From assembly GCA_026874595.1 (NCBI GenBank), contig CM049322.1, positions 39,922,840-39,986,839 on the forward strand: a stretch of DNA of 64,000 nucleotides. The letters run 5' to 3'. The notes beneath the pieces were generated by a model that was given only the letters and a program-made list of their open reading frames with translations, was not told the DNA's origin and ran no database searches. This document shows, in pieces, positions 1 to 64,000 of the stretch; position 1 is the stretch's first letter; every line of letters begins with the position of its first letter. Source of the stretch: Sipunculus nudus (Eukaryota > Annelida > Sipuncula > Golfingiida > Sipunculidae). The position numbers and the translations under genes were made by a program.

Positions 1-420
1 TGGCCAAACTGAACCTAAGTGCCACATTTGTGGGAATTTTTTATCTCTTCTGAATTCTTCATTATTTTCTTTGGTGGACCAAGTTAGGCCAGATTTAACA
101 AGATTTTTGTTTTCAGAACATTTTGTTTAAAAAAAGATAGAGTAAAGGAAAAGGGTAAAATAGATGGTATAAAATATAAAAACAGTGTGAACTCTCAATC
201 AATTTTATTTATATAAATAATATGTATGATATTTTCCCATGCATATAAGTCATAAATAGAAATTTGCAGGTTTGTATATGAGAATTTAAGAATTCTGGCC
301 TAATATACCTGTATGTACTCAGAGACCCCATCTTAGTTTGGTTAAAATGTATTTTTGGAACTCCTGTCACAGCAGAGCCTGGAGTGCCTTGTTCAGCTGG
401 TAACGCTAAAATGGCTATAA
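1..420. other. Non-coding AT-rich DNA
   Basis: No gene, tandem repeat or element boundary is visible here. The sequence is AT-rich with short A and T runs, like the rest of the window's spacer or intron DNA. Confidence 0.5.
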
Positions 421-577
421 TGTAGGAAACAGTTTTTCAGTAGTTTTCAGTAATGGAACAGTTTTTAGTAAAACAGAGACATGAAAGGATCAGATGATTT
501 AGGAAACTGTTTTTGAGCAGTTCTAATAAATGGGGCAGTTTTTAGTGAACCGGTTACATGAAAGCCAGGTTTCTTGT
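421..577. repeat. Two-copy tandem duplication, 77-bp period
   Basis: The stretch starting TAGGAAACAGTTTTT at 423 recurs at 500 as TAGGAAACTGTTTTT. The copies continue in register through AGTTTTTAGT and the shared ACATGAAAG ending, at 77-bp spacing. They differ by many substitutions, so the duplication is old. No coding potential is seen. Confidence 0.6.
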
Positions 578-680
578 AATTTCCTGATAACAGGTTAAGA
601 AATTAAAGCCAGTATATCTAGTGCAAACTAAAACCATACCTGCAGGAATTATTTTCTGTTAAGGAATTGTATTCAGTGTA

Positions 681-855
681 CAGTAGGACCTCACTATTAC
701 GACCACCTTGGGGACTGACTAAAATGGTCATAATTTGGGGATGGTCATATTTGTGAAGTTCTAAATTACTTTGATCATATATTTTGGACCGAGAAAAGTA
801 GTCTTTATTGTGTGGGTGGTCACAATTGTTGGGTGGTTGCAAGGCGGGGTTATAA
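681..855. mobile_element. Pogo/Tigger-like MITE, degraded
   Basis: The left end reads CAGTAGGACCTCACTATTAC directly after a TA dinucleotide at 679-680. This is the usual look of pogo/Tigger (Tc1-mariner superfamily) termini, which begin CAGT and insert at TA. The right end near 832-855 reads GGTGGTTGCAAGGCGGGGTT, which matches the reverse complement of the left end with mostly transition differences, as expected from CpG decay. Subterminal GGTCAT/GGTCAC motifs occur on both sides. At about 175 bp it cannot encode a transposase, so it would be non-autonomous. The right boundary is approximate. Confidence 0.5.
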
Positions 856-2540
856 TATCATTTGATAGGGTAACACTTACTTTGTATTGTAATGCAAATG
901 CTGCAATATTATCAAATCATGGTTTTTATTTTTCACTTAAGAAAAATCACAACAACTGTCATCACAATTTTAATTTATTGTATATTTTCTCCCAAAGATA
1001 TATTTTTTTGTTGCTAACCTGTTCAGAACCTTAAACCCAATTTACCACTTCGTAATTTTACAATGCATGAAATACTTTAAAACTTTACTTTTTAATGGCA
1101 GATGGTAAAAGGTTTTTTGTTGATAATTTAATTTGTTTAACTAGATTTATATTTCTTAAGTGAGTTCTGCTGACGTCTGTACCTTTTAATGGTCCGTTGT
1201 AAGATAAGAGACCAAATTAAATTTAAGAATAGTTCTATTGAATGAGTAGTTATTGTAATGCACCCTTCTATTACAATGAGCAATGATAGAGGAAAAGGTG
1301 CAGATACCAACCTTTATAACTATCTCTAAATTGGATAACCTGCAAAAATGCAATATATATTATAAGGCGTTTGAGTAAATAGTAACTTTTTGATATTCGT
1401 AAATGCACCTACAAACATTCCTATTTTTACACACAAACAAGGGACCTATGGGTCACGGCGCTCAGCTGTTATATATGATTAAAAAATATGATTTAGGAAT
1501 GAGGCATATGCTGGTTTGGTGTGGTAATAAATATAAGCATTATTATGAGTTGTTGGTGTTTAGCTTATGTATGATTATGATATTATCTTTGGAGACAGGG
1601 AAGAGGATTGATTTCATTTATTTTATTAACAAATGGAGTACTATTGTCACACAGATTTTGACTTGGCCATATAACTTATAAGCAGAACATATGATATAAG
1701 AGTTTAACTATTTATTAAAAAAAATTACAAATATTGTCCCAAATATAATTTTTATTAAAAATAATAAGAGAATCTTATGATTTTTTAAAATGAAATATAA
1801 CTGAAATGATTATTAAAATAATATTAAAGAATATATTTATGAATGCATTCATGAATACATTTTGAAAGTATTTGGACTGGTATTCATATACTTTCATTTT
1901 TACCTGAATTCCAATTCTTTATGCAAGACATTTTATAATGGAGTACATATTCATATTCGTATTTAAATACAATTGCAAAGTTTTCCCACCATTACTGGCA
2001 TTTATTCAGTTTTCACCAAACAATTATGTTGAGAATCCAGAATATACAAAATTCACACATTTAAATTATGATCAAAAGTACCTGGTTTTATGGCTTTTAT
2101 TTATATTAAAAAAAAAAAATGTAATATATTCATTTTAGACTAATTTCACATCAATGTACACACTAGACACAGTAGGAATCTAGATTAATAATATCAACTG
2201 CATCTTTGTCTATCATTAATTTCCTTCATATGATCCCTAATGATTAGTAATGAATAATATGATTTACTTTTTTATCATTAAAATTGAACTGAAAAATACC
2301 ATAGGTGACTGCATGGTGTTATTTGGAGTACGTGACATTCTATCCATCGATACAAGATTCTTTTGTCATCAGTAACTGCAAGTTGATTTCCTGTTATTAT
2401 AAACTAACAAATTCTTTTTTATTTTTCTTTTATTTGTTATTAAAAAACAATAAAAATTTATTAATTTATTGTTAATTGTTATGTTGTTGGTTAAAACTAC
2501 TAGATGAGTTGGGTTGGACACCTGGATTAACTGTGGCTGG
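856..2540. other. Non-coding AT-rich DNA
   Basis: Very AT-rich sequence with A/T homopolymers. Short ORFs such as 1403-1681 (+) and 1938-2138 (+) look like chance openings: their composition is dominated by Ile, Phe, Leu and Tyr, and they have no splice sites or recognisable domain. Nothing else is seen. Confidence 0.5.
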
Positions 2541-2659
2541 CCATAAGCTGCCTACCTGCAACAGTGTATGGCTCGCCTCAAGCATGCATAATTTGCTGAA
2601 AGTTCAACAAGGTCAACATACAGGTGACTCAAGAGGGGCTGGAGAGAGTTAAGGTCTGA

Positions 2660-3950
2660 CATGGTCTCATAAAAACATTAATAAAAGCTACAATTTTTGG
2701 CCAATTTCTTTCAGCTTTCTAAACTATAAAGCTGAAATCCTTGTGTGCATGATATGAAAATTATATCAACCGTGCTCACAGGAAACAAATGTGCCATGGT
2801 CAAAGTTGGGCAAAATTTAAGGTACTAATTTTATATTTATACTAATCACATATAAAATTTGAAAAGTTCAGGACTAATTTGGGGTATTCAATTGAATCTT
2901 AATTAAATAATGTTACATCCCTGGCAAAAAAACTCTAGCTTCAGCAATCCCCTTGTTAAGGGTGTAAATATATTTCTTGATTTTTTACAAAGTGCATTAT
3001 GTTTGGGCCCATAACTTAAAACAATTACACAATACTGACATCATTTCTGGCATATGCATAGAGAATGTATAGAAAAATATGTATATTATATATGATTAAA
3101 GTCACATCAGTGGTTTTGATATTAGGCAGTCTTGAAGTGTAACAATGGGTTTTTAATGGAAAAATGAAGTTTTTCATTAATACCTCGAAGGTATTAAGTC
3201 CTAGTGACCAAATTCTTGGCATGGTAGGGAATTTTGGAGACATCTAATTGTATGCCAAATTTTAGGAACTGAGAGCTGAAGCTGGGGAGCTGAGCTCTTG
3301 CAAACTGCATAACACTAGCTTGATGTAAACAATTTGTTACATGGTGCTTGAAAACTTGAATAAAATCTACAGTTTTTGATCAACTGGTTTCAAATTTTTG
3401 GTGTTAACAGACAAAATGCTAACAAAAACATGCTGAGAAAATTAAATCCACAGTACTTACAGTAAAAAAACGTGCCATGGTCAAAGTTGGGCAAAATTTA
3501 GGGTACCAATTTTTTATTTTTGTTAATATTTTAAAAAATTTAAAAGATTTTGATCTAATTTTGGGTATACAATTTAATTTTGATAAATTAAAGTTATATT
3601 ACTGGGAAAAAAGTCCATAGCTTTAACAAGTTTTGTGTTAAGTGATCAAATATCTTTCCTGATTTTTTACAAAATGCATTATGTTTGGGCCCATAACTTT
3701 TTTAAATTATATAATACAGAAATAATTTCTGGCATGTACATAGGAACTATATAGAAGAATATTTATGGTAAATATGAGGGAAAACAGATGAGTGTTTTGA
3801 TATTAGGCAGTCCTGAAGTGTGAAAATAGGTTTTTAATAAAAAATTGAGGTTTTTCCTTAATTTCTCAAAGGAACGAAGTCGCAAAGACCCAGTTTTCGG
3901 CTTGGTAGGAGATCTTGGGGACATCTAACATTATGCTGAATTTTGGATTC
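2660..3950. repeat. Two-copy direct repeat, 681-bp period
   Basis: GTGCCATGGTCAAAGTTGGG occurs at 2791 and again at 3472, exactly 681 bp apart. The similarity runs on through TTTGGGCCCATAACTT, TTTTGATATTAGGCAGTC and GGCATGGTAGG/GGCTTGGTAGG, keeping the same spacing to the end near 3950. The copies are substantially diverged. The array leads directly into the GGAC microsatellite and hairpin at 3984-4081, so all three may be parts of one mobile element. ORFs inside it, such as 3025-3243 (-), are repeat shadows. Confidence 0.75.
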
Positions 3951-3983
3951 CTAGGTCTTACGGTTTCAAAACGTGCCACATCT

Positions 3984-4036
3984 ACGGACGGACGGACGGA
4001 CGGACGGACGGACGGACAGACGGACGGACGACGGAC
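3984..4036. repeat. (GGAC)n microsatellite
   Basis: About nine near-perfect copies of the tetramer GGAC/ACGG, interrupted once by ACAG and ending in an ACGACGG variant. It lies between the 681-bp repeat copies and the terminal hairpin. Similar GGAC tracts sit near the ends of repetitive elements in mollusc genomes, as far as I recall. Confidence 0.85.
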
Positions 4037-4052
4037 AATGGACCACGACTAT

Positions 4053-4081
4053 AGCTCAGATGACTTATAGTCAGCTGAGCT
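4053..4081. repeat. Element-terminal hairpin (13-bp stem)
   Basis: AGCTCAGATGACT (4053-4065) pairs with AGTCAGCTGAGCT (4069-4081), with one mismatch and a 3-base TAT loop. An A run follows. With the GGAC tract just upstream, it looks like the 3' end of a non-autonomous mobile element. The partner end was not found. Confidence 0.6.
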
Positions 4082-4089
4082 AAAAATCT

Positions 4090-5330
4090 CATGATCTGCA
4101 TTTGTGTGGTTCTTTTAGGTTTCAAGGTTCAAATGTTAAAGTTTATTTTATATTTCAAGTGAGACATGGATGAATGCATTATAACAGCTGATACAACTGA
4201 AGCCATCTGTATTGTAAGAAGACCTTTTGTCTCGATGTATTAAGACCATGCATGGCAGACATAGTAATGTCATAAGGAGACCATTTGTCTCATTTTAAGA
4301 ACACGGCAGACATAGTAATGTCATAAAGTACAATAAATGTTTTTTCATTGCCTATAATTGGGATGTTTCACAGTAATTATAACTTTCATTTAATTTGAAA
4401 TTTAAAAAAAACTCTTAATGGTATTAGAAGTGCATTCAAATAATAGGAATTACAGGCAGCTATGAAGCATTTATATTCATGTTTTTATAAAGTGTATAAT
4501 ATGATAATATGCTGTAAAATTGTCACATGGGAATCAAACAGAGCATGTAAATTTCAAATTAATGAGGGGTATAACAGGCATTGTGTAATTGCCAGTAACA
4601 AGCAATCAATCCAGTGCGGGTGAGAGGTGTATTTTCATATCTAAAGAACGCCATGATCTGTTAAACCCAACCAGTCAGGTGTAATGGGGAAATTGTGTCT
4701 CTGAATAATTTCCCGTTCCACCATGCAGAGGTATTGTTTGTTCCCAGCAGGGGGCATTGCCTGTGTGAAGATCAAGTATTGTTTATCTGTGATGAAGTCA
4801 TTTTTAATGGCAGAACAGCTGATGTTAGCATCACAGCCCTTTTTCTTTCTTCAGCATCCTTTGTAGTCGCTGATTATACCTTTGTTTTCGGCCCCATGGC
4901 TCTTTACGCTTTGTCTCTGTTTGTCGGGATTATACATTAGGAGCTAGCGAGGCATTGTCATTGAGTGTTTTAGTCCATTAATGAGCAATGACATCATGGC
5001 CACAAAAATAACAACATAGTCATTGCCTTCACTTGTTCGTAAACACAGCCTTGTGATTTCCAGCTAGCTGATGAGAAAATTGGAAGCGTTTTTGGGTTTG
5101 TTTGTTTTTTTTTTCCAAGATACCACACACCTTTAATTGAGCTTTAAAGGTATCGCCTTTCTGTGCTTCCCTGAAATGGCATGTTGAAGAATGATGTATG
5201 TATTTGAAAGTATTAACATCCTTTTGAGTTTGAAGAACTTTATGAATTTTCTTCTTCATGAAAAATTATAGATGGAATTATTGAGGAAAGAGTGCATCAG
5301 GATCTTGGACAGATAAAGCAATCATATTAT
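4090..5330. other. Non-coding DNA
   Basis: There are short direct repeats around 4215-4325, where the GACATAGTAATGTCATAA text appears twice about 60 bp apart. No coding exon is supported. The ORF at 4695-4940 (+) has no flanking splice signals. A CTCF-like motif inside it is listed separately. Confidence 0.45.
4744..4756 (+). promoter_or_regulatory. CTCF-like motif
   Basis: CCAGCAGGGGGCA fits the bilaterian CTCF core (CCASYAGRKGGCR) at every position. CTCF is an 11-zinc-finger insulator protein conserved across Bilateria. Whether the host's CTCF prefers this exact motif is not known from the sequence. Confidence 0.35.
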
Positions 5331-5367
5331 GATGGTGATGATGAGGATGATGATGATGATGATGATG
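5331..5367. repeat. (GAT)n microsatellite
   Basis: Trinucleotide GAT/ATG repeats with single interruptions. It does not lie in a supported coding frame. Confidence 0.85.
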
Positions 5368-6977
5368 GTAGTAATCTTTTACGATGTTAAGTCTTGATAT
5401 TATTTGCTCTGTAGAAACCATCAGTGTGATGGCAGAAAATCTCTGGAAAGCCAGTTATGAAACACGTTTTTCTGGAACTCATTCACATGTTCATTAGGCT
5501 GTTCTAAAGTGAGACAAGAAGGTCTGTAAGATGGATTGTTAAAATTTTTTTTTTTTTCTGGTGAACAATATTAAGATATATGTAATAAAACACAGTATTT
5601 TCAATTATAAGGGCAATGTATATTATGAATGATGAAAAACATTTTACTTTAAGCTCACCCGATTTTCAGTTTTATATGCACAAGACTTTGAATAATTCAG
5701 AAGTCAAACCCTGTTGTAAAACATCAGTGAGTATCTCTGCAGGTTTATCAGGAAGTTACCATTTCTCATTTGAGTCTCTCTTACCCACTCTTTGCCTTTT
5801 ACCACTAGGATACATCCTACCTATAATGAAATACTAAAAGAAATGTTACTTCAGTGTGTAATACATAAACTACAGTTAATTTCAATCCAGTTATCATTTA
5901 TCTTAGAGCAGACCCTCTGTAGGTGAAAGATTATGTTTAAATTGCATAGAATCATCAGTCCAAACCACCTGACTGTGTTCTTCATTTCTGCCAGTATTTT
6001 TTCACACCTGTTTCATTTGAGAGTGCCCTCCCTTGCTCACTGCATGGGCATATCTCAATTGCCAACTTGACAGGATGTGTACCCATTTGACTCTGGGTTA
6101 AAAAAGCAGGCTGTTGTGGTTAAGATCTTGGACAGGTGTCTGATAAAGAAACAGTGGCTAAGCGTTTTTTTAGCCATTGGTTGATACAATGGGTTCCTGT
6201 TGTTACTGGCAATACCTTTGCCAGGGCCAGTCTTATTGGGTATTATAAAAAACACAAGTAATTTAGGTAGTTGTACTTTTTGTTCATAGTTTATTTTTTA
6301 CATAATCCCCTATACTTCTTAGTCTTTTTCACATATATCCATTGGCCTTTATGTTTTATTCTACAGATTTTTTTACAGTACCGTCTTTTCTTTAGATATT
6401 TCCAGATTGAGGTCTGTTAAGTCTACATTTGTTCACTCCACATAAGAAGTCAAAACTAAGTAAAATGTACAAATGCTTGTTGTGCTTTACAAAATCATAT
6501 TTCATGTTTTATATAGGTAGCTAGTAGCAATTGGGACCACAGAGACATTTAAAACCTCTTAAAGACAAGTTACAAGAAACCTCCTTTAAAAAATAATGAA
6601 TCCAGACCGAGGAAAAAACATACATAAATAAAAAAAATACAAAGTATAAAAACTACTGCACAGTAATTACTGGTGGACTTTATAAGATGTCCACCCATTG
6701 CTAAATGTGAGTGCATTCAGTATGGCTTTTCTTGCGTCAGAGTTCCCATATAACATTTTGTTCAGAATTAAAAGAGAAGTCTTTGGCTTTTTTCTAAATG
6801 AGGACTTCAAGTCAAACCATCTTACCTTAAACTCTGCACAATTTTACTTTTACAATGTGAACCACACAGTACATGCAGAAACCTGAAGTCTGTATATGTA
6901 CTGCTATTGTAGGTGTAACTCTGATATGTCCATGCTTGTAAAAAGCTAAAATCCAGAGGCTTTAAAAGTATAAAATA
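5368..6977. other. Non-coding AT-rich DNA
   Basis: No repeat or exon is recognised. T runs occur near 5551, and A runs near 6580-6640. The ORFs at 5616-5837 (+), 6055-6255 (-) and 6698-6886 (+) lack splice context or domain character. Confidence 0.45.
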
Positions 6978-7164
6978 CAGAGGTTGATCCAGGATTTTGG
7001 AAAGCGAAAGGTCTAACCCATGAAAATTTAAAGAAACCCTAAAAAAGCGGTCCTCTTGTCCAGAAAGGAGGGGGTCCAGGTGGCAAAAATTGGTTTGAAG
7101 CCATAAAAAAAGGTTGCTGCAGCACAAAAGGGGGGGGGGTGTACCCCATCTGGATCCGCTACTG
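6978..7164. mobile_element. MITE with CAG...GGATCC-type termini
   Basis: The left end CAGAGGTTGATCCAGG and the right end CTGGATCCGCTACTG (7150-7164) are imperfect inverted repeats, 11 of 15 matching. The interior has G runs and GGGGTCC. The first 39 bases align with the sequence starting at 63532 at about 31 positions, so the window holds two copies of one family. No clear target-site duplication is visible. At 187 bp it is non-autonomous. The minus-strand ORFs crossing it are shadows. Confidence 0.6.
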
Positions 7165-7184
7165 ATATATATAAGTTGAGAGGT

Positions 7185-7387
7185 TGTAGTCTATTAGATA
7201 GCCTATTGGTGAAGGTGTTGGACCTCCATGGAAGAGGTCCTTGGTTCAAACACCACCTCGATGGTGTATGGTGAAATCTTGTCAGAACCTCATAAATTTG
7301 CTCTAAAATGTCTAATAGATACCTTCATTCTCATTCAATAGACACTGCCACCAAAACCCAATAGACCTATCCTTAGAAAAAAAAGCA
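7185..7387 (+). mobile_element. tRNA-derived SINE
   Basis: An A-box-like TAGCCTATTGGTGAAGG (7199-7215) is followed 28 bp later by a B-box-like GGTTCAAACACC (7243-7254), the internal RNA polymerase III promoter of a tRNA-derived head. The body runs to an A-rich tail (TTAGAAAAAAAAG, about 7374-7386). The tail motif TCATTCAATAGACACTGCCA recurs near 24258 with one change, showing that it is a repeat family. Exact ends are uncertain. Confidence 0.6.
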
Positions 7388-7509
7388 TGACCACATGGTC
7401 AAAGGTACAGTAATACCTGCAGTCAAGGAAAAAGATATATGTATCATGAATTACAAGTTAATTAGATTTGAAATGTTGTTTGCAAACTTGATATATGAAA
7501 GTACTGCAG

Positions 7510-7840
7510 GATGCTATGTTTATGGATTTTTTTGTGTCACTAGTTGTGCCTGGTGCAAGTTGTTTTCTACTGTCTAAAGGCATTAGAAAGTGGTTTCAGA
7601 ATGATGTTTTCTTTTGTGTTATTGATTGTGCCTGGTGCAAATTGTTTTTTTTTCTGTGTATAGGCATAAGGAAGTGATTACAGAATTTCTCTATGTATCA
7701 CTGATTGTTCCTAGGGCAAATTGTTTTCTACTGTGTATAGGCTTAAGGAATTGATTACAGGATGTCTTTTTGTATCACTGATTGTGCCTGGTGCACATTT
7801 ATTTCTGCTGTGTTTATGCATAATGAAGTTGTTTTAGAGG
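7510..7840 (+). repeat. Minisatellite, four copies of about 82 bp
   Basis: The phrase TGTGCCTGGTGCAAGTTGTTT recurs with small changes at 7545, 7627, 7706 and 7793. The unit also contains CTACTGTGTATAGGCATAAGG. Spacing is 82, 79 and 87 bp, so small indels have accumulated. The overlapping ORFs at 7395-7577 and 7495-7677 are shadows of the repeat. Confidence 0.75.
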
Positions 7841-9960
7841 GAAATCTGGGTAGATATACAGTCACAATTCCATCAAAGAAGTATTTTATGCATACCTATT
7901 TTACCTAGTAAAATAATGAGCAATTTCATGTAATTATATAAATTCCTTTATCAGCAGGGCTAGTTCAGTATTGCTCCTATATCCTTCCTCCAGACTGCAC
8001 AGTCCAGTTGGACCACATTTTACCACAGTGATTTCTAGCCTTTAATTGGCCTATACAGTTTACATGTGACCCACTGGTAATACACGCAGGCCACCTGGTA
8101 AACATTGACATACAAACTCGGGCAGGGAGCCGGTACGAAGGTGTGAGGAGCATGAGGCTGCTGTACTGGATGGAGCCAGCTGAATGAAGCAGTATTAGCC
8201 ATGATGGATTCAGGGGCAAGCTTACCTGACCCAGGTACCTCTAATTTGGTAGGTGGGTTGTGGGGGGGGGGGGGGGCAGTGATAGAAGATAAAGGCAGAG
8301 GCAGAGAGATATTGGGGAGCTTCAGGGGACAAGCCTGAAGGGATTGAAAATGACTTATTTATTTAATTTTATCTCATTTCACAAATTTTTGTTAAGTTTT
8401 TAAGAGAGAATCTACCTATTATAAAAGAGTTTGTGAAATAAAAATTGTCATCATTATATTTCATCTTATGGGTATCAGTAATTCAGAAATATTAAGATAT
8501 AAAGGTATAAAGGCTCAAGAGATGGATTCTTACATTAATTATTTTGTTATTAAATTAAAAGATACATTCTGTCAAAATTCTATTAAAAAGTAAACCAAAT
8601 AGCAGCTGTCAGAAGAATACTTTTCCACACTGTTTATAATAAATATTCTACCTATATGGTCAAGTGGAATGTGTGGAGGAGGGGGCTTTAGCAAAACCCA
8701 CACCCTCAAACTCCCCTGGCAGCAATTTCCAAAATTCCTTGATCCACTGCCAGTAAGGGATGCATTACAGTATTACTGAACAATCTGGTAAACTGATCAG
8801 AGAAGTTCTTCTAGGGAAGGAGGGATTCTGGTGTTTGCTACCGGAATTCAGGTTTTATAATCATCCTTATTAACATCCAAAAGGCAAACCATTTTCTTGA
8901 CTATAAAACATTTTTTAAGATTTCAAAAGATAGGGTCACAGTGTTTATAAACAGACTCCTGGGTCAAGCTCAGGTTGCCAAATTATATCACTTACTGCAT
9001 AATGCTGTGCCACATTTTCATACATATATACCTGTATTCATATAAGTACTACTGTTTACATAAACCATATCAATTATACCCTAACCAGATGCTGAGGTAT
9101 TTTGTTTTTATTTTTGTTTGTATGTCTATCAGTGTCTTTATAATAAAAGTTAATCAACAGATTTTGATGAAATGTTCTGGAGGTTTGGGCACTTAAAGTT
9201 TTGTGGTAATGTGGATCACCACAATATTTTTTTTTTATACTTTTGTGATATAGGGCATTCTCTTTATCCTAGCAGAGTGTCAGAACTATTCACTGGTATT
9301 AGGGCTGCATTTGTTCTGGAGTTCACCTGTGATCCAGCCATGGAGCTGATGAACCATGACACACTTTCCTCCATCTAGGCTTGCATAATTTCTGTAAAGC
9401 ACAATCCATGTGGAGGCATACCTGTGGTTTTGGACCACTCTCTCTGGTTATCAGAATTATGAACAAATTGGATAATGGTTCAGCATTAACCATGGTGGAG
9501 AGTAGAGTAACATGGGGGGGGGGGGGATAACTTTACTATCACTCTAGGGATTTTAACCCAACAATTTGACAACAATGCCTACCACCAACATACCCCACCC
9601 TTTCATCATGAACCCCTTCAGTATGGCATGTTATGTGAAGTGTCAGCTCTTCTGTTTGACATGATCAGCTCTGTGAGGTCTAGGTTTACGCCTCTCTCTG
9701 TTTGTGTATAAACATGAGTACAAACTGTGAAGCCTGGCACAGATATTGAAGTTATCAACTGTTATCTGATAAAGGTGTGTATATAAACAGAGACAAGAAA
9801 CTGATATAAAAAAAACTAATGGTTTTCCAAAATATATAAAGTGTATAATTACTTATTATAAAATAAAAATAAAACAAAAATAAATATGATAGATACTTTA
9901 AACACTTAAAATATATAAATAATACTTTGATAATAAAATTATATATATAGGGAAGGGTTA
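7841..9960. other. Non-coding DNA with two long G runs
   Basis: G homopolymers lie near 8260-8277 and 9514-9526. The block at 7960-8230 is less AT-rich and holds a minus-strand ORF (7977-8219) just after a CAG/GTAAGC-like donor on the minus strand (about 8219-8227), but no matching acceptor or protein similarity is evident. Nothing else is supported. Confidence 0.4.
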
Positions 9961-9971
9961 AGGAGATATTT

Positions 9972-10140
9972 GGGGCATTGTTGGTGCTGCATTATTGTTA
10001 GACAGCTGGACTGTTGTCTGTTAGGTTTTGGGTTTTCATCTTTGAATCACATTCAGACCATCCTCTGCAATAAGACCCCTGGCCAAAGTCTTAACCACAA
10101 GGGTCTACCCTCTCCACCTATATTCATGGGGGCCAACAAA
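9972..10140 (+). mobile_element. Degraded tRNA-derived SINE
   Basis: The tail reads GACCCCTGGCCAAAGTCTTAACCACAAGGGTCTACCCTCTCCACC (10075-10119, described in part). This parallels the reverse complement of the SINE at 29710-29866: CTAGCCAAAGTCTTTACCAC followed by AAGGGT and CTCTCTC. The head has a worn A box (GCATTATTGTTAGACAG) and a worn B box. The ORFs crossing it on both strands (9970-10284, 10053-10262) are shadows. Confidence 0.5.
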
Positions 10141-10289
10141 TGGAGAAATAATATGGGATATTGCCAATGCAGTCTCATGTACGTGTTGATGGAGGAGAAA
10201 AATGGAGTCAAGGGTGATTCAGCTGGATATTCATTAGCAAAGATGAAATTGACTATACCCACTTACGCTATAAATTCAATTTAATGTAA

Positions 10290-11850
10290 ATATTGAATAA
10301 ATATTGTAGTGTTTTGTTCTCATATTCCAGCAATACTTTTAATACAACATAATAAATAAAAACTACGTGGATGGCCGGAAATGAAAAGCTTAGCACACAC
10401 ACAGCCATGTTGAACAAATGGGCAGGTCAGGCTGGACACTAGAGGTGCTGGTTGTATGTCTGCAGTTTTTCAGGCAGACGGTCTTTTACTACCTCCACAC
10501 TAGAGAGTATCAGTATTAGCGATATCCTGTATTACTCTATAATGCCTATTAAAGCCATGTGTTCCCCAGGAGGCTGAGAACAGATACATGAATGAACCCT
10601 CTTGAGAGACCAAGAAGGCAAATTAAATGTGAAGTCAGATGAGATTACCAGCTTCTGTGGCTTATGGGTAGAGTATAATACTTAAAGCAATGAGATAGTG
10701 AATTGAATTTCAGTCGAGGAGCGGTGATATTTTCTCTTCTCAAATGCAAGCTCAATGGGAAGGCTGTGCCCAATGGCCACATTTCACTCACAGGTGTGTA
10801 TGCCTTTTGCGGGTTCCTTGGTGGTATCACCCAACAATGGGGATGATTACATACCCAGGGCCCACAGGTACAGGAATCACCAGGCCCGTTTAAAACTAGC
10901 TGTGACAACCCGACTCAGCACGTGGGCTGGTAAGCCTACTTAAGTCATGATACAAGCAATATCGAGGAATGCATCGCAGTGGTCTTCCATCATGTTACAT
11001 TCGTATTGTGGTAAACCGCCTGTAATCTTAACATTAGGCTACGAATGATGAATTAACGCAACAGAATACATGTGAACTCACAATCCAAACTGAAACCCCG
11101 TCTCAATTTGGTGTTGTTAGAAAGTATACTAAAAATGCTAACAGGTAGTCTAGTTTATGTCAACTGACAGTGTACCTGTAGGCCATGAGGCATCAAAAAT
11201 GATGAAAATATTTGCAACCTCATGGGGTCTTATAATGTGTTCCTCAGACCTAGATATAACAGCACTCTGACAGTGACAGCCAGAAATCTGGTCATAATGT
11301 CAGAAAGCCGATATGGCACTAGTATAACACCAGGATATAAAACCGTTGAGAGGAAGCGTGTGATTCGTACCACCCTGTCATGTAGTCAGAAACTGGAATT
11401 GAATTCTGTAGGTGTTTACATATACTTAGTTAAGCTAGCATTCAAAATTAGGTGGTTACCTCCTACAAAAATATAGAAAATAAAAAAAGTCAGATGATAC
11501 TGATATGGTCAGTGACAACAGAGTGTAAGTGCAAACTTAACCACCTGGCTTTTTATACATTAGAAACTACTAAAGTACATAATGTAAGTACAGCTAGTGA
11601 ACAGTACATTAGGACAATATGAGTAAAGTACTGGTGTCATCTGAAGAGTTAAGTTTGAGTGGATGTTTATGTGCATGTATGTACAGAGAGAGTAAGAGTG
11701 ACATACAGATCATTTCTTATGTTTGACATGTGGGTAAACAGATTGGTCAACTATAAATGTGGCAGGGATATTGACATTGATAGGAATAGACACTATGTGT
11801 GACCCTCTAATGTCATATGCCTTAGTTATGTATATCTTAGCACACACGTA
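10290..11850. other. Non-coding DNA
   Basis: No repeat or exon is recognised. The block at 10640-10945 is less AT-rich, with ORFs open on both strands but no splice signals. It could be regulatory or a decayed repeat. Confidence 0.4.
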
Positions 11851-11854
11851 AGTA

Positions 11855-11920
11855 AATACAGATATGTGATAGGCAGATTTCCATTTACTTACAGATATGC
11901 GATAGGCAGATTTCCATATC
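11855..11920. repeat. Two-copy tandem repeat, 32-bp period
   Basis: ACAGATATGTGATAGGCAGA and ACAGATATGCGATAGGCAGA follow each other at 32-bp spacing, both continuing TTTCCAT. The one mismatch suggests a fairly recent duplication. Confidence 0.75.
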
Positions 11921-12015
11921 ACATTCAAGTGATATAATGTTATCATATTTTAAATTCCCCCATTTTCATTCAGTCAGGGCCACGGTGTATAAGAGACAAT
12001 ATAAGGACCTATCCT

Positions 12016-12304
12016 TTAATGACAAAAAAAAGGTATGGTTCTCAGGCACCACCCGCATCAATTATAATTCCCCAGCCTCTCGGACATTTCTTTCAAGAAG
12101 ATAAAATAAAACAATTTAGATAAAATTTCCTTTCTTATGTAGTGCTTTTACCTGTTTAGTGAAAACAAAATTGTTATAATCATGCTTTTCCCTGGTCATA
12201 TGACATTATCATCGAAACTTATAAATAAAGGCAAAAAACATCACTCGCCCACATTTTTTTTTTTAAAGTGCCTGAGAACCAAACCTTTTTTTTGTTTGCC
12301 TTAA
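12016..12304. mobile_element. MITE-like element with 25-bp inverted repeats
   Basis: Positions 12023-12048 (an A run, then GGTATGGTTCTCAGGCAC) and 12268-12294 (GTGCCTGAGAACCAAACC, then a T run) are inverted repeats with one mismatch outside the homopolymers. TTAA is present just outside both arms (12016-12019 and 12301-12304), which would fit a TTAA target-site duplication of the piggyBac type, but the few bases between TTAA and the arms do not match each other well. The 289-bp length rules out an encoded transposase. Confidence 0.6.
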
Positions 12305-12309
12305 TTAAA

Positions 12310-14185
12310 TCAGCAACTAGAACACTGCAATCATAGAGGAGCTATTGAAGGCTTAATGCTCCCCCCTCCCCCCAGTTGCTCACAACTAAATAATACTAAG
12401 GGATTAGGCCAAGGTCAAAAATAATTATCAGGTGCAAATCTGTCTCCTGTGACCACTACCTGGATGAAAGATAAGAATTGGAAAATCAGGTATATTTGAG
12501 ATCTAGCAGAAACACGGGAGAAGAAAAAAAAAAGAAAAATTATAAAAAAAATACCTCCCTCCAAAAGCAACTAGACCCAGATATTAATATAGAGAAATAT
12601 ACTCATCAACCCTTAATTATAAGCATCCCTTGGAAGGGGGAGGGTGGAAGTATAAATCAGTTGTCAGCATTGGCTCAAACATGCCCATTTGACAAGCCAA
12701 TGGCAGTCAATGTGTGATACTGTCATACTTATCATGATATAAAGCAGACATTCTCTCTTGCGCAAACATCAGCTTAAGTGGGGGCAGGGGGTCAGAAGAC
12801 AAAACCAAGAACATGTACACGCCAGCAGAGCTGCACTTCCTATTTATGTTTAGTTTGTAAAATAACAGATCCCAAGAAATCCATACTTCCTGTTAAATAA
12901 CTTTGTGAACAATATGGTAAAATAATTGCATCTGGATATCTGGTTTGTTAATAGGTTTTGCATGTGAGGAAAAACGTCCTTTTTTACATTTTTTCTGTGC
13001 CAGTATGTACTTATTTGCAGTATTTGCCTGTGTCAGTTTTATCTTTATTGTGGTTGTTATCACTCTACTGTCAGAGTTATGGGCATTCATATATCTTGAC
13101 CAAATATCTTGACTACTGTGTCACTGTTGCTTATATCCATCATTCAGCAGTTGTGTTTCTGTTAGACATGACTATAAATAAACCAGTAGCTGTCAATCAA
13201 AATGGCATTGCATATTGGATCTTCTTTAAATGTGACATATTCAAATAACATACATACTGATTAATCTTCTTTCTTGCTAGTGTCATTTTAGGTAACAACA
13301 TTTTTCTGGCAGAACTTTAATTGCTGTTTTTTGTTAACTGGTCATTTTAATTGTTGGTACATGAAAAAGAGTAACTAAAAAAATAAATTTAAAAAAGTTA
13401 AAGAAATGTTGGTTCAAGCTATGTTTACAAAAAAATAAGATGCAAAGGTAGAGAGAAAATAATGTTGACAGCATAAGATAGTTCCCTTAAATTAAAATAA
13501 GATTAAACATTCAAGAATAGTGTTCCTCAATTAAAATCACAATTGAAGTTTAAATTAGTCTTGAACTTGTGATATTTGGTTCAAACTATATGTTTGGTGT
13601 AAAAAATAATTCAGAATGAAATATAATGTTTATCACTTTATGTTTGTCAATGACATGTATAACAACATTCACAACTGATAATATATCTGTCTTTTTGATT
13701 ATTAGGGAATAATATAATATTAGCAAGCATAGTCAAGGAAATCACCATATATATTTTAATCACTTACATGTTTAATATAATTAAATCAGATCAGTTTATG
13801 TGAAAATAAGCATGACAAAAACAAATTTCATACAAGAATTTTGGGTAAATATGGAAAGTGGAAAAAAATATGTTATTCTCATGTGGAAACTATGTATGAG
13901 CCAGGGAGGTATTACACCAAAGTCGTAATCGTTTAACCGGGTGAGAATGTGACAAGATTAATATCTTTACATAACACACAGTGAACGAGAACATCAGATA
14001 AACAGCATGGAGTGAGGTTATTTCTCCAGATGACAAGCGACTTGTGTATCCAGGCATTTATGGTAACTTGTAGAAAAAAATAGATTCCTCAGAAAAAAAC
14101 ATGATAGCTGTATAAATCATACTGGATGCAGTGGCACACACTGAAGGGATTTCAGGGTGGATTTAGGATAGTGCAGACCTGACAC
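12310..14185. other. Non-coding AT-rich DNA
   Basis: A-rich and T-rich runs throughout. The ORF at 12958-13248 (+) is open for 96 codons, but its product is a mixture of Tyr, Leu, Val and Cys without a domain, and its flanks have no good acceptor or donor. No repeat is recognised. Confidence 0.4.
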
Positions 14186-14194
14186 CTTATTTGT

Positions 14195-14345
14195 CCAGGG
14201 TCTGCACCAATATATTTGGGTCATAGCAACTTCCAGACTTTGGTTCACCATCTTGGACTTATGGGTGGGTCATTGACAAATATTCGTTTAGGGCCTGCAC
14301 CCATATATTTGGGTCATAACAACTTTTAGACTTTGGTTTTACTTC
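14195..14345 (+). repeat. Two-copy tandem repeat, about 93 bp
   Basis: CTGCACCAATATATTTGGGT (about 14202) and CTGCACCCATATATTTGGGT (about 14295) begin two copies that share ATAGCAACTTCCAGACTTTG with a few differences. The shared TTTGGGTCAT core is also the core of the 54-bp array that follows, so the two arrays may be related. Confidence 0.6.
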
Positions 14346-14589
14346 TTTAACTTTTGGTTCATTTGGGTCAAGGAAAAACATAATAAGTTTGATATTGGGA
14401 GTCAGGAGTCAGGATTCATGGAGTCAGGAGGGCCATTTTGGTAATCCCTATACATTTTGGTCATACCTAGATGCCATGCTCATTTGCCTTTACATTCTGC
14501 ACATAGGGCACAGATGGACTATGTTTCTGGGCCATTAACTTTTAATCACTTGAACTCATGGCAAGAAAAGATATATATTTAGTTCAATC

Positions 14590-14940
14590 ACCTTCAGTCC
14601 CTAGACATTTGGGTTACTTTAGGTGTATATTTTGTTCATTATCACTTACTCCCTTGATATTTGACATTTAGGCCATTTCAGGTAGATGTTTGGTTCTTAA
14701 TTTTTTCTCTCCCTGAATATTTGGGTCATTTTGGGTGGATATTTGGTTCATTATTCTCTCTGTTCCTGGACTTTTGGGTCATTTTGGTTGTAAATTTAGT
14801 GCACTGGTCTTTCTGTCCCTGGACATTTGGGTCATTTTTAGGTGTACATTTGGATGATTGTTGTTCACTGACACTGGACATTTTGGTCATTTTGGGTGCA
14901 CATTTGGTGCATTGGTATTTCTATCACTAGACAATTTGGT
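14590..14940 (+). repeat. Minisatellite, about seven copies of 54 bp
   Basis: The unit is GACATTTGGGTCATTTTGGG, then TGTACATTTGGTTCATTG, then TCTTTCTGTCCCTG. Copies start near 14600, 14655, 14711, 14766, 14820, 14876 and 14929. Because 54 is a multiple of three, one frame stays open as a degenerate 18-residue repeat, which explains the 89-codon ORF at 14661-14930. Copies are diverged and nothing suggests translation. Confidence 0.75.
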
Positions 14941-14949
14941 TATTATAAT

Positions 14950-17900
14950 ATTTTTTTTTGACATTTTATTTCATATATCCTTTGCATTTTGGGAGATATG
15001 ACAAGAACACTATTTCTAGATTTTACTCTTGTACACAAATTGATTGTATATATCATCATATTACGTTTTTCCACCAATATGATATTGATGATATTGATTT
15101 ATGAAACATTTTTTTGGCCATGTCATAATATATTTAAAATTATGTTTGTAATCATAATTTGAATAGTTATTATATCATTCTTATTTATATGAAAAATGTA
15201 ATTGGTTATGGATTATTAATATGTAGTATCCAAAATATGTTATTTCTGGCTGTAAACAGACTTTGGTTCAGAACTAAGGAAAACCTAGGTTCATTGTTCA
15301 TTTGGCATCAGAACTGAGATGTCCATCTAGTCCATCTTAATTTCATCTCTATTATCTTCACTCTTTCCCTGGATGTGTTCAGTTGCGGTGTTCTTGTGGC
15401 ATTGAGCGCAAACAGAGGAAATGTTATGAATGTTTAACACTGACCAGGCCATTGGGAGCAGGGGCAAACATCAGAGAAGTCCAACTCTGAAAGAAAAGTG
15501 TGTGGTTATTTGAGAGGTCTGCATAATGTGAGGTGTATTTATACTGAGCCTTTAGCTTGGAGCAGTTAATAAACAGTTTGGGGGAAAACAGGTGAGAGAG
15601 TGTCCAGGGAGCGTGAAATTGGTGACCTGCCACGGTTGAGTGGTCACAGGGCTCAAGGTCTGAGCCAATGGGAAACCCCCCTCTGTGTGGAGAATGTGTA
15701 ACCTCCCCTCATATACATAATATCAGCTATATGTGGTTTACCCGGCCCAGATGGCACTGACTACAAAGTGCTGGAGGTCTCAGAGATGTGAAGGATGGGT
15801 GATACATCCTGTCTCCTAGCTGTAGCAAGACAAAGGGCCCCTTACACCATGCATGTACTTGTGAACTTTTTGTGTGGGTTGTAAGCACTCCCTCCATGTG
15901 TTCGGAGCGCCTCAAGCAGCTCCTACTTCAAAGCTGGCCGGGGCTTTGTTCGGTGAACTTAACACCAAAGTGATCACGCTTTACGGGAGAATACCACCTT
16001 AAATAACCCATACAGGGATGATACTTGCTATCAACTTTGGATAAAAAGTCATATATTTTAATGGGATGTTCTTTGAACTACACAGGAATACATATATGGT
16101 TACTCATGCATATGTGGATTTACTATACTGAGGTGTGTCAACATTGACCAGTCAGGATTGGGGAGTGTTTATATATACAACACATGGTTTGTTGGAGACC
16201 CACCGCATGCAGAGTGAGTGAGGTATGTGAAATGCTTATCTGTACCCCCTCGAAACTGTGTTAGGACATGCATATACTCTTATGTTCAAGATTATTGAAG
16301 AGTGCTTCAGTGATCACCTTGTGGCTCCAGTACATGTACCTACATGAGGAGTCAGTCTTTATGTAGATCGGTATATTATGGTGTAGGTGCCAGGGTTAAG
16401 ATCTTCGGCACGACTGTAGAATAACTAACGCACCTCTCTGTGACATGACACTTGTATGAACAGGAAATGTTTTTATATTTAGCTACATGTATCTTGATTT
16501 TGCCACTTATTCCTACCAGCCTCTTACTTCTTCATTACATGAATTCTTATCATCATATGTCCGTCCGTATACACACATACCTAGTCAAGACAGTGTGTGA
16601 GTGATTCTATAGTCACTCAAAACCTTGTATCACCCAGTAAGGTTGTACTCTTATGCCTCAAGCATTAGGTTCATCGATCCTTTTTATATTAGGAAATAAC
16701 GTTTTACACAATAACGACATCTGCCAAGGAGTAGTCATCAATATCTGTACGTTGATATGTTTGTGAATTGCTGTTTTTTTGTCGAGTCAATTCGGAATTC
16801 TGTCTACGGCTTTGGTAAGCTCGAAGTAAAGTAGGTAATACCAGTTTTACCTCTTTTAATAAATAATTAACATCCACCAGCTGTTCACAAGTGGGCAGTG
16901 TAGACAGAATACCGAACTTGTGCCTTTCTGTCTGTTTGGGTAAGCAGGATTAGAAAAACATGACTGAATAAATTTCCAATGAAGCATTTTGAAATTTGAA
17001 TGTGTGTGCGTGGAAATGAGAAACAAATTCAATGGAATAAACTTTTAACTTGGTGGAGATGTGGAAAAAATGGGCATATTTAGTTGGGATACTTTTGCCT
17101 TGTTGGAAACATTATCACTCTTTTTAGTGCCCCCTATTTTTGAATTGTATTTTATAGATACTGTTATCAGCTTGACATCCTACCTAAGATATTAACTGTA
17201 AAGGTGATAACGAACAAGATAATTAAGATGTTGTTGTATAAAAGATCACTCAATGTAGGTTTAAGCCTATTGAAGTGTTAATAAAAATGATATACTGATC
17301 TTCATTATATCTCAACATTTTTTGTCAGCATTACCTGGGATATGATATGGGGATTGATATCACTTATTATCATGATATCATCTGCTTCCGTATCTCAGAT
17401 ATAATAAAGACAAATATAAAATATACCTCCTGTATCCTGTAGGTGTTACCCATACCTATGACATGAATGGAAAGATATGTATACCTGGCAATATATCATC
17501 TCTTATCATGGTAGCATCTTTATTTGCTCAGTAACTGGCAGGTCATCACTGTCACTTACTGGAAAAGAGCACCAGGTGTATAGATAACAAATATGAGTAA
17601 ATGTGAGTAAATGATATAACAGCCCATACTTAATGACTGGGAATTTATTTTTTTTCAATACAGTTAGTAAATGCTGCCATTTTATAGATAGCAGCATTTG
17701 TTCAGTATATGTTGTTTGTTGATATTGACAGACACCTCAGTTCTTGAGAAATAACAGACAAAAAGGAGTCTTACACTTTAATAAACAATCTAAAAATTGC
17801 AAGATAATAGTTATTTTTTTATCAAGAATGCTTTCCACTCTATTGTCTTCCCCACATGTGTGACTTAGAAGTTGTGGTTTTGTCTTACTGATAATGTTCA

Positions 17901-18570
17901 TTGCATCCAGGGTAGACTTATATTTAGGACAAAGGGACTGCCTCGATGACAGAGAGGGAACAGCATGTAAAAATATGGAATCCTGAAAAAGGGCATATTT
18001 TAGTCGAGAATTGTATGTATATATCTAAACTAGGAAACAGTGGCTTAATATATTTATCAATGCTAGATATTAAGCTTACAGAATTTCAGTCCTATAAATA
18101 TATGTATTTTTAAAGAGCCATGTGTGTACCACATGCACAAGGGGGGATAGTGCTCCCCAAATGCCAAAACCAGGAGAATAGCCATGATTCTCAGACTGAT
18201 AACACTAAATGGGACTTGACGGAAATAAAAAAAAAAATCCTCATCTTATTACAGACTTCCCAAAGTGGACTCACACTCCATTCCACACACACACACATAA
18301 TCTGCTTGCCACATTGAGAACATATTGATAATTTGTCTATATATAAGCCCTAAACACAAATTAAAACATGCTGTTAAAACGTAGGTACTACCTAAGTTGA
18401 ATTGCCTTTTAGTACAGTACAGTAGTAGATACCACCTAGGTTGGATTGCCATGTTTATATCATTCGACTAAACTCCCTCTGTACTTTCCTTGGATATAAT
18501 GCTAAACATGTGACTTTTTTTATACATCGGTATTTTTTTGGGTGATAATGAAGTAAAGGTGAAGACGTGC
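14950..18570. other. Non-coding DNA
   Basis: AT-rich at 14950-15250, then a more balanced block at 15330-16640 with no exon I can support, then AT-rich again. ORFs such as 15424-15633 (-) and 15727-15915 (-) have no recognisable product. A stretch near 17345-17390 is rich in GATATC and TGATATCA palindromes. Confidence 0.4.
18380..18450 (+). repeat. Imperfect two-copy repeat, about 45 bp
   Basis: GTAGGTACTACCTAAGTTGA followed by ATTGCC is echoed about 45 bp later as GTAGATACCACCTAGGTTGG followed by ATTGCC. The intervening sequence contains CAGTACAGTAGTA. Confidence 0.55.
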
Positions 18571-18581
18571 TGTGGAGCATT

Positions 18582-18690
18582 CTGATTGGCAGGCAATTAG
18601 CAGAGACCCTGCGTGTTGGAACGCTTCAGCATCCCAAGGCTGGCTCTTATAAAAATATACCCAGAGAGAGAAAAAAAAGTCTTGCATGGG
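18582..18690 (+). promoter_or_regulatory. TATA/CCAAT promoter-like block
   Basis: An inverted CCAAT box, CTGATTGGC (18582-18590), precedes a TATA box, TATAAAAATA (18648-18657), by about 60 bp. This order and spacing are common in RNA polymerase II promoters. Transcription would start near 18678, just before an ATG at 18686 that opens a 77-codon ORF. That ORF ends in a run of Phe-Leu-Pro encoded by the 9-bp microsatellite and has no recognised domain, so the downstream product is unknown. Confidence 0.3.
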
Positions 18691-18716
18691 TGATGCCGCA
18701 TGTTTTGTCGATATGC

Positions 18717-18729
18717 CCACCAGGTGGGG
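18717..18729 (+). promoter_or_regulatory. CTCF-like motif (weaker)
   Basis: CCACCAGGTGGGG matches the CTCF core except for the usual C near the end. It lies 60 bp downstream of the TATA box of the promoter-like block. Confidence 0.2.
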
Positions 18730-18832
18730 CAAAGCTGGTGTGGCTCTCGTAACAGCTGACTCACGACTGCAATTCTCGTGTTGTATATATCAGGCCAAGA
18801 GTACCTGGTTTGAGCAGTACCTCGTCAGTCAG

Positions 18833-18868
18833 TTTTTACCCTTTTTACCCTTTTTACCCTTTTTACCC
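18833..18868 (+). repeat. (TTTTTACCC)4 microsatellite
   Basis: Four perfect copies of the 9-mer TTTTTACCC in tandem. A period divisible by three keeps the overlapping ORF open. Confidence 0.9.
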
Positions 18869-19933
18869 TTTCTATGGAAATATTTTTTCTCATGTGGTAG
18901 TCCAATAACACTGACCTGACATGCCTCAAGAGGTCTAAGTTCACTGCTTATCATTCTCATTGGTACAGATTTTTTAGGCATATATTTCCTATAGATATAT
19001 GCTGATGACGAAAAAAATTGCTTGTATAACTGGGATTATATGGTCCAATGGCCTAAACCGCAAGTATAAAGGCATTGCGTCTCGAAACACTGTCGTTCAC
19101 AAGATCTGCTCTCGAATGGCATGGCTGGGTCACTGCTGCTGGGATCGGTAGAGGGAATGTAGCTTGCTTCTGGCTTTGCGGCTGTGGATGCTGTAGCTTT
19201 CCTGGAAAGATCACTGACTCAGGATGGACGGTGGCGACCTTTGCGGCTCTCTGCTTGGCTTGGTGTGGCTTAATTTGCGTCTGTTGGCCCTGAGAATGTG
19301 CTTAAGGAGTGCACAGGGCTGAGGTCTTGACCACAGCAACCTGTAGCTGCTCGAAGAGTGCAAACTTTCTTTGGCTGGCCTTCATATAGATATATATTTT
19401 TAAAATTTTCATATTTAAATGTCATAATATTTAAATTTGATTAATTTTCATTAAATTTTAAGTTAGTTGTATTTAATTATTCCTAAAAATAGGAAAAGTG
19501 TTTCATAAGTGATTTCTGGGGTTAAGGGTCAAAGTGCCACTTTCCAAGTCTAAGGGTTATGGGTTAGAGGTTAAGATCAGGCATGCTATTCTAAGAGCTG
19601 TTATTCTCAGCCTCATGAAGAATGATAGAAATTGGATAGAAGGAAAAAAATATGCTCATACCATCATAATCATAGGTGACAGGAATGTCTAGACAGACTG
19701 TCATATTGAAAAATGACATAGGACACAAAGTCACAGATCATGACAACATGTATCCACATAATATGTAATTTTTAAGCCATGCCAAAAGTACATATATATA
19801 TTTTTTAATTTGCCGTGCAAGACAAAATATAGAACTTTTTCCAACATGTATGATGTCTATAAAAATGAGTAACGGTTCTTGAAACAGTCCAATTATGGAT
19901 TTGAAAACAGAAAATTTCATATATTTTCAGTAA
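18869..19933. other. Non-coding DNA
   Basis: The block at 19075-19380 is notably GC-richer than its surroundings and holds a 72-codon ORF rich in Trp, Cys and Gly without a recognised domain. The rest is AT-rich. No exon is supported. Confidence 0.4.
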
Positions 19934-20080
19934 TATCTGTATGAATTAACAATCAATACTGGTATATTGTATTATCAGAATTTACTGTATGAATTAATAA
20001 TCAATATTGGTATATTGTATTATCAGAATTTACTGTATGAATTAATAATCAATACTGGTATATTGTATTATCAGAATTTA
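19934..20080 (+). repeat. Minisatellite, three copies of 48 bp
   Basis: GAATTAATAATCAATATTGG recurs at 19943, 19991 and 20039, exactly 48 bp apart, with the shared TATATTGTATTATCAGAATT. Only one or two substitutions separate the copies, so the array is young. It produces a 16-residue repeated ORF (19967-20158) that I take to be a shadow. Confidence 0.9.
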
Positions 20081-20384
20081 CTTAAACTTAAAAAGGCAAG
20101 AGATAGCAGCATTATTATACAAAAACCTTGTTACCCATTCATAAAAGAAGACCTTTGAAAAAAATGAGCTGACACTATTTATTTTGTTTATCTGGCCTGA
20201 AGGACTGTATACTACTCCTTTGTCTTTATAGATGTTTGTATAGGAGCAGTTTGTATATAACTTATGGACATCAACAAAATGGCAATAGACCATAATCCAG
20301 ACATGCCCAGTTAAGACAAATTACAGTAGTTCAGACAAACCAGAGGTTTGCAAATGAAAAAAAAAGATGGTGAGAGCGCTACAA

Positions 20385-20550
20385 CAGTTGCAATAGTGTG
20401 GAATCAACTGAATTAGAAACTGCAATATTGTACAATCAACTGACGTTGAAGCATACGATCAACTGCAGCAGTATGCGATCAACTTACTTAGAGACTGCAA
20501 CAGTGTGCAACCAACTGACTTAGAAACTGCAGTAGTGTGTAATCAACTGA
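20385..20550 (+). repeat. Degenerate minisatellite, about 32 bp
   Basis: Repeated text of the type AAACTGCAATAGTGTGCAAT followed by CAACTGACTTAG, with about five diverged copies ending near 20548. It contains many CAACTG/GTTG E-box-like words simply because of the repeat. Confidence 0.7.
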
Positions 20551-20559
20551 CTTCTGTCA

Positions 20560-21900
20560 ACATAGGAATGGGTACTGTGCTTACAAACAGCTTGTAGATA
20601 AATTCATACATCCATCATATTGGTGTCATAAGAACTTTTCATAGGATTTACCTAGAGTTCATTAATACACACCCACAGTAAGCCAGAAATACCCACATAA
20701 ATACCCATGTAAAGTCTACTTCAGAAAAGTGAATATATGGCTATAAGTATCTATAGTATAGAGGTACCTTTACAGTGAGTGAGGTGTCCATAAGCTATAG
20801 TGGATTAACTGCATTTCCAAACCTGTATCTAATTTTTCTGTAGTCACTCAATTGTATTAGGGTGTTCCCACGTACAAGTCAAAGGTATGTCTGAAAAGAA
20901 ATTGAAGGACAATTGGTGCTAATGCACAGGTGCTCAGAGTCAACATTCCCTAAAAAGTCAGTAATTATATCATTTCTGTTTTTGTAAGTGCTTAGTGTGA
21001 AGTATCGGGACCTAGCCGGAATACATTAGTGTCATACAGGTCCAATTTTGGCACAAAAGTCAGGGCTGCAACAAAATAAAAGAGTAGTAATTCAAGCCAG
21101 TCTGCACAAGTTATATCGGAACAGCTAGTCATTTTGCGTTAACTCAAGTTTATACTTTATTTACGTCACAAGCAGACCACCAGCATACTGTATTGGGACT
21201 GTTTTCTTTGCATTTCCTTTTACACAAATGCAGATTGAGAGTGGCTTTCTGCCAAACCGTCTTATAAGCTTGACACTAATTTCTTCTTTTTTATTCCTGC
21301 CCCTTCATATGGAAATAGGAAGTACGCAATAATAGCTGTGTTTGTGTAACAGGTTTTCTCCTCTGCTATCTGTCAGGATTTCTGAGGAATTGTTACTTGG
21401 TTCTAATAAAGTTTCCAAAGCTTATTTGTTACACATGGCTGTATCAATCATGAGTGCTAGATAAAAATACAGAAAACCCAAAACAAGTTTATTTCTCCTT
21501 TAGATATTTAATACAGTACAAAACCTAACATCTGAGGTGAGTTTAAGTCATATTGTTTCTTCTGACAAAATGTCTGATGTTATCAACAAGTTACTTGTTT
21601 GTAACAAGGCACTGCTACACACCTATCTGTTAGTAAGATATATCATCACCATATTAGTCAATAAAAAGTGGTTAATAAATATCTTTCTGCTCAATTAAAC
21701 CTGAACAGGACACTATCCCATGAATACTCATTTCCAGGTTACGTTAATACAGTCCAAACTGTGCAGCAGGATTTGTTTGGATATGAAGAAACAGAGAGTG
21801 AGGCAGATTAATTGTAGTTGCAGATCTGTATGTTCATTCTTGCTTTGACATCAGGTGGAGGTGTGTGATCTCTAAAGTGCTTTCTTATTTATGAAAGTCT
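20560..21900. other. Non-coding DNA
   Basis: Moderately AT-rich. No repeat, exon or RNA gene recognised. Confidence 0.45.
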
Positions 21901-21907
21901 AAATGAA

Positions 21908-21924
21908 AGGTCAGTAAGAGGTCA
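21908..21924 (+). promoter_or_regulatory. Perfect DR5 nuclear-receptor site
   Basis: AGGTCA-GTAAG-AGGTCA is a perfect direct repeat spaced by five bases, the classical element for retinoic acid receptor/RXR dimers. A third AGGTCA follows at 21934-21939. Molluscs are reported to have RAR and RXR orthologues. Occupancy cannot be told from sequence. Confidence 0.35.
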
Positions 21925-22059
21925 TTACCCACAAGGTCAAATGTCAATTTACTGAGATAGAGATTAATGCGGCAACTGGAGTGACCTCTGGTAGAGATTT
22001 GTTGAGAATGGTGCAATGATAGTTATTAAATGCTCTTATAAGGCTTTTAACTGAAAGGT

Positions 22060-22145
22060 TGTGACTGTTCTCTGTGGCAAGACCCATGGCAAGGGTCTTG
22101 ATCACAAAGGAGCACTCTCTTCACTTAAGAGTAAATGGATATTAG
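22060..22145 (+). mobile_element. SINE tail fragment
   Basis: GGCAAGACCCATGGCAAGGG, then TCTTGATCACAAAGGAGCAC and TCTCTTCACTTAAGAGTAAATGG, parallels the tail of the SINE relics at 10075-10135 and 29710-29790. No A or B box remains upstream. Confidence 0.4.
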
Positions 22146-22149
22146 TACT

Positions 22150-24215
22150 GTAGAATGAATAATCCAACATTACCTAATATGGTGTATTTTGTTGTATGCT
22201 TCCGAGAAAAAAATGATTAAGATGAACAGATTAGAATAAAAAGAGTTAAAACAGATGAGACTTGCATCATCAGTGACATAATTTACTTTTAACCATAATG
22301 TCCAAGGTACAGAATATCTTGACACTGGAGGTAAGTGCAACTAGGTTTTCTTTCATAAATGAAGAAACAAGTCAGTTCTCCTGCATAGTTTTCCAACTGT
22401 CCAGATTTGGGGGCTCACCATAAATGAGAGTTCTACCATTCTTGAAGTTAACAGAACTTCCGTCTCATCTTTATTACTGGCAGTACAGCCCTTAGGGACA
22501 TAAGTCTGGGCTGTATCAGTGTCCACAGGGAGACACTGCAGCCCTGGTATTGTGACAGTCACTGCAGTTTGTCAAGACAGTCTCACAGCTCATCTAGTGA
22601 CCTGGTTTCTTACCTACTTCAGTACCAGGAACAACTCCCAAATGATTTGAAACGTCATTCTGTTAAGAATTAAATTGCTTTTACATACTTTTGAAAGCAC
22701 AAGCATATTCAGAGGAGATCCAGTTTAAATTGTGTAATGTACAATTTCTTAATAGTTTTTCAATATGAACTTAATTCAACAGAGAGAGAGTGTGAATTTG
22801 CATATATTTGCTATTATAAAGGAGCAACAGGTTTAATTTGCTTCAAGTATATTTTACCTAGCAGATCATTAAGTACATATTTGTATGATGTTAGTTTGTT
22901 TGAGCATTTTTCAGTCAGTGTCAAACCTTTGTCATAAGCTACCATGGTATGTTAACCGAGCGGTAACCTGTTAAATCTGATTGGTAAACCTGAACGACTA
23001 AACAAACAGAGAATCCTAAGTTCTCCAGGGTGAAAGTATACGTAAAACACAGTAGAAAGATGCAAGTCACTGTATTATTTGTGCTGACCATGGCAACATT
23101 TGATTTTAATGTTCCAAGTAAACCATGATTTTCTGAGTGAAAATAATGTCTGATTTTACAAAAAACTTTGTATGTTTTTTTTCTGAGTGAGAGGAACACA
23201 ATATATGTTACATTTCAACTTAAGTGACCAGGCTATACACATGATAGAAATACTGATGGCAAGGCTCATGAGTCTTGAACTGAATGCTAATTAATTCATA
23301 GAATTTCCATAGAAAGTTTGTTTTGAAACCCACAATAAATTATAAGGGAACAAATGGTTTCAGTATAGATATACAGCTCAGATGACTGGTCCCTGAAAAA
23401 GAATCCTGATAATGAATGATCCCTGGGTATACTTACAAGTATAAAATCCAATGATGGGTCCCTGGGGGATAGTAGAGTAATAAACATGTGTATAGCTTCT
23501 GTCAGTGGCAGTGATTAAGACCCTGGTGCCTCAGAGCACAGTCAACTAATCTGTCCACGGGTGAACACAGGATCACTCTACAGGGTTTAGAAGATAAGCT
23601 ACCCCATGGCTGTTCTGGTGTCTGAAGCTTCTAATTCATCAAAAGCCCATTAGTAAGGGTCTGTGTCAGGGTGTGTATCAGTATACCATCTGTCTGTTAA
23701 ACTCGTTAAATCTACCCTGCCCTCTGCTATCCTGACATGACCGTTAGCCATCCGTGTCGTCAGTTATTACCGTACTGGTGTCAAGAACATGAACTGCATT
23801 GTAAAATGGTCAGTTGATACTGACACCCCATTTATCATTCAGACCCTCACTCTCTTAGTTTGAATATGATTTATGGCCATTGTGTGTACAACTTTCCCTG
23901 ATGCTTTGGTTTCATTTCTGTCTATAACTGGTTCCCATATCATTTATTTATAGATTAAAAACATAAACTAAAAAAGTTGCAGGACTCAATGTGTGAATTC
24001 TTCGTTTATGAAAACAAAGAATTTTCCTTGAAGACAGAAATCAGATAGTTTGTATAGCCTTCTGGTGATTATGCGAGACCATTCTGATTCTTCGCCATGG
24101 CCTTGAAGACGAATTGGTTAATTTTGGGTAGAACTGCAGATTTGCAGCGAATGATGACTTCTGGATGATTCCATTCCAGTGCATATAAAAGATCAGAAGG
24201 CTTAATATTATAATA
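22150..24215. other. Non-coding DNA
   Basis: No exon or element recognised. The short ORFs at 22353-22562 (-), 22737-22937 (+) and 22939-23199 (-) lack splice sites. Confidence 0.4.
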
Positions 24216-24217
24216 AC

Positions 24218-24312
24218 ATAAATTTCTTAATATATGGATTGAGATCCTCCCCATCCTCATTCAATAGACAGTGCCACCAACAGGCCTTGGACTTACCTTT
24301 GAAAGAAAAATC
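24218..24312 (+). mobile_element. SINE tail fragment (same family as 7185-7387)
   Basis: CATAAATTT, a short spacer, then CCTCATTCAATAGACAGTGCC and ACCAACAGGCC match the tail of the SINE at 7290-7375 in order and spacing. The tRNA-like head is missing, which suggests 5' truncation. Confidence 0.5.
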
Positions 24313-25930
24313 TTCATACTATTTATGGTAACTTACTTCAGGATTATGCTTAGGCCCTGTTTATGCATGCATTCTCTGTTTTCCTTGCCAGGAAATGGGA
24401 TAATCTGTTGCTTGGTTTTGGATAACTGTTCATATAGTTCTGTTCATACAGTCCCACTTATCCTGAGAGTCCTGAATTATCCCTGAATTATCCCATCTGT
24501 AGTATGCAGTGCTGGCTTGAAGGACACCCTCCCAATTAAATGTATCTATAGCCCAAGGTATGCACTTAATATATCATCCCAAGGGAGCGTTCTAAACTAT
24601 GATTTGTAGTGTGGTCACCAGACCCATCTTTTTGGCAGGCAGGATAAATTCATTATCCCTGGGGTCCTAGGGTATCTACATAATGGAGCATGAACATCAG
24701 TTCCAGCCCTGGAGAAGGCAGGGTTAGGGTCAATTTATTATCCTTGGGCTTACTATCCGAGGTCTCAGTGGTATACTTGATGGGATTCACACTTGGGAGT
24801 TTGGAGAGTAGTCCTGAGGGCTGAAACCTTGATATAAACACCAGGGTAAGATGAAGCTAGGTTTACCTTGGTCCTAGTTATCAATTCTCTCACTACACAA
24901 TCTCTGTTAACATAATCTGTGATTCCTACTATAATTTGAAGATTTGGGCCTGGTCCAAAAAAATGTTCTTCTGCTCTAAACTTTGCAGATCCCCTTGTAA
25001 CCAAACTCTCTCCATGGATATATTCTCGCTTGGAAGCTGTCCTCTTGAGTTCTTTCATATCACATCGTTATTGAATTCTGATGGGTGCATTTCTCCCAGT
25101 TTATAAAAAGCACCATTTTTGTGCACACTAAAACCCAGATGTCACATGTCGCATGTCAGAATCATGGGTATATACCCCTAGTACTCCATAATGGACAAGG
25201 ATACGTGGCATATATGCAATTAGGTTAATTGTGCTGGTTTAGCCTAGAGTCCACAAATGTTTCTATATATAAATTTGTTTGTTTCAGTTTATTTGCACAC
25301 ATTGCACATGTGTTTATATCCATATCTACACCTATATTCTGACATATTACAAAGTTTCATGCTGGAAGAGATATTTTCACACTGTACATAAAAGTCAGCA
25401 TACTGTACTAATTTAAGGTTTTCATTATTGGAAAAAACTGCAGTATCTCTGGAACACTGCATGTACATGTTTTTCTGTGATACTAAAGATGAACAATATT
25501 GTTTATACCAATAAAAATTCTGATATTGTGCACAAAAATAAACCATATGCAGGAGTAGAACAAACATTAAACGAAAAAACACCTGCATTCTATAGGTATT
25601 TGTGATTTATGATAGAAAAAAAAAACGATCTCCAGGTATGACAGTTATATACATATATTATACAGACTGTGAAAACAGGTTTACAGTGGTATTCATACAG
25701 TCACAATAGGTACAATACACATGTGGGATATGCGTACGCACTGTGTGCTTTGGGATGAATTTTATTCTGTATTTGAAGTATATGCCATGTGTAAAGGCCA
25801 TTTCTGTGCTATAACCACTCTCTGTATTTCTGACAGGGGGATGCAGGGTGTTTGAGCATTTCTGCACTACAAAGAGAGAGCACTTTATTGTAAAGTAGAC
25901 TAATACAATATGGTGTCATAAATAATTTTC
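24313..25930. other. Non-coding DNA
   Basis: Moderately AT-rich with no recognised repeat. The ORFs at 24765-25058 (-) and 25289-25588 (-) approach 100 codons but have no domain character or credible splice sites. Confidence 0.4.
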
Positions 25931-25934
25931 CACA

Positions 25935-26150
25935 CAGAAAATAAATGACATTTGTTCATTTCTGCCCCTTTATTTTAACCTGCCATCTTTGGAACCTTTA
26001 AATAGTTAGACAGCCTGTGTCAGCATAGAAAATGGCATTTCTAAGACAGAAAACATGACATTTAGGTGTATCTGCCTTTATTTTAGCCTGGCACCTTATG
26101 GTCCATGAAGAGTTAGCACAGCTTGGGTCCATACATAAATAATGTGGTCC
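25935..26150 (+). repeat. Imperfect two-copy repeat, about 110 bp
   Basis: AGAAAATAAATGACATTTGT...TCTGCC...TTTATTTTAACCTG is followed about 110 bp later by AGAAAACATGACATTTAGGT...TCTGCC...TTTATTTTAGCCTG. Each copy then has an AGTTAG(A)CAG(C)...TG(T/G)GTC ending. Confidence 0.6.
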
Positions 26151-27430
26151 ACTTTGTGTGTCCACCCCACAACCCTGCGTCCTTATTCACTGCCTGTCTC
26201 TAACAGATGACCATCACAGTGGGGGGTGAGACACCTTCCAGAGGTTTCAACAGGATGTAATTAATATGAGTTCAAAGTTCAGACCTCTCAGGCCCACTGT
26301 GTCAAATAGCCAATGTCCCTGTGGTTGGCCTTGGCACTTCCTAAGAAAAATGGCTTGCAGCTGTGGCCACTGGTATGTTTATTTGGATCTTGATACTCTT
26401 GCGGTCCAGTGAATTGTCATCTGGCATCCGTTGAGTCACTGCTTCTATTATTTTTTTGCTCCCTTGTGGTCATCACTGGTTGTTTGGGTATAGGATTACT
26501 TCATATTGCCCAAGCCCATCCTGCCCACTGTGTTGTAGGGAGACATTGTGCAGTTAATGTCACGTACAGGCTTTGTCCATTACTGGAAGCAAAATCACCT
26601 GTACCTAGGGCAGGTCATATGTTATAAGAATGTCATTTGATATGTGGTTGACATTAAGGTCTGCTTTGAAAAAATGCAGATTTTAAACATGTCAGAAGAT
26701 TTTGTATCATATCTATACTACATTCGTACATAGAACTTAAAATTCTTCAAAGATATTGCCCACTCTCTGATACAAATAATGGAATAATACTTTTAACACA
26801 TTTGAGATGTATGTTTATTTCTTTCAGTAAAATATTAATATTTTAATTAATTAAGTAAGATTAAAAATATGTAATTGGAAAATGAGCTTCAAAAATATGC
26901 AATTTCCAGTCAATCATTGTAGTTTCCAATCAATCAACCCTTTTGGTTGGATGATTATCATCATTAGTACAGTGTACATACTGGTATTTATGCCTGAACA
27001 AATAAGCAATACATGTAGTATGACATACCGCAAACAAATGATATGCTTGAATGCCATATAGTGAATTAGGTTTGGATAAAGCTAGTACACAAGTACTAAA
27101 AGGATGACAGAAAAGGAAAGAATATTTTCCATATAAATTCCAGGTTTACATTTGAAAAAATTACCACTTTCCCCAACTCTATGAGCCAAGTTGTAACTCT
27201 GTTATCTCTGACTCAGACATTTGTAGAACTTTGGCGATCCTGAATAGTACTGGGTCATGAGACACTTGTAACCTAGCAGGGCACCTGAACGCAATAGAGA
27301 TTGATCTGTTCCATAGTTATAGGACCATTTGCTCCAGACTAAATTAGCACCACCCATGGTTCAATGCATATCAATGTGATATCTGCGTGGAGCCTGTATG
27401 ATTTAATTTCTCCCGCAGCAGGGCTAGACT
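26150..27430. other. Non-coding DNA
   Basis: The ORF at 26409-26627 (+, 72 codons) has a hydrophobic leader-like run and then several Cys and His, but no acceptor or consensus donor frames it, so I do not call it an exon. Nothing else is recognised. Confidence 0.35.
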
Positions 27431-27436
27431 CCGTGC

Positions 27437-27512
27437 AGTGGTGTGCTTGTATGGTTAAAGCAGGCTGGTCTACACACATGACTGGAGCTTAGCAGGTTTG
27501 GCTCCATATCAA
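27437..27512 (+). mobile_element. Possible SINE head (tRNA-like)
   Basis: GTGGTGTGCTTGTATGGTTAAAGCAGG resembles a stretched A box (described in part), and AGGTTTGGCTCC resembles a B box about 45 bp later. No second copy of the full unit was recognised in the window. Confidence 0.3.
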
Positions 27513-28670
27513 AAACAGGACATGTCTAAAGTAGAATTCAGATTAACCCTCCAAGGGTCTAAGAGTGTATCAAAAACATTTACTTGAAAGCAGATGAAAG
27601 AAGCCTAAAACCAGGGTAGATATCTAACACGGGAGCCTTTCAAAAGCAGCTACCAGATTTAAAATGAGTCATCCAGTTATACGATCACAGCTGGGGCTCC
27701 AGTTCATTATTCTCTTTATAAATTCAACACCTCAGCCATACACTTATTTACGATTATGCTTCAGAGGGTTTCCTTCACAGTATTTCATGCCTGTAATACA
27801 GTTTCATGCCAAGGTAACTAAATTTTCAAAATTGTTAAGAAACAGTGAAAACTTTAAAAAAAATTTCTTGAGAAAGCTTCAAAAGTATATGGCTTAATTG
27901 GAAGGTTTAGAATTATTTGCAGTGTATTTGATGTTAAAGAATACTACAAAACACAACAGCATTTATATAAAATGTTTTCACAGACATAGCAGATTTTGGA
28001 AATTTTAGTTGTGCAAGTTCTTCAGAAGATCAACAGTATTTCAACCATTTTTGACAGTATTCATAGGTAATCCAGATATACACCAAACAGGACACCAGAA
28101 AAGACAGATTAAGAATAATTTCAGTAGATTTTGGTTTTCCAGAAATAACCAGGAAATGACATAGATAACACCAACAGAAACACACCCTGATTTATCTGGA
28201 GTTGCCAAGAACACAGCAAAGGTTAAAAATACAAGATGGCAAAGTGACAGAATTTTTAAGTCCTTGAGTATAAATGTCTGAAGCCAGGATATAAACAAAT
28301 AGAAATATAGGGAAGGCAGAAGGATCGTAAACTGTGGCATAGATTGCTGTTTAGACCACCTGCAAGCAGGCAGATCTCTTCTGGCCTTTGATTTAGAGGT
28401 AGAACGTTGCCTTCTCTGCTCACATGGACCCTCTCATGTGCTCCTGGAAACTTTTATGTTCGCTCAAGTAGACATCTTTACACCTGGAACAGCCCCAAGC
28501 ACCCAAAGCTGTGTAACCCCGAGTGCATATCTTTAGCTCGGTAACTTTTTACATTAAATGTGGTCCTGACTCCATACTCTGACCTCCGGCAGGTGGTCAA
28601 CCTTGCTGTTGGGCAATGTTTTCGGAAAAGCACTGAATAACCCCTGTTTGGTTACTTTCTTTTTCAAAAA
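27513..28670. other. Non-coding DNA
   Basis: A minus-strand ORF at 28041-28340 (99 codons) would be very hydrophobic, but this follows from a purine-rich plus strand. No exon or repeat is supported. Confidence 0.4.
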
Positions 28671-28672
28671 TC

Positions 28673-28796
28673 TTCTTTTGTTTGCAGTAACCACTTTCAA
28701 TTTCTTTAATGAAAGCTTAACCAAAGAATGTGTATTCTTTTGTTTGCAGTAACCACTTTCAATTTCTTTAATGAAAGCTTAACCAAAGAATGTGTA
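28673..28796 (+). repeat. Perfect 62-bp tandem duplication
   Basis: Positions 28673-28734 and 28735-28796 are identical base for base. Each copy begins TTCTTTTGTTTGCAGTAACC, which resembles a pyrimidine tract plus CAG acceptor. Identity over 62 bp implies either a very recent event or an assembly or allelic artefact. Confidence 0.95.
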
Positions 28797-29194
28797 ACTG
28801 GTATGGAATGATAGAGAACAATTATCTGGGCATCAGCAAGGGTGATGGGTGTGCTTCTGTTAATTAGTCATATTAGTGGAACTCCCCAAAGTGGCACTAT
28901 TCTGTGAGTGCTACACAGCTCTGGGGCACAGTCTTCCAGTTAAGGCTGAAAAGCACTCACTCTTGAGATAACCTAAACCAAAAAAGCCAGTAATTTTAAC
29001 AAAATCACATATTTGTCATATGTGGTCCAGACTTTTTGGAGGTCATTTGGAAAAATAATTTGAAAATGTAAAAAAAAAAAAAATGAAAATGTCCAAAGGA
29101 ATTTCCAAATTCATTTAGGTTTAAGGTCATAAGGTCATAACAAATGTTAAGGTAATAAATGATGACATTCCAGGTGATCTTTTGAGCTTTTATT

Positions 29195-29210
29195 TGACCT
29201 TGACCTTTGA
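29195..29210 (-). promoter_or_regulatory. Inverted nuclear-receptor half-site cluster
   Basis: TGACCTTGACCTTTGA is the reverse complement of the TCAAAGGTCAAGGTCA motif that dominates the array at 40.7-43.4 kb. GGTCATAAGGTCAT lies nearby at about 29124. It may be a relic of the same repeat family or an isolated receptor site. Confidence 0.35.
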
Positions 29211-29709
29211 TGTGGAGAAGGTCATCCTTATTCCACACAGCACCTGTGTAAATAATGAAGAATCTTGGCTCTCTCTATTGTCTTTATGGTAAAGTGAACT
29301 TTTCTGTCAGAGGAACATAATGTCATTAGTGACGGGGCACGTGGCCAAGGTCCACAAGTCAATATCAGCCCCAGGCAGGATAGTGTAAGTGATCGAGTGG
29401 GTTTATCTGTTTTATGCACCAGTGGATAATGTAGCTATTTTGTGCATATTGAAGAAGCAGTTTTCATATGGATATGAATTTGACCTAATCACCGAAAATG
29501 GAACAGATTAATGGTAAAGGTTCAGGTTTATAGTCTGCTGTTACCGCTGTCAGTCCTTGTCTCAGCCGACTTTTAACACTTTGCCTTCATGGTCTTCAGG
29601 GCCTGTTCATTCTTGTTGCTTTCTCCAGCTCCCTGAGGAGCATACAACCCAAGCAGCCATAACAGGAGCTAGAAGATTATTTGATTGTTCTACATTTGCC
29701 TGCCACCCA

Positions 29710-29866
29710 TGACCAGTACCCATTCACTTCCAGGTTGAGAGAGCGCACCCTTGTGGTAAAGACTTTGGCTAGGAGTCTTAGCGCAGACAGAAGTCTGAAC
29801 GGGACACGAACCCACAACCCTGCCGTCACAAGTCTTGAGCCCTAACCATTATGCCACCATGCTCCG
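29710..29866 (-). mobile_element. tRNA-derived SINE
   Basis: Read on the minus strand, GGAGCATGGTGGCATAATGG opens a tRNA-like head. The A box is TGGCATAATGGTTAGGG (29856-29840) and the B box is GGGTTCGTGTCCC (29813-29801), both close to the polymerase III consensus. The body continues to CTAGCCAAAGTCTTTACCAC and an AAGGGTGCGCTCTCTC tail shared with 10075-10135 and 22060-22145. This is the best-preserved SINE in the window. The 3' end is set where the shared tail fades. Confidence 0.75.
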
Positions 29867-29869
29867 CAG

Positions 29870-32360
29870 ATGGACCGTACTTCCTGTATATCCATTGATT
29901 GACTTGCTTGATCAAAAAGGTACACAGATCAGAAATAGAGATATGGCTGAGGATACTTTGTGGCATTGTGGATATTCATTTTTTGGCTTATATATGTAAA
30001 TTATTAGAAATTTCATTCTGTTTTTTCAAGGTATAAAAGGCTTTTTTTTTATGAACATGTGTTCCATGTTGTAAATAAAAATTTCCTGTAAACCTAGAAC
30101 CATATGCCAGTGACAAAAAACAAATAGCTGACCAAGAACCATCAACATACTAGTGTCAAAAATTGATTTAATGAGTCAGTTATTTCATCACCCATCTTGG
30201 TGATAAAACTAAGTGTATTGACAGAGGCAGAAATCTGTTGAACTGGGAGGAATTTAAAAAATGTTTGATGAAACACCCAAGGTGTCTCTGACGGATTCGT
30301 TTAACCACAGAAGTGTGAACTGGAGCCCCCTGGTGGTCTGTGAATCATACAAATTCCTTTATGATGCAATTCATAGTATTTTCCAAGAGGAAATTACAAA
30401 AATGTTCCAGAGCCACAGTGTAATGTCTTTGTTTACCGTGCTTTAGGTGGGGGTCAGTAAGTCGCACTAAATTAAATAACGTTGGCGCTCCCTGCAGGCG
30501 CCACCAGTAGTGTAAAGCCAGGACTCTGTTTATCTTTTCTGATAGCACCATTACTTGCCCAGATTGATCTTTTGTCGTCCCCAACAAGTTGATGTTGGGA
30601 TGCGAGGAAATGCCCTGTCTGATCCTAAAACCCATTTTGGTATAATTTGCAGAAATACATTCAGTGACACCAGAGTGACTGCGCTAAATTTGAACTCTTG
30701 TTTTTCTACATAACAACGGTAAATTTCAGTCTAAAATGGTCATGTCAGTTCTGATCCTTTTTTTCTTCATATCTTTACAGACAAGTTTATTGAGACATCA
30801 TTTTTTTTGCTTGATTCCCTGTCATTTCTTAGATTTGGGAGAAAAACATGGAGAGATCAACAGAACTGAAAGCCAATGTTCTATTTTTATATTTAGGAAA
30901 TATTTTAGTTACTAGAAAATTATTTGGTCTATTCTGTGAAACAAAACAGACCTTGCCAAATAAACAAAAAATATGCTTGTTTATTCAAAAGAGATTGAGA
31001 GGGCTTGGTCAAATTTTGACATCACTTATGTATGATCACAATTTTGAATGTTATTTTTTTATTTTTTTATTATTTCACAACAATCTGGCTGACAAAAAAA
31101 AATTAATTTGTTCACAATTGATTCTTGAGAGAGTCATCTATAATCCTTTTGATTTTTGTCACAGCCATTTATAATCATAGCATCAATTATGATATGTAAA
31201 TGCTGTAAGCAAGCTTTAGTTTTAAACAGGTGTTTTTATTTTATTTTTAAGACTAAATTATTAAATGATATAAGAATTGATCATATTTTCAATTTCATTA
31301 AAGCAGTTTTTCCCATGAATATATGGCTTTTGAAGTGATCATCATATTATCATTATCTTCATCCAACAAACACAACCACCTACTGGTCAAACACTTAAGT
31401 CTAAAAAATGAACAAAATCCATCGATATATGTCAGAAATATGAATAGATGGCTTAATTTTATGATAAGATATATGTGGGAAACGAGACAATATTTATATA
31501 TATCTGGGTTAAATATGAGTTAAGTGATGTAGATTTATATACCATGCTGTGTAAAGTATTGGACTGTATATGCTGAATATGGTTATATGATATACAGTCC
31601 ATGCTCCGTTACCTGACTGTTCGTAATCAAAAGTAGGGGTCCAGTTTGCCAGACTCATCAACAACTTCTTATAAATACATAATGCGGCCACGCCACATGT
31701 TATCCTATAATTTCATCGTTAACGGTAAAAACAGCCTCACCTCTGATTTCATTTTTTACCAATAGATAATTGAGGAATGATTTGCTGCGCTGTTACTGTA
31801 GACCTGCTGTTATTTGCTAAAGGATCTCATGGAAATTTACTTGATGGTTCTGTGTCATGCAATAGTGTACGACCTTGTTTGTAATAAAAGGAACTGGGAT
31901 TTGGGTTACCCTCAAATTAGGGTCACTGCAGGACATGTTTTGAGAAATTTGATTTTGCTTTCTTCATTCTTGCTGAAGGGAAATGAAACCTGTCACTGCT
32001 TTTTATTTGAGTTAACTACCTGTTGTTGGATATTAGTTTATCGTTCAATCATTTACCTCAGAGCAGATACATGCGGAGGCAGCGACTGCTGCGATTAAAT
32101 GACATTTTTTAAATCTTGCATTTTGATATGCAATGAAATGCATTACTTTCAGGCAGTTGGGCATTGTATAACCCCATATCATAGACTAGGCATATTATAG
32201 TATGGACACCCTCCACCTGTTTGCAGGGCTATCTGTATATCCATCCATTAATTAACCTTTTTATATCACCAGACAGCATACCAGGAAGTTGATGGGCTGC
32301 ATGTTTATCACCTTAACAGCACCTGAGTTCAGTTCTTGGCCAAATATGTGCATATTCAAT
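29870..32360. other. Non-coding AT-rich DNA
   Basis: Long A/T runs. The ORF at 30848-31174 (+, 108 codons) is Lys, Phe, Leu and Asn-rich without a domain or splice sites and is probably chance. The region at 30300-30620 is less AT-rich and contains a CTCF-like site and the palindromic GGCGCC. Confidence 0.4.
30325..30336 (-). promoter_or_regulatory. CTCF-like motif, minus orientation
   Basis: GCCCCCTGGTGG is the exact reverse complement of CCACCAGGGGGC, a perfect CTCF core. It is oriented towards the plus-strand site at 4744-4756. Confidence 0.35.
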
Positions 32361-32361
32361 G

Positions 32362-32374
32362 AGGTCAAAGGTCA
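32362..32374 (+). promoter_or_regulatory. Perfect DR1 nuclear-receptor site
   Basis: AGGTCAAAGGTCA is two half-sites spaced by one base, the preferred site of RXR, HNF4 and COUP-TF type receptors. It sits about 2 kb upstream of the signal-peptide exon. Confidence 0.35.
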
Positions 32375-32764
32375 CCAGACACCTCTGTGGTGTCACTGTG
32401 ATACCTGACCTGGCATTGATGGATTTTAATTAAACTTGATATAAATGTTTACAAAAAAGTGTCTTGCCTGAATTTGATTCAAGATTGATCAAGGTGATAA
32501 AATTCAACAGTTATTATCAAAGAACAAATTATTTTAATCAAAATGTTCAAAAGACATATTTTATTTTAAAAAAAAAATAGGTTGAAATGCAGCTGATACA
32601 CAGATGAAAAAAAACCTTAATAAGAATAATTGGTAGGCAGGACTGTTTTTGTACCTCTTTGGTGTTTATTTGCATAACCTGATATTGTGCACATCCAGCT
32701 GCAATTTCGCATCTCCTAGCCACCTGCAGTTTTAATACATCATTCTTGAGCAATTTCTACAAGT

Positions 32765-33180
32765 ATACACCTTCACTAGAAGGTAACACCTATACTGAAC
32801 ACCACCAATTCAAATGTAGCACCTGTGATGGACAACACTCATAAAGGGTACCACCTCTTCTGAACACCTCCTGCCAAAATGCAACACCTTTTCAGAGCAC
32901 CTCATGTCAAATGTAACACCTATTTTGAGTACATCTTGCTTTAATGCAACATCTGATGACGACCTCATTCCATAATAAAGCTCCTCTCAAACACCTCAGG
33001 CCAAAATAAAGCTCATCTCAAGTCTGAACCAACTCAGGCCAAAATATAGCTGCTCTTAACCACCCCAGGTCAAAACAGAGCTCATCTTAACCACATCAGG
33101 TGGCAGGCCAAAGTTTGGCTCATGAACCATATCAGGCCAAAATATAGCATGGCACCACTAACAACTACTCCTTACCAAAA
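32765..33180 (+). repeat. Degenerate minisatellite, about 38 bp
   Basis: Variants of a unit like ATGCAACACCTCTTCTGAACACCTCAGGCCAAA follow one another for about ten copies (unit described in part). The 5' copies carry AACACCT and the 3' copies CAGGCCAAAATATAGCTC. Divergence is high, so boundaries are soft. Confidence 0.6.
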
Positions 33181-33499
33181 TCTCGCAGTTTTCTTGATGA
33201 TTTTAGACAAAACAACCTCCCAGCAACAGTGTTTTGCTTTGTGAGCTTCTCTGAGCAAAATCAGTTTGCTTTAATGTTGCATTCTTGAGCACCTTAAGGC
33301 CAAGCACTTCTCCTCAGCACTGCTGTTTGTCCAGAGTGTGGCATGGTGTGGCAGGATTTCTTTCAGAATGTGCCATTTTATCTTTGAGATCCAACATCTG
33401 GTTTTAATAAAGTAAATACAGGCGGGGAGAAAAGAAAAAGCGGGGTAGTTGGAAGAGAGAGGGTGATTTAGTGAGTATAAATCAATCATAAACTAAAGA

Positions 33500-34402
33500 T
33501 GCGGGGCCGTAAACCTGAGTGTTGCGGTGTGATATTCTCCAGTGTCATGCGGGTGATGTGCCATGTCTTAGTAGTAGCACCATGTGTAAGACTGCTAACG
33601 GCTGGGGCATGTATTAAACCTGAGGAAAAGGCTGTCTTGGGCCAGCTTGCAGGGCAGAATCAATTTTGTACCAGACAGCAGATTTCTGTGGTGTGTATCA
33701 CACCCCTGTGTGTGGAAAATGAGCTCAACCATGCAGTGTGTTTTGGCATTAAAACATTTAAACACTGGTGTTTATCAGTGTGTGTGTGTGTGGGGGTTTA
33801 TGCATGGAGAGTGCAAAGGTTATGTGTGTGAGAGGATGAGTGCATTTGTGATGGAGACTGGGGGACAGTGTGTACACTAGAGAGTGGTTCACTGACCTAC
33901 CCTGCCACCCCTTTGTGAGAAAATGAGCGCTGCCCATGTGGATGGCAGAAGGGGGCCTGCAGTGAGTGAGTACATGCATGGGGTTGAGGTTAGTGTTATG
34001 TAGTACTGCAGGGAGACTCATTCAAACCTTAACACCATGTAGACATTCATATAGGAATATACAAGTGATGCTTGCAATTCCAGCTTGGAGCCAGGGTATG
34101 CATGTTGCTTTGTGTTATACGGCTTCGATTTCTGTGGATTGGCTTGTCATTCTGGGCATGGATTATGCATTAGTGAGCCGGCATTGTAAGAGTGCAGGCT
34201 CACTGGGAGTAAGTGTGTGTTGGCTACATCCTGCCAAGCTAGATTCAACTGGTCTTCGTAACAAAAGGATAGGTGTTATGGGCCCCATCAAAAGGAAAAA
34301 CGGGCACCCCCCTTGCTGTGTATGATATTGTTCCAAAACAATTCAGCTTGCCTTCAGTTATGATTTCCCGTGATTTATACCGAATTATTTTTGTATTTGC
34401 AG
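33500..34402 (+). other. Less AT-rich island upstream of the signal-peptide exon
   Basis: This block has more G, C and CpG than its surroundings and contains a (TG)n run near 33778-33792. An inverted CCAAT word (GATTGGCT) lies near 34137. A full-consensus GTAAGT donor begins at 34209, so a 5' untranslated exon could end at 34208 and join the acceptor at 34402 across a 194-bp intron. The 119-codon ORF at 33966-34325 has no recognised domain. It would read into a stop shortly after that junction. Confidence 0.3.
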
Positions 34403-34587
34403 TGTGATCGTCATGGATACGGATCCTGATTCCTCCGAGTGCATGGATTGTATTTACGGGTACTAGCTCAAAATGCAGGGATCCTCATGTCTTAAAATGG
34501 AACTTAGGATTATATCGCTCTCTGTCGTTGGATTACGTGTTAGCTGGGTCATCGTATGCCTCCTGGCCCTCACTACTGTCATACAAG
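34403..34587 (+). CDS. First coding exon with signal peptide (secreted or membrane protein, partial)
   Basis: This is the N-terminal exon of a protein that would enter the secretory pathway. The 3' splice acceptor TTATTTTTGTATTTGCAG ends at 34402, and a strong donor CAAG/GTAAGA starts at 34588. Coding begins at the ATG at 34473 (AAAATGC) or, eight codons later in frame, at the ATG at 34497, whose AAAATGG context is better. The coding part is 38 codons plus one base, so the donor is phase 1, as is typical of signal-peptide exons of immunoglobulin-, EGF- and LDL-receptor-type proteins. Residues 9-12 are polar and basic, and residues 23-37 are strongly hydrophobic (WVIVCLLALTTVI), ending in small residues suited to signal peptidase. 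No downstream exon is visible, so the protein family is unknown. The first intron would exceed 29 kb. Confidence 0.5.
34413..34466 (+). promoter_or_regulatory. Upstream ORF, 17 codons, in the 5' leader
   Basis: An ATG at 34413 opens a 17-codon ORF, in the same frame as the main start, that stops at TAG (34464-34466), six bases before the main ATG. It is acidic and Cys-containing. Such a short, near-abutting uORF would reduce initiation at the first main ATG and could favour reinitiation at the better-context ATG at 34497. Confidence 0.35.
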
Positions 34588-34810
34588 GTAAGACCACTAT
34601 CACTCTCGTTTCTGTGACTGCATGATAACACAGCATACATGTCCAGTCAACACAATCACATGGTATCATCAACAGGGGATCGAGTGAATGCAACAAATAT
34701 GCATTGGGAACATTCATAATGCAACTATACTCATTTTGAGACGTCATTTCATAGAGTTATTAACTGCTGTTAGAAATTCTCACATGCAGATCCTATCCAC
34801 CTCGGATCAG

Positions 34811-34865
34811 TATATGTGGATCTGATCCACATTCGATCCACATATATATGGATCTGATCCATATA
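34811..34865. repeat. Nested GGATC palindromes
   Basis: TATATGTGGATC (34811-34822) pairs with GATCCACATATA (34835-34846). Immediately after, TATATGGATC and GATCCATATA flank a single T (34845-34865) as a perfect 10-bp-arm palindrome. More GGATC/GATCC words flank the cluster (34784-34890). It lies about 220 bp inside the presumed first intron of the signal-peptide gene. Confidence 0.75.
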
Positions 34866-35095
34866 AGAATTGGATCCAAGCAGATCTAATACTGTGTTCA
34901 ACACAAATGTCAGATGTGCTTATTATTACCAACACACGTGCATAGATGCATTATATGTGGGTGTAAATTGATCTTATAGTCCTGCCCTTGTAACAAATGA
35001 AAGCCATGGATGAAAAGTACTGATTAAAAAAAAGTTAATTTTCTCTCAGTTTCTGTGAAATCCTTGCTGTTGAGTTGTAGACTTACTATTTAACC

Positions 35096-35114
35096 TACAC
35101 ACACACACACACAC
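35096..35114. repeat. (CA)n microsatellite
   Basis: About nine perfect CA dinucleotides. Confidence 0.9.
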
Positions 35115-37386
35115 GCATGCCTGATCCATGTTAATAATGTTAGGTCAATTAAAGTACAACCAATGTAGGTGAACACGGAAAAAAACAACTCATTGGCAGA
35201 TGAAATCTTGCAAAGGGGGAAGAAAATACAGGAAAGAGGGCCATTATAAACCTTATTACAATTGCTTCATTTTGCAAATAAATAATTATTAAATTAATCA
35301 CAATAATGGTTGTGATATTATACTGGATTATACATCTATTGCAAGATTATAGATTGCATGACAGATCCATTAATATGTACATCTTTTGGCAGAACATCAG
35401 CGTCACACTGTAAATATATATTTATAACAATACAAATGACTTGGTATATGGGTCATTTTTTGCAGCAATTCATGGATGAATGCAGTTCTCTATATATTTA
35501 GAAATGTGTGACAGCAGAGATGTATTTATATCAGAAGAATGTGACAGGATTGACTTTAGCACAGGATAGTATTAATTAATGCATGGTCAATATAGTGTTG
35601 TTAATATTATCTGATTTGTGGTGTAGATTTAGAGATTGGGCATAAACACTAGATTTATTGGCACAGATAATGCAACAGTTCATACTGTTAAGAGTATACC
35701 CAAAATGGCTTGAACGCAACATTTAGACCATTCAGTTAACAACATATGGAACATGATAGAAAACAGAATTTCTGCTGTTATGATTATTTTAAGCTTGGAC
35801 AACCAAGCTCATGATTCAAAATAATTACTGACAAGCAAAAACCATAATTACTATAAAAAATTGATGAACAAGCAGAGGCAAAATTTAATTGGAACGGCCC
35901 TGATGGTTAGAGCAAGTTGTTTATCAATCACTCTGAGACGACATCGTAAATATCACCCGGAGCTTTATTTCAGAAGTGTTAATTAACAGGACTTAGTTTG
36001 GAGGTGATTATCACAATCATCATCAGCCAGGTATAATTTCTACCATAAGGACACAGGGTTTGGCGTGAATTAAGGTTAGGAGCAATTCTTTCAGAACATG
36101 CATTTATGGTAATTTAGGTGTCTCGTAAAAAGTTGTCAAAGGAAATTTGCACCTGCTTTTCGTAGTAATATCCAGGCACATAAAATGAAGTATTTAGAAC
36201 GTCTGCCGATCAATTAGGGGTTTTCCTGCTCATGAGCAATACGTTTTAGTAACATAGACCAGGGATCCTAATACCCGGAAATTTTCACCTTTCCAAAGGA
36301 AAGGCTTTAACACAGGTTTGCCTTTCCGCAGAAGAGTTTGCCTTTCCACTGGGATGCACCCTGACATATTTTGAGAATTCCAGTCACACTTCCTAGTGTA
36401 AATCTGATGCTGCCATCCTACATTCCCAGGTGCATGCAAAAGGTTAATGTTTTCAATAATAACACTATTTCAGAAACACCATGGTCTGGTAAAAAAAAAA
36501 ACCCAGGGAAAAAAATGCCAAAAATGCTCAGGACCAAAATGCCAAAAAGAATAAAAAATTAATATACAGGAAATATAGGGAGTCGGTTGAATACCACTTG
36601 TAAAATATTTAGTTTTTGCGTCATGTTTGTTAGTACTAATCACCTACTAATGTGGAAAACATCTAGGTGTTTACCTTTCTGATGGATTGGTACAAAATGA
36701 AAATGCCTTTCCATGCACATGTTTGCCTGAGACAAGGAAAAAGAAAAGCATAATTAGGACCCATGTAGACTATATGTATATGGTAAATGTATATGGTATT
36801 ATATAGCAGTGATGTGAGAATTTGTCCTGGCATTTTGAGATAGAAGAATAATTTGCTAATAATATGGATGTTTTCCTGATTAAATCTGTCTCCAGCATGG
36901 ATAATTGCTGGGTTTGGTATGTACAAGTTGACCTTTGAACCTGCAAGACCTGTGAACCTCACAAGTGTCAATTAATATAGCACTTGTCACTTAGAGGGGA
37001 GGGGATAGCTTAAATAAACAGGTCAATGAATAAATATAACCTGAGGGCATTACAGGTATAATTGGATGAGAGGTGGAGGCAGTTTTATCCAGGTAGATTA
37101 CAAACACACCTTGGAGTGTCTTAGTCTGTCTATATTTTCATTTCTGACCCACTTAAAAATAATCATTTCTGTGAATGGTTTAGTTTGAGGAGGATATATA
37201 TGAACTATTATTTATTCTCCTCGAGAAATCATGTTTATTGGACTGGCTTTACTGCACATTAATTCTCAGTGCTGAAGTACATGTAACTGCAATTGGATGT
37301 ACCTCCCCAGCAATTATGAACTTGGACAGTATCAGGTTTTGTCCATAATATATTTATGTCTACATAAGAAAATGCAACTCCCCTCC

Positions 37387-37424
37387 TACCCCCCCCCCCC
37401 CAAAAAAAAATATATATATATATA
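37387..37424. repeat. Poly-C / poly-A / (TA)n compound tract
   Basis: A C run, then an A run, then a TA dinucleotide run. The overlapping minus-strand ORF (37360-37617) carries the corresponding Gly and Phe runs and is a shadow. Confidence 0.9.
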
Positions 37425-38246
37425 AATTTTCAGTCTTCCTTAAAAGAGAGGTGGCCACAATACAGGAAGTTTTTGAGAATTGTTTTTGAAAATTCAAAAT
37501 ATGAGCTGGCCCATAATTAGTAATATATAATAAATTTACTGAGTGAGTAGTTGTTATATAGAATAGTACGCCAGTGTTAAAGTTAATTAACAGGTCAACT
37601 GTAATAAAAAGCAACACATGGCATCAGCAGTTAGGCATGAAACTTGGTTTTTATCTGAATTTTCATGGATCAGTGATGTTAAATATGTAAACTGCTAAAA
37701 TAAACTAACATAACAAAATCTGCTGGTATTGTATTATAAATAAAAATGTGTATTTTTACATGGTATAATCTGAGTCTCGTGATTTACATCATCTGTGGAG
37801 AAAAACACCTGATGATATCATCACTGTAATCATCACCATCAACAGCATACTGTATGCATACCTCTTTTATTAATCGTTATACATGAGCAATTAATGCTGC
37901 ATTTACAGTGTACCTTAAATTAGTTTTTCATTCCACACTGAAAAAACACTGCCAATATTGATTTTTGGTTTTTCCTTGTGGGTGAGAAATTGACGAGCCA
38001 GTCATCAGCCTGGAGAATTTTGATTTAGCCACTCAGGGCAGCTGTTTTCCCTCAATTAATTTAGCACACAGGTTCAGGCTAATGAACTGATGTATATTAT
38101 TTGCACTAAGAGTACAACTTCAACTGTAAGAACATTTATAATCCAAACCTTATTTTCACTTATGAAGCAAGCAGGTTCAAACCCATTGATATGTATTATT
38201 TACAGTACAGGCTTGACTTTCTGAACATCAAAACTCCAAACTTCCT

Positions 38247-38273
38247 CCCCCCCCCCCCCCACACACACACACA
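38247..38273. repeat. Poly-C plus (AC)n tract
   Basis: About 14 C residues followed by about six AC dinucleotides. Confidence 0.9.
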
Positions 38274-38648
38274 ATTAAGCACATACGATCAGGAGTAGGG
38301 ATGTATATTTCATAGGGTACATTGTATTGAGGTTATACCAAAATTGTATTTTTGGTTATCATCTCAGATATCTACTTTAAAAATAATATTGTTTGGTAAT
38401 TTATTTTAGAAATATCTCTATATATATCTGTATATTCTCTTCTTTAAAAAAAATGTGACCATAATTTATTCAACACACATCCAGTAGTAGGCAGCCATTA
38501 TCTTATACCTGTTTAGATGCATATTCTCTGATCTGAACGTGTTTGTCTACCCCGGAGCTGTCCCATATAGTGAAGGCTTGTCTAGCTGTTCTGGGTATAC
38601 ATGCATGCACAAGATTAGGGACATATTCCTAATACACTTATTCCTAAT

Positions 38649-38690
38649 AATACATATTTATAATATATATATATATATATAATATATATA
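38649..38690. repeat. (TA)n tract flanked by CACTTATTCC words
   Basis: An interrupted TA dinucleotide run. The word CACTTATTCC occurs just before it (38635) and just after it (38690), which suggests slippage or a small duplication. Confidence 0.8.
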
Positions 38691-40120
38691 CACTTATTCC
38701 ACTAAATAATATCATAATGCATTAATTTATCTTATTAAATACTGAAACATTTTAAACACCTTAGTTAACTATGCAACTATTTTAATTCCAGTGATCATTA
38801 TTCAATAAGAGACCATGATGCAAGCTTTATGTTTATAAACCACTAGAATAAAGATATAATTAATTATTTAATAAATACATAAATATAAATTTATTAATAA
38901 ACTGGATAAACTCTTTAACAAGATAACGCTCATGATGATATATTGAAAACCTTGAAATCCAGAAGACCTAAGCAAGTCACTGAATGAAGAAAATGCAAAT
39001 AAGGAATATTTGGCAATGCTCATAAAAAAGTTGAAAAGGACAAAAAAATCATTTTAAGAAAGCATAGCCACAGGAACTTCACCCCAGCGAGTGCAGGTAT
39101 TTCCTTAACAAGCCGTACTTTGAGCCGAGGTTCTGTTTATGGAGTAGTTTGTTTAGTGGTAAGTCAGCAGACTTTACTTTGTATCTAGCTAGCTCCTGTT
39201 GCAGTCTCCTTGGTGTGACGCCTATTTTGATAACAGCCATGCAGCTGCTGTCGCAAGTTTTTAGATCCAGTACACTCCCAAAACGGAGCCACAATGCTTT
39301 TTAGGTCCAACACAAACTGATAATAGCAGCATAAAAAGTGTGACCAAGTTCTACACCGGTTTAGGATTACGTCTGCCCACTCCTACCACTTAAGGTAAAG
39401 ATAGACTGTTGCTGTTTTTCAGTCATTTTGGTTTGACTTTAAGCATGGTACATTGATACAACCCCACGCAGCCTCCCACGTTTTTAAACAAAGATGACTT
39501 GTCTTTCCTTTGATAAGTCTTCGTTTATTATTCCAGACATGGCAGAACTAATTTTAATGGCTTAAACCACCCACTATCTCCCAACTCCTTAAGGATTAAG
39601 ATTATATTTTTTCTTTTGTTCTGGAATTTTGTATCATACACTAACATCACATAAAAATCTTCAAACTTTTTAATGGAGATTTCCTTCTCAGACCTTCAGT
39701 TAATATTCAGGGTTTAATGGATAAAATTTACAACAACAAAAAATGGTTGTTCTTGTTTCATTTATGGCATTTGATCTTTACTGTAAAGGAATGTTCAATC
39801 TTTGAAATTGCTTGCCTCTTTACGTCAGTCAAGGAGATTGTGTTATTACCTGTGTTCATAAATAAATTATGGTGCAGATCCAGATGAAGGGGTCTGCTAA
39901 GCACTTTTCTTATTGTAGAAATTCATCATTATCAGTATATGACATTTACAATAGATTTAACAATAAGTAGATTTTGCAGTTTTGATGACCTTTCAGTTGA
40001 AATTTAATTTGAGCTATTAGGGATCAGATATCAAAACCGTGATATAATCTGCTTCAGTATCACAGGCATATTATTGTATCCCCAGACAAAGTCGGGGGAT
40101 ACTATGTTTTCATACCGGTC

Positions 40121-40142
40121 CCGCCGCCGCCGCCGCCGCCGC
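40121..40142. repeat. (CCG)n microsatellite in the 5' end of the Helitron-like element
   Basis: Seven GCC/CCG triplets, unusually GC-rich for this window, about 40 bp from the element's 5' terminus. Confidence 0.9.
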
Positions 40143-40179
40143 ATATGAATCTTGTTGGCGAGATAACCCAGAAAAAATT

Positions 40180-40700
40180 TTACGGAACTTTACCAAACTT
40201 GGTATATGTATAGATATGGGTAAGAGGACGACGCCTATTTAAAATGAGGTCATGACCTTTACTAGGAGAGTGTCCTTGACCTTGAATAGGTCCAATTTTG
40301 GGGAAAATCACACAAATTCTTTAATATCTCAAGAAATCTTGCATGGATTTATCCCAAAATCAAGTTGATGGAAGATCATGGATAGGGTTGTCATGTTCCA
40401 GAAACTGGTGGCGCCACCTATTATTCTTTACTTTTTTTCGTGCCGTTTAATACCCCCTAAATTGCCACCTTACAGCACTGTGAGCATTATAAGTCAAAAA
40501 CTAATGGACAGATTTCTTTTATATTATGCATATACATAGGTATGGGTTATGGGATGATGCTTATTTAAATTGGGGTCATGACCTTTCCTATGATAGTGGC
40601 CTTGACCTTGAATATTGCCATATATGGTGAAAATCACACACCTCTTATGATATCTCCAGTGTTGATAGCCATATGGATTTCAAACATGACTTATGTATGG
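40180..40700 (+). repeat. 5' subrepeats of the Helitron-like element, about 327-bp period
   Basis: CATGACCTTT (40251 and 40578), the phrase CCTTGACCTTGAAT and the phrase GAAAATCACACA recur in the same order about 327 bp apart. Both copies carry receptor half-sites in inverted orientation (TGACCTT) facing GAGGTCA. This domain is more diverged than the array that follows. Confidence 0.65.
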
Positions 40701-40729
40701 CCCACCACTAAAGTAAGAACCCTATAGGT

Positions 40730-43400
40730 TCTAGGGTCATGAGGTCAAAGGTCAAGGTCACTGGACTGGCATTTTAAAAGATACTTTGGATGCATTTTAA
40801 GCCAAACTTTCATCCCAGGTTTTCCATCTTGAATATATAGCTCACTTGCCAATAATGGATGATCCATATAAATTTTGGGGTCACAAGGTCAAAGGTCAAG
40901 GCCACAGGAGCTATCTGTCCAAAAATTAGTTTCTGGATGATAATTCCTGCTTTTATTGATGTAATGATTTCACAATTTACTTATATATGTCCCATTGAAA
41001 AAGCAAGACTCAAATTGATTTTGGGGTCATGAGGTCAAAGGTCAAGGTCACAGGAAACCTCTATAAAAAGATTGTGGATGCATTTTCAGCCAAACAATTC
41101 ATCTCAGATCTTTCATCTTGCACATATAGTTCACCTGCCAAGAGTGGAAGACCCCTATCAATTTTGAGGTCACAAGGTCAAAGGTGAAGGTCACAGGAGC
41201 CATATGTCCAAAAATTAGTTTCTGGATGATAATTCCTGCTTTTATTGATGTATGGATTTCAAACTTGACTTATATATGTCCCATTGGAAAAGCAAGACCC
41301 AAATTGATTTTGGGGTCATGAGGTCAAAGGTCAAGGTCACAGGACACATCTTTAAAAAGATGTGGATGCATTTTCAGCCAAACATTTCATCTCAGACCTT
41401 TCATCTTGCACATATAGTTCACCTGCCAAGAGAGGAAGAACCCTATCAATTTTGAGGTCACAAGGTCAAAGGTGAAGGTCACAGGAGCCATCTGTCCAAA
41501 AATTAGTTTCTGGATGATAATTCCTTCTTTTATTGATGTTTGGATTTCAAAACTTGACTTGAATTTGACCCATTGGAAAAGCAAGACCGGAATTGAATTT
41601 GGGGTCATAAGGTCAAAGGTCACAGGAAACCTCTATAAAAAGATTGTGGATGCATTTTCAGCCAAACAATTCATCTCAGATCTTTCATCTTGCACATATA
41701 GTTCACCTGCCAAGAGTGGAAGACCCCTATCAATTTTGAGGTCACAAGGTCAAAGGTGAAGGTCACAGGAGCCATATGTCCAAAAATTAGTTTCTGGATG
41801 ATAATTCCTGCTTTTATTGATGTATGGATTTCAAACTTGATTTCTATATGTCCCATTGGAAAAGCAAGACCTAAATTGATTTTGGGGTCATGAGGTCAAA
41901 GGTCAAGGTCACATCTTTAAAAAGATGTGGATGCATTTTCAGCCAAACATTTCATCTCAGGTCTTTCATCTTGCACATATAGTTCACCTGCCAAGAGAGG
42001 AAGAACCCTATCAGATTTGAGGTCACAAGGTCAAAGGTGAAGGTCACAGGAGCCATCTGTCCAAAAATTAGTTTCTGGATGATAATTCCTTCTTTTATTG
42101 ATGTTTGGATTTCAAACTTGACTTGTACTTGACCCATTGGAAAAGCAAGACCGGAATTGAATTTGGGGTCATGAGGTCAAAGGTCAAGGTCACAGGAAAC
42201 CTCTATAAAAAGATTGTGGATGCATTTTCAGCCAAACAATTCATCTCAGATCTTTCATCTTGCACATATAGTTCACCTGCCAAGAGTGAAAAACCCCTAT
42301 CAATTTTGAGGTCACAAGGTCAAAGGTGAAGGTCACAGGAGCCATATGTCCAAAAATTAGTTTCTGGATGATAATTCCTGCTTTTATTGATGTATGGATT
42401 TCAAACTTGACTTATATATGTCCCATTGGAAAAGCAAGACCCAAATTGATTTTGGGGTCATGAGGTCAAAGGTCAAGGTCACATCTTTAAAAAGATGTGG
42501 ATGCATTTTCAGCCAAACATTTCATTTCAGGTCTTTCATCTTGCACATATAGTTCACCTGCCAAGAGAGGAAGAACCCTATCAGTTTTGAGGTCACAAGG
42601 TCAAAGGTGAAGGTCACAGGAGCCATCTGTCCAAAAATTAGTTTCTGGATGATAATTCCATCTTTTACTGATGTATGGATTTCAAACTTGGCTTTGTTAT
42701 TGACCCATTAGAAAAGCAAGACCCAAATTGATTTTGGGGTCATGAGGTCAAAGGTCAAGGTCACAGGAAACCTCTTTAAAAAGATTGTGGATGCATTTTC
42801 AGCCAAACAATTCATCTCAGATCTTTCCTCTTGCACATATAGTTCACCTGCCAAGAGTGGAAGACCCTATCAGTTTTGAGGTCACAAGGTCAAAGATGAA
42901 GGTCACAGGAGCCATATGTCCAAAAATTAGTTTCTGGATGATAATTCCTGCTTTTATTGATGTATGTATTTCAAACTTGACTTGTATATGTCCCATTGGA
43001 AAAGTAAGACCAAAATTGATTTTGGGGTCATGAGGTCAAAGGTCAAGGTCACAGGACACATCTTTAAAAAGATGTGGATGCATTTTCAGTCAAACATTTC
43101 ATCTCATATCTTTCATCTTACACATATAGTTCTCCTGCCAAGAGAGGAAGAACACTATCAATTTTGTGTCACAAGGTCAAAGGTGAAGGTCACAGGAGCC
43201 ATCTGTCCAAAAATAAGTTTCTGGATGATAATTCCTGCTTTATTGATGTATAGATTTCAAACTTGACTTGCATATGTCCCATTGGAAAAGCAAGACCCAA
43301 ATTGATTTTGGGGTTATGAGATCAAAGGTCAAGGTCACAGGACACATCTTTAAAAAGATCAAGGTCACAGGACCAACATCTTCAACAAGATTGTGGATCG
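40730..43400 (+). repeat. Higher-order tandem array rich in nuclear-receptor half-sites
   Basis: The array has three nested periods. The smallest is about 145 bp: two diverged halves, one ending GAGGTCACAAGGTCAAAGGT then GAAGGTCACAGGA, the other ending GGGGTCATGAGGTCAAAGGT then CAAGGTCACAGGA. Two halves make a unit of 280-295 bp. Units alternate between type 1 (AAACCTCTATAAAAAGATTGTGG, AAGAGTGG) and type 2 (ACACATCTTTAAAAAGATGTGG, AAGAGAGG), giving a 570-bp higher-order repeat: type 1 starts at 41051, 41621, 42191 and 42761, exactly 570 bp apart. About 18 clusters contain AGGTCAAAGGTCA (DR1) or a near variant, most with AAGGTCA extended half-sites. ORFs at 41252-43266 repeat every unit and are not genes. 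Confidence 0.9.
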
Positions 43401-43502
43401 TTAGATGGAATAAACAATAAATATGCCAAGTGTCAGTATATGCTGCTAAAAATGGGGGTCTGTTCTTGTAGGAGGGGGGCCTACTATGTCTGGGGATACT
43501 CT

Positions 43503-43517
43503 GGCACCTGCGGTGCC
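43503..43517 (+). terminator. Helitron-type 3' hairpin
   Basis: GGCACC and GGTGCC form a perfect 6-bp stem around TGC, nine bases before the terminal CTAG. In Helitrons this hairpin is thought to signal the end of rolling-circle transfer. It is not a transcription terminator. Confidence 0.7.
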
Positions 43518-43530
43518 AAGAAATGTCTAG

Positions 43531-46500
43531 TTATTATTGGATACAAAATGTGATGCTGATTGTTGTGTGTTTAATCTGGCTGCTGAAAGAGTACGGAGCA
43601 ACATAGTTGAAAATGATCAATTGAATCAGTAATTGAATCAAAAGTAAAGAATGGATAATTTAATCAATTCTAAGGGCCCTCACAAATCACTGACCAAGTT
43701 ACCATACATATGGTTCATGCATAAACTAATGTTTCCTTTGAGCCTTTGGAATATTTGTTGCCAGAATTCTGACCCTGAAATTATTGATTTCTGCCGAAAT
43801 AGCAGTTAAAATTTGGAGAGGATACCATAAACTACAAAGAAAACCTAGCAAACATTCACAGACTGTAAACATTCAGGTTAGCTCTGCCTGCCAGAATAAA
43901 GGTGGGCAGTTGGATCACACTTTTTCATGAATATTGATGAGGGAAGGGGATTTTGTACTACCTTATTTGGAAATTTATTTATTGATGTGTTACATTAATA
44001 TGAAACAATCTGCCTTGGTATTAATGTAACTCAATGTTTAAACATTTTTAACATCAGGTGAAGAGACAAATAATGATTTCTGATGAAATTAGATTAGTGG
44101 GAAATCAAACTTTCATTCATGCACTTATCATATGAATTATACAGCTGCTGATGCTTCTTAATCTTATAAATACTAGAGGAAAAATTATCAAAACTTACGG
44201 TCAAAGCATATTTGCAATGCACCATTAAATTAATTCTTAGAAATCACTTAGAGGACTAAAAAGGGGCATATGTGTTTGCACAGGAGATGGGTGGGGGTTT
44301 TGAAGTACAAATAAGCTTATTGTGTCTACGTGTTTGCGCAAGATTGTTGCCGCTTATGCGCAATCTGACACCTTTCTGGTGTCGAATATTGAGGTCTATG
44401 GAGGTGGTATCTGTTATACCATATTAGGTTACTGGGTGAGTAAGACTGGCATCCCTCTGATTTGCATATTGATCACATGATCACAATTGTCACATCATAA
44501 GGGTGTACTGGTCAAGATGAATGCTTTAAAATATGGGTCAGATGAGGCATGGTCATTTAGGATTAGATCCCTGCCTCCCCAGACAAGTGTTATTTGCATG
44601 ACGGATCATGTATTTACAGGCTTCACTGACCCCTTTGACCCCCCCAGGAAATGCTCAATAATCAGCTCGATACTTCGCCAACCGAGTGATTCACACTTAG
44701 TGAGTCTGCTTTTAAAGCGATTGCCGTCATCGCAGCTGCGATGCAACCAATACAATACAGAAATTGTCTGTGTAATCCAACGATCGTGCATCCATAATCT
44801 GATTGGCTGACCACTTTATTGTCCCAGGGTTACAAAATAACAACCATCACTTCCAGAAAAAGGAAATTTCTTCGACTGACAAAACTGAGAAACCACTGGT
44901 AATGAGACACTTTTACGGAACATGACTAAATTTGGTGAAAATTCTACCCTGCGCAGGCTGTTCTAGTTGCTCACTGATTGCTAACTACAATGGCAACGAG
45001 ATGTGCTTTTTCCACCAAACTGCATCACTTGTTGAATTTGTTTGTCTAATTATAGCTATTCTTGATCATGTCATGGCAAATGACGTGAATAAACACCTGT
45101 TTACAGTAATAACGCTGCTAGATGATGATTCATCGAAAGCACCTAAGGAGGGTGCCATCTTTTTTGATGTCGTGGTAGAAAGTGTTAATCTGCGATAACA
45201 GATGTTGGTTGATTAAGAGTCGTACGAATATCTCTAGTTCAGCCTTGGGAATTTCACCCAATTTTCCTGTTCTAAAATTTCTAAATAAAGACTCAACTGG
45301 AAATAAAATTGAAATTGAAACCATGCAGAGCATATTGCATTAAATTAATGTTTGTAATCAGTTTCTCCCAAAGAAATCAAAAGATTTGAACAAAATCTTG
45401 AGGTCTTTTGTCTTGCTTTATGGGAAAGTGCCCACTCTGCTTTCATGGGTAAAATACTCTGGTACTGGTTTCATGGGAAAATTCCTGGGGGGGGTTGAGT
45501 ATTCTGCTCTTTCTGTGTATCTACAATTAAAAGCCACTGAGGCTGCTTGGAAATCTAGTTATCAAGTGGCCCAAATAAATTTTTTTTTTTTGGGGGGGGA
45601 GGGGGAATGGAGTTTTCACCTTTGCCCCCTTTGCAAAAAAATCTGGATTGGCACTTGATAATACATCATACATCAGTTGTAATGTGATACCATGCAATAT
45701 TGTTAATTCATCCAGGTTTAGAACCAACCATTGAGTAATCTGAGACCAGATCTAATTAAACCAAGATACTGCTATGCTACTGATCATGTGCAAACCGGTG
45801 TCTCCTGAAAGGTGAATAATGCACCAAGTTAAGCCTGTCAAGTGATACCTAATTTTGTCGGCCATGCTCTGGTGTAAACATGCAAAAACGCATTCCCCTG
45901 CTTTTATCCCAAAGGATAAAATTGCCGAGATGAATATGACAAAAAGTCTCTGGCAAATGAAAGTATCAAGTGGTAGAACTTGAGAATGCCTGATTGACGC
46001 TCAGAGCATTTGGATCGTATGTTAAATTACTGAACAGATGTGCACATAAAACATGAAAAGTGAAAGGGCTATTATCTTCTCTGCCTGTTATATTATGAAA
46101 AAAAATAATCATACATTATAAACATCATTTATATGCACTTTATCATTATTGCTATTGGAAAATTATTTATTTACATCTTACAAATTTATAGGCATAAGAA
46201 AATTATAAATGTTATTATATTTATAGCTTTTACATTTTACAATATAGAATGTGTTTATTTTCTTAAATTTAAATTTTGATTATAAATTTTAAAAGTTTCT
46301 TATAAGTTAATGGTCCATACAGTATTGCATGAACTCGAACAATTTTAATTTTGTATTATATACATTAATATTTAAGTTAATCAAATCCAATTAAAATTAA
46401 TGAGTAAAAACAAGAGGCCAGTTGACCATTTGAGTCGAAGAAAAACGATATGTAGCAAGGTTCATTTGCATGGATGATCCTTTTATCCTGTCAAATAATA

Positions 46501-47800
46501 ACTTTTAAACAAACATATTGTAATAAAAGTTTCATTTATCCGGCCCTCAGGATTTTGTGACATTACTGCCGCTCCACTTTGTTTTCCCATGCCTTTTTTA
46601 GCATTAATTAAACCTCTCATGTTTCAACAAAATATTACACAGATCATATTTTTCCTCCACTGTAAAATATAAAACTTCAGCATAGGCTTAAAAGACATGA
46701 TGGCACTGCCGCAGTAACACAAATGAACAAAACATGTATATTATATTATCAAGGGTGTAACGATACATTATATCACAGTACGTTATTATCAAAATCCATA
46801 TTCACTCCCATATGATACACAATAAGATACATTTAAGTAGTTTTCAAACTGATATTCAAAGCCATTGCCTGATCATTTCAATGAATTCTTGAAAACAAGA
46901 TGGTCATTATGAAAAATTTTCTTGTGAAATATTGTTAATATGAACATTATAGTTTGTGTAACTTACCAGTAGTATGATAATAAACATGGTAACATATTTA
47001 TTATAATTTATTTATGGTATGGTATATTGGTGACATTTTTAATGGATAATATTTTTTTTCCAGTGAAGTATTACTTTATTACATAGACATAATATTTTGT
47101 GACAGGCATATATCAATTGGTCATGTGGGACATATCAGTTCGAATTTCATTCAGGTTTCACTGCTTGCTGGGCCTTTTCATATGCTGATTCATTTTACAT
47201 TTTAATTATTTAAGGACTTGGATTTCGGCATGATTTTAATTAGAGAACGTGTCTTGCTTTTGGAATGTCAGTATTTTATTTTTGCAATGTCTTCTTTTGA
47301 AGAGCTGCTGAACGAAGAGCTTTTGAAGCTGCTTTAACATTTATAACTGAGGTGATGGTTTATATAAGAAAAAAGTGTTTTCATATTATGCAATCTCAAG
47401 TCAAAATTTAGTACAAAATGCAGAGGAAATTAGATTCACATTCTTGAGTTGTGTCAACTTTTTATCTTGCATGCTGTCTTGTTTCAAACAAGTTTATCGT
47501 TTCAAACTGCAAAGGACATGGCATTAGATGCTTTAACTCTTGTAGTGTTAAACACTACCATTTTTGTGTTTTATTTGTACATGTATTATAGAATCCATGG
47601 GTCTGTCCATTTGTATGTCTTACATTTTTGTGTCATTGTGATAACTTAATAGTTCGAAGGATTTCGATGAAACTTACTATGATTATTTACCCATAAAGCA
47701 ACTTGCCTGAATTATATTCTCACAGAAATCTGTGCATTTATAATGAGGTTACAGCACCAGGTCACTAGACCAGTGTTGCATGTTTTTTTGCAATATAATT
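43531..47800. other. Non-coding DNA with one motif-dense block
   Basis: AT-rich overall. The block at 44320-44890 is less AT-rich. It holds a GACACC-TTTCT-GGTGTC hairpin (44367-44383), an octamer ATTTGCAT (44592-44599), a forkhead-like TGTATTTACA (44609-44618) and an inverted CCAAT box (44801-44808), so it could be regulatory. The ORFs there (44487-44810 +, 44606-44791 -) have no recognised domain. A mixed T then G run lies near 45580-45606. Confidence 0.35.
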
Positions 47801-47835
47801 AAAGAAGAGCATCTCAATCCAAGATTGATTTTTTT

Positions 47836-48099
47836 TTGGCAATGAAGCAACTTTTGCAAAGATCAAGAGAAATGTTAGGGAATGTGAGGATTATGGGTAA
47901 GGGAGACTCTGATGATGAGTCATGCGCAATGAAAGCTATTCTGCCAAAGTACAGCCAGGTCAGGCTGCTGATCTTAGTGGAGGATATAGCTTTGTACAAC
48001 AGTACAGGCATGGGTATACTGTGCTGTACATTGGTTGCAAACCGGAGCACTGGAGCACTGCTGTTCAATGTTTTCCCCACAAACTCGGGTGATTCCTAA
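47836..48099 (+). other. Coding-like segment, strand uncertain
   Basis: A frame of 87 codons is open on the plus strand and a frame of 88 codons on the minus strand (47814-48080). GC is higher than in the flanks. The plus-strand product has charged and hydrophobic segments in protein-like proportions: an acidic DSDDES run near residues 24-29 and a hydrophobic RLLILVEDIALY stretch near residue 43. I do not recognise either product. No good acceptor or donor is seen, so this may be a conserved repeat or a decayed exon. Confidence 0.2.
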
Positions 48100-48585
48100 G
48101 TAACAGCTGAGTACAGATCTCCTCTCCTAGTCGTTAGAAAACTATGTAAACAAGAATGAAAGAACACTGCCCTTTGACGACACACCTCAAAGGCATTGAT
48201 TTGCTGTATAAGCTTTGAACTTTCAATTAGGCATGGGATCTTTTCATCAGCTCATGCACCAAGAGTTAAAAAGCCTTAACTTTTAATGGATTTACAAAAA
48301 TATGTTGGATAATTTTTTTCCGGAGCATTGACACAACTACTAACAACCGGCATTTTTGGTATTTTGTATTAATGCATAGCTCATGCACAGTTGCCAATAA
48401 ATTCTTCTCCCAAGCCAGAGATGATTGAAAATCAGGTATTCACTTTGAGGGAGGTTTCGGAAGCCCGGAGACCTGCTAATAAGACTTCCGAGAAGGGGAA
48501 GTTTTTGTTATGCGCATGTCATGTGCCGCATCGGTGAAAGCCGTCAGAGTTCTTTACATCTCCCGGTTTTCTTTTTTTTAAACAG

Positions 48586-48799
48586 GAAGTCGACTTGTTA
48601 GCACAGGTGTGGTTTTTACCTGGGTGTGAATAACGAGCCATGCAGGTGAGACAACATGTCTCGCCATCTTTTGGCATCACTTCCCTTGTTAGCTGCAGAC
48701 GAAATGTCAGCATCATCAGCAACAAAACTGAATTCGCAGCTTCGTCCATTGTTTGAAGAATCAAAATGTCTGCCATATAATAAAAGACAAAAATGCATG
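48586..48799 (+). CDS. Candidate first coding exon, unknown protein (partial)
   Basis: A pyrimidine tract plus AAACAG (48569-48585) resembles a 3' splice acceptor. An ATG at 48656 in a fair context (AACATGT) opens 48 codons that end exactly at ATG/GTATGT (donor GT at 48800), a phase-0 boundary. The product starts MSRHLLASLPLLAADEMS and ends in a basic, Cys-containing stretch. It is neither signal-peptide-like nor from a family I recognise. ETS-like CTTCCG/CGGAAG words at 48455-48490 suggest a promoter nearby. A second strong donor (CAG/GTGAGA at 48646) could end a non-coding version of the exon. The preceding exon (34403-34587) cannot be its partner in frame, because a phase-1 join meets TGA after 14 codons. 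Confidence 0.3.
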
Positions 48800-48841
48800 G
48801 TATGTTCCATAACTTCCATTCTTTATGGTCAATTTCTGTAA

Positions 48842-49246
48842 ATTTATATCAGTTTCCCTGTATCCTTTGGTCAGTGCAAATATTTAAGTATCATCCCGTA
48901 GCTGTTGTCATTTTTTTTTTGCCTAGCATTATTTAAGTTTTTTTTTTACTGTAAATTTCTTTTTGTAATATAATTTTTCCATATGCTTGTCATATTTTTT
49001 GTGACACGTTGTTTGTCTTTGGAGCTACATCTAAATAAATTTGTGAAATTTGGATGTCTTCTTATGAGAATAAAAAAAAGGTTTCTGTTTCATGGTGTCT
49101 GAAAATACATTCAGTGTATGATTCTTTTACCATAGCTGTGTCCATGACCATATGTTTATCAACATCTCAAATTGTTTTCTTATACTGAGACCTGGTGCTT
49201 TATTTATCATCATGTAAACATTAAGATGAAGGGCTCATATACAGTC
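48842..49246. other. Non-coding AT-rich DNA
   Basis: T runs near 48911-48950. If the exon at 48586-48799 is real, this is the start of its downstream intron. Nothing else is seen. Confidence 0.4.
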
Positions 49247-49818
49247 AATTGACCTATCCATGAACTCTATGCGACCTTAATCGCATATTCATTCAGTGAA
49301 TAAATATAAGCATGGGACTAAGGAGCAACCAATTAGGTGACCTTAAACATTGTAAAGCGTCAATCATCTGACAAAAACAAAATTTTGCATAATTTGACAG
49401 AGCTCTGTCAAACAGAACACGTTTAGTCTGTAAATACTACCAGTACCCATGTCGTCATGTTTTCCAGGATATTTTTTTATACAAAGGAGACAGTGTAAAA
49501 AGTTTCTAGGCTATAGGTTGTGGGAGCCATTCCTCCAGCTACCGAGTGAATAATAATGTCTTACCTGGCACATAATTCGTATGGGTAAATAATCTTATAT
49601 ATGACTGCGATATAGTGAACAATGGTCAGGTTATACCAGTTGATGACCTCAGTTAATACGACGTCATGTGCCATCGCAATTTGTGACGTCATTATTATGT
49701 TATAATCAGATCTCGCTACCATGGGCATGGAAGTCCATATGTGTAGGAGCGTTTTGGGGCTCATTATAATAATAAGTTAAAAGGGCGGAGCATTTGGGCT
49801 GTGGTGGATAGGTCAATT
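49247..49818. mobile_element. TIR-bounded element candidate, 572 bp
   Basis: AATTGACCTATCCA (49247-49260) and TGGATAGGTCAATT (49805-49818) are perfect 14-bp inverted repeats. Inside are a perfect CRE, TGACGTCA (49684-49691), a half CRE, GACGTCAT (49660), and a perfect 20-bp palindrome, TTTGACAGAGCTCTGTCAAA (49393-49412). The word GGGCTCAT followed by ATA or TATA is found near both ends (49231 and 49756). Similarity between the arms stops after 14 bp and no target-site duplication is clear, so the family is not assigned. No transposase is encoded. Confidence 0.45.
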
Positions 49819-52600
49819 AGGCATGTTTATGTCATACATTTTAATATATTCAAGTCTTGTCCTTTATGTGAAGTGTGTGGTTAGTTTGAGCTTTGTTTAT
49901 GATAACCTCGAAAGCACCTTGTGTTTAACATGTCCAAATGTTTCTGCATAAGATTCCAGGTTGCTGTATTGTCAAAAGTTAAACTCGAGACTTGTAAAAT
50001 GCTTGTTATTGATACAGAGCAAGCTTGAACCTGACATGATGCACGCTCCTTACAGAATTTTACCCGTTTTTTGTGAACTTCTATTGTGAATGATAAATTT
50101 AATATGTAACTTGCAGCCTGACACCACCAGCTACAAGGTTGACCTTCATAGCAAATCAGAATGTATTTGTTAGAAGTTAGAAACAGATGTTAACAAATTT
50201 TATATAATAAAGTATCCTTTCCCTATTTGTTGGCAACTTAAGTGCTATGAATAATCCGTTTGCAAAGCTGGAGTCTTATGCATGATTTAGTGTTAGGGAG
50301 ATGCCATTTGAAATATGGGAATATCTTATAGACTGGCATTTCAAATAAAACAGTATATGCTGCAGTGATGGGATCAAGTGCAAGCAAAACAAACTAAAAA
50401 AATGAGCCTAATCAGAGCATTATTTACTCAAATATTTTGGAAATGCAATAAAATCTGTGTTGTTTCTACAACATTTTAGTCCATATCACTCCCCCCCCCC
50501 CAGGGTAATTTGACACATGATTGAATAAAAAAAGGAACAATTGCTAAATGCCTGTTGGTATCATAAATAATCTAAAAATGACCATAATATTGTGAAGGAA
50601 AAGGTAAACAGTAAATATGGGTCAATCATGGCAAAATACAAAAGAAGAAATTTGATTTTGTACCTTTCTGTTATTCAAGTATTAATGAGGAATCTGATTC
50701 TAGATATTTCTTTTGTTTTGTAGAGCTTGGCTTAGATAAAGTTAACGTATAGTGCTCTTATAATTAAGTTGCTGGGAAAAAAATCATTCCTGGTTGATTT
50801 TGATCTTAAGAATATATTTGGGACTTTCCTTAGAATGTCAGTATGGAGACTGTCTGCTTATATGATCCCCTAGGCAAATAAAATTCTTTCAATATCAGAC
50901 TGAGTTTTCTGTCTCTCCAAGGTTAGCTTCTATAACAAATTAGATTTTCACATATCAGCCTTTGTTTCCAAACTCCAGTTTGGAAGTATTTGTGGGAAGA
51001 AATTCAATTCTCAGCGCTTGAGAATGAAAATTGATTACTTATTCCACCAAGTTCTTCATGTAGGATTTTCACCAATTCTTTTTGCCGCAGACAGGCATGT
51101 TTATATCGAAGGGCGTCTTTTGTCTCTGTCCATCAAGTTTCCACAAATGTAATTCTCTATTTTGCGATACCTGATCTTGTTCTATTTTGAGTAGTTTACA
51201 CAATATAATTATTGATTTTGGGATAAAAATTTGGTTTTCACAGCAATGGCATTCACACAAGCAATAAAGAAAATCAATTTTTGGATGCTGCTGGATAAAC
51301 AAAATTTAAACTCAGTTGATAAATGTAAAATCAGTGGAAATGTTTGGCTGAATACCTCTTGGTTCCAGTGATTGCATATACAGAACAATCCTACTTTTTG
51401 GCCCTTATTTGGATCCATGCTATAATATCAGGGAGAAGGGTTCTTGTGGGCTCAATAACCCCCTCCCCCCTGCCATTCATCATTAAGTTTTATGCAAATT
51501 GGTTCAGCATATCTTTTTGCAGTCCTGCTAACTGACAATAAATAAATTTGGCTGGAAACATAACCTCCTGGGAAGTCTTGAGGTAATTAAGCATACCCCC
51601 TGCTTTCACTAATGAAGCATGCTTTTATTATCATTAAAGGGTCAGTGAGGGGCTTCTTTGGACTAGGTCAGGGGTCAACCCCATGTAGGTGTTACCAGTG
51701 TATAGACCACATGTGGAGAATAAAAACACTCATTTTGGGGGAGTTCATCCTGTGACCAGCTGTTGTAATGCCACAGCCAACACAGTTAATGTATTACATA
51801 AGGGGTAATAGTTCAGGAATCATTTGATCTACTGATAACCTATCTCCTGTCCTGTAATTTTTTATGAGTGAAGCACTCTCAACCTCTGTTTCTGGTGGAT
51901 TATATGATAACAGTATGATAACTATATCTATAGTGAAAAGGACAAGAAGAAATAGACATCAGCATGATCAAGTAGATAATTGCCCATTCAAGTTAGAAGA
52001 TACATCTCTGTTACATAATTATGCAGAATACCTTATTCTGTGTCACGTTATAGCTATTGTTAAACAAAATATCAGTATGCTTATAATCTCAAAGTATATG
52101 TAGCTATTGGAAGAAAACATAAATTAACGAGACTTTAAGAAAAATATCAAACAGTTGAGTGGAGAATTGTGACATTTTAATCATCAGAAAGCTTGGTTAT
52201 GATTATTTGGTGTTGTATCAAATAAATATTTTTGTTAATTGAGGATTTCATCAAAGCACACAAGAAGATTATGTGTCCAGTATTATTCAAGCTAGTGTAA
52301 TAATTAAGCCACTTATTACATTAACAATTCTTCCATTGTGACATAATCCAATAAACCAGGTGTTACAGTGTACCCTTCAAATATACCATGCTGTAACTTA
52401 ATTTTCAGTCCCCTGGTCAAGTATACAAACCACAGGTGACCACACCTGGTGTTAAGGCAAACATTGACATGTATAAACTACAGATGGCCACTCAGTGACA
52501 TCTGTAAAATCAGCTTATTGTCCAGGTGTGACCTTTGTCAGTGGACAAAGTATCACTTGACAGATGTTCTGGTTTAATATTATGAAACAGAATTAACTTA
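49819..52600. other. Non-coding AT-rich DNA
   Basis: A C run lies near 50490-50502. The ORFs on both strands (51069-51302 -, 51209-51418 -, 51344-51535 +, 51864-52103 +) lack splice sites or domains. Confidence 0.4.
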
Positions 52601-52605
52601 ATTTA

Positions 52606-52685
52606 CTAGTATTTGACTTAAGGTTCTAGTATTTGACTTAAGGTTCTAGTATTTGACTTAAGGATCTAGTATTTGACTTAAGGAA
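52606..52685 (+). repeat. Minisatellite, four copies of 20 bp
   Basis: CTAGTATTTGACTTAAGGTT is repeated at 52606, 52626, 52646 and 52666. Only the last two bases vary between copies, so the array is young. Confidence 0.95.
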
Positions 52686-52689
52686 CTAA

Positions 52690-55600
52690 AGGATCCTGCT
52701 AAGGATCTTATTATTCATGGGCACCAGTTAATTATAGGAACGGTTATTTATAGGAAACACTTGGTTCTGTGGTAGAATTGGGCTGTGTGTATATTTATTT
52801 TTATGTCATGATACATATATATTTCTGTTCATATTTGACACCTTAACAATACATATATAAGACAAACCTGATATTCTTCAAATATCATTGACCACAAAAA
52901 GAAGCTGATGATAAAATATACTGTAGATATTATATAAGGGAGAAGATGGCAAAAATTAATATTTTACAGAAGTCATTGATTTCAAAAAGACTTTGATGTT
53001 ATCATAGTCATTGTTTACAACAAAAATGAAACTTACACTTAAAAAAGAGAGAACAAAATAAAGAGAGAACAAAATATAACAGAAGTCTTTGTTGAATGTG
53101 GGATTAAGATGAAAATTTATGGTGCACTGTAAGAATCAGGTACTTTGAAATTATGGATAAGCACCGAGGCATGATCGGTACATGCTAAATGAAGCCGATA
53201 CATGCACTACATAGAATCGTGTCAGGTAGGGAAGTATTAGCTGATTATTGGTTGGCACGAATTGGGGGTACTTTCCCTGGTTCATATCTGGTGCCATCTA
53301 TCTGGGCATAATAGTAGGGACGGTATCCATGACATGAGGGTGTCAACAGCAAGACCCAGCTCCAGTAACAAGACTAATTTGGTGCAGTTGTATGCGCTGG
53401 GTCAGAGCTGTAATTGGGCTAATTTTGACAGATTTGGTGGAGCCCAGCTTGGGGTTTTGGTTTGTTTTCCTGTGATGGCGCCAGGCCAGCATGATTGAGG
53501 AATGAATGCACTTGGAACAGTAGGAACTTGCCAATGATGTCTTCAAGTGTCTGCTAGACAATTCATCCAGAAGAACCTATCCTTGATGAGCAAGTGGCTG
53601 TATATTTATAGGATGCCAAGCGGCGTGAAATGAAGGAACTGACATGTTGAACATCTGCTCTTGATTAACTTAAAATCTTCATTTAGGGCAGGAAGCTGGC
53701 CCAAATGTTATTTCATTATTGACTCTTGTTAATGTTTTTAGAGAAGGGTTTCCTTCACAACTCACAAAACCCAAACACTTTGGAGAAGCTTTGCTTGAGA
53801 AAATTAACATTTGATGGTAACTTAAGAATTTTTCATGAATGTTTAACAGCAGTGACCTGCAAATTATGTGTACAACAAACTTGGAACTTGATAACTGATA
53901 TAATATACAATGATTCTGGGATTATATTTTTAGTATTCCTTCTATAATTCTTGATTTTACATTATGCATTCTAATATGTGATCATCTATATCCCCAGTAA
54001 GAGGAAACTGCATTCAATTATTTTGTATTCTTCTTTCAAATATTTTTAATTTTGGTCACATTGTATAAATTCTTTCATTACCTGCATGAGTTTGGATTAT
54101 GTTTTATCATTTCTTCAGAATATATACTTCTGTAAAAAGAAATTCTGTATTATAATAATCATATAAAAAATTGTCAGATTTAATATTTTTTTCAAGGCCA
54201 CATAAAAATTATTTTCACACATCTTTATATAAGGACAAAGATATATATTCCAGGACTCTCTTTCATAATATTGTCTTTTGTATATTAATTATTATTCATA
54301 TATTCATATTGTCTGTGGCATGAAGATATTGAATCAGCTGGCATCAACAAAAATGCCATCAAAGTTAAAAGGTTCAGGTACAAGTCAGATTTATTTCGAA
54401 GTACAGATGTATTCTTTCATTGGAAACATGCAGCTGATTTCGGGTAGACAGCCCTTTGTGTTGAGGGATTACCGGCGAAGCTGCCGTTCGTCTGAATATT
54501 TATGTGCATTTATGCTTCATGGCACACTCCACAGATGGTGAAATGTGAATTAAAGTAGGCAGACATGCTCATAAATTTCTAATAGAGATGGCATGGTGAG
54601 CATAGTATGAGGGAGGTCAATTTCCAAGTCATGAAGACGAAGCCTGCATCACTGGACAGCAGAGTGTGTGAGGTCGACGTGTTTGATCTGTTTTGAATGC
54701 CGGATTGATCCCTGGATTGATCCCTGGTAACCACCAGTCAGATTTGTTGCTTGTGGGTTTGGTCCACTGTGGCTGTGGCAGCCACCATAAAAATAGACTG
54801 GCACCCTTATAAAAATAGACTGGCACCATTTTCACATTTCTGGCAAACACAAACTGTAGATCAAACCCAACTGATGTGTCTGGACCATTGTTGCCATACA
54901 TGCTATTTGACTGCAGGAGATCTTGCATTACTTTTACAGCACTAAAACACAGCTGAAGAATCAATTGTTTATGTACTGAGGAAGGTTATGAACTTCCTGA
55001 CAGCAATAGACTTGCACCCTTTCCCATAATCAAGATGTAGTCTCCAGTATATATGTCTTTTGATATAGCTTTGGGCGGGGGAAGTCAGGTCTGGACTTTG
55101 ATATACAGGAAAATCTTTTATAGCAGCTCAGCTGTTACTTTCGCTGGCTATATATGGAAAGCTCCAGAAATTAGGTCTTTTTTCCTCCAGTAGATACAAA
55201 TATCAAAGCTATATGATTACAGTCATATGTGGAAAGTTTCATCCAAGTAATGCATAATTTATTTGAAAGTCACTGACTGACAACAAGGAATCCATGTACA
55301 TATTGACTTGTATTTGATTATAATTTTTATGAAATAATAAACTTTTAAGTTTAAATTTATATTTAAAATTATTGATCATATCGAAGAAAACTCTTGGCAA
55401 CAAGAAGTAAATTAAATTTAAACTTAATATTCTTGTTTAAATTTTAAGTTATTTAACAAAATGAAGAAAATTTAATGCAATTTTCATTTAACTTATCTTT
55501 AGTATGCATTACATTGAGTAAAACCTACCAGCACTGAGAGCTTTAACTACATATTTTATGGTAGATCAACGGAACAGGTGCTTTTACCTGATGTCTGCCC

Positions 55601-55755
55601 AGTGGGAAAAGGTTAAAATCTATTTATCAGGACTATCTGCCTATACGAACACAGGGGTTCACCTGGTACATGGCGGTTTATGAAAATAAATGACTTCCTT
55701 AATCTGAATCCGCTGCTGCTGTGTCCATATAACTGATTAATTACTAATCCCGCAT
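52690..55755. other. Non-coding DNA with two less AT-rich blocks
   Basis: 53160-53560 and 54330-54560 are GC-richer and motif-dense. The latter contains an E-box CAGCTG, CCTTTGTG (SOX/TCF-like) and GGGATTA (OTX-like) within about 60 bp. Their ORFs (53262-53498 +, 54278-54541 +, 54629-54964 -) have no splice sites or recognised domain. A short tandem copy, AAAATAGACTGGCACC, lies at 54788 and 54813. Confidence 0.35.
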
Positions 55756-55759
55756 CAGA

Positions 55760-56128
55760 TCAAAGTGTATAGGGATAACATGGATGAGAGGCCCCAGAGA
55801 CTGTGGCGCCTGCCGATTTAATGGGGGGTAATGGTTTATGCCTTCTGTCTGTCTTCTTGACCAGCTGACCAGCTGTTAATACCATCTTACTTAACAATTT
55901 GTCAGGAAGATGGATTCTCTGGTTTTGGTACGGAGCCTGGGTTGGGGTTGCTCTGATTCTGGTGAGATGGGCCCAGGCGTCCCAGTCATCTTCCTCAGCT
56001 TCTTCATCATCAGTGTTGAAATGATAATGACAAGGGGTCACAGAGTGCAAGTTGATAATAACCATGTTTACCCCTGAGATACTGAAATGTCCCCCTGGAA
56101 TGGTCCTCGGCTGATGGTAATTGCCCAT
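55760..56128 (-). other. Coding-like ORF, 122 codons, unknown
   Basis: The minus-strand product is unlike the AT-driven chance ORFs of this window. An acidic run TDDEEAEEDDWDAW lies at about residues 39-52, followed by a Thr/Pro/Gln-rich linker and a basic stretch VKKTDRRHKPLPP near residue 90. The ORF is complete from ATG to stop. A donor-like TTAA/GTAAGA lies inside it on the minus strand, but no acceptor with a pyrimidine tract is found upstream. It could be a small single-exon gene, part of an exon, or chance in a GC-richer block. I do not recognise the family. Confidence 0.25.
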
Positions 56129-56129
56129 T

Positions 56130-59100
56130 TAAACCAGAGAAGTCGTAAATGTCTTTACTCTATTCCATATGGGTTGTCTGTCAGATTGGTAGTGCATGTG
56201 TGTTTCACTGATTTGGTCTTCCCACCATAAGATTAATATATCAATACATATAGTAATAAATTTATGTACAAGAGACCTGCTAGAAGCCAATGAATTCATT
56301 TGTTGATTTAAATTAATTGTCTATATTGTTTAAAAAATATTGATAATACATGCATTAAATATGACTGAAAAAAGGCAGACAGTATGTATTCTAATGATAG
56401 ATTATAACATACTGTGTTTGTATTCTTGGTACATCATTGCTTAACACATCATCATTCATTAAAATATTCAAGTATTCTAACTATTTCGCCAGTATTCAAA
56501 TAACGACTGTTACCCATTCATGCTTCATGCATTCATACTCAAGATGGAAATCACAAATAATTACCAAACTATTCGGACCCAAAATATCATCATTTTGGTT
56601 AATAATCATAATTATGTGTGAGATTTGTATGATTATGCGTGAGATTTGCTGTATCAGCAAAAATACGCTTCGTCAGATTTGTAGTAATCACAGACAAATT
56701 ACCAAGAGCTAACTGGGACTATTGAATCTGTCACTTATTATTTATCAGTAATGTAATTGCATAGATTTTGTTGATTAAAGCAAACACAATTAGGCACCTA
56801 ATTCTTTTACATAATTTTCTGCGAGAATGGCTTTCAAAGGCACGTTGTTAATCTGGATAATTTCAGTTATAAGGAGTGTGGCAAGAAATTACTTTGTACA
56901 TAATGAAAGGACTTATTCCAACTAGTTTATTAGGACTTCTGCTTGTGTCTGCCTGCTCTCTGGGCAATTAAAATTTACAAGCACAATGTGAATTGATTAG
57001 AGCTATTGTGATCAGTTTAGCAACAAAAAAATGATGTCCCCCCAACAAGGTCTGCACATTGGTTCTCACTGATGATAACGATTTGTGACAATGATATAGC
57101 TAAAAGCATTCCAAACACAGAGAATGGAAAATGGGGACCTCACAAGACAACCACCAGCTGTCACAACCACCCCACTAAGATGACCACTATTTTTGGTCAC
57201 ACTCTAATGAAAATTATTATAAAACCTCCCTACTAACATGGCCAATTTGGGTGTGTTCACGAGATATCTCTGTATTTTGATCAAATGTTATTAATTAAAA
57301 AATGCATACTACATGCATTAATCATTTCAGGGATTAAGTAAAGTTAACATCATGTGGTCAAAGATTCAGAGGTCCAATTTTATATCTGTTTAAATATTTT
57401 GGTTGACATACTTTTGATATCCTATAAAGAAATAAAATAAAAATGCAGTATTATTTTGAGTACTTGCATGTCCACTGTTGCCATGGTTTCCCAATATTCA
57501 GCCTTTATACTCCACCTCCTAGCTCTCATTATCAGGCTTTTAAATTTTAAATGAAGAAAATCTGCATTACGCAAAGTTGGAGTCAAAAAAAAAGAAGAAA
57601 AAGAATTCATAGGTAATCTGAATTCCTGAGAGTGGATAACACCATCAAAGACCTGTTTTAACTTGGAAACTGTCATCTGTATTGAAGCCCTTCTTCTCAT
57701 CTCAAATCCTGTTAGAAGACCTAATAACCTGGGGAATTACATTGGTCTTGTGGAGATCATTTTGATGGAAGAGCTTATCCGGGCATCCTGGTATAGTGAA
57801 CATACAGACCATGCATGCTGTGGAATACAAATTTTTTCTTAATAACAAAGGTAGACGGCGCTTTGGCAGAGACTAGGTTTGCAGTATTTTTCATATAATG
57901 AAAAGGCTGAAGTATTCATGTCAAACAGCTGTCTGTCCAACTTTGAAATTGGAGATTTATTGCACTTCAGTGCCATATGGTGATGGCAAAGTAACCTTTT
58001 CCTTTATCAAGATGATTTATGTAAAATTAAAAACTGTGGCATTGAATTTTCTAAAGAGAAAATAAAAAGAGTTGAGAGGTTGCTCTTCTTGATATGCTTC
58101 AGAGAAGAATGTCATTTTTCCTGTTAAATTTCCTACTCTATGTTTCAACAGAATTATTTATTTTTTTCAACACACGAAAATGCTTCAACATAGACTTGGA
58201 TACACTGAATTGTGTGTTACTATAGTTTTCCACAAATCTTAAATATTAGGTTCAGAGTTTTATGATTCTTTTTAATTCGTTTTCATATGGTAAAACTAGC
58301 TGAAAATGTTCTCAGAGCCTGTTGCTCTAATCACTTTATCTAGTGATAAACTGTGATTTTAAACCTGCATCTTTGGTTTCCACAATATATATTTTCAAAC
58401 TTTCTTGAAGGTTAACCAAGCTTCATAGTTACCTCAAACTTAATAACAAAATCAGTTTGGTGCTCCATCAACAAAAAGTATTCTTTACATAAATGATAGT
58501 ATTTAATTATTTTTGAGAATTAACCACTCAAACTGATTCCGTACAAATATTGTGAGTTATATAGTGAGGAAAGTGTGATTCATAAGAGAGACGGTAAAGC
58601 TTTAATACCTGTTACTGACCTTGTGCAAGGTCATAATCCCACGTTTTACTTCAACACCTGCCTTGACGGACAGCTGACAGCTTATAACTCGAGCAGTAAT
58701 TCATAAATGCCTTCACTGTGGTATACAGTTAGTTATAATTAAAATACATTCCAGTGTAATGACCACGTTCACCTATAGGTACAAGGAGACATACACCGAG
58801 GTGCGTGGCCTGAGTTATGACTTTCGTCCAGCTGTCCGTGTTCTTGTCGAATGATCTATGGACCAGGTGGATTGCGATGTAGTAGTAATAATAGCATCAA
58901 CCAGTCTGTTCCCGTCAGTGAATCTTGTTTGAACTATGCATCTAATTCACACAAAGATGACAAGTTGAAGGATATGTAGCAGTTCTTCACCTGTTGGCTC
59001 TCTGTCCTACAGCAAAACATGCTGGGATGCGTAAATTATACTTGAGGCTAACTGTGACCAAATCCATGACCAAGTCCAACATCTTGACTGGACTTCATTG

Positions 59101-60110
59101 CATTCTTAATTATCTCAAGTATTCCACCAGCAATGATGTATTGGAAAGGTAAAACAATGCCATTTGATGACCAATTCAAAATGATTTATGTTATAAAAGA
59201 CATTTGGAGATATTAAAGCATGCAGGCATATATAATTCATGTAATTTCTTCATAGCTGCATGCTTTGACTTCTTCCAAAATTGCTTCTTTGAATGTATAA
59301 ACCAAGCTGCCATCTGGCAGGCTCTTTGGTAATGTGTCCTTCTATTGTATCCCAAACAGCGACTAATCAAAATCATGTTTTTAATCTAAATAACATAAAT
59401 GCATAATAGTATTTTTGGATTAATAAAATTTCAAAGTTTGGAACATACATTACCAAATGTAGGCATTTGTTAATACTCATATAAATATATTATATATAGG
59501 ATAAAAAAATTATCTTGTTGGTACACTGGGTTCAGTGTACTAGTGTGCATTATGGACCAAACCCATATGGACAAAACACATTCACAAAGTACAGTTCTGA
59601 TAAAATCTGACCCCGCCAAATGCAAAGTGGACCTCCCTGCACTCTCTCTCTCATGTCTGCCAATTTGTGTTGTGTCCCAGAAGATTCTATCTGTCACCAG
59701 TTGACAGATGCTTTTATGCAACCTAAGTTTGGATCAAGTTAGGAGAGGTCATGCATATTGCTTAGCAGGTCAAGTCAGCTGAAGTCAAATTACATAACAA
59801 AATAGAATGATGCAAAGTTGAATTATAGATGCTGGTATTAAGTATTATTTTAACTGGCTGATGCTTTTGACAAAGGATAACTGAGAAAAAAGTGGCATTT
59901 TCAAATATTCAAATATTTAAAAAAATAAGAATTGTTTGAATTAATTATGTAATACATTTTAATATATTGAAACAATTATTAAATGTGAAATAAATTCTTT
60001 TGAACAGATGTTTATTCTAAGAATGAAGTTTTAACCGTATGTCTATAACCATTGCAAAATATTTAAGGTCACATGACAGTAATTAAAAAGAAAATGAAAA
60101 TTCAGTTTGG
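56130..60110. other. Non-coding AT-rich DNA
   Basis: No repeat array or exon is recognised. The region at 58580-59060 is less AT-rich but has no convincing ORF. ORFs such as 56437-56712 (+), 57422-57700 (-) and 59470-59721 (-) look like chance. Confidence 0.4.
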
Positions 60111-60114
60111 AAGA

Positions 60115-60153
60115 TATAATAATAATAAATCTAATAATAATAATAATAATAAT
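60115..60153. repeat. (AAT)n microsatellite
   Basis: Runs of AAT/ATA trinucleotides with one short interruption. Confidence 0.9.
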
Positions 60154-60419
60154 GTCATATTATAGTCAAATGGCAATGCAGTAGACCATACTGTCTTGTG
60201 AGTCACAAGAATTTAATTCAGATGTGCAGCAAACCACATGAATATATCAGATAGAATAATATAATCCTAATAAGTCCTATGAAAATCAAAAGTCTTATAA
60301 ACGTATAAGAGGTGACAGGTTAAATTGAAGTTTAGCTGAGTAGAAAACCATACACAGCTGAGTCTCAGTTAGCCAAAGACAAGAGAGTAACAGTAGCATT
60401 TCCACACTTGTATTATTTA

Positions 60420-61010
60420 TACGGCACACGCTGGGTTAATAATAGTTTCCTATATGCTAGCCTTTCTGGTTCTGCTCTCTAATCCTATTACAACAGTAAT
60501 TGTGGGTCCACCTCCATTGTGGCCAGCTCCGGGGCTTATTGATGACCAGGTTGGATATTCATAATGAGGCTCCGGGAATGACCTCATGGTGAACCCACGT
60601 CAGGCAATAAAATACCTACCCAAAAGGAAGTCTTTCAAGTACATACCAGGTCTTCCTGCTACCCTGGGCCAACTGCCTTCGTTATTAGATTGGGGTAACT
60701 TTCTCCCCGCAGCAATCAGGTTTCTAGCTCTCAGGTGATATTTTAACAGAATTGCTTTTCGGTGGTGTTACTGATAGGCCGCTTATCTCTCCTGATCCAC
60801 AAGTGTAATTGGATAGTTAATTGCTTTTGCAAATTCCTATTTAGCTTATGACTAGAACAGGCAGGGTGGACCCTGAAGCGACATTGTTGCATGCCTGTAC
60901 ATATGGTTGCTATGGCAACTGGATGTGAAGGACAAATCCCTCCAGGGCTAAAACCTCTCTCTGGATTTTGTCTGATGGAGGTCTGCCCCACTGCCATTTA
61001 AGACGGAAAT
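60420..61010. promoter_or_regulatory. Motif-dense enhancer-like block with RFX X-box
   Basis: This block is less AT-rich than its flanks. It contains a perfect palindromic RFX X-box, GTTGCTATGGCAAC (60906-60919), a GATA site CTTATCT (60782-60788), homeodomain words TAATTGG and TTAATTGC (60806-60822), and an octamer-like TTTTGCAAAT (60826-60835). Such clustering resembles a developmental enhancer. A minus-strand ORF of 84 codons (60743-60997) overlaps but has no splice signals. Confidence 0.35.
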
Positions 61011-61511
61011 CAGGCAAAGTGAAAAAAATATGCTGATTATTCGTGTTAAATTTATTGAAACGCGGAAAAAATCATCATAATGATGTGATGTACTAGTTGA
61101 CAAAGACAAATACTCTTTTAAATTGAGGCTCTTATTAGCTGTTATCCTTCAAAAAATTCAAAAATTGTTATAAAGGATGACCCACTTATTTTGAATCTGG
61201 ATATATAAAAATATAAAAAATTTTCACTTTATTTTCTTGCTTTTACAGGGGTTCATCTTTTATACTTTGTCATATGTTTAAGACTTTTATAAAGGACTAA
61301 AGATAAACTAATCAGAAAATAAGAAAGGACTTAAGTTTAACTTAATCAGTAAATAAGGAACCTGATATGTTAAGGTTCTTTTATAGCAATTACTTTCTAT
61401 TTTTTTAGATTAGATCAGGTGTCCTACATATATTACTTAATTTATTACCTCTTTCCATCAAATAATTGCACCATAATTATTATAAATATGCTACAGAAAC
61501 CTAACCGTTAA

Positions 61512-62083
61512 ATGCTGCAAACAGCCATTATCCTTTACAGTTTCAATCAATTTCATAGATATGTTAATCATAAGTTTAATAGATTACTCACTGTACACAG
61601 CAAACTGTCAAGGCCCATGGAAAAGCCATGTACTGATTTTGTTCTGTCTTTATATCAATATAAGTCTGTAGCTTTACAATTTATGACACTATTTCAGCGA
61701 GTGTTATTATGGTTTCGACTATCTTTGAAATCAGACACAGTTAATTTCCTGTCAGGTTGGGCATCACCACTCGTCAATTATTATAACTCCACCCAGTATC
61801 TGGATGCACATGAATCCACTAACTCAGTTAACATGAGAGCCCTGAGCCGTGCCAATTCTCTGTGGAAATTATGCAGAAAATACATTAAACGACTCAGAGA
61901 TCGTTAAAAATCAAGGGCCAGTCTATAGCACTTGATGCTCTGAAGGAACTCGCAGTACAATTTTGGCGCGTGCTCATGCTTCAAATCTACGAACTATCCC
62001 GTTCTCGAGAGGGTGTTGCAGGATCGTATTTATCTAAAACCCAGACAAAATCAAAGTTGCGTGATTCCTTGCTGGTCTGTTAT
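61512..62083 (+). pseudogene. Possible decayed coding region, unknown
   Basis: The longest ORF of the window (61512-61907, 131 codons) ends at TAA. A second frame then opens at about 61887 and runs to a TGA at 62081-62083 (about 65 codons), with protein-like composition (a KELAVQFWRVLMLQIYELSR segment). GC content rises across the join. Two successive open frames in one direction, with a shift between them, are what an old pseudogene or transposon relic would look like. I recognise no domain, and a chance origin is possible. Confidence 0.25.
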
Positions 62084-62089
62084 TGATTC

Positions 62090-63210
62090 ATTATATGGCA
62101 TGGTAAAAAAAATCCTGCCACGGCTTGTCTACAAATATTGATGAAATGGGTGTTTTATGGAATATGGCTAAAGCTATTTTCACGTCATATGCCATGTGGG
62201 TGCCGCCAAAATGGAATATAAATCATAATATATTGTAGCCCAGACTTCCGGACCAGATTGCGGGAAGACTGACTCACAGGAGGCATTTTAACCTTCTCCT
62301 GTCAAACCAAATTTACCACAAACCTTGCGCTACTATTTTCTAAGGTTCATAATGTTGCCTATAGAGGTCAGTATTTGTTGGAGGTCTTCATATTTTTTGA
62401 CGATTATTTTATATTTCAAATTTTATAACTTTGGCCTGTAGGGGCATTGTCCTCAAAGATAAATGAGTTGATCAATTCTACAGACCATCAATAAGCTAGG
62501 CCACTCAAAAATCATTTATTACACAAATTGTATAGACAAAAACTTGGAGCACACAGCCAGGCAATTTTATGCTTTTGAAAATGTATTTAAGTCAAGAAAA
62601 AATATGTATAAAGTTCATTGAAGATGAAAGTTCTTGAAATGGATTGTGCTGAGCACTGGATATAGCAGAATGTCAGACTGAGTACTTTGTGCCTGCCTTC
62701 ATAAAAAAAATATACAAATTAATTCTAGTGTCAGTTTTTGATTTGCTGTAAAAGAAAGTGTCTGCCTTTGACATACTGTCTTTTAAAACTTTGACATCCT
62801 TTCGATATGATAACTGGATTTTTTAAATCACCTTGTTGTTTTGGAAATTATACATTTCATATATTTTAGTCTTTTTTTTATATAGAAAATAGCAGACATC
62901 AAGGTTTTAAAGGATTTTGAAAAGAATGAAATGGCCAAAAATCACAACTTAAAAAAATATATGATTTTTTTTTTTTAGGATTATAAAATGAAAATGATTT
63001 CTTTGGAACTTATCACAATTAGATTCATTAAGGTGGCCAAAAATTGACCCAAGGCGCTGTTCTCTGGTACAAAATTAAATTTCTGATCCCTATGGCGTAG
63101 ACAGCATGTAATACCGGAAACAGTTCATACTTTCTTTAGTGCGGAATCAAATTCCTGCGAAATCTAACAAAAATCTGCACCTGGTGACGAATGGCATTAT
63201 TGGATAGTGT
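62090..63210. other. Non-coding AT-rich DNA
   Basis: A/T runs. Nothing recognised. Confidence 0.45.
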
Positions 63211-63217
63211 CTAGACG

Positions 63218-63420
63218 GTGGCTCTATTCACCTTCAGCCCCATTCAGCACGCATGGTTGCCTGATAAGTCAGTGCTGCGGTGTGCAGCCAGAGGCATTGT
63301 GGGTACTTTTGGATTATTTGCCGAACCTGCTGGTACCCAGGCTTATTTGATGGATGAACTAAGGGCAGCCGGCCCATGTCTAATGAGTTTAGTTACGTAC
63401 GTTTTGGCATGAAAAAATAA
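63218..63420 (+). other. Coding-like segment ending next to a polyadenylation signal
   Basis: A frame open for 64 codons, with mixed, protein-like composition (CAARGIVGTFGLFAEPAGTQ), ends at TGA (63410-63412). AATAAA follows within about four bases. The block is GC-richer than its flanks. It could be the end of a terminal exon, but no acceptor with a pyrimidine tract is seen upstream and a signal this close to the stop is unusual. Confidence 0.2.
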
Positions 63421-63531
63421 AGATCTTACGAGATTTGTTTCACTTTAGTTTATGGACTCCCGTGCTTTTAATGTCCATCTGTATTTTTGGCTGACATGAT
63501 TTTATCAAGTTGGGACAATAACCATGTCTGT

Positions 63532-63575
63532 CAGGGGTGGATCCAGGGTTTAGGAAAAGGAGGGGTCCAAGCTAG
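63532..63575 (+). mobile_element. Fragment of the CAG...GGATCC MITE family
   Basis: CAGGGGTGGATCCAGGGTTT starts a segment that matches about 31 of 39 bases with the left end of the element at 6978. No right end is visible before the window ends, so this is a truncated or internally deleted copy. Confidence 0.55.
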
Positions 63576-64000
63576 GAGGACAATTGACTAATAACATTTA
63601 ATTTGTAATCATGCTAAATCCAAGCTAATCCAGATCCTCAGAAGTTTCTCTGCTACATCGATTAAAACAGAGATATCCTAAGGTTAAACTGTATGGCATT
63701 ATTCAAATGGGAACCTTCTTCATTTATAATAAGTGGGGCGTGATCCTTGTATGCCTTGTCTAGTTCACATAGCTTTCGTTAATACCATGGAGGGTCCAGC
63801 ATAGAAACTCCAGGTAATAATAAATTTTAAATTTTAAAATTAATATCCCTGATTATCAATCTTTTATAAAGTAGCTTCATCAGTTAATGAAGGTTTATCA
63901 AAGTGCATATAATTCTAGACTTGCATCATATCAAACGAAGTGTAAAAAAAGGTTATACAAATACTTAATATTTAAATAAGCAAATTTAGACTTTGGCAAG
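63576..64000. other. Non-coding AT-rich DNA
   Basis: Nothing recognised up to the window edge. Confidence 0.45.

Follow-up and report, generated by a model that had tools for sequence, protein, structure and literature searches.

The window analysed here, a stretch of 64,000 nucleotides of Sipunculus nudus DNA, contains a tandem array crowded with AGGTCA half-sites of the kind recognised by nuclear receptors. This locus raises the question of whether such sites are being kept and, if they are, whether it is for the transposon that carries them or for its host. It provides a clean test of these alternatives for transposon-borne regulatory sites, and the signal found lies between element lineages rather than between insertions. 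The array forms the middle of a whole non-autonomous Helentron (HINE), an identity which is firm. The features of the element are:

40075 to 43531, + strand: the whole HINE, 3457 bp, lying between T40074 and T43532
40076 to 40087, + strand: 5' subterminal inverted repeat GTATCCCCAGAC, 12 bp, 1 nt from the 5' end
40095 to 40102, + strand: GGGGATAC, the short inverted repeat of HINEs, which complements the beginning of the 5' subterminal inverted repeat
40121 to 40141, + strand: (CCG)7 microsatellite of the left flank
40247 to 40281, no strand assigned: first half-site pair of the 5' region, a AGGTCATGACCT palindrome followed by TGACC, in which the subfamilies have no fixed difference at any half-site position (0/30)
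40574 to 40607, no strand assigned: the same arrangement of half-sites a second time, diverged
40672 to 43359, + strand: central tandem array (TRF: period 289, 9.4 copies), in which units of 289 and 281 bp alternate, each pair making 570 bp; its 19 half-site clusters are found from 40735 to 43337
41025 to 41050, + strand: one of the A clusters, for illustration (GGGTCA, AGGTCA, AGGTCA, AGGTCA)
41168 to 41193, + strand: one of the B clusters, for illustration (AGGTCA, AGGTCA, AGGTGA, AGGTCA)
43488 to 43499, + strand: 3' subterminal inverted repeat GTCTGGGGATAC, the complement of GTATCCCCAGAC, 32 bp from the 3' end
43503 to 43517, + strand: 3' hairpin GGCACC-TGC-GGTGCC, 14 bp from the element end
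43527 to 43531, + strand: 3' terminus CTAGT

The original prediction had placed the array inside a mobile element, and this is where it lies, although the limits of the element are wider than the coordinates first given. The same borders, ATTGTATCCCC on the left (ATT|G) and CTAGTT on the right (CTAGT|T), are present in 21 of 21 copies (20 fetched copies and that in the window), and CTAGTT is also found in all 20 copies that were picked solely by their 3' end. Insertion occurs at TT without target duplication, as seen at one empty site: when the flanks of the copy L007 are fused at T^T, three places of the window's uninterrupted array match the result, and none does if both Ts are kept. L007 and L042 (the latter judged by eye) are each inserted into the array of another copy, before TTGATGTATGGA. 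The 31-base 3' terminus occurs 3,821 times genome-wide with no more than 2 mismatches, and its reversed control 0 times. At one locus (L028, C1:1,405,488 to 1,421,903) several copies appear, by eye, to lie in series with a spacing of about 2.8 kb, and two 3' ends are visible there. Two sets of copies are compared below. The first consists of 20 copies picked among the best matches, which are young; the second was drawn by going through the first 100 listed 3' ends and picking roughly one in five, which gave 20 copies, every one of them located on C1 with its terminus intact. One copy, L037, is without a 5' end and was trimmed at an arbitrary point.

No transposase coding was found in the element. 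Its sole stop-to-stop frame of at least 110 aa is one of 113 aa within the repeats, and a coding explanation was rejected for this reason. The genome has 143 matches to PF14214 (Helitron_like_N), and in none of the six loci fetched with flanks from amongst these were the element termini of an autonomous Helentron partner found, or the cluster. A 9.76-kb tandem repeat (L027, C1:63,713,994 to 63,743,278) was considered as an autonomous copy and rejected, as it is without an ATG/GTG/TTG frame of at least 150 aa. Four element 3' termini lie 9,760-9,762 bp apart in this repeat, each 9.76-kb segment including a short, divergent relative of the element that is 85% identical over the first 809 bases.

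The half-site content of the element is far above chance. The + strand carries 55 AGGTCA, with 9 exact DR0, 10 exact DR1, 7 exact AGGTCA-NN-AGGTCA and 10 TCAAGGTCA sites, so the predicted mixture of DR2, DR1, DR0 and extended sites is indeed present, and 19 clusters of two or more half-sites (GGTCA positions grouped by eye) were counted where about 18 had been expected. On both strands, the 570-bp unit contains 13 RGGTCA, 10 DR0-2 pairs and 3 TNAAGGTCA; in 1000 dinucleotide shuffles of the unit these three counts average 0.96, 0.01 and 0.05 and reach at most 5, 1 and 2. The 5' region holds two diverged copies of a separate arrangement, GGTCATGACC (AGGTCATGACCT in the first copy) followed by CCTTGACCTTGAA. 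Elsewhere in the window, three isolated AGGTCA pairs (DR0-DR2) lie at 29124, 29206 and 32362, and a 53/108-bp tandem repeat at 14663-14939 has recurring GGGTCA-like TTTGGGTCATTTT words; this repeat gave no BLAST match to the element.

In the window the array comprises eight units of two types in the order 12121212. The type-1 landmark CAGGAAACCTCT is found at 41051, 41623, 42193 and 42764 (spacing 572, 570 and 571 bp) and the type-2 landmark at 41346, 41911, 42481 and 43058; the alternating 570-bp array is thus as described earlier, although the last three type-1 positions then given were off by 2-3 bp. Neighbouring clusters are 135-147 bp apart, so that each unit consists of two half-units. 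The alternation had been thought to be strict. The window and 10 of the 20 best-matching copies do show it, but among the 20 C1 copies only 3 have two or more labels in alternation. The remaining C1 copies, picked by their 3' end, read for example 22, 2222, 222, 111 or 112121; the unit labels are strict, and diverged units escape labelling. Because alternation holds in only some copies, the 570-bp order is probably recent and confined to part of the family. Among the 41 elements measured, the shortest is 1139 bp and the longest 4039 bp, and many of the lengths are separated by roughly 285 or 570 bp.

The clusters had also been proposed to be the best-conserved part of the unit. This is upheld for the A cluster, which ranks between 3 and 20 in every set of copies, but not for the B cluster, which is ordinary in the C1 and divergent copies. 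The ranks come from three profiles of 257-264 windows each, which include L027 and for which the units were rotated so that no cluster stood at an edge. The A cluster ranks 7, 20 and 8 in the main subfamily (270 units), 4, 4 and 8 in the 20 C1 copies (105-106 units) and 4, 8 and 3 in the divergent copies (15-17 units), and the B cluster 19, 14 and 14, then 44, 59 and 38, then 91, 180 and 119 in the same sets. Thus, in the main (young) subfamily the two clusters rank alike and both are well kept, whereas in the other sets only A is. An unrotated profile (A ranks 1-3, B 48-200) was discarded, since A lay at the profile edge, where local alignment can trim mismatches. The half-units themselves are old duplicates, with spacers that align better than 500 of 500 shuffles, and they are identical at 75 of 125 spacer positions versus 19 of 20 half-site positions (uncorrected p 0.002).

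Changes that separate lineages and changes confined to single copies are distributed differently. In the 5' region, the majority sequences of 14 main and 6 divergent copies differ at 59/497 spacer positions and at 0/30 half-site positions (uncorrected p 0.038; the copies are related), or, with extended motifs, at 58/483 spacer and 1/44 motif positions (uncorrected p 0.047; the copies are again related). Changes private to one of the 14 main copies fall on 67/497 spacer and 5/30 half-site positions (p 0.59). L032, of mixed sequence by eye, was excluded from the subfamily comparison, and L040, a shorter match, from the 5'-region alignment. For the array, 11 whole ten-unit copies were compared. 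Their shared changes lie at 2/492 cluster and 32/2115 array spacer positions (uncorrected p 0.048; the copies are related) and at 4/816 positions outside the array, and their private changes at 15/492, 105/2115 (p 0.07) and 23/816, respectively. In these copies the clusters are kept better than the array spacers, and no better than the element outside the array.

An equal rate of evolution in half-sites and spacers had been named in advance as evidence against the original prediction. After insertion the rates are indeed nearly even, an inserted copy decaying about neutrally, but between subfamilies they are not, the A cluster and the 5' half-sites being kept at the level of the lineage. Since no half-site differs between the subfamilies in the 5' region and yet private changes are evenly spread, any constraint acts during the spread of the element and not on the host after insertion.

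The host genome has exons of candidate receptors for these sites. There are 67 PF00105 matches in the genome, from which 12 receptor exons were fetched and six compared with solved structures. The best solved matches of the DNA-binding-domain exons are to COUP-TF1 (L084), HNF4-alpha (L086), RXR (L090) and NR2C2 (L088), with two further exons, RXR/NR2C2-like (L083) and ultraspiracle/RXR-like (L085), giving no clear separation. RXR, COUP-TF and HNF4 bind AGGTCA repeats, and DR0 and TCAAGGTCA sites suit receptors of the NR6A (GCNF), FTZ-F1/SF-1 and ERR types.

Our tentative proposal, which may well be correct but is far from assured, is that this HINE lineage keeps a nuclear-receptor platform for its own spread; receptor binding and a benefit to the element are what we infer. 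The non-autonomous Helentron body would be mobilised by a rolling-circle transposase made elsewhere, and its array would grow or shrink in steps of units (about 285 bp) and pairs (570 bp). Those copies that spread would retain the AGGTCA core, that is, the A cluster and the GGTCATGACC and CCTTGACCTT pairs of the 5' region, whilst the spacers drift. Host receptors of the DR0-, DR1- or TCAAGGTCA-binding kinds would most likely occupy the clusters in cells where transposition counts, and their occupancy may keep the element open or expressed. Constraint would fall on the spreading lineage, and an inserted copy would then be left to decay about neutrally. If receptors do bind the clusters, a rolling-circle transposon leans on host hormone signalling to spread, and thousands of ready-made response elements have been laid into the genome as it did so.

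The strongest alternative is an ordinary HINE array with no receptor function, a possibility to be taken seriously if somewhat doubtful. The clusters are themselves short internal repeats (AGGTCAA/AGGTCA), and recombination could therefore mimic constraint: units would misalign, exchange and convert at these repeats, so that the apparent conservation of the clusters would come from exchange being centred on them and from their restoration by slippage. The steps of about 285 and 570 bp in array length fit this explanation, as do the drift of the B clusters, the even spread of private changes and the satellite-like arrays described for oyster HINEs (PMC7492417). Against it, half-sites are likewise unchanged between subfamilies in the 5' region, which is not part of the array.

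A second repeat family also argues against the recombination explanation: in the part read, most of its copies have just one cluster, which is nevertheless where they vary least. The genome has 22,468 occurrences of the 19-mer AGGTCAAAGGTCAAGGTCA and none of its reversed control; from the 100 places listed, 15 loci that do not resemble the HINE array were fetched. Five of these are distant relatives of HINE units (about 66-78% identical), and ten are another repeat, alignable with the HINE only around the clusters (19-249 bases of 2401-3201). Because the 19-mer itself had selected these first loci, 20 copies of the second family were re-picked by a 26-mer lying about 75 bp from the cluster (1,298 exact places; reversed control 0). 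Two adjacent half-sites are retained in 18 of the 20 (by eye), and diversity is 0.096 in the cluster versus 0.279 elsewhere (uncorrected p 0.002), columns near the probe being low by selection. Each of the eight windows listed with the lowest diversity overlaps the cluster, though the span of exactly 19 columns has rank 20 among 292. A search with the flanks of the family (40 matches) returned close copies only and was left out of the tests.

The second family (L048-L053, L057, L060-L062 and L063-L082, on C1) is large, with many of the 26-mer places among those listed crowding into C1 65.1-66.7 Mb. One locus (L051, C1:291,422 to about 308,439) is a tandem array, with units of 1.27-1.34 kb in the part read and one exact cluster word per unit. 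A short likeness before the cluster, CCTATTG-TTTTGG, is seen by eye in both the second family and the HINE, so that an old common origin is possible. A broader proposal, rather unlikely in its entirety, is that at least two repeat families, one of them a HINE, keep the same receptor platform (AGGTCAAGGTCA / TCAAGGTCA) as germline or gonad host receptors license their spread, and that the genome has thereby been seeded with more than 20,000 putative platforms that decay about neutrally.

The clusters might instead have a role in transposition itself, as binding sites for some non-receptor protein, for example a replication factor of the host or the Rep/helicase that the autonomous partner encodes. 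Constraint on spreading lineages but not after insertion, and the presence of sites in the 5' region, would suit such a role. This is nevertheless improbable, as the known transposition signals of HINEs are, from the descriptions available, their termini (PMC4067079), and the six loci fetched of the 143 Helitron_like_N matches have neither cluster nor termini. Exaptation of the copies as host enhancers or as a receptor sink is the least probable explanation, very unlikely in spite of the great number of sites genome-wide and the receptor sites borne by primate Alu repeats (PMC1785376, PMC3252374), because half-sites change after insertion about as fast as other bases, and host selection on the copies in bulk was rejected on these grounds; single co-opted copies are possible. 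Receptor occupancy that aids spread would best explain why half-sites are retained at the lineage level, with recombination close behind.

Amongst known systems, Alu is an RNA-copied SINE, unlike the present element, which is made of DNA, moves by rolling circle and has 19 clusters in its window copy. The two are alike as high-copy spreaders of AGGTCA-type receptor sites, Alu being described as carrying DR2 and HNF4 sites (PMC1785376, PMC3252374). In literature that was largely non-subscription, no report joining Helitron or HINE elements with nuclear-receptor sites was found at the level of title and abstract. In structure, the element closely resembles Cg_HINE of Crassostrea gigas, a non-autonomous Helentron described as having 11-12-bp subterminal inverted repeats, a complementary inverted repeat, a left microsatellite, a central satellite-like array, a 3' palindrome and a TT target without duplication (PMC7492417). 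In contrast to the reading given here, the main text on Cg_HINE makes no mention of nuclear receptors (PMC7492417). DINE-1 and the mite HINE families, as outlined in PMC4067079, belong to the same structural class; for mite HINEs the distance from the 3' subterminal inverted repeat to the end is put at 38-60 bp, a little more than the 32 bp of the present element. DINE-1-like elements are reported to supply binding sites for the male-specific-lethal complex in D. miranda (PMC4067079), which is a precedent for host-factor sites in the HINE class. That case, as reported, concerns another host factor and use by the host (PMC4067079), whereas the signal in the present element lies between element lineages.
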